A stretch of 64,000 bases of DNA, taken from contig CALGDM010000018.1 of assembly GCA_937884605.1 (NCBI GenBank), forward strand, positions 1 through 64,000, read 5' to 3'. This document shows positions 1 through 64,000 of this stretch, piece by piece. Under the pieces are notes generated by a model. It worked only from the letters and a program-made list of their open reading frames with translations, made no database searches and was not told where the DNA came from. Origin of the DNA: an uncultured Spiribacter sp. (GTDB taxonomy: Bacteria > Pseudomonadota > Gammaproteobacteria > Nitrococcales > Nitrococcaceae). Positions within the stretch are counted from its first letter, which is position 1; every line of letters starts with the position of its first letter. Position numbers and translations under genes: made by a program.

Positions 1-15
1 GGCTCTAGCGCCGGC

Positions 16-165
16 TCAGTCCAGCAACTGCAGCGGCTCGGTCAACTGATAGCCCTTCCCGCGAATCGAGCGGATCAGGTTGGTATCCGGGCCGAGCGTC
101 TCGCCGGCCTTGCCGCGCAGGCGGCTGATGCGGTTTTCAAGCGACCGGCGGCCGAGTCCGAGGCC
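16..165 (-). pseudogene. C-terminal remnant of an OmpR/PhoB-type response regulator
   Basis: The minus-strand frame ending at the TGA at 16-18 encodes about 49 residues that look like the last part of a winged-helix response-regulator DNA-binding domain: an ENRISRLRGK segment (recognition helix) followed by LIRSIRGKGYQL (the C-terminal beta-hairpin wing). Nothing resembling a receiver domain or the first half of the DNA-binding domain precedes it; upstream the frame runs into the hip operator region. I read it as the 3' stump of a gene cut by whatever placed the hipB-like gene here. Assignment rests on motif recognition only. A full gene cannot extend beyond the window because its 5' side lies inside the window and is not conserved. 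Confidence 0.6.
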
Positions 166-183
166 GGGGATGGTTATGCCCCT

Positions 184-228
184 TATGCGGTCATTCCGAT
201 ATTGCAATATTATCGGGATTGCCGCATA
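184..228. promoter_or_regulatory. Nested dyad upstream of hipB-like gene, probable autoregulatory operator
   Basis: Two inverted repeats share one centre (base 206): outer arms TATGCGG (184-190) and CCGCATA (222-228), inner arms CCGATA (196-201) and TATCGG (211-216), separated by 5-base spacers on both sides. The core also contains the 12-bp palindrome ATATTGCAATAT at 199-210, which is far more AT-rich than its surroundings. The dyad ends 20 bases before the hipB start. HipB-family antitoxins repress their own operons by binding such repeats; that this one does is inference. Confidence 0.6.
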
Positions 229-248
229 TTGGCGTCGAGGTAAGCACC

Positions 249-485
249 ATGAATGACTTGGCACGCACACCCGGGCAGATCGGCAACGTCGTCCGCCGGA
301 TCCGTAAGGGTCAGCGGTTGACGCAGGCACAGCTTGGCGAGAAGGCCGGGCTGCGCCAGGAAACGATCTCCCTCATTGAGACCGGCAATCCGGCGACCCG
401 GCTGGATACGATCCTGGCGGTTCTGGCCGCCCTGGATCTGGAGTTCCGCATCGCGAAGCGCTCAAAGGGCACTGCTGTGGCATGA
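249..485 (+). CDS. hipB: HipB-like XRE-family transcriptional regulator (antitoxin)
   Basis: A 78-residue protein that is almost entirely an XRE/lambda-repressor helix-turn-helix; the helices fall in residues about 24-45 (LTQAQLGEKAGL then RQETISLIE). Its size and position directly before a hipA-derived frame mark it as the HipB antitoxin/repressor of a HipBA toxin-antitoxin pair. I start at the ATG at 249 because a GAGG (237-240) lies 8 bases upstream; the earlier in-frame ATG at 219 sits inside the operator dyad. The last residues may be foreign: hipA homology in the next frame begins at about 469, so a deletion seems to have joined the 3' end of hipB to the middle of hipA. The regulator may still bind DNA, but it has no intact toxin to neutralise here. 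Confidence 0.8.
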   Translation: MNDLARTPGQIGNVVRRIRKGQRLTQAQLGEKAGLRQETISLIETGNPATRLDTILAVLAALDLEFRIAKRSKGTAVA

Positions 486-1125
486 CGGCCGGTGGTTCAA
501 GCCTCACGGAACAACCCCGACAACCCACATTTTCAAGACGCAAATCGGACAGTTGCCGAACGGGATCAACCTGTCTGACAGCGTCGAGAATGAGTATTAC
601 TGCCTGAAACTGGCCGAGGCGTTCGGGCTGCCAGTCAATCAGGCCAACATGCAATGTTTTGGCCGCACCAGAGCGCTTGTCATCGAGCGCTTCGACCGGC
701 GCTGGACCCCGACGGGGCGCCTGCTGCGGCTGCCGCAGGAGGATTGCTGTCAGGCCTTGTCCGTCGCCCCAACCCGCAAATACCAGAGTGACGGCGGACC
801 TGGCATCGTCGATGTCCTGACTGCGCAACCGAGCCTGGACAGTCGCCAGATCACGCGCAAACAGCTAAAGCTGGCCATGTCGGTGGGTGACCGGCGTCAT
901 TACCGGATCGAAGAAATTGTGGGCCGGCATTTCATTCAGACCGGACAAGAGGCGGGCCTGCCAGGGACACTCGTCAAAGAGGCGATCGAGGGCATGGCAG
1001 ACAAGGCTGCGGGCGCGCTTGAGAAGACCGCGCAGGCGCTGCCTGCCGATTTCCCGGCCAGCATTCATGAGTCAGTGAGCCGGGGTGTCTTGAGGCGCGT
1101 TCGTCAACTCACGGTCCAGCAGTGA
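469..1125 (+). pseudogene. hipA: hipA kinase toxin remnant with two internal deletions
   Basis: The frame reads as HipA from about base 469: GRWFKPHGTTPTTH (nucleotide-binding N-lobe), SVENEYYC, ALVIERFDRRW, LRLPQEDCCQAL, YQSDGGPGI, then a C-terminal helical part ending LPADFPASI. Two blocks are missing. The first is the N-terminal third, before the GRWFKPHG region. The second is about 60 residues between GGPGI and VLTAQPSL, where HipA proteins carry the catalytic segment with the conserved DGHAKN motif. The second loss is in frame, so the sequence stays open. No start codon with a ribosome-binding site is in frame after the hipB stop. Without the catalytic segment it cannot act as the Ser/Thr kinase that phosphorylates glutamyl-tRNA synthetase in E. 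coli. Confidence 0.85.
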
Positions 1126-1163
1126 GAAGCGAGTGGCGAGGTCAGGCTTCGGGTGATGGAGTC

Positions 1164-1239
1164 TGGTGGGTCGTGCAGGATTCGAACCTGCGACCAGCGG
1201 ATTAAAAGTCCGATGCTCTACCAACTGAGCTAACGACCC
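1164..1239 (-). tRNA. tRNA-Lys (anticodon TTT)
   Basis: The minus strand folds as a complete 76-nt tRNA. The acceptor stem is GGGTCGT with ACGACCC, the D-arm contains AGCTCAGTTGGTAGAGC, the anticodon loop is CTTTTAA with TTT complementary to bases 1204-1206, and the T-arm contains GGTTCGAATCC. The 3' CCA is encoded (1164-1166). It lies just downstream of cpoB on the same strand, matching the tol-pal-tRNA-Lys order of other gammaproteobacteria. Its 3' end faces the hip remnant. Confidence 0.97.
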
Positions 1240-1297
1240 AACGGGCCGTAATGATACGGCGCGCGCTGCCACCGGGCAAGGCGCGCCGTCTCCGGGT

Positions 1298-2122
1298 TCA
1301 GCCCTCGTCGAGTCGCTGCTGGGCCAGGCTCGCAGCGGTGCTGTCGGGGAACTGCTCGATCACGGCTTGCAATGCCGTCCGCCCCTGTTCGTCGCGGCCC
1401 TGCTCCAGATGGACATAACCGATCTTGAGCAGGGCATCGGCGTGCTTGCGACTGCCGGCATGGTTGTCGACCACCTGCTCGAAAGCCTCACGGGCGGCAT
1501 CGAAGTCCCGCACGACGTAGTGCGATTCGCCCAGCCAGTAGCGGGCGTTGGCCGCAAGCTCCGCGTCGGGATGGTTGTCGAGGAATGTCCGGAACGCCTC
1601 GGCGGCGGCATCGTAGCGTCCTGCCCGCAGTTCGTTGAACGCCGCGTCATAGGCATCGCGTACACCGCGGGTTTCGCCATCGGTATCAGCCTCCGCGCCT
1701 GTGTCAGCCGCCGCGTCGCCGCTTGCCGACCCGTCCGCCGATGGCTCGGCCACTGAGCTGCCATCGTCCTGTGCGGCGCTGTCCCCGGACGCGCCCTCGG
1801 ACGTGTTATCGGCCGCCGACTCCAGCGCCTGCAGCCGGCCGTCCAGGTCCAGATACAGTTCACGTTGCTGGCCGCGGATGTCGTCGATCTGGCGCTGCAG
1901 TCGCTCGATCTCGCCCCGCAGGGTGGTGATCTCGCGCTGCAGCTGCTCGCTCTGGTTCATCATGCGCATCATGGCCTGGCCCGAGACGCGGTCCTCGAGC
2001 CGGTCCACCCGGCGCTCGAGGGTCTGGGCCTGGCCCATGGGGGCATGCGTGACCAGCACCGCGCCCATGGAAAGCGCCACGGCGAGGGCAAGGATCGGGC
2101 GGCTGGCTTGAGTGGCCTTCAT
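1298..2122 (-). CDS. cpoB: Cell division coordinator CpoB (YbgF), Tol-Pal associated TPR protein
   Basis: 274 residues with a signal peptide (about 1-32, cleavage after an AQA-type site). A coiled-coil segment rich in Gln/Glu/Arg follows (about 35-100; trimerisation region of YbgF), then a low-complexity acidic Ser/Ala/Asp linker, then C-terminal TPR-like repeats beginning at YDAAFNELRAGRYDAA. CpoB is periplasmic, binds TolA and coordinates PBP1B-driven peptidoglycan synthesis with outer-membrane constriction. It is the last gene of tolQRAB-pal-cpoB, 24 bases after pal. The linker is unusually acidic, consistent with a halophilic host. Family assignment is very secure from domain order and position. 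Confidence 0.95.
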   Translation of the reverse strand: MKATQASRPILALAVALSMGAVLVTHAPMGQAQTLERRVDRLEDRVSGQAMMRMMNQSEQLQREITTLRGEIERLQRQIDDIRGQQRELYLDLDGRLQALESAADNTSEGASGDSAAQDDGSSVAEPSADGSASGDAAADTGAEADTDGETRGVRDAYDAAFNELRAGRYDAAAEAFRTFLDNHPDAELAANARYWLGESHYVVRDFDAAREAFEQVVDNHAGSRKHADALLKIGYVHLEQGRDEQGRTALQAVIEQFPDSTAASLAQQRLDEG

Positions 2123-2146
2123 CGGGATGCCTCCTGGGTGCCTGGA

Positions 2147-2695
2147 TCAGCGCTCGTAGACAAGGGCGGCCCGGCGGTTCTGCGCCCAGGCGGACTCGTC
2201 GCTGCCGCTGACGGCCGGGCTTTCCTCGCCATAGCTCACCACCTCGATCTGGGTCTCATCGGCCCCGGCGATCAGCAGTGCCTGCTCGACCGACTCGGCG
2301 CGCCGCTCGCCCAGCGCCAGGTTGTATTCGCGGGCGCCGCGCTCGTCGGTATGGCCTTCGACCAGCAGCTGGCGGTCGCTGTTGCGGGCCAGGTACTCGC
2401 CGTGAGCCTCAATCAGCGTCATGGCCTCCTCGCTCAGCGTGGCGCTGTCGTAGTCAAAATAGACCACGCGGTCGGAAAGGATGCTGTCCGGGTCGTCGAG
2501 TGGCTCGCCCGAGACGCCGTCGCTCGCGGTGGCGCCGCTTGCAGCGGCTCCGCTGCCTTCGGTCTCGGCCTCAGTGGCGGCGGCCTGGTCGATTTCGGCC
2601 ATTTCCGCATCATCGATGGAATCGTCGGTGGTGGCACAGCCAGCGAGCACGGCGGCCAGCGCCAGAAGGGTCAGCCATTGTCGGAATGAGCGCAT
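2147..2695 (-). CDS. pal: Peptidoglycan-associated lipoprotein Pal
   Basis: 182 residues. A lipoprotein signal with lipobox LAGC ends about residue 19, followed by an acidic, flexible linker and a C-terminal OmpA-like domain (about 75-182) with the peptidoglycan-binding signature VEGHTDERGAREYNLALG. Pal anchors the outer membrane to peptidoglycan and is the outer-membrane partner of TolB. A GGAG lies 8 bases before the ATG. It sits between tolB and cpoB in the expected order. Confidence 0.97.
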   Translation of the reverse strand: MRSFRQWLTLLALAAVLAGCATTDDSIDDAEMAEIDQAAATEAETEGSGAAASGATASDGVSGEPLDDPDSILSDRVVYFDYDSATLSEEAMTLIEAHGEYLARNSDRQLLVEGHTDERGAREYNLALGERRAESVEQALLIAGADETQIEVVSYGEESPAVSGSDESAWAQNRRAALVYER

Positions 2696-2731
2696 GGGGA
2701 GTTCTCCATTGAGTCATAGGTTGCCGGGGGC

Positions 2732-4039
2732 CTAGTCTGCCGAGGGCAGCGGCCCCCAGTCGGGTTCACGAACGGTGTTTTCAAACGGGGTCAGTTCACC
2801 CTGGATGCGGCCGAAGACCGACACGGTGGCCAGCTCGGTCGCGTCGCCGGTGTCGCGGGTGTAGGCGATCATGCTGCTGCTTGCCGAAAAGCTCGGCGAC
2901 TCGTCGAGCGGACCGTCAGTGAGCACCCGCATGATGTCGTCTTCGAGATCGAGAATCGCAATCCGAAAGCCTTCCCCGCGCTGATGCGCAAAGGCCAGAA
3001 AACGGCCATTGGGCGACACGCTGGGGCTGGCGTTGTAGTTGCCGTCAAAGGTAACGCGCTCGGCGTCACCGCCGCTGACCGGCCGGCGATAGATCTGCGG
3101 GCCGCCGCCGCGGTTCGACGTAAAATAGATTGTCTCGCCGTCCGGGGACCAGGCCGGCTCGGTATCAATGCCGAAATGCCGGGTGACGGGGCGCGGGTCG
3201 GCATCGCCGTCGGGGTCGATGATGAAGACATCGGGATTGCCGTCGCGGGAGAGGGTCACGGCCAGGCGCTCGCCATCCGGGGACCAGGCCGGCGCGCTGT
3301 TAAGCCCGGCAAAGCTTGCCACAGCCTCGCGCTCGCCGGTTGCCACGTTCTGGACGTAGATCCGTGAGCGGCGGCCGGATTCAAATGAGACATAGGCGAT
3401 CCGCTCACCGTCCGGCGACCAGTCGGGCGAGAGGATGGGCTCGCTCGAGGTGAGGATGGTCTGGGGGCGATGGCCATCGGCCTCGGCCACCACCAGTCGA
3501 TACGAGCGCTCGTCGCCGGCGCCGGTCTCCTCGACATAGGCGATCCGGCTGTTGAACCCGCCCGGCCGGCCGATCAGCGCCTCGAACACCTGGTCGCTGA
3601 TGGTGTGGGCCAGGTTGCGCAGACCCGCTGGTGTTACCCGAAAGCGCTGGCCGGTGATGCGCTCGCCGGCATAGGCATCCAGCAGTTCATAGCGCACGCG
3701 GTAGGCATCGCCGTCGAGCGGCGTGATGCGGCCGATCAGCAGGGTATCGGCGCCCAATGCCCGCCAGTTCTGGAAACGCACCTGCTCCAGCCGGCTGGGC
3801 TGGCTTAGGTGGGTTTCGGGGTCGAGGGGCGCGAACAGGCCGCTGCGGAACAGGTTGTCGCGGATGATCCCGGCAATGTCCGTGTCCGGGGCATCGCCCG
3901 CGGCGGTGTCCTGCATCGGGAAGGGCACGATGGCGATGGGTAGCGCCGCCGCCTCGCCGCCACTGATCTCGATGCGGACCTGTGCGGCGGCGGGCAAAGC
4001 GAGCATTGCCAGTAGCAGAGCGGCGATCAGTGACTTCAT
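2732..4039 (-). CDS. tolB: Tol-Pal system beta-propeller protein TolB
   Basis: 435 residues, close to the usual TolB length (about 430). There is a cleavable signal peptide (first ~19 residues, ending AAAQV), a TolB N-terminal alpha/beta domain (about 20-160), and a six-bladed propeller. The propeller repeats SPDWSPDGERIAYVS, APAWSPDGERLAV, EPAWSPDGETIYFTS and SPSVSPNGRFLAFA. Periplasmic; it binds Pal and is released by TolA. The 36-base gap to pal and 73-base gap to tolA contain no other gene. Confidence 0.98.
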   Translation of the reverse strand: MKSLIAALLLAMLALPAAAQVRIEISGGEAAALPIAIVPFPMQDTAAGDAPDTDIAGIIRDNLFRSGLFAPLDPETHLSQPSRLEQVRFQNWRALGADTLLIGRITPLDGDAYRVRYELLDAYAGERITGQRFRVTPAGLRNLAHTISDQVFEALIGRPGGFNSRIAYVEETGAGDERSYRLVVAEADGHRPQTILTSSEPILSPDWSPDGERIAYVSFESGRRSRIYVQNVATGEREAVASFAGLNSAPAWSPDGERLAVTLSRDGNPDVFIIDPDGDADPRPVTRHFGIDTEPAWSPDGETIYFTSNRGGGPQIYRRPVSGGDAERVTFDGNYNASPSVSPNGRFLAFAHQRGEGFRIAILDLEDDIMRVLTDGPLDESPSFSASSSMIAYTRDTGDATELATVSVFGRIQGELTPFENTVREPDWGPLPSAD

Positions 4040-4112
4040 TGGGCGATATTCTGCCTGTCGATGGGGGCCTGTGTGGATCCTATCCTAACGGATAGCGGAT
4101 GTGCGGCGTAGT

Positions 4113-5003
4113 TCAGGCATCGGGGGCAAAGATCATCTCGATGCCCTCGCGATAGGGCTGGGCCAGGTCGGGGTCATCGGGCATGGGCAGCGGGTCGGCG
4201 CGCCGCACGGCGGTGAGTGCGGAGCGATCAAAGGCGGCGTTGCCGCTCGATCGCGCCACTTCCACCGACAGGACGATCCCGCCCGGACCCAGGCGGACCG
4301 CCACGACGGCGCTCAGTCCGTCGGGGATCCCGGCAGGGCGGGTCCATACCCCCTCGACACGCTGGCGGATGGCCGCATCATAGGTGCCGCGGGCGTCGCG
4401 CAGGGCCTCGGCGTCGGCCTGGCGCTGGGCCTCGGCTTCGCGCTCGCGGCGGGCTTCGGCCTCGGCTTCGGCCTGGCGCCGGGCTTCGGCTTCGCGCTCG
4501 GCCTGACGCTGGGCCTCGGCCTCGCGTTCGGCCTGCTCGGCGGCCTCGCGCTGGCGCTGGGCTTCGGCCTCGGCTTCGCGCCGGGCCTGCTCGGCCGCCT
4601 CGCGTTCGCGCTCGGCCTGAGCCTCGGCTTCGGCCTGGCGCCGGGCCTCGGCTTCGGCTTCGCGTTCGGCCTCACGCCGCGCCTGCTCGGCCGCCTCGCG
4701 CTGGCGCTCCGCCTCGGCCCGGGCCTCACGCTCGGCCGCCAGCCGTTCGGCTTCGCGCTGGCGCTCGGCCTCAAGCTCGGCGAGTTCCTGTTCACGGCGC
4801 CGCTGCTCGGCGTTCTCTTCGGCCTCGAGCGCTTCGATGGCCTGCTGCACTTCGGCCTCGTCGATGGCAACGGCCTGGACCGCCTGCTCAGTCCCCGGGG
4901 CGGCCTGATCGGTCAGGCCCGTCATCTGGAAGCTCACCGCAAACAGGCCGAACAGCACGGCATGCGCGAGCACTGACAGGCCAATATCCCCAACCCTGCC
5001 CAT
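4113..5003 (-). CDS. tolA: Cell envelope integrity protein TolA
   Basis: 296 residues: one N-terminal membrane anchor (about 5-27), then a long alanine/glutamate/arginine-rich helical rod (about 45-205) of near-repeats such as REAEAQRQAE and QARREAE, then a compact C-terminal TolA domain starting near ARGTYDAAIRQRVEGVW. TolA spans the periplasm and couples the TolQR proton motor to TolB-Pal. The rod gives a strongly repetitive nucleotide stretch (roughly 4390-4850) that creates long but meaningless frames on the other strand. Order and spacing (12 bases after tolR) are typical. Confidence 0.96.
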   Translation of the reverse strand: MGRVGDIGLSVLAHAVLFGLFAVSFQMTGLTDQAAPGTEQAVQAVAIDEAEVQQAIEALEAEENAEQRRREQELAELEAERQREAERLAAEREARAEAERQREAAEQARREAEREAEAEARRQAEAEAQAEREREAAEQARREAEAEAQRQREAAEQAEREAEAQRQAEREAEARRQAEAEAEARREREAEAQRQADAEALRDARGTYDAAIRQRVEGVWTRPAGIPDGLSAVVAVRLGPGGIVLSVEVARSSGNAAFDRSALTAVRRADPLPMPDDPDLAQPYREGIEMIFAPDA

Positions 5004-5015
5004 CGGCCTGCGGGC

Positions 5016-5473
<458 letters not shown>

Positions 5474-5477
<4 letters not shown>

Positions 5478-6154
5478 GCTGCGCCGGCCTGCAGGTGGCG
5501 CTGGAGAATGCCGGTGAACTCGTCGATGAACATCTCGTAGCGGTTGGTCATCTGCTCGGACTGATTGGCGAAGCGGTTGTAGGCGATCACCGCCGGGATG
5601 GCGGCGAACAGGCCCAGCGCCGTGGCGATCAGGGCCTCGGCAATACCGGGCGCGACGGTGGCGAGCGTGGCCTGCTGCATGGCGCCCAGGGCCAGAAAGG
5701 CATTCATGATGCCCCAGACGGTGCCGAACAGGCCGATGTAGGGGCTGGTCGAGCCCACCGTCGCCAGAAACGGCACCGACTGCTCGACGCGATCCATTTC
5801 GCGGTTGAGGGCCACCCGCATGGCGCGCTGCGCGGCCTCGATGACCGGCTCGGGCCCGACGCTCTGGCGGCGCATGCGGGTAAACTCGCGAAACCCGGCG
5901 CGAAAGATCCGCTCCATGCCCCCCGAGTCGATGTCGGGCTGCTCGCTTTGCTGATAGATCTCGGTCAGGTTGCCGCCGGACCAGAAGCTGTCCTCGAACG
6001 CATCGGCACCCCCCCGGGCGCGGCGCAGCTCGCGGGCCTTGCGGATAATGATCGCCCACGAGCTGATCGAGGCGAGCAGCAGGACCAGCATGACAAGCTG
6101 GACAACCAGACTGGCCTCGGCGATGAGTTGGGTAATGGACAGATCAACGGTCAT
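5474..6154 (-). CDS. tolQ: Tol-Pal system protein TolQ (MotA/TolQ/ExbB proton channel)
   Basis: About 226 residues. One membrane helix near the N-terminus (ASLVVQLVMLVLLLASISSW) and two more around residues 125-200 (ATVGSTSPYIGLFGTVWGIM and ALGLFAAIPAVIAYN) match the TolQ/ExbB fold. Two ATGs are possible (6160 and 6154); AGGGG is placed about 6 bases before 6154 but abuts 6160, so I chose 6154. The gene normally found just upstream, ybgC, is absent: the 66-base interval to ruvB holds no gene. Confidence 0.95.
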
Positions 6155-6220
6155 GGGCATCCCCTGGCAGAATGCCTGAAAACACTAACGACCGGCGGAG
6201 AGTGGCGCAAGCGGCCCGAC

Positions 6221-7264
6221 TCATGGGCGGCGGAACAGCTCGCCGTTGGGGTCGTCGATGCGCGGCGGCGCCGGGATGTCCAGATGGGCATAGGCATTGC
6301 GCGTGGCCATGCGCCCCCGCGGCGTGCGGTGCAGGAACCCCTGCTGGATCAGGTAGGGCTCGATGACATCCTCGATGGTACCGCGCTCCTCGCCGATGGC
6401 CGCGGCCAGGCTCTCGACGCCCACCGGGCCGCCATCGAACTTCTCGATAATCGCATGCAGCAGGCGCCGGTCCTGAATGTCGAAGCCGCTGTCGTCGACC
6501 TTGAGCATGTCCATGGCGGCGGCGGCCACGGCACGGCTGATGCGGCCGTCGGCGCGCACTTCGGCATAGTCGCGCACCCGGCGCAGCAGACGGTTGGCGA
6601 TGCGCGGCGTGCCCCGGGCCCGGCGCGCGATTTCGGTGGCGCCGTCGGCGGCCATGCTCAGGTTGAGCAGTCCCGCGGAGCGATTGACGATGGTGGTCAG
6701 CTCGTCCACCGAGTAGTACTCGAGGCGCTGGACGATGCCGAAGCGATCGCGCAGCGGCGAGGTCAGCAGCCCCGCCCGGGTGGTCGCACCCACCAGGGTG
6801 AAGGCCGGCAGGTCGAGCTTGATGGAGCGGGCGGCTGGCCCTTCGCCGACGACAATGTCGATCTGCTGGTCCTCCATGGCGGGGTAGAGGACCTCTTCGA
6901 CCACGGCCGAGAGGCGATGGATCTCGTCAACGAACAGGACATCGCCGGGCTCGAGGTTGGTGAGCAGGGCGGCCAGATCGCCGGGGCGGTCGATGACCGG
7001 GCCCGAGGTCTGGCGCAGGTTGACGCCCAGCTCCTGGGCGATGATGTGTGCGAGCGTGGTCTTGCCAAGCCCGGGCGGGCCAAACACCAGTACATGATCG
7101 AGTGCCTCGGCGCGGCCCCGGGCGGCCCCGATGAAGATCTCGAGCTGCTCGCGCACGCCCTGCTGGCCGATGTAGTCATCCAGCCGCCGCGGGCGAATGG
7201 CGCGATCCACCGCTTCGTCGTCGGACGCGGCGGTGCTGGCGATAATGCGGTCGTTGTCGATCAT
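6221..7264 (-). CDS. ruvB: Holliday junction branch-migration helicase RuvB
   Basis: 347 residues, normal length. AAA+ ATPase with Walker [11 protein letters not shown] (61-70), Walker [10 protein letters not shown], sensor segment GATTRAGLL, arginine-finger region LRDRFGI, and the C-terminal winged helix (about 265-335). RuvB forms hexameric motors that drive branch migration with RuvA. It follows ruvA by 24 bases in a yebC-ruvC-ruvA-ruvB unit transcribed toward tolQ. Confidence 0.98.
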
Positions 7265-7288
7265 GGCGTCCCGGGTGGTTGCCTGGCG

Positions 7289-7894
7289 CTAGCGTACCGC
7301 CTTTTTAAGGGCGGCGCGGATGAGTTGCTCGCTGTCCTCGCCCTCAAGGCCCTGGAGCAGGCGCTGGGCCTCGGCGGGCTTGTAACCCAGCGCCACCAGC
7401 GCGGCGCTGGCCTCGGCGCGCGGGTCGTCGGCGCTCGGCGCGCTCCCGGCGCCGGTAACGGCACCGGGCAGGCCGGTCGCCGCGCTGCCCAGCCCGTCCA
7501 GGCGGTCCTGCATCTCGAGGGTCAGGCGTTCGGCGATCTTCTTGCCAATGCCGGGCAGGCGGGTGAGCGTGGCGGTGTCCTTTTGTTCCACCGAGCGGCG
7601 GAATTCCTCGGCGCTAATGCCTGAGAGGATCGCCAGCGCCATTTTGGGACCGACGCCGTTGACCCGGATCAGGGCGCGGAACAGGCCGCGCTCGCCCTCA
7701 CTGCAAAAGCCGTAGAGCACGGGCACTTCGTCGCGCAGCCCCTGATGGATGCGCAGGACCAGCGTCTCGCCGGTTGCCGGCAGTTGGTAAATGCTCGACA
7801 TGGGCAGCTCGATCTCGTAGCCGACGCCGCTCACATCCACCACCACCCAGGGGGGCTGCTTGTCGATCAGGGTGCCGCTCAGCCGCCCGATCAT
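7289..7894 (-). CDS. ruvA: Holliday junction DNA-binding protein RuvA
   Basis: 201 residues, usual length. An N-terminal OB-fold starts MIGRLSGTLIDK; two helix-hairpin-helix motifs follow (VNGVGPKMALAILSGI and LPGIGKKIAERL); a C-terminal RuvB-binding helical domain includes ALVALGYKPAEAQRLL. The start ATG overlaps the ruvC stop (ATGA, 7891-7894), indicating translational coupling. Confidence 0.98.
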   Translation of the reverse strand: MIGRLSGTLIDKQPPWVVVDVSGVGYEIELPMSSIYQLPATGETLVLRIHQGLRDEVPVLYGFCSEGERGLFRALIRVNGVGPKMALAILSGISAEEFRRSVEQKDTATLTRLPGIGKKIAERLTLEMQDRLDGLGSAATGLPGAVTGAGSAPSADDPRAEASAALVALGYKPAEAQRLLQGLEGEDSEQLIRAALKKAVR

Positions 7895-8418
7895 GCCGCG
7901 CCCCCGGGCGAGGTCCGCGCCACCTGGGCGCGGAACCGATCATGCTGGGCGTGACTCAGCGCCACGGCGAGGGCGTCGGCGGCGTCCTCGCGCAGCTCGC
8001 CCTTCAGCCCCAGAACGGTCCGCACCATATAGCCGACCTGGGTCTTGTCGGCGCCGCCGCGGCCCACCAGGGCCTGCTTGATGGCGCGGGCGCTGTACTC
8101 GTCCACGCGCAGTCCGGCGCCCGCGCAGGCGCAGATCGCCGCCCCGCGGGCCTGTCCCAGCTTGAGGGCCGACTGGACGTTGCGATTGACAAACACTTCC
8201 TCAATGGCGCTTTCGCTGGGGGCGTGCTCGGCGATGACCTGGGCGAGGCCGGTAAAAATGGTGTGAAGGCGCTCAGCGAACGGCCCGCGCCCGGCCTGAA
8301 TAACGCCGCTTGCCACATAGCGGCTGCGCGCCCCGTCCACGGCAACAATGCCAAAGCCGGTGCGCACCGACCCCGGATCAATCCCCAGGATGCGTCGCTC
8401 GCCGCCCGCCGCCGCCAT
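7891..8418 (-). CDS. ruvC: Crossover junction endodeoxyribonuclease RuvC
   Basis: 175 residues with the RNase H-like RuvC fold. The first catalytic Asp is in ILGIDPGSVRTGFG, the Glu in SAIEEVFV, and the last acidic pair in REDAADALAVALSH. It cuts Holliday junctions held by RuvAB. It lies between yebC (5 bases upstream) and ruvA (4-base overlap). Confidence 0.98.
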   Translation of the reverse strand: MAAAGGERRILGIDPGSVRTGFGIVAVDGARSRYVASGVIQAGRGPFAERLHTIFTGLAQVIAEHAPSESAIEEVFVNRNVQSALKLGQARGAAICACAGAGLRVDEYSARAIKQALVGRGGADKTQVGYMVRTVLGLKGELREDAADALAVALSHAQHDRFRAQVARTSPGGAA

Positions 8419-8423
8419 ACCGC

Positions 8424-9167
8424 TCAGGCGTCCTCGTAGGCGGCGGCCTGGAGCTCGGCGTTGGTGTAGACGTGCTGGACGTCGTCCAGGTCCTCGAGCC
8501 GCTCGATCAGCTTGACCGCCTTGCGGGCGTCGTTGTCATCCAGCTCGGTGGTGTTCTCGGGGCGCATGGTCACCTCGGCGTCGGCCGGCGTCAGGCCGCT
8601 TTCCGCCAGCGAGTCGCGCACCGCGGGGAAGTCCTCGGGGGCGGTCAGCACCTCGAACGAACCGTCGTCGTTGGCAATGACATCCTCGGCGCCGGCCTCA
8701 AGGGCGGCCTCCATCAGGGTGTCCTCGTCGGTGTCGGGCGGAAACAGCATCACGCCGCGCTGCTGGAACATGAACGCGACACAGCCATCGGTGCCCATGT
8801 TGCCGTTGTGCTTGTTGAACGCGTGGCGGATCTCGCCCACCGTGCGGTTGCGATTGTCGGTCATGCAGTCGGCCATGATGGCGACGCCGCCGGGGCCATA
8901 GCCCTCGAACCGGGCCTCTTCGTAGGCGGTGCCCTCGTCGTTGCCGGCGCCGCGGGCGGCGGCCTTGTCGATCTTGTCCCTGGGCATGTTCACGCCCAGG
9001 GCCCGATCCACGGCCAGGCGCAGACGCGGGTTGGCGTCGGGGTCATCGCCACCCTGGCGCGCCGCCACGGTGATCTCGCGGATCATTTTGGTGAAGATCT
9101 TGCCGCGCTTGGCGTCCTGCGCCTTTTTGCGGTGCTGGATGTTCGCCCACTTGCTGTGACCTGCCAT
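8424..9167 (-). CDS. yebC: YebC/PmpR-family protein
   Basis: 247 residues. It begins with the conserved [20 protein letters not shown] block, continues with the [10 protein letters not shown] segment and has the acidic C-terminal domains typical of YebC. The family has been described both as transcriptional regulators and as factors relieving ribosome stalling; the sequence alone does not decide. First gene of the yebC-ruvCAB cluster, preceded by GAGGGGG. Divergent from pabB. Confidence 0.95.
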
Positions 9168-9178
9168 GATCCCCCTCG

Positions 9179-9190
9179 ATTCGGCCGAAT
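9179..9190. promoter_or_regulatory. 12-bp palindrome in the yebC/pabB divergent region
   Basis: ATTCGGCCGAAT is a perfect palindrome immediately upstream of the yebC ribosome-binding site, in the only intergenic space (91 bases) between yebC (-) and pabB (+). Its position would allow a repressor to act on yebC-ruvCAB. No known binding consensus is recognised, so function is open. Confidence 0.3.
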
Positions 9191-9258
9191 GATCGTGTTG
9201 CTATGCCGTTAAGATTACCATGCCCGCAAACCCGGCACCGATGGGTGGCTGACGGCCC

Positions 9259-10581
9259 ATGATCGACATCCCGCTTGCCTTTCCGAGCTCGGCGCTCATG
9301 ACCTTTGCCGCACTCCGCGCGCGCCTGCCCGCCGCGGTGTGGCTGGATGGCGCTGCCGGCGGTCGCTACAGCCTGATGAGTGCCGCCCCGCAGGGTCAGT
9401 TGGTGAGTCGCCACGGGCGCACACGCTGGCTGCCCGGCGCGGGGGGTCGCGAGCAGGATCTGGGCTCGGGGGATCCGCTGGCGTTGCTGCAGTCCTACCT
9501 GGGCCCGCCAGTGGCGGCGAGTGGGCCGTTTGCCGGCGGCGCCATCGGCTATTTCAGCTACGAACTGGGTCGGCGCCTGCAGGGCCAGGCACCGGGCGAT
9601 GCCGGTATGCCGGAGATGGCAGTGGGCCTGTATGACTGGGCGCTGGTGCTGGATCATCGCCACCGGCGCGCCTGGCTGGCCGGTGATCCCCCGGCGGGAC
9701 TGGCCGATTGGCTCTCGGCCGGGCCCGCGCAGACCCCCGGCGCCTGGTGGCCTGCCGGCGAGGCCCGCGCCACCCCCGATCGCGCGAGCTATGATCGGGC
9801 CTTTCGCCGGGTTCGCGATTACCTGCACGCCGGCGACTGCTATCAGGTCAATCTTGCCCGGCGGCTGCAGGCGCCCTTCGACGGCGATCCGCTGGGCGTC
9901 TATGCCGACTTTCGCGAGGCGGCCGGTGGGCCCTTTGCCGCTTATCTGGAACTGGCCGGTGGGCCCATCCTGAGTGGCTCGCCGGAGCGTTTTCTGGAGC
10001 TGCGCGACGGCTGGGTCAAAACCGCGCCCATCAAGGGGACGCGGCCCCGGGCGGCGGATCCGCGCACGGATGCCGCGCGCCGCGATGAGCTGCTCGCCAG
10101 TGCCAAGGATCGCGCCGAAAACCTGATGATTGTCGATCTGCTGCGCAATGACCTGGGTCGTGCCTGTCGCACCGGATCGGTGAGTGTGCCGCGCTTGTTT
10201 GCGCTGGAATCGTTTGTCACGGTGCACCATATGGTAAGCACCGTGGTGGGGCGGCTGCGTGCCGACCGGGTGGCCACTGACCTGCTCCGCGACTGCCTGC
10301 CCGGGGGGTCCATTACCGGCGCGCCCAAGTATCGCGCCATGGAGATCATCGATGAGCTCGAGGGCGAGCCGCGCGGTATCTATTGCGGGTCCATCGGCTA
10401 TCTCGGCCGTGACGGGGCGATGGATACCAGCATCGCCATTCGCACCATGACCGCCCGCGACGGCGTGCTCGACTATCGCGCCGGCGGTGGCCTGGTCGCT
10501 GATTCGGAGTGCGCGGCCGAGTTTGACGAGACCGAATCCAAGGCGGCGGCCTTTCGGCGGCTGCTGGCAGTGGTAGGGTGA
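9259..10581 (+). CDS. pabB: Aminodeoxychorismate synthase component I (PabB)
   Basis: 440 residues, chorismate-binding family. The substrate-defining motif is PIKGTRPR: PabB enzymes have Lys at the position where anthranilate synthase TrpE has Ala (PIAGT). Other conserved blocks are GDCYQVNLARR, SGSPERFLEL, DRAENLMIVDLLRNDLGR and PGGSITGAPK. It converts chorismate, with ammonia from PabA, to aminodeoxychorismate for folate. No pabA or pabC is adjacent. It is followed 45 bases later by phaA, with which it may be cotranscribed. Confidence 0.94.
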   Translation: MIDIPLAFPSSALMTFAALRARLPAAVWLDGAAGGRYSLMSAAPQGQLVSRHGRTRWLPGAGGREQDLGSGDPLALLQSYLGPPVAASGPFAGGAIGYFSYELGRRLQGQAPGDAGMPEMAVGLYDWALVLDHRHRRAWLAGDPPAGLADWLSAGPAQTPGAWWPAGEARATPDRASYDRAFRRVRDYLHAGDCYQVNLARRLQAPFDGDPLGVYADFREAAGGPFAAYLELAGGPILSGSPERFLELRDGWVKTAPIKGTRPRAADPRTDAARRDELLASAKDRAENLMIVDLLRNDLGRACRTGSVSVPRLFALESFVTVHHMVSTVVGRLRADRVATDLLRDCLPGGSITGAPKYRAMEIIDELEGEPRGIYCGSIGYLGRDGAMDTSIAIRTMTARDGVLDYRAGGGLVADSECAAEFDETESKAAAFRRLLAVVG

Positions 10582-10626
10582 AAGCGCAAGCAATAACACG
10601 AGTGAGTCGAACAGGAGGCTGGAGCA

Positions 10627-11805
10627 ATGGAAGATGTGGTGATTGTGGCGGCAGGCCGCAGCGCGGTTGGATCCTTCGGCGGCACGCTGGCGCCACTGAC
10701 GGCGGCGGATATCGGCACGCAGGTGATCCGCGGCGTGCTGTCGCGGGCCAAGGTCGACCCCGAGGTGATTGACGAGGTGGTGCTGGGCCAGGTCCTGACC
10801 GCGGCCTGCGGCATGAACCCGGCGCGACAGTCGTCGCTGAACGCGGGGCTGCCCCAGACGACGCCGGCGATGACCATCAACAAGGTCTGCGGCAGCGGCC
10901 TGAAGGCCACGCACATGGCCGCCCAGGCCATCGCGCTGGAGGATGCCGGCGTGGTGCTGGCCGGCGGCCAGGAGTCGATGAGCCAGGCCCCGCACGCCCT
11001 GCCCAACTCCCGCAACGGTCAGCGCATGGGCCCGTGGAAGCTCGAGGACACCATGCTCAAGGATGGCCTCACCGACGTGTTCAACAATTATCACATGGGG
11101 GTGACCGCCGAGAATCTCGCCACCGAGTACGGCATCAGCCGCGAGGAGCAGGACGCCTTTGCAGCGCGCTCGCAGCAGCTGGCCGAGGCGGCGCAGAAGG
11201 CCGGGCGGTTTGACGACGAGATCGTTCCCGTCGAGATCCCGCAGCGCAAGGGCGACCCGGTGGTCTTTGATACCGACGAGTTCCCGCGCCATGGCACCAC
11301 CGCCGAGGGGCTGGCCCGCATGCGTCCGGCCTTTGACAAGGAAGGCACCGTCACCGCGGGCAACGCCTCGGGCATCAATGACGGCGCCGCCGTGGTGCTG
11401 ATGATGGGCGAGAGCCGCGCCCGGGCGCTGGGGCTTGAGCCGATTGCCCGCATCAAGGCCTATGCCAACGCCGGTGTCGCGCCGAGCCTGATGGGCAGCG
11501 GCCCGATCCCCGCCACGCAGCGCTGCCTGGAGCGGGCCGGCTGGTCCATCGACGATCTCGAGCTGATCGAGTCGAACGAGGCCTTTGCCGCTCAGGCGCT
11601 GGCGGTCAATAAGGCGCTGGGCTGGGATCCCGAAAAGATCAACGTCAACGGCGGCGCGATTGCCATCGGTCATCCGATCGGCGCGTCCGGCGCCCGAATC
11701 CTCGTCACGCTGCTCCACGAGATGCGTCGTCGGGATGTCAATCGCGGCCTGGCAACCCTGTGCATCGGCGGTGGCCAGGGCGTTGCACTGGCTGTGGAAC
11801 GCTAA
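10627..11805 (+). CDS. phaA: Acetyl-CoA C-acetyltransferase (beta-ketothiolase) PhaA
   Basis: 392 residues, full thiolase length. The acyl-carrying Cys is C88 in [10 protein letters not shown], the His is in [10 protein letters not shown], and the second catalytic Cys is in CIGGGQGVA near the C-terminus. It condenses two acetyl-CoA to acetoacetyl-CoA, the first step of polyhydroxybutyrate synthesis. The ATG is preceded by AGGAGG. Clustered with phaR and phaB, which supports the biosynthetic role over fatty-acid degradation. Confidence 0.94.
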
Positions 11806-11824
11806 CCCGGGAGGGTGATGACCC

Positions 11825-12325
11825 ATGACGGACAAGCGCCTGATCAAGAAATACCCCAACCGGCGTCTCTATGACACGGCCATCAGCAGCTACGTCACGC
11901 TCGAAGACGTCAAGGGCCTGGTGCTCGATGGCGTCGACTTTGAGGTGACCGATGCCAAGGCGGGCACCGATCTGACCCGCACGATCCTGCTGCAGATCAT
12001 TAGCGAGCAGGAGGAGGGCGGCGAACCGATCTTCTCCAGCGAGCTGCTCGCGCAGATCATCCGCGCCTATGGCGGGAACATGCAGAGCCTGCTCACCAGC
12101 TATCTCGAAAAGAGCATGGACTTGTGGGCCGACCAGCAGAGCGCCCTGCGCGAGCGGGCCCGGACGTTCATGGATGCCAGCAATCCGGTGAGCATGCTCT
12201 CGCAGATCACCGAGCAGAACCTGTCGATGTGGCAGCAGGCGATGGATCGGTATCGTCGCGATCAGGCGCCGTCGTCATCCAGCGACGACACCTCGTCATC
12301 CAGCCAGCAAGAGGATGAGCGTTGA
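11825..12325 (+). CDS. phaR: PHA synthesis repressor PhaR
   Basis: 166 residues. The N-terminal PHB/PHA-accumulation-regulator DNA-binding domain (about 3-65) starts RLIKKYPNRRLYDTAISSYV. The second, PHB-binding part (about 70-130) contains GGNMQSLLTSYLEKSMDLW, and the tail is polar and Ser-rich. PhaR binds DNA and PHB granules: it represses phasin or pha genes until polymer titrates it away. It follows phaA by 19 bases. Its last codons overlap a promoter for phaB, and a PhaR-like palindrome lies just downstream, so local autoregulation of phaB is likely (inference). Confidence 0.93.
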   Translation: MTDKRLIKKYPNRRLYDTAISSYVTLEDVKGLVLDGVDFEVTDAKAGTDLTRTILLQIISEQEEGGEPIFSSELLAQIIRAYGGNMQSLLTSYLEKSMDLWADQQSALRERARTFMDASNPVSMLSQITEQNLSMWQQAMDRYRRDQAPSSSSDDTSSSSQQEDER

Positions 12326-12351
12326 CAGTCTGATCGGTTCGTTTCTATGAT
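12322..12351 (+). promoter_or_regulatory. Strong sigma70-type promoter for phaB
   Basis: A consensus TTGACA (12322-12327) and TATGAT (12346-12351) are separated by 18 bases; the -35 box overlaps the phaR stop codon. Transcription would start near 12358, about 42 bases before the phaB ATG. This is the best sigma70 match I found in the window. Confidence 0.75.
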
Positions 12352-12398
12352 GCTCCGCAACATTTTTTGTGCGACGCACAACTGACAAGGAGCATCAT
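12347..12398 (+). promoter_or_regulatory. Stem that can sequester the phaB ribosome-binding site
   Basis: ATGATGCTCC (12347-12356) and GGAGCATCAT (12389-12398) are perfect 10-bp complements. The right arm contains most of the phaB Shine-Dalgarno (AAGGAG, 12387-12392) and ends 1 base before the ATG at 12400. The left arm overlaps the -10 box, upstream of the predicted start near 12358. RNA from the phaB promoter would therefore lack it, while read-through RNA from phaA-phaR would contain both arms. Confidence 0.55.
12367..12381. promoter_or_regulatory. Palindrome TTGTGCGACGCACAA, candidate PhaR operator
   Basis: A perfect 15-bp inverted repeat (arms TTGTGCG/CGCACAA around a central A) lies about 9 bases after the predicted phaB transcription start and 18 bases before the ATG. 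Its core TGC-GAC-GCA fits the TGC-N3-GCA type of site reported for PhaR proteins. A bound repressor here would block phaB transcription; identification of PhaR as ligand is inference from core match and gene context. Confidence 0.55.
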
Positions 12399-12399
12399 C

Positions 12400-13146
12400 A
12401 TGACGCAGCGATTGGCACTGGTAACCGGCGGCGCCGGCGGGATCGGCACGGCAATCTGTCGCCAGCTGGCGGCCGACGGCCGGCGCATCGTCACCACCTG
12501 TGTGGATCCGCAGGCCGAGGGCATCGAGGCCTGGGTCGAGATGATGCGTAACGAGGGCATCGACGCCGACTGGGTGAAGTGCGATGTCAGCGATCACGCC
12601 GCCTGCGTGGCCATGGCCGACGAGGTGCGGGAGCGCTTTGGCACGGTCGATATCCTGGTCAACGTTGCGGGCATCACCAGCGACGGCTTTTTGCACAAGA
12701 TGAGCGCCGATGCCTGGGACAAGGTGATCGACATCAACCTGAGCGGCGTTTTCAACGTGACCCACCAGTTCGTGGCCGGCATGCGCGATCAGGGCTTTGG
12801 CCGCGTGGTGAACATCTCCTCGGTCAACGGCCAGACCGGCCAGTTTGGCCAGACCAACTATTCCGCGGCCAAGGCCGGCATGCACGGCTTTACCATGGCG
12901 CTGGCCAAAGAGGGCGCGGCCAAGGGGGTGACGGCCAACACGGTTTCGCCCGGGTATGTGAAGACCAGCATGACCGATGCCATGCCCGATAAGGTGCGCG
13001 ACGCCATCGTCGCCCAGATCCCGGCCGGCGACATGGGTCAGCCCGAGGACATCGCCCGGGCGGTGGGCTTTTTGACGGCGGATGAGTCGGGCTATATCAA
13101 CGGCGCGAACCTGCCGGTGAACGGCGCGCTCTTCTGTAGCTTTTAA
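12400..13146 (+). CDS. phaB: Acetoacetyl-CoA reductase PhaB
   Basis: 248 residues, classical short-chain dehydrogenase. NADPH-binding glycine motif TGGAGGIG (9-16), NVAG (88-91), catalytic Ser140, Tyr154 and Lys158 (YSAAK), and the C-terminal segment LPVNGALFCSF. It reduces acetoacetyl-CoA to (R)-3-hydroxybutyryl-CoA, the monomer for PHA synthase. I start at 12400 because AAGGAG precedes it by 7 bases. It has its own promoter and leader downstream of phaR, so it can be expressed independently of phaA-phaR. Confidence 0.95.
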   Translation: MTQRLALVTGGAGGIGTAICRQLAADGRRIVTTCVDPQAEGIEAWVEMMRNEGIDADWVKCDVSDHAACVAMADEVRERFGTVDILVNVAGITSDGFLHKMSADAWDKVIDINLSGVFNVTHQFVAGMRDQGFGRVVNISSVNGQTGQFGQTNYSAAKAGMHGFTMALAKEGAAKGVTANTVSPGYVKTSMTDAMPDKVRDAIVAQIPAGDMGQPEDIARAVGFLTADESGYINGANLPVNGALFCSF

Positions 13147-13391
13147 CGGCGCGGGCGTGGTGCGCTGCAGCACGCGGCGCCGAAAAAAGGGGAGACGATG
13201 TCTCCCGAGGAAAGTGCACCCTCGTGACGGGGTGCTTTATCCGTGGCCCCTCCACCCTTTTTGATGATTGATCATCGGTGGAGTCCGCCGGCTCCTCCTC
13301 TTGGCGCTTTATCGTTGTGATTCACGACGTTAATGGGCTGTCTGGCGCAACGCAAGCACTTTCGTTGTTGCGCCGCACGAACGCCATCGCG
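13147..13391. other. Hairpin-rich intergenic region between convergent phaB and rbsK
   Basis: No protein gene is seen in these 245 bases. Besides the minus-strand terminator, three more inverted repeats are present. They are GCACCC/GGGTGC (13216-13221 with 13230-13235, then TTTAT, a possible plus-strand terminator for phaB); CTCCACC/GGTGGAG enclosing GATGAT/ATCATC (13250-13283); and GGCGCAAC/GTTGCGCC (13344-13351 with 13367-13374). Four structured elements in one short convergent gap may be stacked terminators or a small RNA; I cannot tell which. Confidence 0.5.
13183..13206 (-). terminator. Rho-independent terminator for rbsK/phaEC (minus strand)
   Basis: GGGAGAC (13190-13196), a 3-base loop and GTCTCCC (13200-13206) make a perfect 7-bp stem. 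Read on the minus strand it is followed, after one base, by six T residues (the A run at 13183-13188). It lies downstream of rbsK, the last gene of phaE-phaC-rbsK. Confidence 0.65.
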
Positions 13392-14321
13392 TCATTCGGC
13401 CGTGCCCGTCAGCTGGGCGTCCACTGCCGCGCGGCTCGGTAGCGAAGCCGCGGCACCGGCCCGGGTCACCGAAAGCCCGGCGGTGGCACAGGCCCGACGG
13501 GCGGCGGTGGGCAGATCCGCGCCTTCCGCCAGCGCGGCGGCCAGCGCGCCGTTGAAGGCATCTCCCGCCCCGATGGTATCCACCACGGCCCCGGCATGGA
13601 TCGCCGGGATCATCCCCTGGAAGGCGTCACTGTCGATGTACACCCCGCGCTCACCCAGGGTGATGAGCACATTGCGCGTGCCCCATTGCCGCAGCGTGGC
13701 CGCGGCACGGGCGACCTGGGCGTCGGTGTCGACGGCGTGGCCCACCAGTTCGGCGGCCTCGGACTCGTTGGGGGTGAGATAGTCGATGGCCGGGTAGAGG
13801 GTTGCCGGCAGCGCGCAGGCCGGCGCCGGGTTGAGGATCACCGGCACCCCGTGGCGCTGCGCCAGCTGGATCCCGTGCTCGCTGATGGCCAGAGGCAGCT
13901 CGAGCTGGCAGACGAACAGATCCGAGGCGGCGATCTGCGATTCCGCCGCGCTCACATGCTCGCGCGTCAGGTGGGCGCAGGCGCCGGGGTCGATGACGAT
14001 GGCGTTATCGCCCCGGGCATCGTCCACCAGGATGGTGGCGGTGCCGGTGTTGAGTTCGGCATCGGTGCCAACATGGCGCCCGTCGATGCCGACGGATTCG
14101 TAGAGGGCGCGGGCGATGGGGGCGAACGCGTCGTCCCCGAGGCGCGAGATGAACGTGACCGCGGCGCCCTGGTGGGCGGCGGCGACGGCCTGGTTGGAGC
14201 CCTTGCCGCCGGCCATCAGGCGAAAGCCCTGACCATGCAGGGTCTCGCCCCAGACCGGCAGCCGGGTCGTGCGGGTGATCAGATCGGCGCAGAAAAGGCC
14301 CAGAACGGTGACACGGGGCAT
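13392..14321 (-). CDS. rbsK: Ribokinase (PfkB family)
   Basis: 309 residues. Ribokinase signatures: the N-terminal sugar-binding GGKGSNQAVAAAHQGA, and the C-terminal catalytic DTIGAGDAFNGALAAALAEG with the base Asp in GAGD. It would phosphorylate ribose (or a related pentose) at O5. I start at the ATG at 14321, only 2 bases after the phaC stop. The longer open frame upstream is inside phaC. No ribose transporter or rbsD is nearby; instead it is the third gene of a phaE-phaC-rbsK unit. Substrate is inferred from motifs; another sugar or nucleoside is possible. Confidence 0.85.
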   Translation of the reverse strand: MPRVTVLGLFCADLITRTTRLPVWGETLHGQGFRLMAGGKGSNQAVAAAHQGAAVTFISRLGDDAFAPIARALYESVGIDGRHVGTDAELNTGTATILVDDARGDNAIVIDPGACAHLTREHVSAAESQIAASDLFVCQLELPLAISEHGIQLAQRHGVPVILNPAPACALPATLYPAIDYLTPNESEAAELVGHAVDTDAQVARAAATLRQWGTRNVLITLGERGVYIDSDAFQGMIPAIHAGAVVDTIGAGDAFNGALAAALAEGADLPTAARRACATAGLSVTRAGAAASLPSRAAVDAQLTGTAE

Positions 14322-14323
14322 GC

Positions 14324-15274
14324 TCAATGGCTCCTCAGCCAGTCGATAAGGGCGGGGTAGAGCGCCTTGTGGGCGCGCCCCCCGATGAAAAGGCCGAGGT
14401 GCCCGCCGGGCAGGCCCTGCTCGACGCACTCACCACCGAGCCGGGCGGCAAGGGCGCGGGCGGCGGCCGGCGGGACCAGGTGATCATCCTCGGCCCAGGC
14501 GTTGAACACCGGCGTGTCGATGGCCGCCAGGCGCACCGGCTGGCCGTCCAGCGAGAGCGTATCGCGGATCAGCGCGTTGTTCTGATAGATCTCGCGGGCA
14601 AACTCGGCAAACGCCCGGCCGGCCAGGTCGGGGCCGTCGTACATCCAGCGCTCCATGCGCAGGAACGCATCCCGCGCTGCCGCATCGGCATCCGCCAGCG
14701 CCGCCAGGCCGTCATAGCGCCGCGGCCCCAGGGCAAATGGCTTGAGGCTGGCGAACACCGTGGCCAGGCCCTCGCCGGTGACATTGCCGGTGGCCGCCAC
14801 CAGGGCATCAAAGTCGATGCCCCGGGCCAGCCGCGCCAGCGCGTCATCGGCGCTGTCGGTGGCAATGGGCGTGGCGAGCGTCGTCAGGCTGCGCACCCGT
14901 GCCGGATGCACCGCCGTCTGGCAGAGCGCCAGCACGCCGCCCTGGCAGACCCCCAGCAGGTGCGGGCGCAGGGCATGCTGGTCGGCCACCCAGTCGACGG
15001 CATCATTCACATCGCCAAGCACATAGTCGGCCAGGCCCAGATAGCGGCGGGCGGCGCCCGGCGGATGCCAGGCCAGCAGGTAGACGCAGAAGCCGCCGGC
15101 AACCAGCCGCGCGATCACCGAGCGTTCGGGGCTCAGGTCGAGAATCGCGGGGCGATTGACCAGTGAGTAGATGATCAACAGCGGCGGGTCGCTGGGCGCG
15201 CCATAGCGGTGCAGCGTGGCGTTGTCCGTCTCGGTGGCGACCGCGCTGGGGGTGATGGGTTCTGCCTCGGCCAT
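14324..15274 (-). CDS. phaC: Class III poly(R)-hydroxyalkanoate synthase subunit PhaC
   Basis: 316 residues, alpha/beta-hydrolase fold. The nucleophile is C110 in the lipase-like box GVCQGG; the catalytic Asp is in WAEDDHLVPP and the His in PGGHLGLF. Other class III blocks: LLIIYSLVNRP, FYQNN-like EIYQNNALI, and FLRMERWMYD. It polymerises 3-hydroxyacyl-CoA with PhaE. It is about 40 residues shorter at the N-terminus than the Allochromatium vinosum enzyme as I recall it (nucleophile C149 there). The start at 15274 lies 19 bases after phaE; a longer frame upstream is a phaE shadow. Confidence 0.93.
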   Translation of the reverse strand: MAEAEPITPSAVATETDNATLHRYGAPSDPPLLIIYSLVNRPAILDLSPERSVIARLVAGGFCVYLLAWHPPGAARRYLGLADYVLGDVNDAVDWVADQHALRPHLLGVCQGGVLALCQTAVHPARVRSLTTLATPIATDSADDALARLARGIDFDALVAATGNVTGEGLATVFASLKPFALGPRRYDGLAALADADAAARDAFLRMERWMYDGPDLAGRAFAEFAREIYQNNALIRDTLSLDGQPVRLAAIDTPVFNAWAEDDHLVPPAAARALAARLGGECVEQGLPGGHLGLFIGGRAHKALYPALIDWLRSH

Positions 15275-15293
15275 GGCGGTTGCTGCCCCGGCG

Positions 15294-16079
15294 CTAGCGG
15301 GCCGATTCACCGTCGCCGTGCAGCTCGTGGCGCAGCGCCGCGATCTCGGCACGCAACGCCGCGGTCTCGCGGCGCTGACGGCGACGCTGGCGCTGCAGCT
15401 CGGCGGCCAGGTCGTCCATGCCGCGGGCCGAGGGCAGCCCCAGGCCCTCGAGACAGTCGTCGGCAAGGGCCCGCAGCGTTGTGAGCAGCGCGCTCCAGGC
15501 ATTGACCAGGGCGGCGATGCGGCGCTCGGTGTCGGGCCGGGCGAGCCAGGCCTCGTAGCGTGGCTCGGCAATGGCCGCCCAGCGCTCGGCCAGTGTGCCG
15601 GGATCGAACGGCGGGGCGTCGGGGGCGTCAAGCTCGGCGCGCAGATCATCCAGACAGGTCTCGGCCAGATCGGTCACGCCGTGCAGATGATCGGCGAGCG
15701 CGGCCTGGTAAACGTCGACCTGCTCGGTTAGTGCCCGCAGCTGATCCTGGCGGCGGGGATACGGGCCCAGGCTGGGGGTGTCCGCGGGGCGATGGTCGGG
15801 AAACGCCGGGGCGATGGCCTGCAGGGTGGCTGACCACTGCTCGAGCAGGGCGTCAAGCTGCTCGCCCTGGTGCTGGCGGTGGTCGCGCTCGGCGGCAATG
15901 GCGTCCGCCAGGGCGCGCAGCGCTTCGGCGGGCGTGCGGGCCTGTGCCAGCGCATCGGCGCTGCGAATCAGTAGCGCCTGAACGCCCAGCGGGTCTGCCT
16001 GGGAGGAAAATGCCCCCAGCCACGCCGTCCAGTCGCCCTGGTCGGTGCCGTCCTGCCGCTTTGCCCCGTCGCTGACCAT
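15294..16079 (-). CDS. phaE: Class III PHA synthase subunit PhaE
   Basis: 261 residues, mostly helical. It lacks enzyme motifs but has the PhaE pattern: a Trp-rich N-terminus (DWTAWLGAF), a middle segment with YEAWLARPDTERRIAALVNAW, and a C-terminal coiled coil (about 225-255, LAAELQRQRRRQRRETAALR). PhaE activates PhaC in class III synthases. Position directly upstream of phaC supports the call; sequence conservation of PhaE is low in general. It is shorter than the A. vinosum protein (about 357 residues). GGAGGGGG precedes the ATG. Confidence 0.88.
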   Translation of the reverse strand: MVSDGAKRQDGTDQGDWTAWLGAFSSQADPLGVQALLIRSADALAQARTPAEALRALADAIAAERDHRQHQGEQLDALLEQWSATLQAIAPAFPDHRPADTPSLGPYPRRQDQLRALTEQVDVYQAALADHLHGVTDLAETCLDDLRAELDAPDAPPFDPGTLAERWAAIAEPRYEAWLARPDTERRIAALVNAWSALLTTLRALADDCLEGLGLPSARGMDDLAAELQRQRRRQRRETAALRAEIAALRHELHGDGESAR

Positions 16080-16130
16080 GACCCCCTCCGTTTGGATGGG
16101 ATCATGCTAACACTGCGTGTCGCGGGGTGC

Positions 16131-17597
16131 TCAGCCAGCGCTGCCGAGCTGCGCCTCCCAGCGGCTGCGCAGGGCATCGGCGCGGGACAGCTGCCCGGCG
16201 CTGGCACTGATGTCGCTGACCCGCCGAAGTTGTGACAGCCCGGCGCGCAGATCGCCCTGCACGGCATAGTAGTGGGCCATCGCCAGGGCCGATTCATCCG
16301 GGTCGGAGGCGGCACTCGCGGCCCGGGCATGCATCTCCCAGATACCGGGGGCATCGGGCTGGTCGTGGGTCAGCTGGCGGGTGGCGGCCAGCGCCTCCCG
16401 CGCTCGGTCCGCCTGCAACAGGGCCGCGACGCGCTCGACCCGCAGGCTGACGCTGTCGGGGAACAGGCTCAGCCCGTCATCGATGTGCGCGAGCGCTGCC
16501 GCGGTCCGGTCGGCGCCGAGGGCCGCCTCGGCCAGCCCCAGATACAGCAGGTCATGGGCACCGGCGTCATCGAGCAGCGCCTCGAGACGCCGAGTGGCGG
16601 CATCCGGTTGATCGTCGGCAATCAGCGCCAGTGCCCGGCCATAGCGTTGGGCGGGGCCGTTGTCGCCGGAATCGATGCGGGCGCGAAAGGCCTCGAGGGC
16701 CTGGTCCGGCTGATCGGCAGTGGCCACCTGAACACGGGCCCGGATGTAGTCAAAGTCCGGGCTCTCGAACACCGAGTCGGGCTGCAGGTCGTCGGCCATC
16801 GAGCGCACGTCGGCGATCCGCGCCCGGGTCAGCGGATGGGTGCTCAAAAACGCCGGCGCGCGGCTGCGATAGCGGTTGTCGGCCTGCAGCACCTCAAAGA
16901 AATTGGCCATGCCCATGGGCTCGAGGTTGGCCCGGGCCAGGATGCGCATGCCGGTGCGGTCGGCCTCGCGTTCGTGATCGCGGGAGTAGGCCAGCTGGCT
17001 GTCGATGCCCGAGGCCATGCCGGTGGTGACCGCCGCCATGCCGGCCTGCGGACTCTGCGAGCCGATCACCAGCCCGGCCAGCACCATCGCTGCCGTGCGC
17101 AGGCTGGTCTGCTCGGCGGCGGCGATGCGCCGGGCGATGTGACGCTGGGTGACGTGGGCGAGTTCGTGGGCAATCACCGATCCCAGCTCGCTTTCATTGC
17201 GCGCGGCGGTGATCAGGCCGGTATGCACCCCGATATAGCCGCCCGGCATGGCAAAGGCGTTGATGCGCGGGTCTTCGAGGACAAAAAACCGGTAGCGGGC
17301 CGCCGGGGTGTCGGTGGCGGTGGTGATGCGCGCACCCAGATCCCGGATATAGGCGTTGACCGCCGGATCGTCGATGCCGTCCACCTGCTGGCGGATCTCG
17401 CGCATCATCTCCTGGCCCATGCGCGCGGCCTCGGCCGCCGGCAGCGCCTGACTGGAGGGGTTGCCAAGATCGGGCAGCGACAGGTCGAGGTTGTCGGTCT
17501 GCGCCACCGCCGCCGGTCCCGCCAATGCGAGCACCGCGGCCAGCGCAAGCGCCCCGAGCGTCCCTCGAATGCCGGCAGGCAGTGTCTTTCTCATCAT
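16131..17597 (-). CDS. bepA: Outer-membrane assembly metalloprotease/chaperone BepA (YfgC), M48 family
   Basis: 488 residues, essentially the E. coli length. Signal peptide (about 1-33, ending AVAQ); M48 catalytic domain with HELAH (144-148) and the third zinc ligand Glu in DHEREADRTG; then C-terminal TPR repeats (about 310-488). Periplasmic; it assists LptD/BamA-dependent assembly and degrades stalled outer-membrane proteins. I start at the tandem ATG near 17594-17597; the frame remains open upstream but has no signal peptide there. Divergent from perM, as in E. coli. Confidence 0.93.
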   Translation of the reverse strand: MMRKTLPAGIRGTLGALALAAVLALAGPAAVAQTDNLDLSLPDLGNPSSQALPAAEAARMGQEMMREIRQQVDGIDDPAVNAYIRDLGARITTATDTPAARYRFFVLEDPRINAFAMPGGYIGVHTGLITAARNESELGSVIAHELAHVTQRHIARRIAAAEQTSLRTAAMVLAGLVIGSQSPQAGMAAVTTGMASGIDSQLAYSRDHEREADRTGMRILARANLEPMGMANFFEVLQADNRYRSRAPAFLSTHPLTRARIADVRSMADDLQPDSVFESPDFDYIRARVQVATADQPDQALEAFRARIDSGDNGPAQRYGRALALIADDQPDAATRRLEALLDDAGAHDLLYLGLAEAALGADRTAAALAHIDDGLSLFPDSVSLRVERVAALLQADRAREALAATRQLTHDQPDAPGIWEMHARAASAASDPDESALAMAHYYAVQGDLRAGLSQLRRVSDISASAGQLSRADALRSRWEAQLGSAG

Positions 17598-17681
17598 GTC
17601 TCCACAGACCGATGGCGTGACGATCGCGTTCCACCGCCGCGTCGTTTGTGGGACAGTATAACCCGGCTGCAGGAGGTTGCC

Positions 17682-18788
17682 TTGTCGACGCCCATGTACC
17701 CCATCCGCCAATGGTTCAACCGCCACCTGAGTAATCCCCAGGTGGTGGGGCTCGCCGTGATGCTGCTCATCGGTGTCGCGGTGGTGACGTTTCTGGGCAG
17801 CATGCTGGTGCCGGTGTTTGCCTCGATCGTGCTGGCCTATCTGCTCGAGGGCGTTGTCCGCACCCTGACCCGCTATCATGTCCCGCGCGGACCGGCGGTG
17901 CTGATCGTCTACCTGGTCTTTTTGCTATGTCTGGTGGCGACGCTGGTTGCATTGCTGCCCACCATCGTCAATCAGGTCATCCAGCTGGTGGAAAACCTGC
18001 CCGCCATGCTTGAGCAGGGCCAACAGGCCCTGCTGCAGCTGCCCGAGCGCTATCCGGCGTATTTTTCGACCGATCAGGTCGCGGCCCTGCTCGATACCAT
18101 CCGGCGCGAGGCGATTGCCTATGCCCGCAGCCTGGCCTCGTCATTTTCGCTGGCCTCGGTGGTGATGGTGGTCACCATCATGGTCTATGCGGTGCTGCTG
18201 CCGGTGCTGATTTTCTTTTTCCTGTGGGACAAATCGCGGATTCTGGGCTGGACGGTGCGGTTTCTGCCCCGGCACTACGGCCTGGTGGCCTCGGTCTGGC
18301 ACGAGGTGGACCTGCAGATCGGCAACTATGTGCGCGGCAAGTTCATCGAAGTGGCAATCGTCTGGGTGGGGAGCTACCTGACCTTTCTGGCCCTGGGGCT
18401 TGAATTTGCCATGCTGCTGGCGCTGATGGTGGGACTGTCGGTGATCATCCCCTATGTCGGCGCCATCGTCGTCACGCTGCCCATCGCGATCGTCGCCTAC
18501 TTTCAGTTCGGCGCCAGCAGCGAGTTCATGTGGGTGCTGGTGGCTTATGCGGTGATCCAGGCCATCGACGCCAACATCCTCGTGCCGTTGCTGTTTTCGG
18601 AGGCGGTCAACCTGCATCCGGTGGCCATCATCATCGCGATTCTGATCTTTGGCGGCATCTGGGGCTTCTGGGGCGTGTTCTTTGCCATCCCACTGGCCAA
18701 TCTGATCCAGGCAGTGATCAATGCCTGGCCGCGGGTCAGCGTTGAGGACGAGAAAGAGGACGCGGACGCGGCCGACGCCCTCGGCTAG
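17682..18788 (+). CDS. perM: PerM-type membrane protein (AI-2E transporter family)
   Basis: About 368 residues with the AI-2E/PerM layout: paired N-terminal membrane helices (VVGLAVMLLIGVAVVTF and VPVFASIVLAYLLEGVV), a central amphipathic region, and a conserved C-terminal half with FSEAVNLHPVAIII and IFGGIWGFWGVFFAIPLA. The start is a choice. TTG at 17682 lies 5 bases after AGGAGG (17671-17676), while ATG at 17694 fits homologue length but is 17 bases away. I used TTG. E. coli PerM is permease-like of uncertain substrate. Next to bepA as in E. coli. Confidence 0.88.
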   Translation: MSTPMYPIRQWFNRHLSNPQVVGLAVMLLIGVAVVTFLGSMLVPVFASIVLAYLLEGVVRTLTRYHVPRGPAVLIVYLVFLLCLVATLVALLPTIVNQVIQLVENLPAMLEQGQQALLQLPERYPAYFSTDQVAALLDTIRREAIAYARSLASSFSLASVVMVVTIMVYAVLLPVLIFFFLWDKSRILGWTVRFLPRHYGLVASVWHEVDLQIGNYVRGKFIEVAIVWVGSYLTFLALGLEFAMLLALMVGLSVIIPYVGAIVVTLPIAIVAYFQFGASSEFMWVLVAYAVIQAIDANILVPLLFSEAVNLHPVAIIIAILIFGGIWGFWGVFFAIPLANLIQAVINAWPRVSVEDEKEDADAADALG

Positions 18789-20065
18789 AGGACATCGCTG
18801 GCGTAGGCGGCCAACCGTGAGCGCTCGCCTCGCGTAAGGGTCAGATGGGCGCTGTGTGGCCAGTCACGAAAGCGCCGGACCAGATAGGTGAGCCCCGAGG
18901 TGGTGGGGGTGAGCCAGGGGGTGTCGATCTGGCCGATATTGCCCAGGCAGACGATCTTGGTGCCGGGGCCGGCCCGGGTGATCAGCGTGCGCATCTGCTG
19001 TGGGGTCAGGTTCTGCGCCTCATCAAGCACCATGAAACGGTTGAGCAGGGTGCGCCCGCGCATGAAGTTGAGTGAGCGGATGCGCACCCGGCTCTGCAGC
19101 AGATCGCGGGTGGCCGCCTGGCCCCAGCGGTTGCCGCCGCCGGCGTCCCGCGACGGCGCGCTCAGCACCTCGAGGTTGTCCATGAGCGCACCCATCCACG
19201 GCGACATTTTCTCTTCTTCGGTGCCGGGCAGATAGCCGATCTCTTCGCCGATGGCCACCGTCGCGCGGGTCATGAGGATTTCGTCGTACTGCCCGGTCTC
19301 GAGGGTCTGGGTCAGCCCGGCGGCCAGGGTGAGCAGGGTCTTGCCCGTGCCCGCCGGCCCCAGCAGCGTGACCAGATCGACCTCGGGGTCGAGCAGCAGG
19401 TCGAGGGCCAGGGCCTGCTGCCGGTTGCGGGCGTGAATGCCCCAGACCGACTCGCCGCCCGGCCCATAGTCGGTCACCGCCACCGGCTCGAGTGGCCCGT
19501 CAGCGCTCGCCACGAGGCGCCAGGCCTGGTCGTCGCCAAGCAGGAATTCGTTGGCTGTGGCCGCCGCGGGCGGCTCGGCGTGGGCATCGGTGCCGGGGGG
19601 CAGCGGGTGCATGCCGTCGGGCAGCAGATCCGGGTCGTCGAGGCGCGCCTCGCTTTCGTGGTCACTGGCCTCGAGCCCCAGCACGCTGGCCTGGATGCGC
19701 AGGTTGATGTCGCGCGCCACGACCGTGAGCTGCATGTCGGGGTGGGTGCGCGCCAGGGTTTGGGCGGCGGCGAGCACCGGCGAGGCATGACCGGCGTCGG
19801 TCTCGGTCAGAAAGTACAGCCGGCCGAGTCCCTCGCCCAGCGGCAGGCCGTCGGCGAGTGCCTGCGGGGCGACCCCGGCCAGCCGCTCGTCGAGAAAGCG
19901 GGCCGCCTGGAGGGCATTGCGCGCCTCTTCGCTGTTGCCATGGCGGGCCGCGTCGAGCCCATGCAGCACGGCCAGCGGCAGATAGACATCACGTGACTCG
20001 AAACGAAACAGCGCCGCCGGGTCGTGCAGCAGCACGGAGGTGTCGAGCAGGCAGGCCTGATGCAT
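18785..20065 (-). CDS. PIN domain-PhoH family ATPase (PhoH2/YlaK type)
   Basis: 426 residues with two domains. The N-terminal PIN ribonuclease-like domain (about 3-140) has its first acidic residue in LLDTSVLLHD; the C-terminal PhoH P-loop ATPase (about 200-426) has Walker A LLGPAGTGKTLLTLAAG and Walker B FMVLDEAQNLTPQQ. Proteins of this type have been reported as RNA helicase/RNases in other bacteria; the target here is unknown. Its stop codon is the reverse complement overlap of the perM stop (shared CTAG at 18785-18788). It lies between perM and bcp, which are neighbours in E. coli. Confidence 0.9.
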   Translation of the reverse strand: MHQACLLDTSVLLHDPAALFRFESRDVYLPLAVLHGLDAARHGNSEEARNALQAARFLDERLAGVAPQALADGLPLGEGLGRLYFLTETDAGHASPVLAAAQTLARTHPDMQLTVVARDINLRIQASVLGLEASDHESEARLDDPDLLPDGMHPLPPGTDAHAEPPAAATANEFLLGDDQAWRLVASADGPLEPVAVTDYGPGGESVWGIHARNRQQALALDLLLDPEVDLVTLLGPAGTGKTLLTLAAGLTQTLETGQYDEILMTRATVAIGEEIGYLPGTEEEKMSPWMGALMDNLEVLSAPSRDAGGGNRWGQAATRDLLQSRVRIRSLNFMRGRTLLNRFMVLDEAQNLTPQQMRTLITRAGPGTKIVCLGNIGQIDTPWLTPTTSGLTYLVRRFRDWPHSAHLTLTRGERSRLAAYASDVL

Positions 20066-20074
20066 TGCCGATGC

Positions 20075-20551
20075 CTATCCGTCGTGATGGGCGCGAAGGG
20101 CCTCGAGGACCGCTTCGGCGTGGCCCTCGACGCTCACTTTGCGCCATTCCTCGCGCAGCACACCCTCGGGGTCGATCAGAAAGGTGCTGCGCTCGATCCC
20201 GCGGGCGGGCTTGCCGAACATCACCTTGTCGCGCATGACGCCGAACTGGTTGCAGACGGTTTCGTCCTTGTCACTCAGCAGGGCGAAGGGGAAGTCGTAC
20301 TTGGCGCGAAAGTTGGCGAGCGCCCGCGGCCCATCGCGGGAAATGCCCGCCACCTGGGCGTTGAGGGCGTTGAAGCGGGGGTCGAGGTCGCGAAAGGCCT
20401 CGCTCTCCACCGTGCAGCCCGGGGTGCTGGCCTTGGGAAAGAAGTACAGCACCACCCAGCGGCCGCGCTGGTCGGCGAGCCGCCAGGTGTCGCCGCGATC
20501 GGTGGGCCGCGCGAAATCGGCAATCGGTTGATTGAGTGTGATGTCGGTCAT
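20075..20551 (-). CDS. bcp: Thioredoxin-dependent peroxiredoxin Bcp (PrxQ family)
   Basis: 158 residues. Peroxiredoxin active site KASTPGCTVESEAF with the peroxidatic Cys, in an alkyl hydroperoxide reductase/thioredoxin fold. E. coli Bcp has a resolving Cys five residues later (PGCTVQAC); here that position is Glu-Ala, so the enzyme is either 1-Cys or uses the only other Cys (VCNQFGV, about residue 99). It follows gcvR by 4 bases; the gcvR-bcp order is conserved. Confidence 0.93.
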   Translation of the reverse strand: MTDITLNQPIADFARPTDRGDTWRLADQRGRWVVLYFFPKASTPGCTVESEAFRDLDPRFNALNAQVAGISRDGPRALANFRAKYDFPFALLSDKDETVCNQFGVMRDKVMFGKPARGIERSTFLIDPEGVLREEWRKVSVEGHAEAVLEALRAHHDG

Positions 20552-20555
20552 CGGA

Positions 20556-21089
20556 TCAGTGCCTCAGGGGTTCGATGATGGCGTCGAGGTTGAGCTGGTC
20601 GCAGAAGTCCATGAACTCCTCACGCAGCCGCGCGATATGCAGCGAGGCGGCGACGTCGATGGTCATCTGCAGCTGGAACATCGGCGTGCGGGTATGGGCC
20701 GCGGCGTAGGTGGTGGTGGTCAGGTCGCGGACATTGATCTCGCGGCTGGCAAAAAAGTGCCCCAGCTGATGGACGATGCCGGCGTGATCCACGCAGACCA
20801 CCTCGACGCTGTAGGGCATGACATCGGCGGTGGGCTCGGGCGGACGGGTGCGGCGGACCTGCACATCCAGGTCCAGCCGGCGGCCGGCGGCGGGCAGTGA
20901 TGACTCGAGCTTGGCCAGCTCGTTCCAGCGCCCTTCCACCGTCAGGATCATCGCGAAGTCGCCGCCGAGCACGCTCATGCGGCTGTCGCCGATGCTGCAC
21001 CCGGTGTCGCGAATGAGCGCCGAGATGGCCTCGACCAGGCCGGGGCGGTCTTCGCCCAGCGCGGAAACGACGAGGTAGTTTTTGTGCAT
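20556..21089 (-). CDS. gcvR: GcvR-like glycine cleavage system regulatory protein (tandem ACT)
   Basis: 177 residues made of two ACT domains. The first starts MHKNYLVVSALGEDRPGLVE and the second MPYSVEVVCVDHAGIVHQLG. In E. coli GcvR binds glycine and modulates GcvA. No gcvA or gcvTHP is in the window, so the partner is unknown here. Divergent from dapA and upstream of bcp, as in E. coli. Confidence 0.88.
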   Translation of the reverse strand: MHKNYLVVSALGEDRPGLVEAISALIRDTGCSIGDSRMSVLGGDFAMILTVEGRWNELAKLESSLPAAGRRLDLDVQVRRTRPPEPTADVMPYSVEVVCVDHAGIVHQLGHFFASREINVRDLTTTTYAAAHTRTPMFQLQMTIDVAASLHIARLREEFMDFCDQLNLDAIIEPLRH

Positions 21090-21228
21090 GACGCTGCCCG
21101 ATACTGCCTGCTTGAAGCCCCGTGATCGAAGCCGCGGATTGTATCACGTCAGCGCCGCCGGGCGGCTTGTCAGTCCCGGAGTGCAGGGCTAACATCCTCG
21201 CATTGTGGCAGCGGAGGGGATTTTGGCG

Positions 21229-22104
21229 ATGTTCCAGGGCAGCATGGTTGCGATGGCAACCCCCATGCACACCGACGGGGCCCTGGACGAGGCAGGCCTT
21301 GAGCGGTTGGTGGAGTTTCATGTCGATCGGGGCACGGATGCCATTGTCGCGGTGGGCACCACCGGCGAGTCGGCCACCCTCGATCATGACGAGCACTATC
21401 ATGTGATGCGCCGCACCGTCGAGATTGCCCGTGGCCGGATCACGGTGATGGGCGGCTGCGGCGCCAACAGCACCTGGGAGGCCGAAGCGCTGGCGCGCCG
21501 GGCCCTCGAGGTGGGCTGCGCGGCCGCGCTGCTGGTCACCCCCTACTACAACAAGCCCACCCAGGAAGGGCTCTATCAGCATTTTCGGCACATCGCCGAC
21601 CGCGTGCCGATCCCGCAGATCCTCTACAACGTGCCGGGCCGCACCGGCGTCGACCTGCTGCCCGAAACCGTGGATCGGCTGGCCGATGTGGCCAACATCG
21701 TCGCCATCAAGGAGGCCTCGGGCAGCCTCGAGCGCGCCGAAGAGGTGATCGAGCGCTGTGGCGATCGCATCGATCTGTACTGCGGCGAGGATGCCCGCAA
21801 TCTGGCCCTGATGAATGCCGGCGCCCGCGGCTGTGTGTCGGTGACCGCCAATGTGGCACCGGCGCTGATGCATCAGATGTGCGCGGCGGCGCTGGCCGGC
21901 GATCAGCCCCGGGCCGAGGCCCTCGATGCCCGGCTGGCGGCGCTGCACAACGCGCTGTTCCTCGAGACCAATCCGATCCCGGTCAAATGGGCGCTGCATG
22001 AAATGGGCCTGATTGAGGACGGCATGCGCCTGCCGCTGACACCGCTGTCGGCCCCATACCACGAGACGGTGCGCCAGGCACTGAAACTGGCGGATGCCCT
22101 ATGA
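21229..22104 (+). CDS. dapA: 4-hydroxy-tetrahydrodipicolinate synthase DapA
   Basis: 291 residues. GTTGES carries the catalytic Thr pair, the Tyr is in LYNVPGRTG, and the Schiff-base Lys is in VAIKEASG. It condenses pyruvate with aspartate semialdehyde in lysine/diaminopimelate synthesis. I start at the ATG at 21229 (MFQGSMVAMATPM), which matches family N-termini and has GGAGGGG about 9 bases upstream. It overlaps bamC by 4 bases. Confidence 0.97.
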   Translation: MFQGSMVAMATPMHTDGALDEAGLERLVEFHVDRGTDAIVAVGTTGESATLDHDEHYHVMRRTVEIARGRITVMGGCGANSTWEAEALARRALEVGCAAALLVTPYYNKPTQEGLYQHFRHIADRVPIPQILYNVPGRTGVDLLPETVDRLADVANIVAIKEASGSLERAEEVIERCGDRIDLYCGEDARNLALMNAGARGCVSVTANVAPALMHQMCAAALAGDQPRAEALDARLAALHNALFLETNPIPVKWALHEMGLIEDGMRLPLTPLSAPYHETVRQALKLADAL

Positions 22105-22682
22105 CGCGACTGATCGCTGGACTGCTGGCCCTGGCACTGACCGGCTGCGGACTGATGAGCGGCCCCCCGGACGCGGCCGAGCAGCGCGCCGAGGCGCTGC
22201 GCCAGCCGCCGGACGTGCTGGCCGATGCGCGGCCCGCCACCGGCGACGAGTCGGCCGCTGACGAGAGCGATGCCGAGCCGCGGGACGCCGCGGCGGCCGG
22301 GCGCAGCCCGGTGGGCACGGTCAACGGCCAGCCGGTGCTGGATCTGGGCCTGCCGCTGAACGCCGCCTGGGCGGTGACCGGGCGGGCCATCGACCGGGTC
22401 GGCTTTGAGCTGCTGGGCTCCGATCGCGACGCCCATACCCATCGCATCCGCTACGACGGCTCGGTGGCCTCGGAAGTGGAGGGCGATGACAACCAGGGGC
22501 TGCTGGATTCGCTGGCGTTCTGGCGCGAGCAGCCCGAGGGCTCACTGCAGCCCTATCAGGTTGTCATTGCCGAGCGCGGCACCGGTGCCCGCGTGACGGT
22601 GCAGGATGACAGCGGCAATCCGGCCGCAGCGGGCGCGGCCCGGCAGGTCCTGGCCGTGCTCGCCGAACAGCTCAAGCCCTGA
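22101..22682 (+). CDS. bamC: Outer-membrane assembly lipoprotein BamC, short form
   Basis: 193 residues. Lipoprotein signal with lipobox LTGC (Cys about 15), an acidic unstructured stretch (about 20-70) and a single helix-grip-like domain (about 75-193) that includes [23 protein letters not shown]. The position right after dapA with an ATGA overlap matches dapA-bamC (nlpB) of E. coli. E. coli BamC has about 344 residues and two such domains, so this one keeps the N-terminal half only. Assignment depends on synteny plus the conserved domain. Confidence 0.85.
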
Positions 22683-22687
22683 TCGCC

Positions 22688-26569
<3,882 letters not shown>

Positions 26570-26573
26570 ACGC

Positions 26574-27455
26574 CTAGCCGGTGGGCGGCTCGAGGCCGCG
26601 GGCGCCCACCCAGTCGCGGGCGAACTGCCAGGCCACCCGGCCGCTGCGCGAGCCGCGCTCCAGGGCAAAGCGCAGGGCATCAGCCCGCCAGGCCGTTGGC
26701 TCGGGGGCGGGGGCCGGGTGCAGCCGCTCAATCCATAGCGCGCAGATATCCAGGTAGCGGTTCTGGTCGAAGGGCTGAAACGACAGCCACAGGCCGAAAC
26801 GCTCGGACAGGGAGATCTTTTCCTCCACCGCCTCGCCGGGGTGGATCTCGCCGTTCACCGGCCGCGCCTGCTCATTCTCCGAGAAGTACTCGGGCAGCAG
26901 ATGGCGCCGGTTGGAGGTGGCATAGATGACGAGATTGTCCGGCGGCGCCGCCACCGAGCCGTCGAGTGCCGCCTTGAGCGCCTTGTAGCTGGGGTCATCC
27001 GCCTCGAAAGACAGATCGTCGCAGAACAGGATGAAACGCTCGGGCCGGCCATCCAGGGCGGCAATGATGCGCGGCAGGGCGATCAGATCGGCGGGCTGTA
27101 CCTCGACCAGGCGCAGACCCTCGGCCGCGTATTCATTGAGCAGGGCCTTGATGAGCGATGACTTGCCGGTGCCGCGGGCGCCCGAGAGCAGGACATTGTT
27201 GGCGGGCAGCCCGGCGAGGAACTGCCGGGTGTTGCGCTCGGCGGCGTCGCGGGCGTGTTCGATGTGCTGCAGGGCATCGAGGCGGATGGGGTGACGGTGG
27301 GCCACCGGCTCGAAGCCGCCGCCGCCCGGGCCATCCACCCAGCGCGCCGCCACCTGATCAGACCAGTCGATGGCCGCTGTCTGCGCGGGCAGCAACGGCT
27401 CGAGCCGGTCGAGCAGGGCATTGATTCGGTCGGCCAACGGGTCCAGTCGATCCAT
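26574..27455 (-). CDS. DUF815 AAA-type ATPase of unknown role
   Basis: 293 residues. P-loop NTPase with Walker A LSGARGTGKSSLIKALL, Walker B ILFCDDLSFE, and a sensor-like IYATSNRRHLLPEYF, followed by a C-terminal helical part. It matches the DUF815 family, whose biological role is not established. Convergent with purL and divergent from the DUF2007 gene (22 bases between starts). It may act on a DNA- or protein-bound substrate as other AAA proteins do, but nothing here shows which. Confidence 0.82.
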   Translation of the reverse strand: MDRLDPLADRINALLDRLEPLLPAQTAAIDWSDQVAARWVDGPGGGGFEPVAHRHPIRLDALQHIEHARDAAERNTRQFLAGLPANNVLLSGARGTGKSSLIKALLNEYAAEGLRLVEVQPADLIALPRIIAALDGRPERFILFCDDLSFEADDPSYKALKAALDGSVAAPPDNLVIYATSNRRHLLPEYFSENEQARPVNGEIHPGEAVEEKISLSERFGLWLSFQPFDQNRYLDICALWIERLHPAPAPEPTAWRADALRFALERGSRSGRVAWQFARDWVGARGLEPPTG

Positions 27456-27477
27456 GGCCCTATGTTAGCCTTTCGCA

Positions 27478-27806
27478 ATGGAAAAGGCAGCGGGCAATCT
27501 CAAGCGCGTCTACGTCGTCGCCGACCCGCTGATCGCCGGTCATATCGAAACGATCCTCAACGAGCGCGGTATTCACTGCTTTGTGCGCAACCGGTTTCTG
27601 ACCGGGGCGGCGGGCGAGGTGCCGCCGCTGGAGGCGTGGCCGGAGGTCTGGGTGAGCGCCGAGGACGAGGCCATCGCCCGGCGTCTGATCGACGAGGTGA
27701 TCGGATCGCCGGAGGCGCCCGTGGGTGAGGACTGGCAATGCCCCGACTGTGGCGAAGTCATCGAGGGGCAGTTCGCCGAATGCTGGCGCTGCGGAGGGCG
27801 CCCGGA

Positions 27807-27810
<4 letters not shown>
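27478..27810 (+). CDS. DUF2007 protein with C-terminal zinc ribbon
   Basis: 110 residues. The N-terminal part (about 8-75) follows the DUF2007 'putative signal transducing protein' pattern (RVYVVADPLIAGHIETILNERGI, then a WVSAEDEAIARRLIDE segment). The C-terminus adds a small zinc ribbon: CPDC (about 88-91) and CWRC (about 102-105). Function unknown. Its stop overlaps the yheS start (ATGA), so the two are coupled. Confidence 0.8.
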
Positions 27811-29711
<1,901 letters not shown>

Positions 29712-29756
29712 CCGCCCCCGCCTTTGCCTCGACGGCCGGGGCTGCGTATTCTCAGC

Positions 29757-29775
29757 GTTGTAACCGTTTTGCAAC
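29757..29775. promoter_or_regulatory. Near-perfect dyad upstream of the branched-chain binding protein
   Basis: GTTGTAA (29757-29763) and TTGCAAC (29769-29775) are inverted repeats with one mismatch and a 5-base spacer, ending 20 bases before the start codon. Position suits a repressor site or leader element. The regulator is not identified. Confidence 0.3.
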
Positions 29776-29795
29776 CCTTCAGCGGAGTCTGTGAC

Positions 29796-31007
29796 ATGAG
29801 AATCAATGGCAAGCTAGCAGGGGCGCTGGGCGCCCTGTCCCTGGCCGTCGCCGCGGGCGGCGCCCAGGCCGAACTCAAGGTCGGGGCCCTGTTGCCACTG
29901 ACCGGCGACCTGCAGGCCTATGGCGAGAGCTCGCGCAACGGCATCAACCTGGCCGCCGATGAAATCAACGCCGCGGGCGGTGTGCTGGGCGAGCCCATGA
30001 CCGTCGAGATCGCCGACACCCAGACCGAACCGCAGTCGGGCGTCGATGCGGCCCAGCGCCTGGTCTCGGTGCAGGGGGTTTCGGCCATTGTCGGTGCGCT
30101 GTCGAGTGGTGTGACCATCCCGGTGGCCAGCAGTGTCTCGGCGGTGGAGGGCGTGCCGCAGATTTCCGGGGCGTCGACCTCGCCGGTGATGACCGACCTT
30201 GATGACAACGACTTCCTGTTCCGCACCACGCCCTCGGACGCCTTCCAGGGCACGGCGCTGGCCGAAGTGGCCGCCGATGAGGGCATGGACAGCGTCGCCA
30301 TCCTGTATATCAACAATGACTATGGCGAAGGTCTGGCCGATGCGTTCACCGCCTCGTTCGAGGCGGCCGGCGGCGAGGTCACTGGCCGCACCGGCTACGA
30401 GCCGGGGCTTGCCTCGTATCGCGGCGAGCTCAGCCAGGTGTCCGACGGCGAGTCACCGCTGCTGCTGATCGGCTATCCCGAAAACGGCCAGACCATCCTG
30501 CGCCAGGCGCTCGAGGGCGGGCATTTCCGCGACTTTCTGTTCACTGACGGCATGAAGTCGCCGCAGATCGTCGAAAACCTGGGCGCGCAGTACCTGAACG
30601 GCAGTGCCGGCACGGTGCCGCAGGCCCGCGATGACACGGATGCCGCGCAGCATTTTACCGAGGCCTACGAGGCGAGCTTTGGCGAGCTGCCGCCGGTGCC
30701 CTACATCGACACCGCCTATGACGCGGTCTACACCATCGCGCTGGCCGCGGTGGCCGCCGACAGCACCGACCCGGTCGCCATCCGCGATCACCTGCGCGCG
30801 GTGAATGACCCGGACGGCACGTTGGTGGGGCCGGGTGACTTCGCCGAAGCCGCCGAGCTGCTCGCCGACGGCCAGGCGGTCAACTACGAGGGGGCCTCGG
30901 GCAGCGTCAACTATGACGAGAATGGCGACGTTGCCGGGACCTTCGGCCACTGGGAGATCCGCGACGGCGAATACGTGACCGTTCGCGTGTTCGAGCCGTC
31001 CATGTAG
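29796..31007 (+). CDS. livK: Periplasmic branched-chain amino acid ABC-type binding protein
   Basis: 403 residues, type 1 periplasmic binding protein. Signal peptide (about 1-24, ending AQA), then KVGALLPLTGDLQAYG, AADEINAAGG, ILYINNDYGEGLADAF and YDAVYTIALA blocks typical of LivJ/LivK-like receptors. It has no transporter genes beside it on the plus strand; the only liv-type permease/ATPase genes lie 4 kb away on the minus strand beyond the sulfate operon. Ligand could be Leu/Ile/Val or another small molecule. The symbol is by family only. Confidence 0.82.
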   Translation: MRINGKLAGALGALSLAVAAGGAQAELKVGALLPLTGDLQAYGESSRNGINLAADEINAAGGVLGEPMTVEIADTQTEPQSGVDAAQRLVSVQGVSAIVGALSSGVTIPVASSVSAVEGVPQISGASTSPVMTDLDDNDFLFRTTPSDAFQGTALAEVAADEGMDSVAILYINNDYGEGLADAFTASFEAAGGEVTGRTGYEPGLASYRGELSQVSDGESPLLLIGYPENGQTILRQALEGGHFRDFLFTDGMKSPQIVENLGAQYLNGSAGTVPQARDDTDAAQHFTEAYEASFGELPPVPYIDTAYDAVYTIALAAVAADSTDPVAIRDHLRAVNDPDGTLVGPGDFAEAAELLADGQAVNYEGASGSVNYDENGDVAGTFGHWEIRDGEYVTVRVFEPSM

Positions 31008-31014
31008 ACCGGCC

Positions 31015-32136
31015 TCATCCCGCACCGGCCGTCCGGCCGGTGCGGGGCCAGGCGAGCGGCCGGGGCGCCCGGACGGCATCGCCCAACAGGTGCCCCCGCT
31101 CAGGGATCGCAAAGTACCGCTCGCCGCGCTGCGGCCGGCGAGCATTGAATGCCGGATGCGAGACACCCACCTCCCATAAATCGTCACTCTCCCAGCCATC
31201 GGGCCGAAGCTCGATGCGCACCTCGGCACCAATCAGGTTGATGGCCTCGACCCGCAGGGGCAGATGCGCATCGGGGGTGGGCGCGTCCACCAGGCGTAGC
31301 TCGTGGGGGCGCATGTAGAGCTGTGCCGACGCCTCGTCGGTGCAGGCCTCGGGCAGTCGGATGAACGCCTCGCCCTGTTCGAGCCGATCGTCACGGACCT
31401 GCCCCGACAGCACGTTGACGCGGCCCAGAAAGTCGAACACGAAGCGACTCGCCGGGCGCTCGTAGAGGCGCTGCGGCCCATCGATCTGCTCGACGCGGCC
31501 CTGATTCATGACCACCACCTGATCGGAGAGCTCCAGCGCCTCCTCCTGGTCGTGGGTGACGAATACGCTGGTAAAGTGCAGTTGATCGTGCAGGTTGCGC
31601 AGCCATCGGCGCAGCTCCTTACGCACCCGGGCATCAAGGGCGCCGAACGGCTCGTCGAGCAGCAGGATCTCGGGCTCCACCGCCAGTGCCCGGGCCAGGG
31701 CGATGCGCTGCTTCTGGCCGCCCGAGAGCTGGGCGGGATAGCGATCGGCCAGGTGGCCGAGCTGCACCATTTCGAGCAATTCATCGACGCGACGCCGAAT
31801 CTCCGCCCGATCCGGCCGCGTCCGGCGGGGCCTGACGCTGAGGCCGAAAGCGACGTTCTCGGCGACGCTCATGTGCCGGAACAGCGCGTAGTGCTGAAAG
31901 ACGAATCCCACCCGGCGCTCGCGCACCGGCACATCGGTGACATCGCGGCCGGCCAGCCGGATGCGTCCCCGATCGGGTGTCTCGAGCCCGGCGAGGATGC
32001 GCAGCAGTGTGGTCTTGCCCGACCCGGACGGACCGAGCAGGGCAGTGAGTTGGCCCGCCGGGAGCTGCAGATCGATCCCGCCCAGTGCGCTCACCCCACG
32101 AAAGGATTTCTCGATCGCGTCAATCTCGATACTCAT
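31015..32136 (-). CDS. cysA: Sulfate/thiosulfate ABC transporter ATPase CysA
   Basis: 373 residues. Walker [19 protein letters not shown], signature [15 protein letters not shown], Walker [14 protein letters not shown], and the H-loop in [14 protein letters not shown]-terminal regulatory/TOBE-like region (about 245-373) includes RPHELRLVD. It powers sulfate/thiosulfate uptake through CysTW with binding protein Sbp. Last gene of sbp-cysT-cysW-cysA. Start at 32136; a longer open frame upstream is a cysW shadow. Confidence 0.94.
31019..31046. terminator. GC-rich hairpin at the livK/cysA convergent end
   Basis: Two 12-base arms (31019-31030 and 31035-31046) are perfectly complementary around the loop GTCC. 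The hairpin starts 11 bases after the livK stop but lies inside the last codons of cysA on the other strand. No T run follows on either strand, so intrinsic termination is uncertain; it may protect 3' ends or pause polymerase. Confidence 0.45.
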
Positions 32137-32146
32137 CCGATGATCC

Positions 32147-32977
32147 TCATGGACGGTCCTGCCGCCACTCGACGATGGACTTGGCCACCAGGGTGACCAG
32201 CGCGATGCCGGCCAGCAGCGAAGCGGCCGCGAAGGCGCCGACGACGTTGGCGTCCTGGTAGAGCAGTTCAACCTGCAGGGGCAGGGTGTTGGTCTGCCCG
32301 CGGATGCTGCCCGAGACCACCGAGACGGCGCCGAACTCGCCGACCGCCCGGGCGTTGGTCAGGATCACCCCATAGAGCAGCGCCCAGCGGATGTTGGGAA
32401 AGGTCACGCGCCGAAACAGCTGCCAGCCCGAAGCGCCCAGGACCACGCCGGCTTCTTCTTCTTCGCGGCCCTGCTGCTGCATGACCGGGATCAGCTCGCG
32501 GGCAACGAACGGGCAGGTCACAAAGATCGTCACCATGACGATGCCGGGCCAGGCGAACATCAGCTGGATGTCGTGGCTGCCAAGCCATCCACCGATCCAG
32601 CCGTTGCGGCCGTAGAGCAGCAGATACAGCAGCCCGGCGACAATCGGTGAGACGGCAAAGGGGATGTCGATCAACGCGGTCAGCAGCTTGCGCCCCGGGA
32701 ACTGAAAGCGCGTGACCAGCCAGGCCAGAAACACCCCGAAGACCATGTTGAGCGGGACGGTGAGCAGCGCCACGAACAGCGTCAGGCCGATGGCATCCAG
32801 CGTGTAGGCGTCAAGGATATTGCCGATGTAGCCACTCCAGCCGTTGGCGAAGGCCTCGGCCACAATCACCCCCAGTGGCATCAACAGGAACAGCCCGCTG
32901 ATCAGCGTCGCCAGCGCGATCAGCGTTCGCCGCACCGCGGCGCCATCACCCACCCGACGGGGAATGCCTGCCGCCAT
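32147..32977 (-). CDS. cysW: Sulfate ABC transporter permease CysW
   Basis: 276 residues with about six membrane helices (first [25 protein letters not shown]) and the permease EAA-type loop [29 protein letters not shown]. It pairs with CysT in the inner membrane. It starts 3 bases after the cysT stop and ends 10 bases before cysA. Confidence 0.94.
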
Positions 32978-32980
32978 CGA

Positions 32981-33814
32981 CTAGCCTCCGTGCAGGCGCT
33001 TCACGCTGCGCTCCTGCCCGATGTTGATCGCCAGCAACAGCAGTAGCGAGGCGGTGAGGACCACCGCCGCGATGGCGCTGGCGGCCGGAAAGTCGTATTC
33101 CTCGAGTCGCACGAGAATCATCAGGCTGATCACCTCGCTGATGTAGGGCGAGTTGCCGGCGATGAAGATCACCGCCCCGTACTCGCCCAGGCTGCGGGCA
33201 AACGACAGCCCGCCGCCGGTGACAATCGCCGGCCACAGACTCGGCAGCAGGATGCGCCGAAACACCGTCAGATCCGAGGCGCCCAGGCTCATGGCCGCCT
33301 CCTCGTCCTCGCCCGGCAGGTCTTCGAGGACCGGCTGCACGGTGCGCACGACAAACGGCACGCTGGTAAACGCCATGGCGACGATGATACCGAGCGGCGT
33401 ATAGGCCACTTCGATGCCGACTCGGGCCAGGGCCTGCCCATACCAGCCGTTCTCGGCAAACAGCGCCGCCAGGGTGATGCCCGCCACCGCCGTGGGCAGG
33501 GCGAAGGGCAGATCCATGAGGGCATCCAGCAGACGCCGGCCCGGAAACGCATAGCGCACCAGGACCCACGCCATCAGGACGCCGAACACGCAGTTGAAAA
33601 GCGACGCCGCCAGCGCGGTCAGGACCGTCACCCGAAAGGCGGCGACCACCCGCGGGTCGCTGATCACCAACCAGAACGACTCCCAGCCCATGCCGGCCGC
33701 CCGGATGAACAGGCCGGTGATGGGCAGCAGGACCACCAGGCTGAGAAAGAACAGCGCAACGCCGAGGCTCAGTCCAAACCCCGGCAGGACCCGCTTAGCG
33801 ACGCTGGAGCTGAT
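32981..33814 (-). CDS. cysT: Sulfate ABC transporter permease CysT (CysU), apparent ATC start
   Basis: Homology to CysT begins in the segment AKRVLPGFGLSLG and includes the whole first membrane helix. No ATG, GTG or TTG is in frame between an upstream in-frame TGA and the GTG at 33736, which falls inside that helix. An ATC complementary to 33812-33814 lies 8 bases after GGAGG and gives 277 residues with 8 residues before RVLPGF, the same as I recall for E. coli CysT. The EAA loop EDEEAAMSLGASDLTVFRRI and about six helices follow. It would overlap the sbp 3' end by 20 bases. A sequencing error in the start codon is an alternative; the product itself is secure. Confidence 0.9.
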   Translation of the reverse strand: MSSSVAKRVLPGFGLSLGVALFFLSLVVLLPITGLFIRAAGMGWESFWLVISDPRVVAAFRVTVLTALAASLFNCVFGVLMAWVLVRYAFPGRRLLDALMDLPFALPTAVAGITLAALFAENGWYGQALARVGIEVAYTPLGIIVAMAFTSVPFVVRTVQPVLEDLPGEDEEAAMSLGASDLTVFRRILLPSLWPAIVTGGGLSFARSLGEYGAVIFIAGNSPYISEVISLMILVRLEEYDFPAASAIAAVVLTASLLLLLAINIGQERSVKRLHGG

Positions 33815-34799
33815 CGAGCTTGCCTCCGCTGGCGAAGATCTCCATCGCGTTGTCCCAGCTGCCGGCGATCTCCTCGACGCTCAGCAGCTCAACGGCGGGG
33901 AACCGATCGGCGTTTTCCGCCTGGACGGCGTCGTCGTGGACCCGGTAGTTAAAGCCCGCCAGCAGGCGCTGCGCCTCGGGGGAGTAGAGGTGCTCGAGAT
34001 AGGCCCGGGCCAGGTCCTCGGTGCCGTTGGCTTCGATGTTCTCATCGATCACCGTGACCGGGAATTCGGCCCGAAAGCTCACTTCGGGCACCACCACCTG
34101 GAAGTTCTCGTCGGGGTGCAGGGCGGTGATGTTGTTGACCTCGGACTCGAAGGTGAGCAGCACATCCCCCAGCCCGCGCTCGACAAAGGTGGTGGTCGAT
34201 CCGCGCCCGCCCGAGTCAAAGACCTGGACCTGGGCGAGCAGATCACTCAGAAAGGCATCGATGGCGGCCTGATCGTCGCCAAAGCGTTGCTGGGCATAGC
34301 CCATGGCCGCCAGAAAGGTGTAGCGCGCATTCCCCGAGGTTTTGGGATTGGGCATGATCAGATCCACGCCCTCAGCCACCAGGTCGTCCCAGTTCTCGAT
34401 GCCCTGCGGATTGCCCTCGCGCACCAGAAAGGCCATGGTCGAGTAGTAGGGCGAGCTGTTGTTGGGCAGCCGATCGGCCCAGTCCGTCGGGATCAGATTG
34501 CCGCGCTCGGCGAGGATGTTGACGTCGGTGACCTGGTTGTAGGTCACGACATCCGCCGCAAGCCCCTGCAGGATCGCCCGGGCCTGCTTGGACGAGCCGG
34601 CATGGGACTGCCGGATGGTGACCGTCTCGCCGGTCTGCTCCTCCCAGTGCGCCTTGAACAGGGTGTTGTAGTCGGCGAACAGCTCGCGGGCGATGTCGTA
34701 GGACGAATTGAGCAGCTCGCGGTCCTGCGCCGAGGCCGGTGCGATGACGCCAACGGCCAGCGCCAGCGTGGCGATAAGGGATTTTGTCGTGCGGGTCAT
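33795..34799 (-). CDS. sbp: Periplasmic sulfate-binding protein
   Basis: 334 residues. Signal peptide (about 1-24, ending ASAQ), then NSSYDIARELFADYN, SHAGSSKQARAIL, and GLAADVVTYNQVTDVNIL. These are the sulfate/thiosulfate-binding (Sbp/CysP) blocks, where buried Ser/Gly backbone groups hold the anion. It delivers sulfate to CysTWA. First gene of its operon; I start at the ATG at 34799, since the open frame further upstream runs through a non-coding inverted repeat and into livM. Confidence 0.92.
   Translation of the reverse strand: MTRTTKSLIATLALAVGVIAPASAQDRELLNSSYDIARELFADYNTLFKAHWEEQTGETVTIRQSHAGSSKQARAILQGLAADVVTYNQVTDVNILAERGNLIPTDWADRLPNNSSPYYSTMAFLVREGNPQGIENWDDLVAEGVDLIMPNPKTSGNARYTFLAAMGYAQQRFGDDQAAIDAFLSDLLAQVQVFDSGGRGSTTTFVERGLGDVLLTFESEVNNITALHPDENFQVVVPEVSFRAEFPVTVIDENIEANGTEDLARAYLEHLYSPEAQRLLAGFNYRVHDDAVQAENADRFPAVELLSVEEIAGSWDNAMEIFASGGKLDQLQRR
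33823..33827 (-). promoter_or_regulatory. Shine-Dalgarno deciding the cysT start
   Basis: GGAGG on the minus strand, within the 3' end of sbp, 8 bases upstream of the ATC at 33814. No comparable purine-rich sequence precedes the GTG at 33736. It is the main reason for placing the cysT start at a non-standard codon. Confidence 0.55.
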
Positions 34800-34935
34800 G
34801 GTGATGGATGCTCCGATGGTCCGAGGGTAACCGGACGATAGTGAAGCAATCGGTGAACGGCAACGCATTGACCAGACGGATTCGGACTCAGCTAAAAACC
34901 CCGCGTTATATGGCGAACGGTGGGGATCAGGGCCG

Positions 34936-35009
34936 GGCGGTGGGTGCCCTCCTCGAGCGATCTCGGCGAGCTTCGGCGCCGTGTGAGCTCGAGGAGGGCA
35001 CCTACCGCC
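34936..35009. repeat. Large inverted repeat between livM and sbp
   Basis: The 23-base arms 34936-34958 and 34987-35009 are complementary at 22 of 23 positions, separated by a 28-base loop. The cores read GTGCCCTCCTCGAGC and its complement. It lies in the 239-base gap (34800-35038) after the livM stop and before sbp, both on the minus strand. It has no T run, so it is not a standard terminator; a REP/BIME-like or mobile inverted repeat is possible. The rest of the gap shows no gene. Confidence 0.7.
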
Positions 35010-35038
35010 TGAACCACCTCTGATTATTCGCGAGGCCT

Positions 35039-35971
35039 CTAGCGTTTTTCGCCCGGCATCGGCGGGCGTTTCTCGGGCAGCAGGCCCTGTGGGCGACTGA
35101 CCAGGATGATCTGCAGCAGGACCCCGATCAGGAAAACGCGGAAGGCGCTTTCGCTGCCGATCAGTGCGGTGGGTACCAGACCGGCGATCATCTCGGTGGA
35201 CGACCAGATCAGCCACACGACAAGCGCCCCCAGCATGGCGCCCAGGTTGTTGCCGCTGCCGCCGGCGATCAGCATGACCCAGACCAGGAAGGTGCCGTAG
35301 AGCGGGCGGAACGCCTCGGGGCTGACGAAGCCGACGAAGTGGGCGTACAACCCGCCGCCCAGGGCCATCAGGCACGAGCCGGTGATAAACGCCTGGAGCC
35401 GAAACCGGGCAATGTCCTTGCCCGCGGCGGCGGTGGCCGGCTCATTGTCGCGGATGGCCCGCAGAACCCGCCCCCAGGGCGAGCGCCGGGCGATCTCCAC
35501 CAGCAGCCAGGCCAGCGCGACGAACGCGATGATGATCAGCAGATAGCCGTTGTTGCCCAGACCAAAGGGTTTTTCGATGCCGGGGATGCCGCGTGTGCCG
35601 TTACTCAGCCAGCTTTCGTTAACAAAGAACAGGCGGATGATCTCGGCGATGCCGATGGTGGCGATGGCCAGATAGTCGGTGCGCAGCCGCGCGGTGATCC
35701 GACCCACCAGCCAGGCCACCGGGATGCAGGCGATGACCGATCCCGCCAGCCCGACCAGAAATGGCAGATCGAAGCCGCCGACGCGGCTCTCGGCAGGGGC
35801 GCTGGTGAGGATGGCCGTGGTGTAGGCGCCCACGGCAAAGAAACCGGCAATGCCGATATTGAACTGCCCGGTCATGCCCCACTGCATGTTCAGGCCCAGT
35901 GCCATGATGGCGTAGATGCCGACCAGACTCAGAAAAAAGACCGCGTAGGCGCTCAGTCCCGCCATGTCCAT
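35039..35971 (-). CDS. livM: Branched-chain amino acid ABC transporter permease LivM
   Basis: 310 residues with about eight to ten membrane helices and the LivM-family blocks ALGLNMQWGMTGQFNIGIAGF and GRVLRAIRDNEPATAAAGKD. The ATG at 35971 uses the last base of the livH stop (TGATG), so the pair is coupled; the longer frame upstream is a livH shadow. Last gene of livG-livF-livH-livM, followed by the large inverted repeat. Confidence 0.92.
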   Translation of the reverse strand: MDMAGLSAYAVFFLSLVGIYAIMALGLNMQWGMTGQFNIGIAGFFAVGAYTTAILTSAPAESRVGGFDLPFLVGLAGSVIACIPVAWLVGRITARLRTDYLAIATIGIAEIIRLFFVNESWLSNGTRGIPGIEKPFGLGNNGYLLIIIAFVALAWLLVEIARRSPWGRVLRAIRDNEPATAAAGKDIARFRLQAFITGSCLMALGGGLYAHFVGFVSPEAFRPLYGTFLVWVMLIAGGSGNNLGAMLGALVVWLIWSSTEMIAGLVPTALIGSESAFRVFLIGVLLQIILVSRPQGLLPEKRPPMPGEKR

Positions 35972-36831
35972 CAAGCATTCCCCTTGATAATGCCCTGAGG
36001 CCGGAACACCAGCGTGGCCACCATGATGGCGAACGCCACCGCCGGCTTGTAGGCCCCGGGGATGACCAGTGTCGAGAGCTCCATCGCGCAGCCGATCACC
36101 AGCCCGCCCAGAATGGCGCCATAGGGGCGGCCGATGCCGCCGAGGATGGTCGCGGCAAAGATCGGCAGCAGCAGCGTCCAGCCCATGACCGGGTGCAGGC
36201 GCGTGTCCATGCCCAGGAACACGCCCGCCGCGGCGGCCAGCGCGCCGCCAATCGCCCAGGTCCACATGATCACCCGATTGGCGGGGATCCCGGTGACCAG
36301 CGCCAGATCCATGTTGTCGCTCATTGCCCGCATGGCCTTGCCCATTCGGGTGCGACTGAGGAATAGATGCACGATCAGCACCAGGCCCGCCGCCGCGGCA
36401 AAGATCAGCAGATGATCGGGTTTGAGGGTGAACGGGCCAATCCGCCAGGGCAGCTGGATGCCCACCTGGTAGACCTGATTGCTGCTGCCCCAGACCATCT
36501 GGATGAACGATCGCAGCACCAGCGCCGTGGCAAACGAGGCGATCAGCAGGATCACCGGCTGGACGCGGCGGATGCGGCGATAGACGACCTGGTCGATCAG
36601 GATCGCCAGTCCGCCGGTCAGCAGCATTGCCACCGGCAGGGCGGCGAGCACCGGCAAGTTGAATACCGTCACCACGGTGAGCGCAAAGTACGCGCCGATG
36701 GCCATGAAATCGCCATGGGCGAAATGCGCGAAGCGCAGCACGCCGAAGATCATGGTCGCCCCGACCGCGCCCAGCGCCAGAATGCTGCCGAGCAGGATGC
36801 CGTTAATGAGCAGCTGGATGATCTCGATCAT
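35971..36831 (-). CDS. livH: Branched-chain amino acid ABC transporter permease LivH
   Basis: 286 residues, multi-spanning. The N-terminal IQLLINGILLGSILALGAVGATMIFGVLRFAHFAHGD is the LivH signature, and SDNMDLALVTGIPANRVIMWTW and PIFAATILGGIGRPYGAILGG follow. It forms the membrane channel with LivM. It begins 6 bases after the livF stop. Confidence 0.93.
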   Translation of the reverse strand: MIEIIQLLINGILLGSILALGAVGATMIFGVLRFAHFAHGDFMAIGAYFALTVVTVFNLPVLAALPVAMLLTGGLAILIDQVVYRRIRRVQPVILLIASFATALVLRSFIQMVWGSSNQVYQVGIQLPWRIGPFTLKPDHLLIFAAAAGLVLIVHLFLSRTRMGKAMRAMSDNMDLALVTGIPANRVIMWTWAIGGALAAAAGVFLGMDTRLHPVMGWTLLLPIFAATILGGIGRPYGAILGGLVIGCAMELSTLVIPGAYKPAVAFAIMVATLVFRPQGIIKGNA

Positions 36832-36837
36832 GTGCGC

Positions 36838-37542
36838 CTATCCACCCAGAAACATTTCGGCGACTTCGGGGTTGGCAAGCAGGGCCGGGCCGGTGTCCTC
36901 GTAGCGGTTCTCGCCGGTGGCCAGCACATAGCCGCGATCGGCGGCGGCCAGGGCCTGACGGGCGTTCTGCTCGACCATGAGCACACCGATGCCCAGTTGG
37001 TTGATCCCGCGGATGCGCTCGAAGGTCTCGTCAATGAGCCGCGGCGACAGCCCGGCGGTGGGCTCGTCGAGCATCAGCAGCGTCGGCTCCACCATCAGCG
37101 CCCGGCCCATGGCCACCATCTGACGCTCGCCGCCGGACATGACGCCGGCCTGCTGGTGGCGCCGCTCCTTGAGCCGGGGGAAGATCTCGAAGACGCGCTC
37201 CATGCGCGGGCCGTTGGGGCCGCGCAGCACATAGGCACCCAGCTCGAGGTTTTCCACCACGCTCAGTGACGGGAACACGTTGGCCTCCTGGGGGACGTAG
37301 GCGATGCCCCGGCTGACCATGCGCTCGGCGGGCTGGTTGGTGATGGTCTCGCCGCGATAGCTGACCGCGCCGCTGCGGATCGGCACCAGACCGAACATCG
37401 CCTTCATGGCGGTGGACTTGCCGGCGCCGTTGGGCCCGATGATGACGACGATTTCGTCGGCCTCCACCCGCAGGTGCAGGTTGCGCAGGATATCGACGCC
37501 GCCATAGCCCGCGTACAGCGCCTCGGCGCTCATCAGGCTCAT
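36838..37542 (-). CDS. livF: Branched-chain amino acid ABC transporter ATPase LivF
   Basis: 234 residues. Walker [18 protein letters not shown], signature MSGGERQMVAMGRAL, Walker B LLMLDEPTAGLSP, and EQNARQALAAADRGYVL near the end; compact size and this tail are typical of LivF. The start overlaps the livG stop (ATGA). Confidence 0.94.
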   Translation of the reverse strand: MSLMSAEALYAGYGGVDILRNLHLRVEADEIVVIIGPNGAGKSTAMKAMFGLVPIRSGAVSYRGETITNQPAERMVSRGIAYVPQEANVFPSLSVVENLELGAYVLRGPNGPRMERVFEIFPRLKERRHQQAGVMSGGERQMVAMGRALMVEPTLLMLDEPTAGLSPRLIDETFERIRGINQLGIGVLMVEQNARQALAAADRGYVLATGENRYEDTGPALLANPEVAEMFLGG

Positions 37543-38324
37543 GACGCCACCTCGCCGGCGTTGCCGCTGACGCCGGTGCCCAGATAGGCCTCGCGGACCT
37601 GCGGGTTGCGGCGCAGCGTTGCCATGTCGCCCTCGGCAATCAGCTCGCCGTTGGCCATGACCATCACCGGGTCGCAGAGCCGCGCAATCAGATCCATGTC
37701 GTGCTCGATCACGCAGAAGGTATAGCCGCGCTCGCGGTTGAGCCGCTCGATGGCGTCGGCCAGCTTGCCCAGCAGCGTCCGGTTGACGCCGGCGCCGGGC
37801 TCGTCCAGCAGCACCGCCTTGGCATCGGTCATCATGGTCCGGCCCAGATCAAGGAGTTTTTTCTGTCCGCCCGACAGATTGCCGGCCAGCTCGTTGCGCA
37901 GGTGGCCGATTTCGAGAAAGTCGAGCACCTCGTCGGCCTGGCGCAGGATGGCGCGATCCTCGGCGACCACCCGGGGCCAGCGCAGCCAGCTCTGGATGAG
38001 GTTTTCACCCCTTTGCCGGGCCGGCACCACCATCAGGTTTTCGCGCACGGTCATGCGCGAGAACTCATGCGGAATTTGGAAGGTGCGCACCAGCCCCTTG
38101 TGGAACAGCTGGTGGGTGGGCAGGCCGGTGATGTCCTCGCCGCGCAGGCGCACCGCACCGCTGTCCGGTGCCAGGGCGCCGGCAATGATGCTGAACAGCG
38201 TCGACTTGCCGGCACCATTGGGGCCGATCAGCCCCGTGACACTGCCCTCGGCCACCGTGAACGAAACCGACCGCACTGCCTGCAGGCCACCGAATGCCCG
38301 GGAGATCCGCTCGATTTCGATCAT
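37539..38324 (-). CDS. livG: Branched-chain amino acid ABC transporter ATPase LivG
   Basis: 261 residues. Walker [18 protein letters not shown], signature LSGGQKKLLDLGRTMM, Walker B AVLLDEPGAGVN, and the LivG-type end EGDMATLRRNPQVREAYLG. First gene of the liv unit, 14 bases after slyD on the same strand, so it may be cotranscribed with slyD. Confidence 0.94.
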   Translation of the reverse strand: MIEIERISRAFGGLQAVRSVSFTVAEGSVTGLIGPNGAGKSTLFSIIAGALAPDSGAVRLRGEDITGLPTHQLFHKGLVRTFQIPHEFSRMTVRENLMVVPARQRGENLIQSWLRWPRVVAEDRAILRQADEVLDFLEIGHLRNELAGNLSGGQKKLLDLGRTMMTDAKAVLLDEPGAGVNRTLLGKLADAIERLNRERGYTFCVIEHDMDLIARLCDPVMVMANGELIAEGDMATLRRNPQVREAYLGTGVSGNAGEVAS

Positions 38325-38338
38325 GGGGTTGTCCTGGC

Positions 38339-38830
38339 TTATTCCGCCGCTTCGCCGTCGCTGTCGCCGTCGTGGACGTGACCGTGCTCGAGCTCGTCAG
38401 CCGAAGCTTCGCGCACGTCCGAGACCTTGACCTTGAAGTTGAGCGTCTGACCGGCGAGGGGATGGTTGGCATCCACCGTCACGTTGTCGCCGCTGACGGC
38501 GGCCACGGTCACCACCTGGGTGCCGGACTGGGTCTGGGCCTGAAAGCGCATGCCGGCCTCGACGTTGTCGACGCCCTCGAACATGCTCTTGGGCACGTCC
38601 TGCTGGAGGCGGTCATCGCGCTCGCCATAGGCCTCTTCCGGCGGGATGCTCACGTCGACATCCTCACCGGCGGTCTTGCCCTCGAGGGCATTCTCGAGCC
38701 CGGGGATGATGTTGCCGGCCCCGTGCAGATACTGCAGTGGCTGGCCTTCGGGGGAGGCGTCGAGCACCTCGCCCTCGGTGTCGCGCAGGGTATAGTCGAT
38801 GGCAACCACCGCGTTCTTTTCGATCTGCAT
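38339..38830 (-). CDS. slyD: FKBP-type peptidyl-prolyl isomerase SlyD
   Basis: 163 residues. An FKBP domain (starts VVAIDYTLRDTEGEVLDASPEGQPLQYLHG) is interrupted by the IF chaperone insert (DRLQQDVPKSMFEGVDNVEAGM). The C-terminal tail has a few His and many acidic residues (HGHVHDGDSD), shorter than the metal-binding tail of E. coli SlyD. Cytoplasmic prolyl isomerase and chaperone. Located just upstream of livG and divergent from the DMT transporter. Confidence 0.93.
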   Translation of the reverse strand: MQIEKNAVVAIDYTLRDTEGEVLDASPEGQPLQYLHGAGNIIPGLENALEGKTAGEDVDVSIPPEEAYGERDDRLQQDVPKSMFEGVDNVEAGMRFQAQTQSGTQVVTVAAVSGDNVTVDANHPLAGQTLNFKVKVSDVREASADELEHGHVHDGDSDGEAAE

Positions 38831-38967
38831 GGAATCCTCTGGATCATTTGAATGAAAGCGCTAGTGTAAACGCCCGCCAATCACCGGACAAACCTCGGTG
38901 GCTGGCCATTGCGGCGTGGGGGCGCTAGCCTTTCCGCCCTGTTCGACAACTCCCGGGAGGTAAGCCC

Positions 38968-39861
38968 TTGGCTGTCCCCACACTGGGCGCATCGCTTGCG
39001 CAGGCGAGTGATCATGCCCGCGGCCTGATGCTGGCCGGCGGCGCTGTGCTGCTGATCAGTTTTGATGCCCTGCTGGTGCGCCTTGCCGATGCGCCGCACT
39101 GGGATGTGGTGTTCTGGCGCGGCACGTTCATTGCCCTGACCCTGGCGGCCTGGATGCTGGTCAGCGGTCAGCGCCTGCACCTGCCCCCGCGGCGGCGCGA
39201 TCGCTGGCTGATCGGCCTGAGTGTGGTCATGCTCTCGGGCAATACCACGTTGTTCGTGCTGTCGGTGACCTATACCGCGGCCGCGAATACGGTGGTCATT
39301 CTGGCGGCCTCGCCGTTTTTTGCCGCCCTGTTCTCGGCCCTGTTCCTGCGCGAGCGGGTGCCGTTGCGCACCTGGTTGGCCATTGCCGCCGCCATGGCCG
39401 GGGTGATTGTGGTGTTTGGCGGCGGTATGCGCGGCGGCACGGGTCTGGGTGATTTCTTTGCCATGACCCTGGCGGTGACCGTGGGCGGGCATCTGACCAT
39501 CCTGCGACGGTTTCCCGCTGTGCCGCGGCTGCCGCTGATCTGCCTGTCCGGGGTGCTGGCCGCGCTCACTGCCTTTGCCTTTGCCAACCCATTCGCCCTG
39601 AGCGCCGAGAGCTATGCGGTGATCGCGCTGATGGGGGTGGTGCAGATGCCGCTCGCCACCGTGATGCTGGCCGTGGCGACCCGCTATCTGCCATCGCCCG
39701 AGGTCAGTCTGGCGCTGCTCGTCGAAACGGTCCTCGCGCCGATCTGGGTGTGGTGGGTGCTTGGCGAGGCAGTCCCGTCGATGACCGCCGTGGGCGGATC
39801 CCTGATTCTGCTGACCGTGGCGGTGCACGCCATGCTTGCCCTCAAAGAGGAGAAAACCTGA
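38968..39861 (+). CDS. EamA-family (DMT superfamily) transporter
   Basis: 297 residues with about ten hydrophobic helices in two EamA halves. The first begins GLMLAGGAVLLISFDALLVRL and contains WRGTFIALTLAAW; the second contains GDFFAMTLAVTVGGHLTILRR. Likely an inner-membrane exporter of metabolites or drugs; substrate cannot be told. It starts at TTG, with GGGAGG (38955-38960) 7 bases before. The stop overlaps the ptrB start (TGATG), suggesting coupling. Confidence 0.87.
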   Translation: MAVPTLGASLAQASDHARGLMLAGGAVLLISFDALLVRLADAPHWDVVFWRGTFIALTLAAWMLVSGQRLHLPPRRRDRWLIGLSVVMLSGNTTLFVLSVTYTAAANTVVILAASPFFAALFSALFLRERVPLRTWLAIAAAMAGVIVVFGGGMRGGTGLGDFFAMTLAVTVGGHLTILRRFPAVPRLPLICLSGVLAALTAFAFANPFALSAESYAVIALMGVVQMPLATVMLAVATRYLPSPEVSLALLVETVLAPIWVWWVLGEAVPSMTAVGGSLILLTVAVHAMLALKEEKT

Positions 39862-41975
39862 TGGCGACAACGCCTGGCACCCCTGCGCCGGTGGCGGCCC
39901 GCCAGCCGGTGACTGATACCCGCCACGGCATCACCCGCGAGGATCCCTACGCCTGGCTGCGCGATCCGAACTGGCGCGAAGCGATGGTCGAGCCCGAGCG
40001 CCTGGCCCCGGCGATCCGCGATTACCTGAGCGCAGAAAACGCCTATGCCGACTCGGTGATGGCACCGCTCGAGTCGGTTCGCACCGCGCTGGTCGCCGAA
40101 CTGCGCGGTCGCATTCAGGAAGATGACGCCAGTGTGCCGGCCCCCGATGGCCCGTGGGCGTACTACTCGCGCTACCGCGAGGGGGGGCAGCATGTGTTGC
40201 TGTGCCGCCGCCCCCGCGAGGGCGGTGACGAGCAGATCCTGCTTGACGGCGACGCCGAGGCCGCGGACAGCGAGTACTTCCAGCTCGGCGGTGCGGCGCA
40301 TAGCCCTGATCACCGCTATCTGGCCTGGGCCGAGGATCGCGCCGGGGCCGAGTCGTTTAGCCTGCGGGTGCGCGATCTGGCAACGAACGAGGATCTGGCC
40401 GAAGTCATCCAGCCGGCCCGCGGCGATATGGCCTGGGCCAGCGATGGGCAGACGTTTCTCTACACGGTCATCGACGACGAGCATCGCCCGCGCTGGGTGT
40501 ACCGGCATGTGCTGGGCACGCCGGCGGAGGCCGACGAGCCGGTCTACACCGAGACCGATTCGGGATTTTTTCTGGGGGTGGAGCGCACCGAGAGCGGGCG
40601 CTATCTGATCATCGACAGCCACGATCACACCACCTCGGAGGTGCGCTGGCTGCCCGCCGATCGCCCGACCGCCGAGCCGCAGTTGATCGCCCCCCGCGAG
40701 CGTGGGGTGGAGTATTCGGTGAGCGACCATGGCGATGACTGGCTGATTCACACCAACGCCGGTAACGCCGAGGACTTCATGATTGCCCGCGCGCCGATCG
40801 CCAGCACCGGCCGCGACGACTGGACACCGCTGGTGGCGCATCGCCCCGGCCGGCTGATCGAGGGCATGCGCGTCTATGCCGACTGGCTGGTGCGCCAGGA
40901 GCTGGAGGATGCCGAGTCGCGGCTGGTGATCCGCTCGCTCGCGAGCGGCGGGGAGCAGATCCTCGAACAGCCCGATCCCTGCGTCGAGGTGGGCCTGATG
41001 GGCGGTCTCGAGTACCGCACCGACTGGCTGCGCTTTGGCATGAGTGGCTTCGCCCAGCCCGCGCAGGTGTTCGACTACAACATGCGCAGCGGCGAGCGCG
41101 TGCTGCGCAAGACCCAGTCGGTGCCCTCGGGGCATGATCCGTCGGCCTATGTCTCGCGCCGATTGATGGCGACGGCGCCGGACGGCGAGCGGGTGCCGAT
41201 TTCGCTATTCCATCGCCGCGACCTCGAGCCCAACGCCGACACCCCGCTGCTGCTCTATGGCTATGGCGCCTATGGCATCAGTGACCTGCCAGGCTTCAGC
41301 CCCCATCGGCTGTCCCTGGTGGATCGCGGTTTTGTCTACGCCATCGCCCATGTCCGCGGCGGCAAGGAGCGCGGCTATCGCTGGTATCGCAAGGGCCGGC
41401 TGTCGGAAAAGGCCAATACCTTCAGCGACTACATTGCCTGTGCCGAGGCGCTGATCGCGGCGGGCTACACCGGCACCGGGCGCATCGCGGCCCATGGCGG
41501 CAGTGCGGGGGGCATGCTGGTGGGGGCGGTGCTCAACCAGCGTCCCGAACTGTTTCAGGCCGCCGTGGCGGATGTGCCGTTCGTGGATGTGCTCAACACC
41601 ATGCTCGATCCCGACCTGCCGCTGACGCCGCCGGAATGGCCCGAGTGGGGCAACCCGATCGAGAGCGCCCATGCGTATGCCGATATCGCTGCCTATTCGC
41701 CCTACGACAATATTGCGCCGCGGGCCTACCCGGATCTGCTGGTGACCGCCGGGGTGTCGGATCCGCGGGTGACCTACTGGGAGCCGGCCAAGTGGGTGGC
41801 CCGGCTGCGCAGCGAAGGCCAACCCGCCGGCACGGTGTTGCTGCACACCCATATGAGTGCCGGCCACGGCGGGCCGGGCGGCCGCTTTCAGTATCTCGAG
41901 GAGGTCGCCTACCGCTACGCCTTCCTGCTCTGGAGCTACCAGATCATATCGTCGGGCACCGGGAAGTCGGCGTAG
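39861..41975 (+). CDS. ptrB: Oligopeptidase B (S9A serine peptidase)
   Basis: 704 residues. N-terminal seven-bladed propeller (about 75-400) and C-terminal alpha/beta hydrolase. Catalytic Ser is in GGSAGGMLVG, Asp in the GVSDPRVTYWEPAKW segment, and His in SAGHGGPGGRF; LLYGYGAYGISDLPGFS and FVYAIAHVRGGKERGYRWY are typical of S9A. It cleaves short peptides after basic residues in the cytoplasm. It overlaps the convergent DUF2058 gene by 40 bases. Confidence 0.94.
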   Translation: MATTPGTPAPVAARQPVTDTRHGITREDPYAWLRDPNWREAMVEPERLAPAIRDYLSAENAYADSVMAPLESVRTALVAELRGRIQEDDASVPAPDGPWAYYSRYREGGQHVLLCRRPREGGDEQILLDGDAEAADSEYFQLGGAAHSPDHRYLAWAEDRAGAESFSLRVRDLATNEDLAEVIQPARGDMAWASDGQTFLYTVIDDEHRPRWVYRHVLGTPAEADEPVYTETDSGFFLGVERTESGRYLIIDSHDHTTSEVRWLPADRPTAEPQLIAPRERGVEYSVSDHGDDWLIHTNAGNAEDFMIARAPIASTGRDDWTPLVAHRPGRLIEGMRVYADWLVRQELEDAESRLVIRSLASGGEQILEQPDPCVEVGLMGGLEYRTDWLRFGMSGFAQPAQVFDYNMRSGERVLRKTQSVPSGHDPSAYVSRRLMATAPDGERVPISLFHRRDLEPNADTPLLLYGYGAYGISDLPGFSPHRLSLVDRGFVYAIAHVRGGKERGYRWYRKGRLSEKANTFSDYIACAEALIAAGYTGTGRIAAHGGSAGGMLVGAVLNQRPELFQAAVADVPFVDVLNTMLDPDLPLTPPEWPEWGNPIESAHAYADIAAYSPYDNIAPRAYPDLLVTAGVSDPRVTYWEPAKWVARLRSEGQPAGTVLLHTHMSAGHGGPGGRFQYLEEVAYRYAFLLWSYQIISSGTGKSA

Positions 41976-42466
41976 GCATCGTCCTCGTCGTCGCCGCCGC
42001 TGTGCTCGGCGGTCCAGGCGATCAGAAACGGCGCCCGGGACTGGACAAACTCGACGATATCGGCGGGGATCAGCCGGTATCGCCCCCGGGTGCGGGCAAT
42101 GGCAAGGCGTCCTGCGGCCAGCTCGCGGCGCTGGGCGGCGCTGACATGGATCGGCCGAATGCGCCCGTTGTGGCTGAATTGAAAGCGTTCATCGCCGTCG
42201 TGGCGGATCTCCGTGTCCACGACCTTCTGCCGCGCCGCCTGTTCGGCCTCGTGCTGACGCCGGGCTTCCTCGCGGCGGGCGTTGAGGGTGCGATCGCGGG
42301 CGCGGCGGTCGGCCTCGCGCTGGGCGGCGGCGTCGCTGGCCGCCGCCTGTTCGGCATCGGTCTCGCCGCGACGGCGCTTTTTGCGTTTGCTGCTGCGGGT
42401 CTTTTTGACCGACTGTTCGTCGACCAGGCCCGACTTCAGCAGCTGATCGCGCAGACTGTCACTCAT
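41936..42466 (-). CDS. DUF2058 (YaiL-like) protein
   Basis: 176 residues. N-terminal MSDSLRDQLLKSGLVDEQ, then a highly charged helical arm rich in Lys/Arg/Glu/Gln (about 20-85), and a C-terminal domain (about 90-176) with FQFSHNGRIRPIHVS and RGRYRLIPADIV. The family is cytoplasmic and of unknown function. Its 3' end lies inside the end of ptrB on the other strand. Confidence 0.85.
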   Translation of the reverse strand: MSDSLRDQLLKSGLVDEQSVKKTRSSKRKKRRRGETDAEQAAASDAAAQREADRRARDRTLNARREEARRQHEAEQAARQKVVDTEIRHDGDERFQFSHNGRIRPIHVSAAQRRELAAGRLAIARTRGRYRLIPADIVEFVQSRAPFLIAWTAEHSGGDDEDDAYADFPVPDDMIW

Positions 42467-42479
42467 GTGCCCTGGCCCT

Positions 42480-43073
42480 TCAGTAGGCTTCGTCGAGAAC
42501 CCGCTCGCGGAGCTGCTCGTATTCGTTCTGATTGATCAGGCCCCGGTCCCGCAGTGCCTCGAGCTCTTCGAGCCGGCCGGCCAGTGAATCGGTGGCCGGG
42601 GCTGTCCCGGCGCTGCTGTCCACCTGGCCGCTGCCGGTCTGGCCGCCGGCACCGCGCTGATAAGCGGTGCCACTGAGCTGCAGCTGATACTCGTCGCAGA
42701 TGCCGCGGTTGTAGAGCGGCCCGGCGCCGACGATGCGCAGGTAATCGGCGTTGCCGGCGGCGGCCTCGTCACGCAGCTTGCGCACGATGGTCTCGAGGCC
42801 GGCCGCGCGCTGCGAGCTGATGTTGCAGTTGACCCGCGCGTAGCGCGTGAACTGATCCACCTGGCGGAACTCGTTGCCCGGCGCCTGGGTGCTGACCGTG
42901 AGCTCAGGCGTGCTGACGCTGCTGACGAACTCGTCGCCTGCGGAGGGAGCCGAGGCTTCGGCTTCGGCCTCGGCGGGACTCGCCGATTCACCGTCGCCGA
43001 TGCCCGGCAGCATGCTGCAGGCGCCAAGGCTCAGGCAGGCGGCGAGAATAGGCAGGGACTTGGGAAAAACCAT
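42480..43073 (-). CDS. Lipoprotein with C-terminal SHOCT domain
   Basis: 197 residues. Lipobox LGAC (Cys about 19) after a short signal, an acidic Ala/Glu/Ser linker (about 27-50), a central region with [20 protein letters not shown] and an isolated Cys near RGICDEYQ, and a C-terminal SHOCT-type segment [31 protein letters not shown] modules are short oligomerisation units found on varied proteins. I do not recognise the central domain. Start at 43073, where the signal peptide begins. Downstream of nothing obvious; 14 bases before the DUF2058 gene start. Confidence 0.75.
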
Positions 43074-43244
43074 GATCGGACTCCGATGGCAACGGGCGTT
43101 GATAACCCGAGAGTATTGCCGATGCGGGCGGGGCTTGGCCAGCCCGATGCTGGCCAAAATGGGACTGCAGGGGTACGATTTTGGGGTTGGGCCGCAGCGG
43201 CCCCCGTCCTTGAAACCGCCTTGCAACCGCAAAAGGAGATCCAA

Positions 43245-43850
43245 ATGGCCTTTACGCTACCGGATTTGCCCTACGACTATGATGCACTGGACCGCTCCAT
43301 TGATGCGCGCACCATGGAGATCCATCACACCAAGCATCACAACACCTATGTCACCAAACTCAACGCTGCGGTGGATGGGACCGATCACGCCGACCAGCCG
43401 CTCGAATCGCTGCTGACCGGTGTCTCGGCCCTGCCGACGGCGGTGCGTAACAACGGCGGCGGGCACTACAACCACTCGCTGTTCTGGAAGATGCTCTCGC
43501 CCAACGGCGGCGGCGCGCCCACCGGGGCGGTGGCCGATGCCATCGACCAGGCGTTCGGCTCGTTCGAGACGTTTCGCGAGACCTTCACCAACGCCGCACT
43601 GGGCCGCTTCGGTTCGGGCTGGGCGTGGCTGATTCACACGCCGGAGGGCCTCAAGGTCACCTCGACGCCCAACCAGGACAATCCGATCATGGACGTCGCC
43701 GAACAGCCGGGCCGCCCGGTGCTGGGCATCGATGTCTGGGAGCACGCCTACTACCTGCGCTATCAGAACCGGCGCCCGGATTACGTTGAGGCGTTCTGGG
43801 ACGTGGTGAACTGGGACGAGGTCAACCGCCTGCTGGCGGACGCGGGCTGA
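43245..43850 (+). CDS. sodA: Superoxide dismutase, Mn-type (SodA)
   Basis: 201 residues. Metal ligands: His27 (MEIHHTKHH), His in [11 protein letters not shown], and Asp and His in DVWEHAYYL. The Mn-type markers are present: GGGHYNH with the following SPNGGG block, and Gln in TPNQDNP where Mn enzymes carry the metal-tuning Gln; Fe enzymes place that Gln elsewhere. So Mn preference (or cambialism) is likely. AAAGGAG precedes the ATG. The 3' end overlaps the convergent deacetylase gene by 29 bases. Confidence 0.92.
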
Positions 43851-44511
43851 ACCGCGCCAGATCCCGTTCCATGGCGCCCGCCAGCGGCAGCTGCGCATCC
43901 CGGGGATGCAACCCGATGCGCAGCCCCGCCGCCGGCGCCCGGCGTCGATTGACGGCGTTGCTGATCTGCAGCGCCGCCTTCTGAAAGCGGTTGCCCGCCT
44001 CGTAGCCGAGCAGCCCGCGATACCGCCAGCGCCCATCGGCGCATGAGTAGATCCCCCTCAATGTCTCCACGGCGCTGAATGGTTGTTCGTTCAGCCGTCG
44101 CAGCGGCACTGCACCCAGCGCCCAGGCCGGGGGCACATAGAGCCCGTCGGCGGTCAGGCCCTGCTGGGCAAACCAGTCATGACAGCGGCCCATCAGCGCC
44201 AGGATCCCCTCGGCATCCAGACTCAGGTGTTCGGCCACCCGGCGCGAGATGAGCGCGCTGTGGAGGCGATGTTTGATGCCGCCGAACCCGTCAATCGCAT
44301 GCCGCCAGCCGTGGCCGGCCAGACGATGGCCGTCGGCCTGCCAGCGCTGCAGCTGCGCGATGCCGGCCCGGTCCCAGTCGCGTCCGGGCACCACCAGCAG
44401 CGTCGGCGGCGGCCAGCCATGGCCCCGGCAGCGGGCGATCAGCGCCGCCACCGGCGCCAGGGTCTCGGGCATGACATCGTGAATGCTCAGGCAGACGGCG
44501 GGACGTTTCAT
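43822..44511 (-). CDS. Polysaccharide deacetylase-like protein (DUF2334)
   Basis: 229 residues. It starts with [15 protein letters not shown], where the Asp is in the place of the deacetylase metal-binding Asp, and has the H-x3-H metal motif in [22 protein letters not shown] and [13 protein letters not shown] follow, as in DUF2334/NodB-like proteins. It would remove an acetyl group from a sugar or glycolipid. The ATG at 44511 overlaps the stop of the upstream sulfotransferase-glycosyltransferase gene (ATGA), so the two are translated together and probably share a substrate. No signal peptide is seen, so it should act in the cytoplasm. Substrate unknown. Confidence 0.8.
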
Positions 44512-46763
44512 GGCCGGATCAGCGCCTGCCATTCATCCAGACAGCGCTGGGTCATGGCCACGGCCTGGGTCCGGGCCGTGGCCGCGCACTCGGCAAGGGC
44601 CGCCGGCGGTTCATCGAAAAGCCGCTGCAGGGCCTGATCGACACCCTCGTCCGGGCCCATCACCCGCAGGCCCGGCGCAAACTCCGGCCAGTCGGCAATC
44701 CCGCAGCCCGACGAGACCAGCGTGACTCGTCCGCGGGCCATGGCCTCGAGGGCAACGGTGCCGAAGGCCTCGACCCGCGAGGGCAGGACCAGCAGGTCAC
44801 TGGCATCCAGCGCTTCGAGCAGTGCATCGCGATCCAGCCAACCCAGATAATCCAGATTGTCGAGCCGCGCGGCGGCGGCCTCGACGGTCTCGCGCTGAGG
44901 GCCGTCGCCGGCGATGCGCAGCCGGCAGCCGGGGTGTGCCGCCGCGGCGTCAATCACTGCTTCGACGCGTTTCTCCGCCGCCAGCCGGCCCACAAACAGA
45001 ATCCGCCGCGGTGGGGTCTCGAGCGGGGCCACCGGCGTGTCGAGAAACGCCCGGGGAACGGGGGTATGGACGCGGACCGCGTGGCGGGCGCCCTTGTCCC
45101 GGGCCAGCTGGTGCATGTGCGCCGAGTTGCTGACCACGACCGCCGCACGCCGAAACACCGCCGCGTTTACACGCGCCATCAGCGCGCGATTCAGCCAGCC
45201 CCGCAGCCGGCCCCAGTAGAGTGCGGCCAGCGCCTCGTAGTCGGTGTGCAGGCCAAAGATCAGCCGCGCGCCCAGGCGTCGCGCCATCAGGGCGGCCAGT
45301 AGCCCATAGGGCCCCGGCGTGGCAACGATCAGCGTGTCCGGTTGCGAGGCCTCGAGGCGGCGCCAGAACGCCCGCGGCGCCGGCACGGCGATGCGCTGGG
45401 TGGCATCGCCGGGCAGGCCCGTTTCGTACCAGTGGGGCTGAGGCTGGTCGGGATCGCCCGCGGCGACCAGGTCGATGGCGCCGACGCTGTCGCGCAGATG
45501 CTCGATAAGATCGCTGTAGTAGGTGCCGACGCCGTTGCGCTGGGGCGCGGCGTCCGAGACCACCCGCACCCGCGGGCGAGGCTCGAGGGCCGTGAGCTGA
45601 TCCGCACGCCGTGGCCGCGTGGCGGCAAAATCAAAGGCCGCGCGGATAGCGGTGAAGCGCTCGGCGATGGCATCCGCGTCCAGGTCGTGGTCGCCAAGGG
45701 CGTGGCGATGCCCCGAGCGATGCCGACGCGCCCGCGCGTCGAGGGCCTCGAGGTGGCCGGCAAAGCCCGGGTCCAGGGGCAGCGCGAGGGCGGCGTAGGT
45801 CTCGCGCAGCGTCGCCGCCAGTCCCTGGCGCTGGGCGGGCAGCGGGATGAGCACGGCGCGCCCGGCGGCGCGTCGGGGCAGCACCGAGAGCAGTTGGGTG
45901 TAGCCGAAATGCAGCTGCCGGAGCATGCGCCGGGTGAGCGCGTCGCGGTGGATACGCCCGTGCAGTGCCTCCAGCCCCGGGGCAAGGCTCGAGAGCTGCG
46001 ACGACACCACCTCGGCGGGATCGCGCAGACAGGCGATAAAGCGGGCATCCGGGAAAGCCGTCTGCAGCGTCGCCACCAGCGTGGCGTGACTGGCGTTTTT
46101 GGCCAGGTAAGTGCGCTGGCCACCATGAAAGAACAGATGGCGCTGGATGTTACGGCGGTAGTGGCGCATCAGGCGGCGTTTTTCGGCCTCGGTGAGCGCC
46201 GCATCGCCCCGGCCCAGGCGCCATAGCCGGCGGCTGTCGGGAAAGGCCACGACAAGGATGAATGCCGACAGCCACGGCAGCAGGCTCAGGTAGTCCTCCT
46301 CGGGCGCGCGCGCCGAAATCGGATGGGCGTCGGTGAGCGGGGCCAGAAAGCGGCGGTTGAGGGCGCCGGCAAAGCGCTGCAGTGGCCGTCCCAGACGCCG
46401 GTCGAGGCGTGCCAGTGCGCGCCAGGCGTAGCGATGGCTGATGGCCGGGGCAAGCAGGCATTCCCAGGTTTGCTGGGTGGTGAACTGCGGGTCGTGGGCA
46501 AGCGCTTCGTGGAGGGCGGTGGTGCCGCTGCGCGGCACACCCAGGATGAACACCGGCCGTCGGACAGGCTGGCGTCGATAGCGCCGGAACAGGATTTCGT
46601 CGAGCCCCAGTCCCAGGGCGTAGTAGGCCAGGGCGAAGGGCAGCAGTCCGCCCAGCACCAGCGTGACCGCCCAACGCCGCAGCCCGTTGCGCAACACGCC
46701 GTCGCGAACGGGGATCAGGCCCGAGCCGATCAGCCCGAGCCAGTCGCTGATGACGCGGATCAC
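44508..46763 (-). CDS. Sulfotransferase-glycosyltransferase (GT4) fusion protein
   Basis: 751 residues with two enzymes in one chain. Residues about 1-390: a hydrophobic N-terminal segment (33-52) and a sulfotransferase domain. PAPS 5'-phosphosulfate loop PRSGTT (77-82); 3'-phosphate motif LRDPAEVVSSQLSSL (246-260) with R247 and S254. Residues about 397-751: GT-B glycosyltransferase of family 4, with RNGVGTYYSDLI (410-420), VGRLAAEKRVEAVI, GDGPQRE (619-625) and the E-x7-E motif EAFGTVALE (665-673). It starts at GTG abutting the hpf stop codon (TGAGTG) and overlaps the deacetylase start. Probable role: adding a sugar and a sulfate to a lipid or glycan at the inner membrane; this is inference. 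I know of no named homologue with this architecture. Confidence 0.85.
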   Translation of the reverse strand: MIRVISDWLGLIGSGLIPVRDGVLRNGLRRWAVTLVLGGLLPFALAYYALGLGLDEILFRRYRRQPVRRPVFILGVPRSGTTALHEALAHDPQFTTQQTWECLLAPAISHRYAWRALARLDRRLGRPLQRFAGALNRRFLAPLTDAHPISARAPEEDYLSLLPWLSAFILVVAFPDSRRLWRLGRGDAALTEAEKRRLMRHYRRNIQRHLFFHGGQRTYLAKNASHATLVATLQTAFPDARFIACLRDPAEVVSSQLSSLAPGLEALHGRIHRDALTRRMLRQLHFGYTQLLSVLPRRAAGRAVLIPLPAQRQGLAATLRETYAALALPLDPGFAGHLEALDARARRHRSGHRHALGDHDLDADAIAERFTAIRAAFDFAATRPRRADQLTALEPRPRVRVVSDAAPQRNGVGTYYSDLIEHLRDSVGAIDLVAAGDPDQPQPHWYETGLPGDATQRIAVPAPRAFWRRLEASQPDTLIVATPGPYGLLAALMARRLGARLIFGLHTDYEALAALYWGRLRGWLNRALMARVNAAVFRRAAVVVSNSAHMHQLARDKGARHAVRVHTPVPRAFLDTPVAPLETPPRRILFVGRLAAEKRVEAVIDAAAAHPGCRLRIAGDGPQRETVEAAAARLDNLDYLGWLDRDALLEALDASDLLVLPSRVEAFGTVALEAMARGRVTLVSSGCGIADWPEFAPGLRVMGPDEGVDQALQRLFDEPPAALAECAATARTQAVAMTQRCLDEWQALIRP

Positions 46764-47084
46764 TCAGTGCCGCCGGACGCGATCATCCTTGCCGAAGTGG
46801 TGCGCAAGCGTGCGATCCAGCTTGCCGGCGGCCTGATGGGCAGCGGTGTAGGCGTCTTCGGCCACCGCCTCGGCCACCAGCGGATCGCGGCCGCGCGGAT
46901 GCGCCTCGAGCAGGCAGTGCACGTCGGCCCCGCCCTTGTGGGCGTTGTCGTCCTTGAAGTGCACCTCGATGCGGGTCAGGCGCTCGCCGTGCTTGCGCTC
47001 AACCGGCTCGAGCTTGTGATGGACGTGGTCGCGAAGGGCGTCCGAGAGGTGGACACCGTCGCCCGGGTTGATGATCAGTTCCAT
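46764..47084 (-). CDS. hpf: Ribosome hibernation promoting factor, short HPF type
   Basis: 106 residues. The HPF/RaiA fold is seen in HLSDALRDHVHHKLEPVERKH, TRIEVHFKDD, and DVHCLLEAHPRGRDPLVAEA followed by DAYTAAHQAAGKLDRTLAHHF. It binds the 30S subunit in stationary phase and inactivates ribosomes. AGGAGG precedes the ATG at 47084. In many proteobacteria hpf follows rpoN; here it sits between an ialB-like gene and the sulfotransferase fusion, which begins at the base after its stop. Confidence 0.9.
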   Translation of the reverse strand: MELIINPGDGVHLSDALRDHVHHKLEPVERKHGERLTRIEVHFKDDNAHKGGADVHCLLEAHPRGRDPLVAEAVAEDAYTAAHQAAGKLDRTLAHHFGKDDRVRRH

Positions 47085-47124
47085 TGGAATCAGATCCTCC
47101 TCGTGCGTGAATGACAGGCCGGCC

Positions 47125-47703
47125 TCAGGGCCGGTTCTCGCGCAGCGTGTCGAGCGATGCACTGAAGCCAAGCAGCGACAGCGGAATCTCGACCTCGCGG
47201 TTCTGCGGATCGGCAATGGTCAGGGTGGCGCGCTCGCCGCTACGCATCTGGCTGAGCAGCTCATCGCCAAGCTCAATGCTGGTGCGGCAGCCGGCCTGCA
47301 GGCAGATCTGCACGGCAAAGCGCTCGGCCTCGCCCCCGTCAATGCTCATCGCGACCCCCGGTGGCAACAGCATGCCCAGGGGCAGATTGAACAGCGCCAC
47401 CGGCCGTTCGGAATCGGGCGGAAAGCCGATCACCGCCTCGAGGACGGTCTGGTCGTTCTCCTGCTCGCTGACCTGCTGGTACATCTCGCAGAACTCGCCG
47501 GCACCAAAGGCATCTTCCGGCGCGGGCTGGCAGCGCACGATCCAGTCCTGGTTACGCTCGCGCACCTCGGCCTGGGGGCGCTCCGCCTGCGGCTCGAGGG
47601 CCGAGTCGGCGTTGCTGTCCTGGGCCGGGGCCGCGCCGCCGGCCAGCAGAAGGATCGGCAGAAGGGCCGTCAGCAGGGCCCGATGGGCGGTGGGTCGGTT
47701 CAT
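47125..47703 (-). CDS. Invasion-associated locus B (IalB) family exported protein
   Basis: 192 residues. Signal peptide (about 1-27, ending APAQ), acidic linker, then the IalB-like domain: DWIVRCQPAPED with a Cys, FCEMYQQV, VALFNLPLGMLLPPGVAMSIDGG and ICLQAGCRTSIEL. The four Cys suggest disulfides in the periplasm. The family is widespread in non-pathogens and its role outside Bartonella is unknown. Start at 47703 chosen by signal peptide. Confidence 0.83.
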   Translation of the reverse strand: MNRPTAHRALLTALLPILLLAGGAAPAQDSNADSALEPQAERPQAEVRERNQDWIVRCQPAPEDAFGAGEFCEMYQQVSEQENDQTVLEAVIGFPPDSERPVALFNLPLGMLLPPGVAMSIDGGEAERFAVQICLQAGCRTSIELGDELLSQMRSGERATLTIADPQNREVEIPLSLLGFSASLDTLRENRP

Positions 47704-47764
47704 GATGGATCTCGCATTGCCTGTAGAAAGTCTCCAGTCTGCCGAACTGCGGCGTGCATGCAAA

Positions 47765-51466
<3,702 letters not shown>

Positions 51467-51499
51467 CAAGTGGTCTCCGCATGGACAGGTTGACCGGAT

Positions 51500-51505
51500 A
51501 GTATA
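51500..51505 (-). promoter_or_regulatory. Possible -10 element for metH
   Basis: TATACT on the minus strand, 33 bases upstream of the metH ATG. No good -35 hexamer lies at 16-18 bases upstream, so this is only a candidate. Confidence 0.25.
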
Positions 51506-51552
51506 CGCCATCCGGCGCTTTACCCCAGCGAGTGGCGATGCATAATGCGGCC

Positions 51553-51909
51553 ATGACCCACTGGATTGCACGCTTGCTGGCCTTCTGGTCGCTCACCTGG
51601 CACCTGCGCCGGCCGCCCCTGGCCGATGCCGACGCGGATGAGCGGGCACGCTGGTGCCGTGACAACGCCGGGACGTTCGCCGGGCGCTGGCTGGGGCTGG
51701 GCGCGGCGCTATGGCTGCTGTTCATGACGCCGTTCGTGACCTTTGCGCCCATCGCCATTGCCGCGCTGCTGGCGCTGGCGGTGGGCATGGCCACGCTGAC
51801 CCGCCAGATCCTCGCCCAGCGGCGCGCCGGTTTGCCGCCCATCGAGCCACCGGCGGACTTCCCCCGCCGCGATCGCGATGACGATAACGAAGACACCGAT
51901 GATCGCTAG
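51553..51909 (+). CDS. Small membrane protein of unknown function
   Basis: 118 residues. Basic N-terminus ([20 protein letters not shown]), then two closely spaced hydrophobic segments (about 45-80: [22 protein letters not shown] and [12 protein letters not shown]) forming a hairpin, and an Arg/Asp/Glu-rich C-terminal tail. No recognised family. Possible starts are 51532 (GTG), 51538 and 51553; none has a good ribosome-binding site. I chose 51553 for the typical N-terminus. It overlaps the next gene by 11 bases, divergent from metH. Confidence 0.65.
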
Positions 51910-52702
51910 CGGTGCCCGGGCACTGGCGGCCGTCGTGCTGGTGGCGTTGCTGACGGCCTGCGCCACGTCGCCCACCGGTCGCACGCAGCTGCAGTTCATG
52001 CCCGATGCGCAGATGCGCAGCATGGGGGTGGCGGCCTACCGCGAGATGCAAGACGCCGAGCCGATCCTCGAAGCGGGCCCGCAGGTTGAGCGGGTCGAGT
52101 GCGTGGCCCGGGCCATCATCCCGCAGGTGCCCGAGGAGTACGCCCGCGACGGCTGGGAGGTGACGGTCTTTGACAGCGATCAGGTCAACGCCTTTGCGCT
52201 GCCCGGAGGCAAGATCGGTGTTTACACCGGTCTGCTGGCGGTCACCGAAAACCCCGATCAGCTGGCGGCGGTGATTGCCCATGAAATCGCCCATGTCATG
52301 GCCGAACATGCCAATGAGCGGATGTCCACCGAAATGGCGACGGCGCTGGGGCTGGGGGCGTTGCAGGTGGCGGCGGGTGACGATCCGCAGCGCCAGCGGA
52401 TCATGGCGGTGCTGGGCGTGGGCGCGCAGGTGGGGATCATCCTGCCGTTCAGTCGCACCCACGAGTCCGAGGCCGACGAGATCGGCCTGGGGCTGATGGC
52501 GGATGCCGGGTTTGATCCGCGCGCCAGTGTCGCGCTGTGGCAGAACATGGCCGATGCCGGTGGCGATGCGCCGCCGGAGTTCCTCTCCACCCATCCCTCG
52601 GGCGAGACGCGCATCGCCGATCTGCGGGCCGAGTTGCCCACTGCCATTTATCGCTACGAGCAGGCCCAGGCCGCCGGCCGCCGGCCCGACTGCGCTAACT
52701 GA
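51899..52702 (+). CDS. loiP: M48-family metalloprotease lipoprotein (LoiP/YggG-like)
   Basis: 267 residues. Lipobox LTAC (Cys about 21), then GGKIGVYTGLLAV, the zinc motif HEIAHVMAEHANERM, and third ligand Glu in ESEADEIGLGLMADAG. There is no TPR region, unlike BepA at 16131-17597. LoiP in E. coli is an outer-membrane protease partnering BepA; the same pairing is possible here. ATG at 51899 chosen because the lipoprotein signal starts there. Its last 8 bases overlap the convergent purU. Confidence 0.85.
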   Translation: MIASGARALAAVVLVALLTACATSPTGRTQLQFMPDAQMRSMGVAAYREMQDAEPILEAGPQVERVECVARAIIPQVPEEYARDGWEVTVFDSDQVNAFALPGGKIGVYTGLLAVTENPDQLAAVIAHEIAHVMAEHANERMSTEMATALGLGALQVAAGDDPQRQRIMAVLGVGAQVGIILPFSRTHESEADEIGLGLMADAGFDPRASVALWQNMADAGGDAPPEFLSTHPSGETRIADLRAELPTAIYRYEQAQAAGRRPDCAN

Positions 52703-53563
52703 ACACGATGGTGCGGTTGCGATAGACCAGGGTCTGGCGCTGCAGATGCGCCCAGACGCCGCGCGCCAGCACCAGCTTTTCAAGATCCTGACCCTTGCGC
52801 ACCAGCGCCTTGATGGAATCGCGGTGCGTGATGCGGGTGACGTCCTGCTCGATGATCGGCCCGGCGTCCAGGTCTTCGGTCACGTAGTGGCTGGTGGCGC
52901 CGATGATCTTCACGCCACGGGCATGCGCGGCGTGGTAGGGACGGGCGCCGGCAAAGGCGGGCAGAAACGAGTGGTGGATGTTGATGATCCGCTGGGGGAA
53001 GGCGTTGATCAGATCCGGGCCGACGATCTGCATGTAGCGGGCCAGCACTACCAGATCGATGCTGTGCTGTTCGAGCAGCTCGATTTCGGCGGCCTCCTGG
53101 GCGGCCTTGGTCTCGGCGGTGATGGCAAAGCAGTGGAAGGGGATGCCGAACTGCCGGGCCACCGGACGCAGGGTCTCGTGATTGCTGATGATCAGCGGGA
53201 TCTCGACGGCCCACTCGCCGGACTGCCAGCGCGACAGCAGGTCGTAGAGGCAGTGCGACATCTTCGAGACAAACAGCGCCAGCCGCAGTGGCCGGTCCTG
53301 GTGATGCAGCTGCCAGACAGCGTCGAAGTGTTCGGCGATACCGCTGCGAAAGGCGGCCTCGAACGCCTCGGCATTCAGGGCGAATCCCTCGAGCTCCCAG
53401 CGCACCCGCATGAAGAACACGCCCTCGGCGCGGTCGACATGCTGGTCCAGGTCGACGATGTTGGCGCCGTGGGTGGCCAGAAAACGGGTTACCGCCGCCA
53501 CCACGCCCGGCTTGTCCGGGCAGTGCATGAGCAGGGTGGCGGTGCGCGGCGGGTGACCCGCCA

Positions 53564-53564
<1 letters not shown>
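52695..53564 (-). CDS. purU: Formyltetrahydrofolate deformylase PurU
   Basis: 289 residues. N-terminal ACT domain (about 8-90, starting TATLLMHCPDKPGVVAAV) and C-terminal formyltransferase-like domain with INIHHSFLPAFAGARPYH and GATSHYVTEDLDAGPII (catalytic Asn/His/Asp set). It releases formate from 10-formyl-THF, balancing one-carbon units for purine synthesis and glycine metabolism. The start codon shares a base with the ettA stop. Confidence 0.95.
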
Positions 53565-55231
<1,667 letters not shown>

Positions 55232-55247
55232 CCCCTTAGTCTACGAA

Positions 55248-55300
55248 CTCTCGGCCGCCGAGAGAAGCACCCACTCAATGCATGCGAAAGGGAATTTCGC
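55248..55300. promoter_or_regulatory. Two small dyads in the ettA/glyA divergent region
   Basis: CTCTCGG/CCGAGAG (55248-55254 with 55258-55264) and GCGAAA/TTTCGC (55284-55289 with 55295-55300) are perfect inverted repeats in the 116-base gap between ettA and glyA. Their location suits control of glyA, but they do not match known regulator consensus sequences that I can recall well. Confidence 0.3.
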
Positions 55301-55347
55301 TAGACTGGTGGGCTCAAACCGGTTTCCCCCACACGACGAGGACAGGC

Positions 55348-56613
55348 ATGTATTCCACCGACATGAGTGTTGCCGGATTCGACCCCGAGCTGGCCGCCGC
55401 GATCGATCAGGAGCGCGATCGTCAGGAGACGCACATCGAGCTGATCGCCTCGGAAAACTACGCCAGCCCGCGCGTGCTCGAGATGCAGGGCAGCGTACTC
55501 ACCAACAAGTACGCCGAGGGCTATCCGGGCAAGCGCTACTACGGCGGCTGCCAGTACGTGGACATTGCCGAGAATCTGGCCATTGAGCGCGCCAAAACGC
55601 TGTTCGGGGCGGCCTACGCCAACGTCCAGCCGCACTCGGGCTCGAGTGCCAACCTGGCCGTGTTCATGGCACTGGCGCGGCCGGGCGACACCCTGCTGGG
55701 ACTGAGCCTCGATCATGGCGGGCACCTGACCCACGGCGCCAAGCCCAACTTCTCGGGCAAGATCTACAACCCGGTGCAGTATGGCGTGACCTCAGACACC
55801 GGCGAGATCGACTACGAGCAGGTCGAGGCACTGGCGCGGGAGCATCGCCCGACGATCATCGTGGCGGGTTTTTCGGCCTATTCGCGGGTCATCGACTGGG
55901 CGCGCTTCCGGGCCATCGCCGACGCGGTGGGCGCCTGGCTGGTGGCCGATATGGCACACATCGCGGGGCTGGTGGCCACCGGGGTCTATCCCAGCCCGGT
56001 GCCCCATGCCGATGTGGTCACCACCACCACCCACAAGAGCCTGCGCGGGCCGCGTGGCGGGCTGATCCTGGCGCGGGAAAACCCCGACGTCACCAAGAAG
56101 CTGCAGTCGCTGATCTTTCCGGGCACCCAGGGCGGACCGCTGATGCACGCCATCGCCGGCAAGGCCGTGGCCTTTCTCGAGGCGCAGGATCCGGGTTTCC
56201 GGGACTACCAGGAGCAGGTGGTCGCCAACGCCCGGGCCATGGCCGAGACGGTGATGGCGCGCGGCTACGACGTGGTCTCCGGGGGCACCGACAACCACTT
56301 GCTGCTGATGGATCTGGTCAACAAGGGACTGACCGGCAAGGCGGCGGATGCTGCGCTGGAAGACGCGCATATCACCGTCAACAAGAACACCGTGCCCAAC
56401 GATCCGCAGTCGCCGTTCGTGACGTCGGGCCTGCGCATTGGCACGCCGGCGATCACCACCCGCGGCTTCGGCGAGGCGGAAAGCCGCGAGCTGGCCGGCT
56501 GGATCTGTGACGTGCTCGATAACATCAACGACGCGTCGGTGCGCGATCGCGTCCGCGATCAGGTGACCGACATCTGCAAGCGCTTTCCGGTCTACGAAGC
56601 CCTGCAGGGCTGA
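55348..56613 (+). CDS. glyA: Serine hydroxymethyltransferase GlyA
   Basis: 421 residues. [21 protein letters not shown] at the N-terminus, [16 protein letters not shown], and the PLP Lys in [15 protein letters not shown]. It interconverts serine and glycine with THF, supplying one-carbon units. I start at 55348, which has GAGGA 6 bases before; an in-frame ATG at 55363 is a second choice. First gene of a plus-strand run glyA-nrdR-ribD-ribC-ribBA-ribH-nusB-thiL. Confidence 0.97.
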
Positions 56614-56621
56614 CCCGACCC

Positions 56622-57107
56622 ATGCGCTGTCCCTTCTGCCACGCCCAGGACACCCGGGTCATCGACTCGCGCCTTGCCAGCGAGGGCGATCAGGTCCGGC
56701 GCCGGCGTGAGTGTGCCGGCTGCAACGAGCGGTTCACCACCTATGAGTCGGCGGAGCTGCTGATGCCGCGGGTGGTCAAGCGGGACGGCACGCGGGTGCA
56801 GTTCGACGAGCAGCGCCTGCGCAACGGCATGCTGCGGGCCCTCGAAAAGCGCCCGGTAGCGACCGAGGCGGTGGAGGCGGCGCTCAATCGCATCCGTCAG
56901 CGCGTGCAGGCACTGGGGGACGGCGAAGTCCCTGCCAGCACGCTGGGCGACTGGGTGATGGAAGAGCTGCGCGAGCTCGATCAGGTGGCCTATGTGCGGT
57001 TTGCCTCGGTGTATCGCAGCTTTCAGGACGTGAGCGCGTTCCGCGAAGTCATCGAGGGCCTTGAGGGGCATGATCAGCCGCCGACGGAGGACGGACCCAG
57101 CTATTGA
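56622..57107 (+). CDS. nrdR: Transcriptional repressor NrdR
   Basis: 161 residues. Zinc ribbon with CPFC (about 3-6) and CAGC (about 31-34) at the N-terminus, followed by an ATP-cone domain (about 49-139, [20 protein letters not shown]). It represses ribonucleotide reductase genes according to bound (d)ATP. It starts 8 bases after glyA and overlaps ribD. Confidence 0.96.
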
Positions 57108-58222
57108 GTGATTTCAGCGCCGCTGATCATGCCTGGATGGCCCGCGCCCTGCAGCTTGCCGAGCGCGGCCGCTGGACGGCCGATCCCAACCCGCGGGTCG
57201 GTTGTGTGCTGGTGCGCGACGGGATCTGCATCGGTGAGGCCTGGCACGAGCGGGCCGGCGAGCCGCATGCCGAGGTGCTGGCGCTGCGGGCGGCCGGTGG
57301 GGATGCCGCGGGGGCGACGGCCTACCTGACCCTTGAGCCCTGCAGCCATTACGGGCGGACGCCGCCGTGCGCCGACGCGCTGATCGAGGCCGGCGTGGCA
57401 CGGGTGGTGGCCGCGGCCAGTGACCCCAACCCGCGGGTGGCGGGGCAGGGGCTGGAGCGCCTGCGCGACTCGGGCGTGGCGGTGGCCGCAGGTCTGATGG
57501 CGGCGCAGAGCGAGGCACTCAACCCGGGGTTTTTCCGGCGCATGCGCGAGGGCCGGCCCTATGTGCGCGCCAAGCTGGCGGCGAGTGCAGATGGCCGCAC
57601 CGCCATGGCCACCGGCGAGAGCCGCTGGATTACCAGCCCCGCGGCCCGTCGCGATGTGCACCGCTGGCGGGCGGCGAGCAGTGCCATCGTCACCGGGGTG
57701 GATACCGTGATTGCCGACGATCCGGCGTTGACCGTCCGGGATGTCGAGGGCGACTGGCTGGCACCGCGTCGGGTGGTGATTGATAGCGACCTGCGCACGC
57801 CGCCCGACGCCGGGTTGCTGGCGGATGAGCGCGGGGTGGTGCTGATCCATGGCGGCACCATGCCGGCCCGCGAGGCCGAGCGGGTTCATGCCGGCGCCGA
57901 GCTGTGGCAGGTGGCGCCGGGCGAGGATGGCCATGTCGCGCCGGTGGCGGCGCTTGACGCCCTGGGTGCGGCGGCCATCAACGAGGTCTGGATGGAGGCC
58001 GGTTCGCGGCTGACCGGGGCGTGGCTGCAGGCGGGTTGGGTCGATGAGCTGATCGTCTACCTGGCGCCGCATCTGATGGGGCACGACGGTCAGCCGCTGC
58101 TGACCCTGCCGGGCCTCGAGGTGATGAGCGATCGGATTGCACTGCGCTGGCAGGACGTTCGCCGCGTGGGCGATGAGCTTCGGCTGACGATGACAATGCG
58201 GGACGACGCGGAGGACGGTTGA
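57104..58222 (+). CDS. ribD: Bifunctional riboflavin deaminase/reductase RibD
   Basis: 372 residues. N-terminal cytidine-deaminase-like domain (about 1-145) with zinc motif HAEVLAL and [19 protein letters not shown]-terminal reductase (about 147-365) with [24 protein letters not shown]. It deaminates and reduces the GTP-derived pyrimidine in riboflavin synthesis. TTG start overlapping the nrdR stop (TTGA), with GGAGG 13 bases upstream; no nearby ATG gives a full deaminase domain. Confidence 0.95.
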
Positions 58223-58879
58223 ATGTTCACGGGGATTATTCAGGCAATGGGCGTGCTGCAGGAGAGTCGCGAGACGGGCTCGGATCGGCGCATGCGCTTC
58301 GCGGTGGACGGACTGGAGATGGACCGCCTGCAGATCGGTGACAGCATGGCGGTCAATGGCTGCTGTCTGACCGCGGTGGAAATTGACGCCGAGGGATTTG
58401 CCGCCGATGTGTCGCTGGAAAGCCTCGAGCGCACCACGCTGGGCCGGCTCAGGCCCGGCGACGGCGTCAACCTGGAGCCGGCCCTGACCCTGTCGACGCC
58501 GCTTGGCGGGCATCTGGTCAGCGGTCATATCGACGGCGTCGGCGAGGTGGTCGCGCGGACACCGGCAGGTCGCTCGGAGCGCTGGCGGTTTCGCGCGCCC
58601 CAGGCGCTGGCGCACTACATCGCCGAGAAGGGTTCGATTGCCATCGAGGGCATCAGCCTCACGGTCAATCGCGTCGAGGCAAGCGAGTTCGAGGTCAATA
58701 TCGTCCCCCACACCGCGGCGGTCACCACCCTGGGCACCTACCAGGCGGGGCATCCGGTCAACCTTGAAGTGGATCTGGTCGCGCGCTATCTCGAGCGCCT
58801 GCTGCAGGGTGACACGGCGGGTTCCACCGGTGGGGTGAGCGAGGCCCTGCTGCGGCGCAACGGCTTTTTGAAGGACTGA
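58223..58879 (+). CDS. ribC: Riboflavin synthase alpha subunit
   Basis: 218 residues. Two lumazine-binding repeats: MFTGIIQAMGVLQ with SMAVNGCCLTAVEID, and GGHLVSGHIDGVGEV with SIAIEGISLTVNRVE. It dismutates 6,7-dimethyl-8-ribityllumazine to riboflavin. Starts immediately after the ribD stop and is followed 2 bases later by ribBA. Called ribC here; the E. coli name is ribC/ribE depending on source. Confidence 0.96.
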   Translation: MFTGIIQAMGVLQESRETGSDRRMRFAVDGLEMDRLQIGDSMAVNGCCLTAVEIDAEGFAADVSLESLERTTLGRLRPGDGVNLEPALTLSTPLGGHLVSGHIDGVGEVVARTPAGRSERWRFRAPQALAHYIAEKGSIAIEGISLTVNRVEASEFEVNIVPHTAAVTTLGTYQAGHPVNLEVDLVARYLERLLQGDTAGSTGGVSEALLRRNGFLKD

Positions 58880-58881
58880 TC

Positions 58882-60036
58882 ATGGCGTTCAACAGCATCG
58901 AGGAGATCGTCGACGACATCAGCGCCGGGCGCATGGTGCTGATGCTCGATGACGAAGACCGCGAAAACGAGGGCGACCTGCTCATGGCGGCGTCCATGGT
59001 GCGGCCGGATGACGTCAATTTCATGGCCCGCTACGGTCGGGGTCTCATCTGTCTGACGCTCAGTCGCGAGCGCTGCGAGCAGTTGCGCCTGCCGCTGATG
59101 GTCTCGGGCTCGGGCGATCATCAGGGCACCCAGTTCACCCTCAGCATCGAGGCCGCGCAGGGTGTGACCACGGGGATCTCCGCCGCCGATCGGGCCCGCA
59201 CCATCCAGGCCGCCGTTGCGCCGCAGGCGCGTCCCGAGGACATCATCCAGCCGGGGCATGTGTTTCCGCTGATGGCCCAGCCGGGCGGGGTGCTGACCCG
59301 CGCCGGCCACACCGAGGCGGGCTGTGACCTGGCCCGGCTGGCCGGCTTCGAGCCGTCGGCGGTGATCGTCGAGGTGCTCAATGAGGACGGCACCATGGCG
59401 CGGCGGGACGACCTGCTGGCGTTCGCCCGGGCCCATGACATCAAGATCGGCACGGTGGCCGATCTGATCGCCTATCGGGTGCGCAACGAGCGGACGGTGG
59501 AGCGGGTTGCCGACTGCGAGCTGCCCACCGAGCATGGGCCCTTCCATCTGTATGCCTATCAGGACGTCGTGGACGGTGCGCTGCATTTTGCACTGCTGCG
59601 CGGACAGCCCGCGCCCGAGCAGCCGGCCCTGGTGCGCGTCCAGGTCGAGAACACGCTATCGGACCTGTTTGGCGCCATCGCCCCCGATCAGACCTGGTCG
59701 CTGCGTCAGTCGCTGGACGAGATCGCCGGCAGCAATGCCGAGGCGGCCTGCCTGCTGATGTTGCGTACCGCCGATGATCGCTCGGAGGTACTGACCCGCA
59801 TGCGCGAGTTCCAGGCCCTGGCCCAGAGCGGCGAGATCCGGCCCGAGCCACGCACCATCACTGATCAGAGCGAGGCGCTGCGGACCTATGGCGTGGGCGC
59901 GCAGATCCTCACGGACCTCGGCATTCGGCGCATGCGCGTTCTCTCGTCACCGAAGATCATGTACGGCCTGTCGGGATTCGGGATGGAAGTCGTCGATTAC
60001 GTCCAGACCGGCGATGATCAGGGCGCTGCCGGCTAG
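58882..60036 (+). CDS. ribB: DHBP synthase fused to a degenerate GTP cyclohydrolase II domain (RibBX type)
   Basis: 384 residues. N-terminal 3,4-dihydroxy-2-butanone-4-phosphate synthase domain (about 5-205) is intact: [29 protein letters not shown]. The C-terminal part follows the cyclohydrolase II fold and ends with [20 protein letters not shown], but the zinc-binding Cys residues (family C-L-T-G-D, then C-D-C) are replaced. The matching stretch reads [19 protein letters not shown], and the catalytic Arg motif is also gone. So DHBP synthase activity is expected and GTP cyclohydrolase II is not; a separate ribA should exist elsewhere. Such hybrids are known in Gammaproteobacteria. Confidence 0.93.
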
Positions 60037-60107
60037 GCAGCCGGTTTGCAGGCGGCCCGCGGCGATATACGCTTGCGGACCTTACGGATAACAACAGCGG
60101 TAACAGC

Positions 60108-60569
60108 ATGAAGACCCTCGAAGGTGATTTTATGGCCAGCAACGCGCGCATCGCGCTGGTGGCCACCCGATTCAATGATTTTATTGTCGACTCGCTGATC
60201 GGCGGCGCCCGCGACACGCTGGTCCGCCACGGGGTGGATGACGCCTCGCTGACGCTGGTGCGGGTGCCGGGCTCGTGGGAGCTGCCGCTGGTTACCGACC
60301 GGCTGGCACGCTCGGGTGACTACGACGGCATCCTCGCCCTTGGCTGTGTCATCCGCGGCGGCACGCCGCATTTTGAATACGTCGCCGGTGAATGTGCCAA
60401 GGGGCTGGGCCAGGTCAGCCAGCAGCGCGATGTGCCAGTGTCGTTCGGCGTGCTGACCACGGACAGCATCGAGCAGGCCATCGAGCGGGCCGGGACCAAG
60501 GCCGGTAACAAGGGCGCCGAATCCGCCATGGCACTGCTCGAGATGATCAGCCTGCTGCGTCGACTGTGA
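60108..60569 (+). CDS. ribH: 6,7-dimethyl-8-ribityllumazine synthase RibH
   Basis: 153 residues. [29 protein letters not shown], and catalytic His in [17 protein letters not shown]. It joins the RibD/RibB products to make lumazine. It lies 71 bases after ribB, a gap with no gene and no FMN riboswitch that I can see, and overlaps nusB by 4 bases. Confidence 0.97.
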
Positions 60570-61018
60570 GGGGTGCGACCGCGAACCGTTCGCGGGCCCG
60601 GGCCCGGCGGCGCATCCTCCAGGCGCTCTACCAGTGGCAGATGACCGGCGGCGATGGGGCCGACATCCAGCGCCAGTTCTTCAGCAATCACCGGCTGGGG
60701 CACATGGATCTGGATTATTTCAGTGAGGTGTTCCGCGGGGTGACCGAGCGTGTCGACTCGCTGGATGCCGCCTATGACCGCTATCTGGATCGGCCCGCCG
60801 CCAATCTTGATCCGGTGGAGCGGGCGCTGCTGCGGCTGGGCACCTACGAGCTTGAAGAACGCCTCGAAGTGCCCTACCGGGTGTGCATCGACCAGGCGGT
60901 GGAACTGGCCAAGGCGTTTGGCGCCGAGCAGAGCCACAAGTACATCAACGGCGTGCTGGATCGGGTCGCCCGCGATCAGCCCCTGCGAGCCGACGAGCGA
61001 AAGCGCCGCCGGCGCTGA
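60566..61018 (+). CDS. nusB: Transcription antitermination factor NusB
   Basis: 150 residues, all-helical. [19 protein letters not shown] at the N-terminus and [33 protein letters not shown] in the C-terminal half are diagnostic. It binds boxA RNA with NusE in rRNA antitermination. GTG start overlapping the ribH stop (GTGA). Confidence 0.95.
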
Positions 61019-61029
61019 GTGGCACCGCG

Positions 61030-61989
61030 ATGGCCAGGGCCTCCGAGTTTGACCTGATCGGCCGCTATCTGGCGGATCGGGGGGCACGGCGTGACGATGT
61101 GGTTCTGGGCGTGGGCGATGACGCCGCGGTGTTTGCCGGCGATGACCGGCCCCTGCTGATGGCCCTCGACACCCTGGTCGAGGGCGTGCATTTTCCCGCC
61201 GATCTGCCGGCCGAGTGGGTCGGTCACCGGGCCCTCGCGGTCAACCTGAGTGACATCGCCGCCATGGGGGGCGAGCCCTGCTGGGCGCTGCTGGGGCTGA
61301 CCCTGCCCGAAGCCGACGAGGCCTGGGTGAAGGCCTTTGCTGATGGCCTTGATGCACTGGCCCAGCGCCACGCCGTGGCCCTGACCGGCGGGGACGTGAC
61401 CCGCGGACCGCTCAGCATCAGCGTCCAGATTGCCGGCCACGCCAATGGGCCGGTGCTGCGTCGTGACGGCGCGGCCTGCGGCGATCGGGTCTGGGTATCG
61501 GGCCGGCCGGGCGACGCCATGGGCGGGCTCGCGGTGTGGCAGGATCCGGCCCAGCGCGACCGAAGCCGATGGCAGGGCCTGCAGCACGCGTTTGTCGCCC
61601 CCCAGCCGCGTATCGCGCTGGGCCAGGCACTGGCCGGCATTGCCAGCGCTGCCATCGATGTCTCGGACGGGCTGGTGGCGGATGTCGGGCATATCGCCCG
61701 GCGCAGCGGTGTGGCCATTGCCCTGCGAGCGGCGGCGTGTCGGCCCTCGGCGCGGCTGCGACACTGGCTGGGCGACACCGCGGCCCAGCAGACCCTACTT
61801 GCCGGCGGTGATGACTACGAGCTCTGCTTTACTGCCCCGACGGGCGCGGACGCGGCCGTCCTTCGGGCGGCGCGGGCCAGTCGCACCGCGGTGCGCTGCA
61901 TTGGCGAGGTGGGCCGAGGCGAGGGGGTATGGCTTGACGGCGAGGCGCTGACCGGTGATGCCGCCGGATACCGTCATTTCAGTGACTGA
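61030..61989 (+). CDS. thiL: Thiamine-monophosphate kinase ThiL
   Basis: 319 residues, PurM-like fold. GVGDDAAVFAGDDRPLLMALDTLVEGVHF, NLSDIAAMGGEP, ALTGGDVTRG, and IDVSDGLVADVGHIARRSG with LAGGDDYELCFTAP are the family motifs. It phosphorylates thiamine monophosphate to the diphosphate. Start at 61030, 11 bases after nusB; the nusB-thiL order is conserved in gammaproteobacteria. Confidence 0.96.
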   Translation: MARASEFDLIGRYLADRGARRDDVVLGVGDDAAVFAGDDRPLLMALDTLVEGVHFPADLPAEWVGHRALAVNLSDIAAMGGEPCWALLGLTLPEADEAWVKAFADGLDALAQRHAVALTGGDVTRGPLSISVQIAGHANGPVLRRDGAACGDRVWVSGRPGDAMGGLAVWQDPAQRDRSRWQGLQHAFVAPQPRIALGQALAGIASAAIDVSDGLVADVGHIARRSGVAIALRAAACRPSARLRHWLGDTAAQQTLLAGGDDYELCFTAPTGADAAVLRAARASRTAVRCIGEVGRGEGVWLDGEALTGDAAGYRHFSD

Positions 61990-62031
61990 TCCCGGTGGCG
62001 AGGCCCCGGGTACCGGTGTAGGATTTCAGCC

Positions 62032-62790
62032 ATGAAAGCGCGTGATCGGGTGGACCCCGCGGGGTCCTGTCAGAAAAGGACCTGCAGCAGCTGCAGCCTG
62101 AGCCGGATCTGTCTGCCGGTATCGCTGGACGAGGCGGATATCGGCACGCTTGGGCAACTGGTCCAGCATCAGCCCATGCTGCGGCGGGGTGACCCCCTGT
62201 TCAATGAAGGCGAGGGTTTTCGGGCGCTGTATGCCGTGCGCGCCGGATCGCTCAAGTCCTTCACGACCACCAGCAGCGGCGAGCAGCAGGTGACGGGCTT
62301 TCATCTGCCCGGCGAGCTGGTGGCGCTCAACGCCATCAACCGCTGGGAGCACCCGAGCACGGCCGTGGCGCTCGAGACCACCAGTGTCTGCGAGCTGCCA
62401 TTCGAAAAGCTCGAGGATCTGGCCGCGGACATTCCCGACCTGCAGCGCCAGCTCCTGCGCTTGATGTCGCAGGAGATCGCCGACGATCAGGACATGCTCT
62501 TTACCATGGCCCGGCGCAACGCCGATGAGCGCCTGGCGATCCTGCTGCTGAGCTTCTCCGAACGTTTTCAGCAGCGCGGCCTGTCCGGTACGCGCTTTCG
62601 CCTGTCCATGGCGCGCAGCGATCTGGGCAATTATCTGGGACTGGCCCCGGAGACCATGAGTCGGGTGTTTCGGCGCTTTCAGGACAAGGGCTGGATACGG
62701 GCCCACGGGCGCGAGGTGGAACTGCTTTCGGTGGACGCGCTGGCCGAGCTGGCGGGACAGACCGCCAACGCCGACCGCCGCACGGGCTGA
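62032..62790 (+). CDS. fnr: FNR/ANR-type oxygen-responsive transcriptional regulator
   Basis: 252 residues. N-terminal 4Fe-4S ligands: Cys18, Cys21, Cys27 (spacing CX2CX5C) and Cys120 (TSVCELP), with an extra Cys13; the effector/beta-roll domain follows (about 35-150). The C-terminal HTH (about 175-235) has E-x2-SR in APETMSRVFRRF, the recognition residues for TTGAT-N4-ATCAA sites. It should activate anaerobic or microaerobic genes when oxygen is low. It lies 42 bases after thiL and is convergent with sufT. The window has no clear FNR box. Confidence 0.93.
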   Translation: MKARDRVDPAGSCQKRTCSSCSLSRICLPVSLDEADIGTLGQLVQHQPMLRRGDPLFNEGEGFRALYAVRAGSLKSFTTTSSGEQQVTGFHLPGELVALNAINRWEHPSTAVALETTSVCELPFEKLEDLAADIPDLQRQLLRLMSQEIADDQDMLFTMARRNADERLAILLLSFSERFQQRGLSGTRFRLSMARSDLGNYLGLAPETMSRVFRRFQDKGWIRAHGREVELLSVDALAELAGQTANADRRTG

Positions 62791-62797
62791 GGCGCGC

Positions 62798-63343
62798 CTA
62801 CATCATGCCGGTCTGAAGCTTGGCGGCCTCGGACATCATCTCGAAGCTCCAGGGCGGATCGAAGACGATTTCGACGCTGACCTCCTCGATGGTGGGGATC
62901 TGCTTGACCTTCTCGCGGACGTCGTAGGCCAGGATGTCGCCCATCCCACAGCCCGGTGCGGTCAGGGTCATGTCGATGTCCACCGACCGCGTGCCATCGT
63001 CGCGCAGGCTGACATCGCAGCGATACACCAGTCCCAGCTCCACCACGTTGATGGGGATTTCGGGGTCGAAGCAGCGCCGCATCTGGTCCCAGACCAGCTG
63101 CTCGACTTCTTCGGGCGTGGCGTTTTCGGGCAGCTCGGGAGCGGGCTCGGGATCCTTGCCGATGGCGTCGGCGTCCTTGCCATCCACCCGGAACAGATTG
63201 CCCTGGATGTAGACGGTGTAGCTGCCACCGAGCGCCTGGGTGATCATCCCCTCCGCCCCCTGGGGAATGATGCCGGTGTCGCCCGCCGGAATCAGGGCCG
63301 CCTCGCAGTCACGCTCAAAAATGACCGGCTCGTTACTCTGCAT
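62798..63343 (-). CDS. sufT: Putative Fe-S cluster maturation protein SufT (MIP18 family)
   Basis: 181 residues. N-terminal segment ERDCEAALIPAGDTGIIPQGAEG with YTVYIQGNLFRVDGKDADAIG, then the MIP18/DUF59 domain (about 90-181) with FDPEIPINVVELGLVY, TLTAPGCGMGDIL and VFDPPWSFEMMSEAAK. SufT is linked to maturation of Fe-S proteins. Two ATGs are possible; GGAG is 6 bases before the one at 63343 and touches the one at 63349, so I chose 63343. Convergent with fnr, divergent from the aminotransferase. Confidence 0.9.
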   Translation of the reverse strand: MQSNEPVIFERDCEAALIPAGDTGIIPQGAEGMITQALGGSYTVYIQGNLFRVDGKDADAIGKDPEPAPELPENATPEEVEQLVWDQMRRCFDPEIPINVVELGLVYRCDVSLRDDGTRSVDIDMTLTAPGCGMGDILAYDVREKVKQIPTIEEVSVEIVFDPPWSFEMMSEAAKLQTGMM

Positions 63344-63430
63344 CGCCATCTCCGGATTGATTGCCCGTTCAGAATCCTCAGGATACCACTGCGCGATCCG
63401 CTGTCCGACCCGGGGAGAAATCGTTTTTCA

Positions 63431-63447
63431 GTTCGCGTATCGTGAAC
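63431..63447. promoter_or_regulatory. Dyad GTTCGCG/CGTGAAC upstream of the aminotransferase
   Basis: GTTCGCG (63431-63437) and CGTGAAC (63441-63447) form an inverted repeat with one mismatch in the 133-base divergent region between sufT and the aminotransferase, 29 bases before the latter's ATG. A regulator site is possible; none is identified. Confidence 0.3.
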
Positions 63448-63476
63448 GATGAATCAACAAGCCAGGAGGCTGTGTC

Positions 63477-64000
63477 ATGAATGACAATGTCCACCACCTC
63501 TCCCCGCTGCTGCGCCAGTCCAGCGACATTCTGGTCGAGAGCGCGCAAGGGATGTACGTCTATTCCGAGGATGGCGGCAAGTACATGGATTTTGCGTCGG
63601 GGATCGGTGTGCTCAGCACCGGTCATTGCCATCCGCGGGTGGTCGAGGCGGCGAAGGCCCAGATCGATCGGGTCGTGCACGCCCAGTACGCGATCATGAA
63701 GCATCAGCCGATCCTCGATCTCTCGGATCGGATTGTCGAGCTGATGCCTGACGCCATTGACAGCGTGTTCTTCTCGAACGCCGGGACCGAGGCGGTGGAG
63801 GCGTCGATCCGGCTGGCCCGCCAGGCCACGGGCAAGCCCAACATCATCGCCTTCCGCGGCTGCTTCCATGGCCGCACCATGGGCTCGCTGGCAACCACCA
63901 GTTCCAGTGCCGCGGTGCGTCAGGGCGTTCAGCCGCTGATGGGCGGGGTCGTCACGGCGCCATTCCCGGACACCAACTGGTACAACATGAGCGAGGACGA
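63477..64000 (+). CDS. Class III PLP-dependent aminotransferase, N-terminal part (cut by window edge)
   Basis: 174 residues are present and the frame is open to the last base. VYSEDGGKYMDFASGIGVLSTGH at the N-terminus, VFFSNAGTEAVEASIRLAR (phosphate-binding region) and IIAFRGCFHGRTMGSLATT are class III (ornithine/4-aminobutyrate) blocks. The PLP Lys would lie beyond the window. AGGAGG (63464-63469) is 7 bases before the ATG. Substrate cannot be told: GABA, other omega-amino acids or amines are candidates. Confidence 0.88.
   Translation, partial: MNDNVHHLSPLLRQSSDILVESAQGMYVYSEDGGKYMDFASGIGVLSTGHCHPRVVEAAKAQIDRVVHAQYAIMKHQPILDLSDRIVELMPDAIDSVFFSNAGTEAVEASIRLARQATGKPNIIAFRGCFHGRTMGSLATTSSSAAVRQGVQPLMGGVVTAPFPDTNWYNMSED

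Follow-up and report, generated by a model that had tools for sequence, protein, structure and literature searches.

We find that the core promoter of phaB, the acetoacetyl-CoA reductase gene in a 64,000-nucleotide stretch of Spiribacter DNA (the window), probably doubles as the 5' arm of a lock on read-through RNA, an arrangement that would leave phaB to its own PhaR-controlled promoter. RNA arriving from phaA-phaR would carry the promoter sequence and fold it back on the phaB Shine-Dalgarno sequence (SD), AUG and first codons, keeping ribosomes off phaB, while RNA born at the phaB promoter would begin past the left arm and have an open start region, such that phaB expression would require initiation at that promoter. 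A predicted operator for PhaR, spanning about +9 to +25, would put it under control, with PhaR repressing until PHB granules titrate it; since phaB would be made only from this operator-bearing promoter, read-through would not bypass PhaR control. The features on which this model is built are collected in Table 1.

Table 1. Genes and predicted elements of the phaB locus, in coordinates of the window.
Feature	Position	Strand	Basis or detail
pabB	9259-10581	+	gene order
phaA	10627-11805	+	NCBIfam TIGR01930
phaR, PHA synthesis repressor	11825-12325	+	TIGR01848; Pfam PF07879 and PF05233
sigma-70-type phaB promoter	12322-12351	+	-35 TTGACA 12322-12327; -10 TATGAT 12346-12351
Left arm of putative lock	12326-12356	+	CAGU, CUGAUCG, U, CGUU, AUGAUGCUCC
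Predicted phaB transcription start	12358, +/-1-2 bases	+	from -10 box
Putative PhaR operator	12366-12382	+	perfect dyad TTGTGCGACGCACAA 12367-12381, in transcribed leader
Right arm of putative lock	12389-12420	+	SD (GGAG 12389-12392) through phaB codon 7, with unpaired gaps
phaB, acetoacetyl-CoA reductase, gene under putative lock	12400-13146	+	NCBIfam TIGR01829
ribokinase, phaC, phaE		-	opposite strand; phaC and phaE are two-subunit synthase genes

The genes pabB, phaA, phaR and phaB follow one another on the + strand, and phaA-phaR would be the source of any read-through RNA entering phaB. PhaR and PhaB score above the cut-offs of their NCBIfam models (157.6 bits against 109.45 and 338.2 bits against 302.1, respectively). 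For phaC and phaE, the scores with TIGR01836 and TIGR01834 fall short of the curated cut-offs; PhaE also matches Pfam PF09712, above that model's cut-off. The phaR stop codon, TGA at 12323-12325, is overlapped by the -35 box of the phaB promoter, which has an 18-nt spacer, agrees with the consensus at 11 of 12 positions and is the sole promoter-like match on the + strand in 10500-14000, with one more on the - strand. The near-consensus TTGACA-N18-TATGAT that an earlier, sequence-only reading of this DNA had placed at the end of phaR is thus exact to the base, and every one of the 14 species of the genus retains both hexamers, with a spacer of 17-18 bases. Counting seven bases on from 12351, where the -10 box ends, we infer that phaB transcription starts at about 12358, immediately downstream of the left arm.

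Within this region, ATGATGCTCC at 12347-12356 and GGAGCATCAT at 12389-12398 are perfectly reverse-complementary, the latter containing the phaB SD. The perfect 10-bp inverted repeat of the sequence-only reading, pairing with the SD, therefore stands to the base; its extent does not, as an outer part (12326-12343 with 12402-12420) had been missed. In the predicted fold of the read-through RNA, 12326-12356 pairs with 12389-12420 through 26 pairs in total, with an outer stem that joins CAGU (12326-12329), CUGAUCG (12330-12336), U (12338) and CGUU (12340-12343) to phaB codons 1-7 and an inner stem that joins the last ten bases of the left arm to the SD and its immediate downstream neighbours; the small hairpin formed by the operator caps the whole. 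Because of the additional outer pairing, RNA 12322-12424 (-39.8 kcal/mol, z -4.54, equalled by 0 of 200 shuffles) is more stable than RNA 12340-12420 (-26.0 kcal/mol, z -3.05, equalled by 3 of 200). Closure of the SD depends on the left arm, which sits inside the core promoter and upstream of the predicted +1: in RNA starting at 12358, the SD is unpaired in the minimum free energy structure. A terminating ribosome covers roughly 12-15 bases past the stop codon, so that one ending at the phaR stop (12325) would stop short of the inner 10-bp helix. A chance repeat was considered and is ruled out by the 0 of 200 shuffles that are as stable and by the pairing kept in relatives.

The sequence-only reading had overlooked the operator dyad at 12367-12381. 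The 17 bases of the putative operator match the motif YTKNTGCRNYGCANMAR, published for Ralstonia eutropha PhaR, at 16 positions, and a GCAACA at 12357-12362 resembles a half-site. The exact dyad TTGTGCRNYGCACAA occurs once per genome in 13 of the 14 genomes of the genus, always in the phaB leader, whereas its backward control has no matches; G007 carries a variant, and an operator-like dyad between the -10 box and the SD is retained in all 14 species. The PhaR motif alone is weak, given 20 genomic sites at one mismatch or fewer versus 15 for the backward control. Its sole perfect match in the window's genome lies upstream of a phasin gene (Pfam Phasin_2), where the motif TTGTTGCAATGCACCAA at L180:1501-1517 precedes the gene at 1591-1959 (contig C10 of the window's genome, G000) and a similar element is found further along. 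This phasin gene is likely a second PhaR target, judging from the motif, without a lock; as a candidate second locked gene it is not supported, since opening of its start region grows by just 2.6-5.6 kcal/mol with added upstream RNA, which is not comparable to phaB. A one-mismatch motif, TTGTTGCGCCGCACGAA, is also present in the window at 13365-13381, where phaB and the ribokinase gene face each other with their 3' ends, and GTTGCGCC within it is able to pair with GGCGCAAC directly upstream. The operator dyad itself forms a small hairpin a short way into the predicted phaB mRNA, close to its 5' end, and might stabilise that RNA.

We compared the locus across the genus, whose genomes span about 1.2-2.2 Mb. 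In 14 of 14 species, phaR is followed by phaB with a gap of 74-193 nt, and predicted phaB leaders are 40-44 nt long. As a sequence, the 10-bp repeat is found in two of the 14, the window's species and its nearest relative G013. Confinement of the stem to this pair holds for the 10-bp sequence and was abandoned for the structure after the relatives' pairing had been analysed: in each species the promoter segment is predicted to pair with its own SD/start region via species-specific sequences and registers, which often take in the SD. Examples are GCUGAA/UUCAGC, CUCU/GGAG and UAUGAU/AUCAUA in G002, CUCCUUAU/AUAAGGAG in G001, GCCUUGC/GCAAGGC and CCCGCU/AGCGGG in G003, GCCUCCC/GGGAGGC in G007, GCCUCUCUA/UAGGGAGGU in G012, and AGCCG/CGGUU and UCUCUC/GGGAGA in G010. 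Several species also pair codons 2-4 with bases around the -35 box, e.g., UGCUGCGUU/GACGCAGCG in G003 and, with codons that differ there, UGGUU/GACCA in G012.

The predicted cost of opening -13 to +3 rises in every one of the 14 species, being 0.7-7.5 kcal/mol when the RNA begins at the predicted start and 7.5-24.0 kcal/mol in read-through RNA, with per-species increases of 2.4 to 17.1 kcal/mol; these and all other energies assume 37 C and standard salt rather than the conditions of a halophile cytoplasm. Compared with dinucleotide shuffles, the native promoter segment reaches z <= -2 in nine of 14 species and does so weakly in G004, G009, G010 and G011 (z -1.1 to -1.8), while G006 is nearly without effect (+2.4 kcal/mol, z -0.1), its start region being no more closed than with shuffles. 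The sequence-only reading had taken arms lost from close relatives as grounds for refutation; the arms are indeed lost as a 10-bp sequence, and what is conserved is the structure, as the swap test and tree null described below indicate. RNAalifold on a MAFFT alignment finds no stem with the SD, and none of 11 pairs is changed on both sides. There is no column-wise covariation because the pairing shifts between registers, and its absence is the chief weakness of the comparative case.

Might the repeats act in DNA, as protein-binding sites or a cruciform, with no role in RNA? The operator dyad is itself a DNA palindrome kept as sequence, but the arms outside it are kept as complementarity rather than sequence. 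Moreover, 49 of 395 promoter/start-region pairs are G-U, and in 12 of 14 species the sense strand folds more stably than its antisense counterpart (p 0.011), both of which point to RNA, not DNA; we regard a purely DNA-level dyad as highly improbable. It is also very unlikely, in our estimate, that the hairpin is a conditional lock opened by temperature or salt, or by the action of a small RNA or protein, with phaB a regulated distal gene of phaA-phaR. Opening costs spanning 7.5-24.0 kcal/mol and the changing salt that halophiles meet are in keeping with such a switch, but no Rfam family matches within 12200-12600 at E up to 1, and a promoter conserved in all 14 species, placed such that RNA starting from it would escape the stem, makes a trigger unnecessary.

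A swap test was used to score pairing that slides between registers. Each leader was divided at its predicted start, giving segment U on the upstream side and segment D on the downstream side, and native U+D was compared with foreign U on the same D. The 14 species were reduced to 11 clusters by cutting the pairs G000/G013, G009/G011 and G008/G012 to one member each; both choices for the latter two pairs were run in the SD-opening, interaction and start-region tests. The native duplex energy is -17.4 versus -14.3 for permuted combinations, a level reached by 40 of 200000 permutations, and the interaction energy of longer segments is -19.9 versus -14.7 (z about -5.1, 0 of 50000). Leaving out the G000/G013 cluster, through which the locus was ascertained, gives z -4.1 to -4.5 (0-1 of 50000). 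The SD opening cost is matched by 6-15 of 50000 permutations with the window's cluster and by 57-86 without it, and the start-region opening cost by 4-11 and 34-91 of 50000, respectively. The result is stable across segment limits (z -4.2 to -5.2) and when any one cluster is dropped (-4.3 to -5.0); z is -3.7 without G000 and G003, and -2.8 (46 of 20000) without G000, G003 and G012. Reversed, complemented and reverse-complemented U, used as negative controls, give z -0.4, +1.7 and -0.4. In five trials with U scrambled except for -35 and -10 to start, z remains at -0.7 to -3.0; the bases from -10 to the start therefore carry some of the signal.

Shared ancestry was allowed for with 400 data sets simulated on the phaR/phaB tree, columns evolving independently: z has a mean of -0.05 and a standard deviation of 0.95, none reaches the observed -5.1 (minimum -2.85), and no data set has a mean native energy below -13.3, versus -19.9 observed. 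The earlier proposal that read-through RNA would mask the phaB ribosome-binding site while own-promoter RNA cannot is partly supported: its structural part draws strong comparative support from predicted opening costs in all 14 species, the swap tests and the tree null, and its functional part stands as a prediction. Nor is comparable pairing found in 25 control genes from the same genomes, where the best interaction is -11.1 and the best extra opening +2.9 kcal/mol, versus -18.8 and +8.1 kcal/mol for phaB in five genomes; in seven control genomes, phaB has z -4.0 and the controls -2.45 to +3.0. This test scored 26 of 45 genes with control starts picked automatically, leaving out 12 genes with fewer than five usable starts and seven with fewer than five after G013 was dropped.

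These controls bear on an origin without function, in which quasi-palindrome (template-switch) mutations regenerate inverted repeats around the leader. Template switching yields perfect arms with clustered adjacent changes, and the 10-bp arms of G000 and G013 are indeed perfect, with several adjacent bases that differ from the rest of the genus. We nonetheless judge this account improbable, in view of the control genes, the more stable sense strand and the frequent inclusion of the SD in species-specific pairings; template switching could, of course, create arms that selection then retains.

Somewhat better placed, though still unlikely, is the proposal that the hairpin ends or stabilises phaA-phaR mRNA through 3'-end formation or RNase processing, with cover of the phaB start as a by-product. 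The window has a strong stem directly after phaR; nine of the 14 species, the window's included, lack a terminator-like hairpin after phaR, and stems tend to be stronger where none is found (p 0.056, one-sided). That trend, which is a trend only, agrees with a lock as well and proves neither. A terminator-like hairpin is found after phaR in the other five species, one of them weak (G005), and a lock would be less needed there; yet the four with a clear one still gain 2.4-12.1 kcal/mol in start-region opening. No T-run follows the window's stem, and a scan for intrinsic terminators found no terminator-like site there. A 3'-end hairpin, furthermore, need not overlap promoter, SD and codons, whereas the pairing is kept exactly there in varied registers.

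Outside the genus, sequestration is absent on average. PhaR was matched in 53 of 59 genomes, from which 30 loci were taken together with six further loci of the family; the outgroup comparison rests on 20 of 22 loci, after removal of G021 (start misplaced) and G029 (phaB outside the sequence used). The 20 leaders, most of them long (66-206 nt), give a mean z of +0.2 and a mean extra opening of 1.4 kcal/mol, versus 9.6 kcal/mol in the genus. The exceptions are G053 (z -2.0) and G017, from another genus of the family, in which a CACCUCC region of the predicted 122-nt leader (L019) pairs with GGAGGUUG in the read-through RNA (z -2.1), hinting, as far as the predicted fold goes, that the lock is perhaps older than the genus. 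Eight outgroup loci (L016, L017, L018, L020, L021, L022, L024 and L028) carry a perfect dyad, GACAGGTG-N3-CACCTGTC, overlapping the phaB -35 box, with a variant in L026; it is absent from the window's genus and is perhaps the operator of some regulator. In G021 (L175), the phaB match starts only at residue 61, with a mapped start two bases out of register, which may reflect an early frameshift or a sequencing error.

Repression at an internal promoter is useless if upstream transcription leaks through. A lock placed within the promoter solves leakage without a terminator, as translation then depends on where the RNA starts. A stronger version of our model, which we hold only tentatively and think rather doubtful, is a double code kept for the length of the genus's history, in which the promoter must preserve -35, -10 and operator while remaining antisense to its own gene's start region; if true, only RNA born at the phaB promoter is translatable, and should this hold generally, built-in read-through locks may be frequent at the internal promoters of bacterial operons. 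Searches for column-wise covariation would miss such locks because the pairing slides between registers, and the swap of own for foreign promoter segments offers a way to find cases that alignment-based methods miss. A chromosomal, genus-wide case coupled to an operator for PhaR would be evidence of a phage-type lock employed by cells in ordinary metabolism, and would bear on the engineering of PHA operons.

Read-through RNA also hides a translation start in IS10 and IS50, where that of the transposase is masked and RNA from the internal promoter escapes. There, the terminal repeats of a mobile element guard against random insertion sites and not, as would be the case for phaB, against a fixed upstream operon. 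For PhaR itself, the R. eutropha phaP1 gene has sites around its start site with the same palindromic motif (PMC12849132), and the window's genome likewise has this motif at a phasin gene; the available text of the phaP1 account describes no RNA lock. The sequence-only reading was aware of no PHA locus described with this arrangement; the mechanism as such is already known from phage T4 gene e and I-TevI. We found no description of the arrangement in a PHA locus among the titles and abstract starts listed by searches of an open-access library, nor, in those of Spiribacter PHA/PHB or transcriptome work, any phaB 5' ends; a genus-wide lock on a chromosomal metabolic gene is, as far as those searches go, not described.

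In T4 gene e (lysozyme), according to the available part of its account, long upstream-initiated transcripts fold the SD and/or AUG into a helix, and in related phages, too, the DNA for the helix's 5' strand contains the late promoter of each (PMC3014915). The phaB promoter similarly lies in 5' arm sequence of the predicted read-through helix, with 12326-12356 inside the span from TTGACA to +1; prediction places the SD and/or AUG in the helix of the longer transcript, with opening costs raised in 14 of 14 species, and swap tests and the tree null indicate that the structure is kept in relatives, with G006 as an exception and no column-wise covariation. Gene e, as presented there, is a phage late gene that employs a phage sigma factor and uses its hairpin for timing, whereas phaB is a metabolic gene of the chromosome, its sigma-70-type promoter is joined to the operator motif of a repressor, and the use of the lock would be to protect repression. 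The closest match to a lock plus operator in the sources available to us is I-TevI: here and in other homing endonuclease genes, the hairpin is restricted to read-through RNA of early/middle transcription, the arm being absent from late transcripts, and I-TevI represses its own late promoter via an overlapping operator (PMC2988022). That system, on the same partial account, is a mobile intron gene whose autorepressor is the gene product; at phaB, the repressor would be the product of its neighbour, PhaR.
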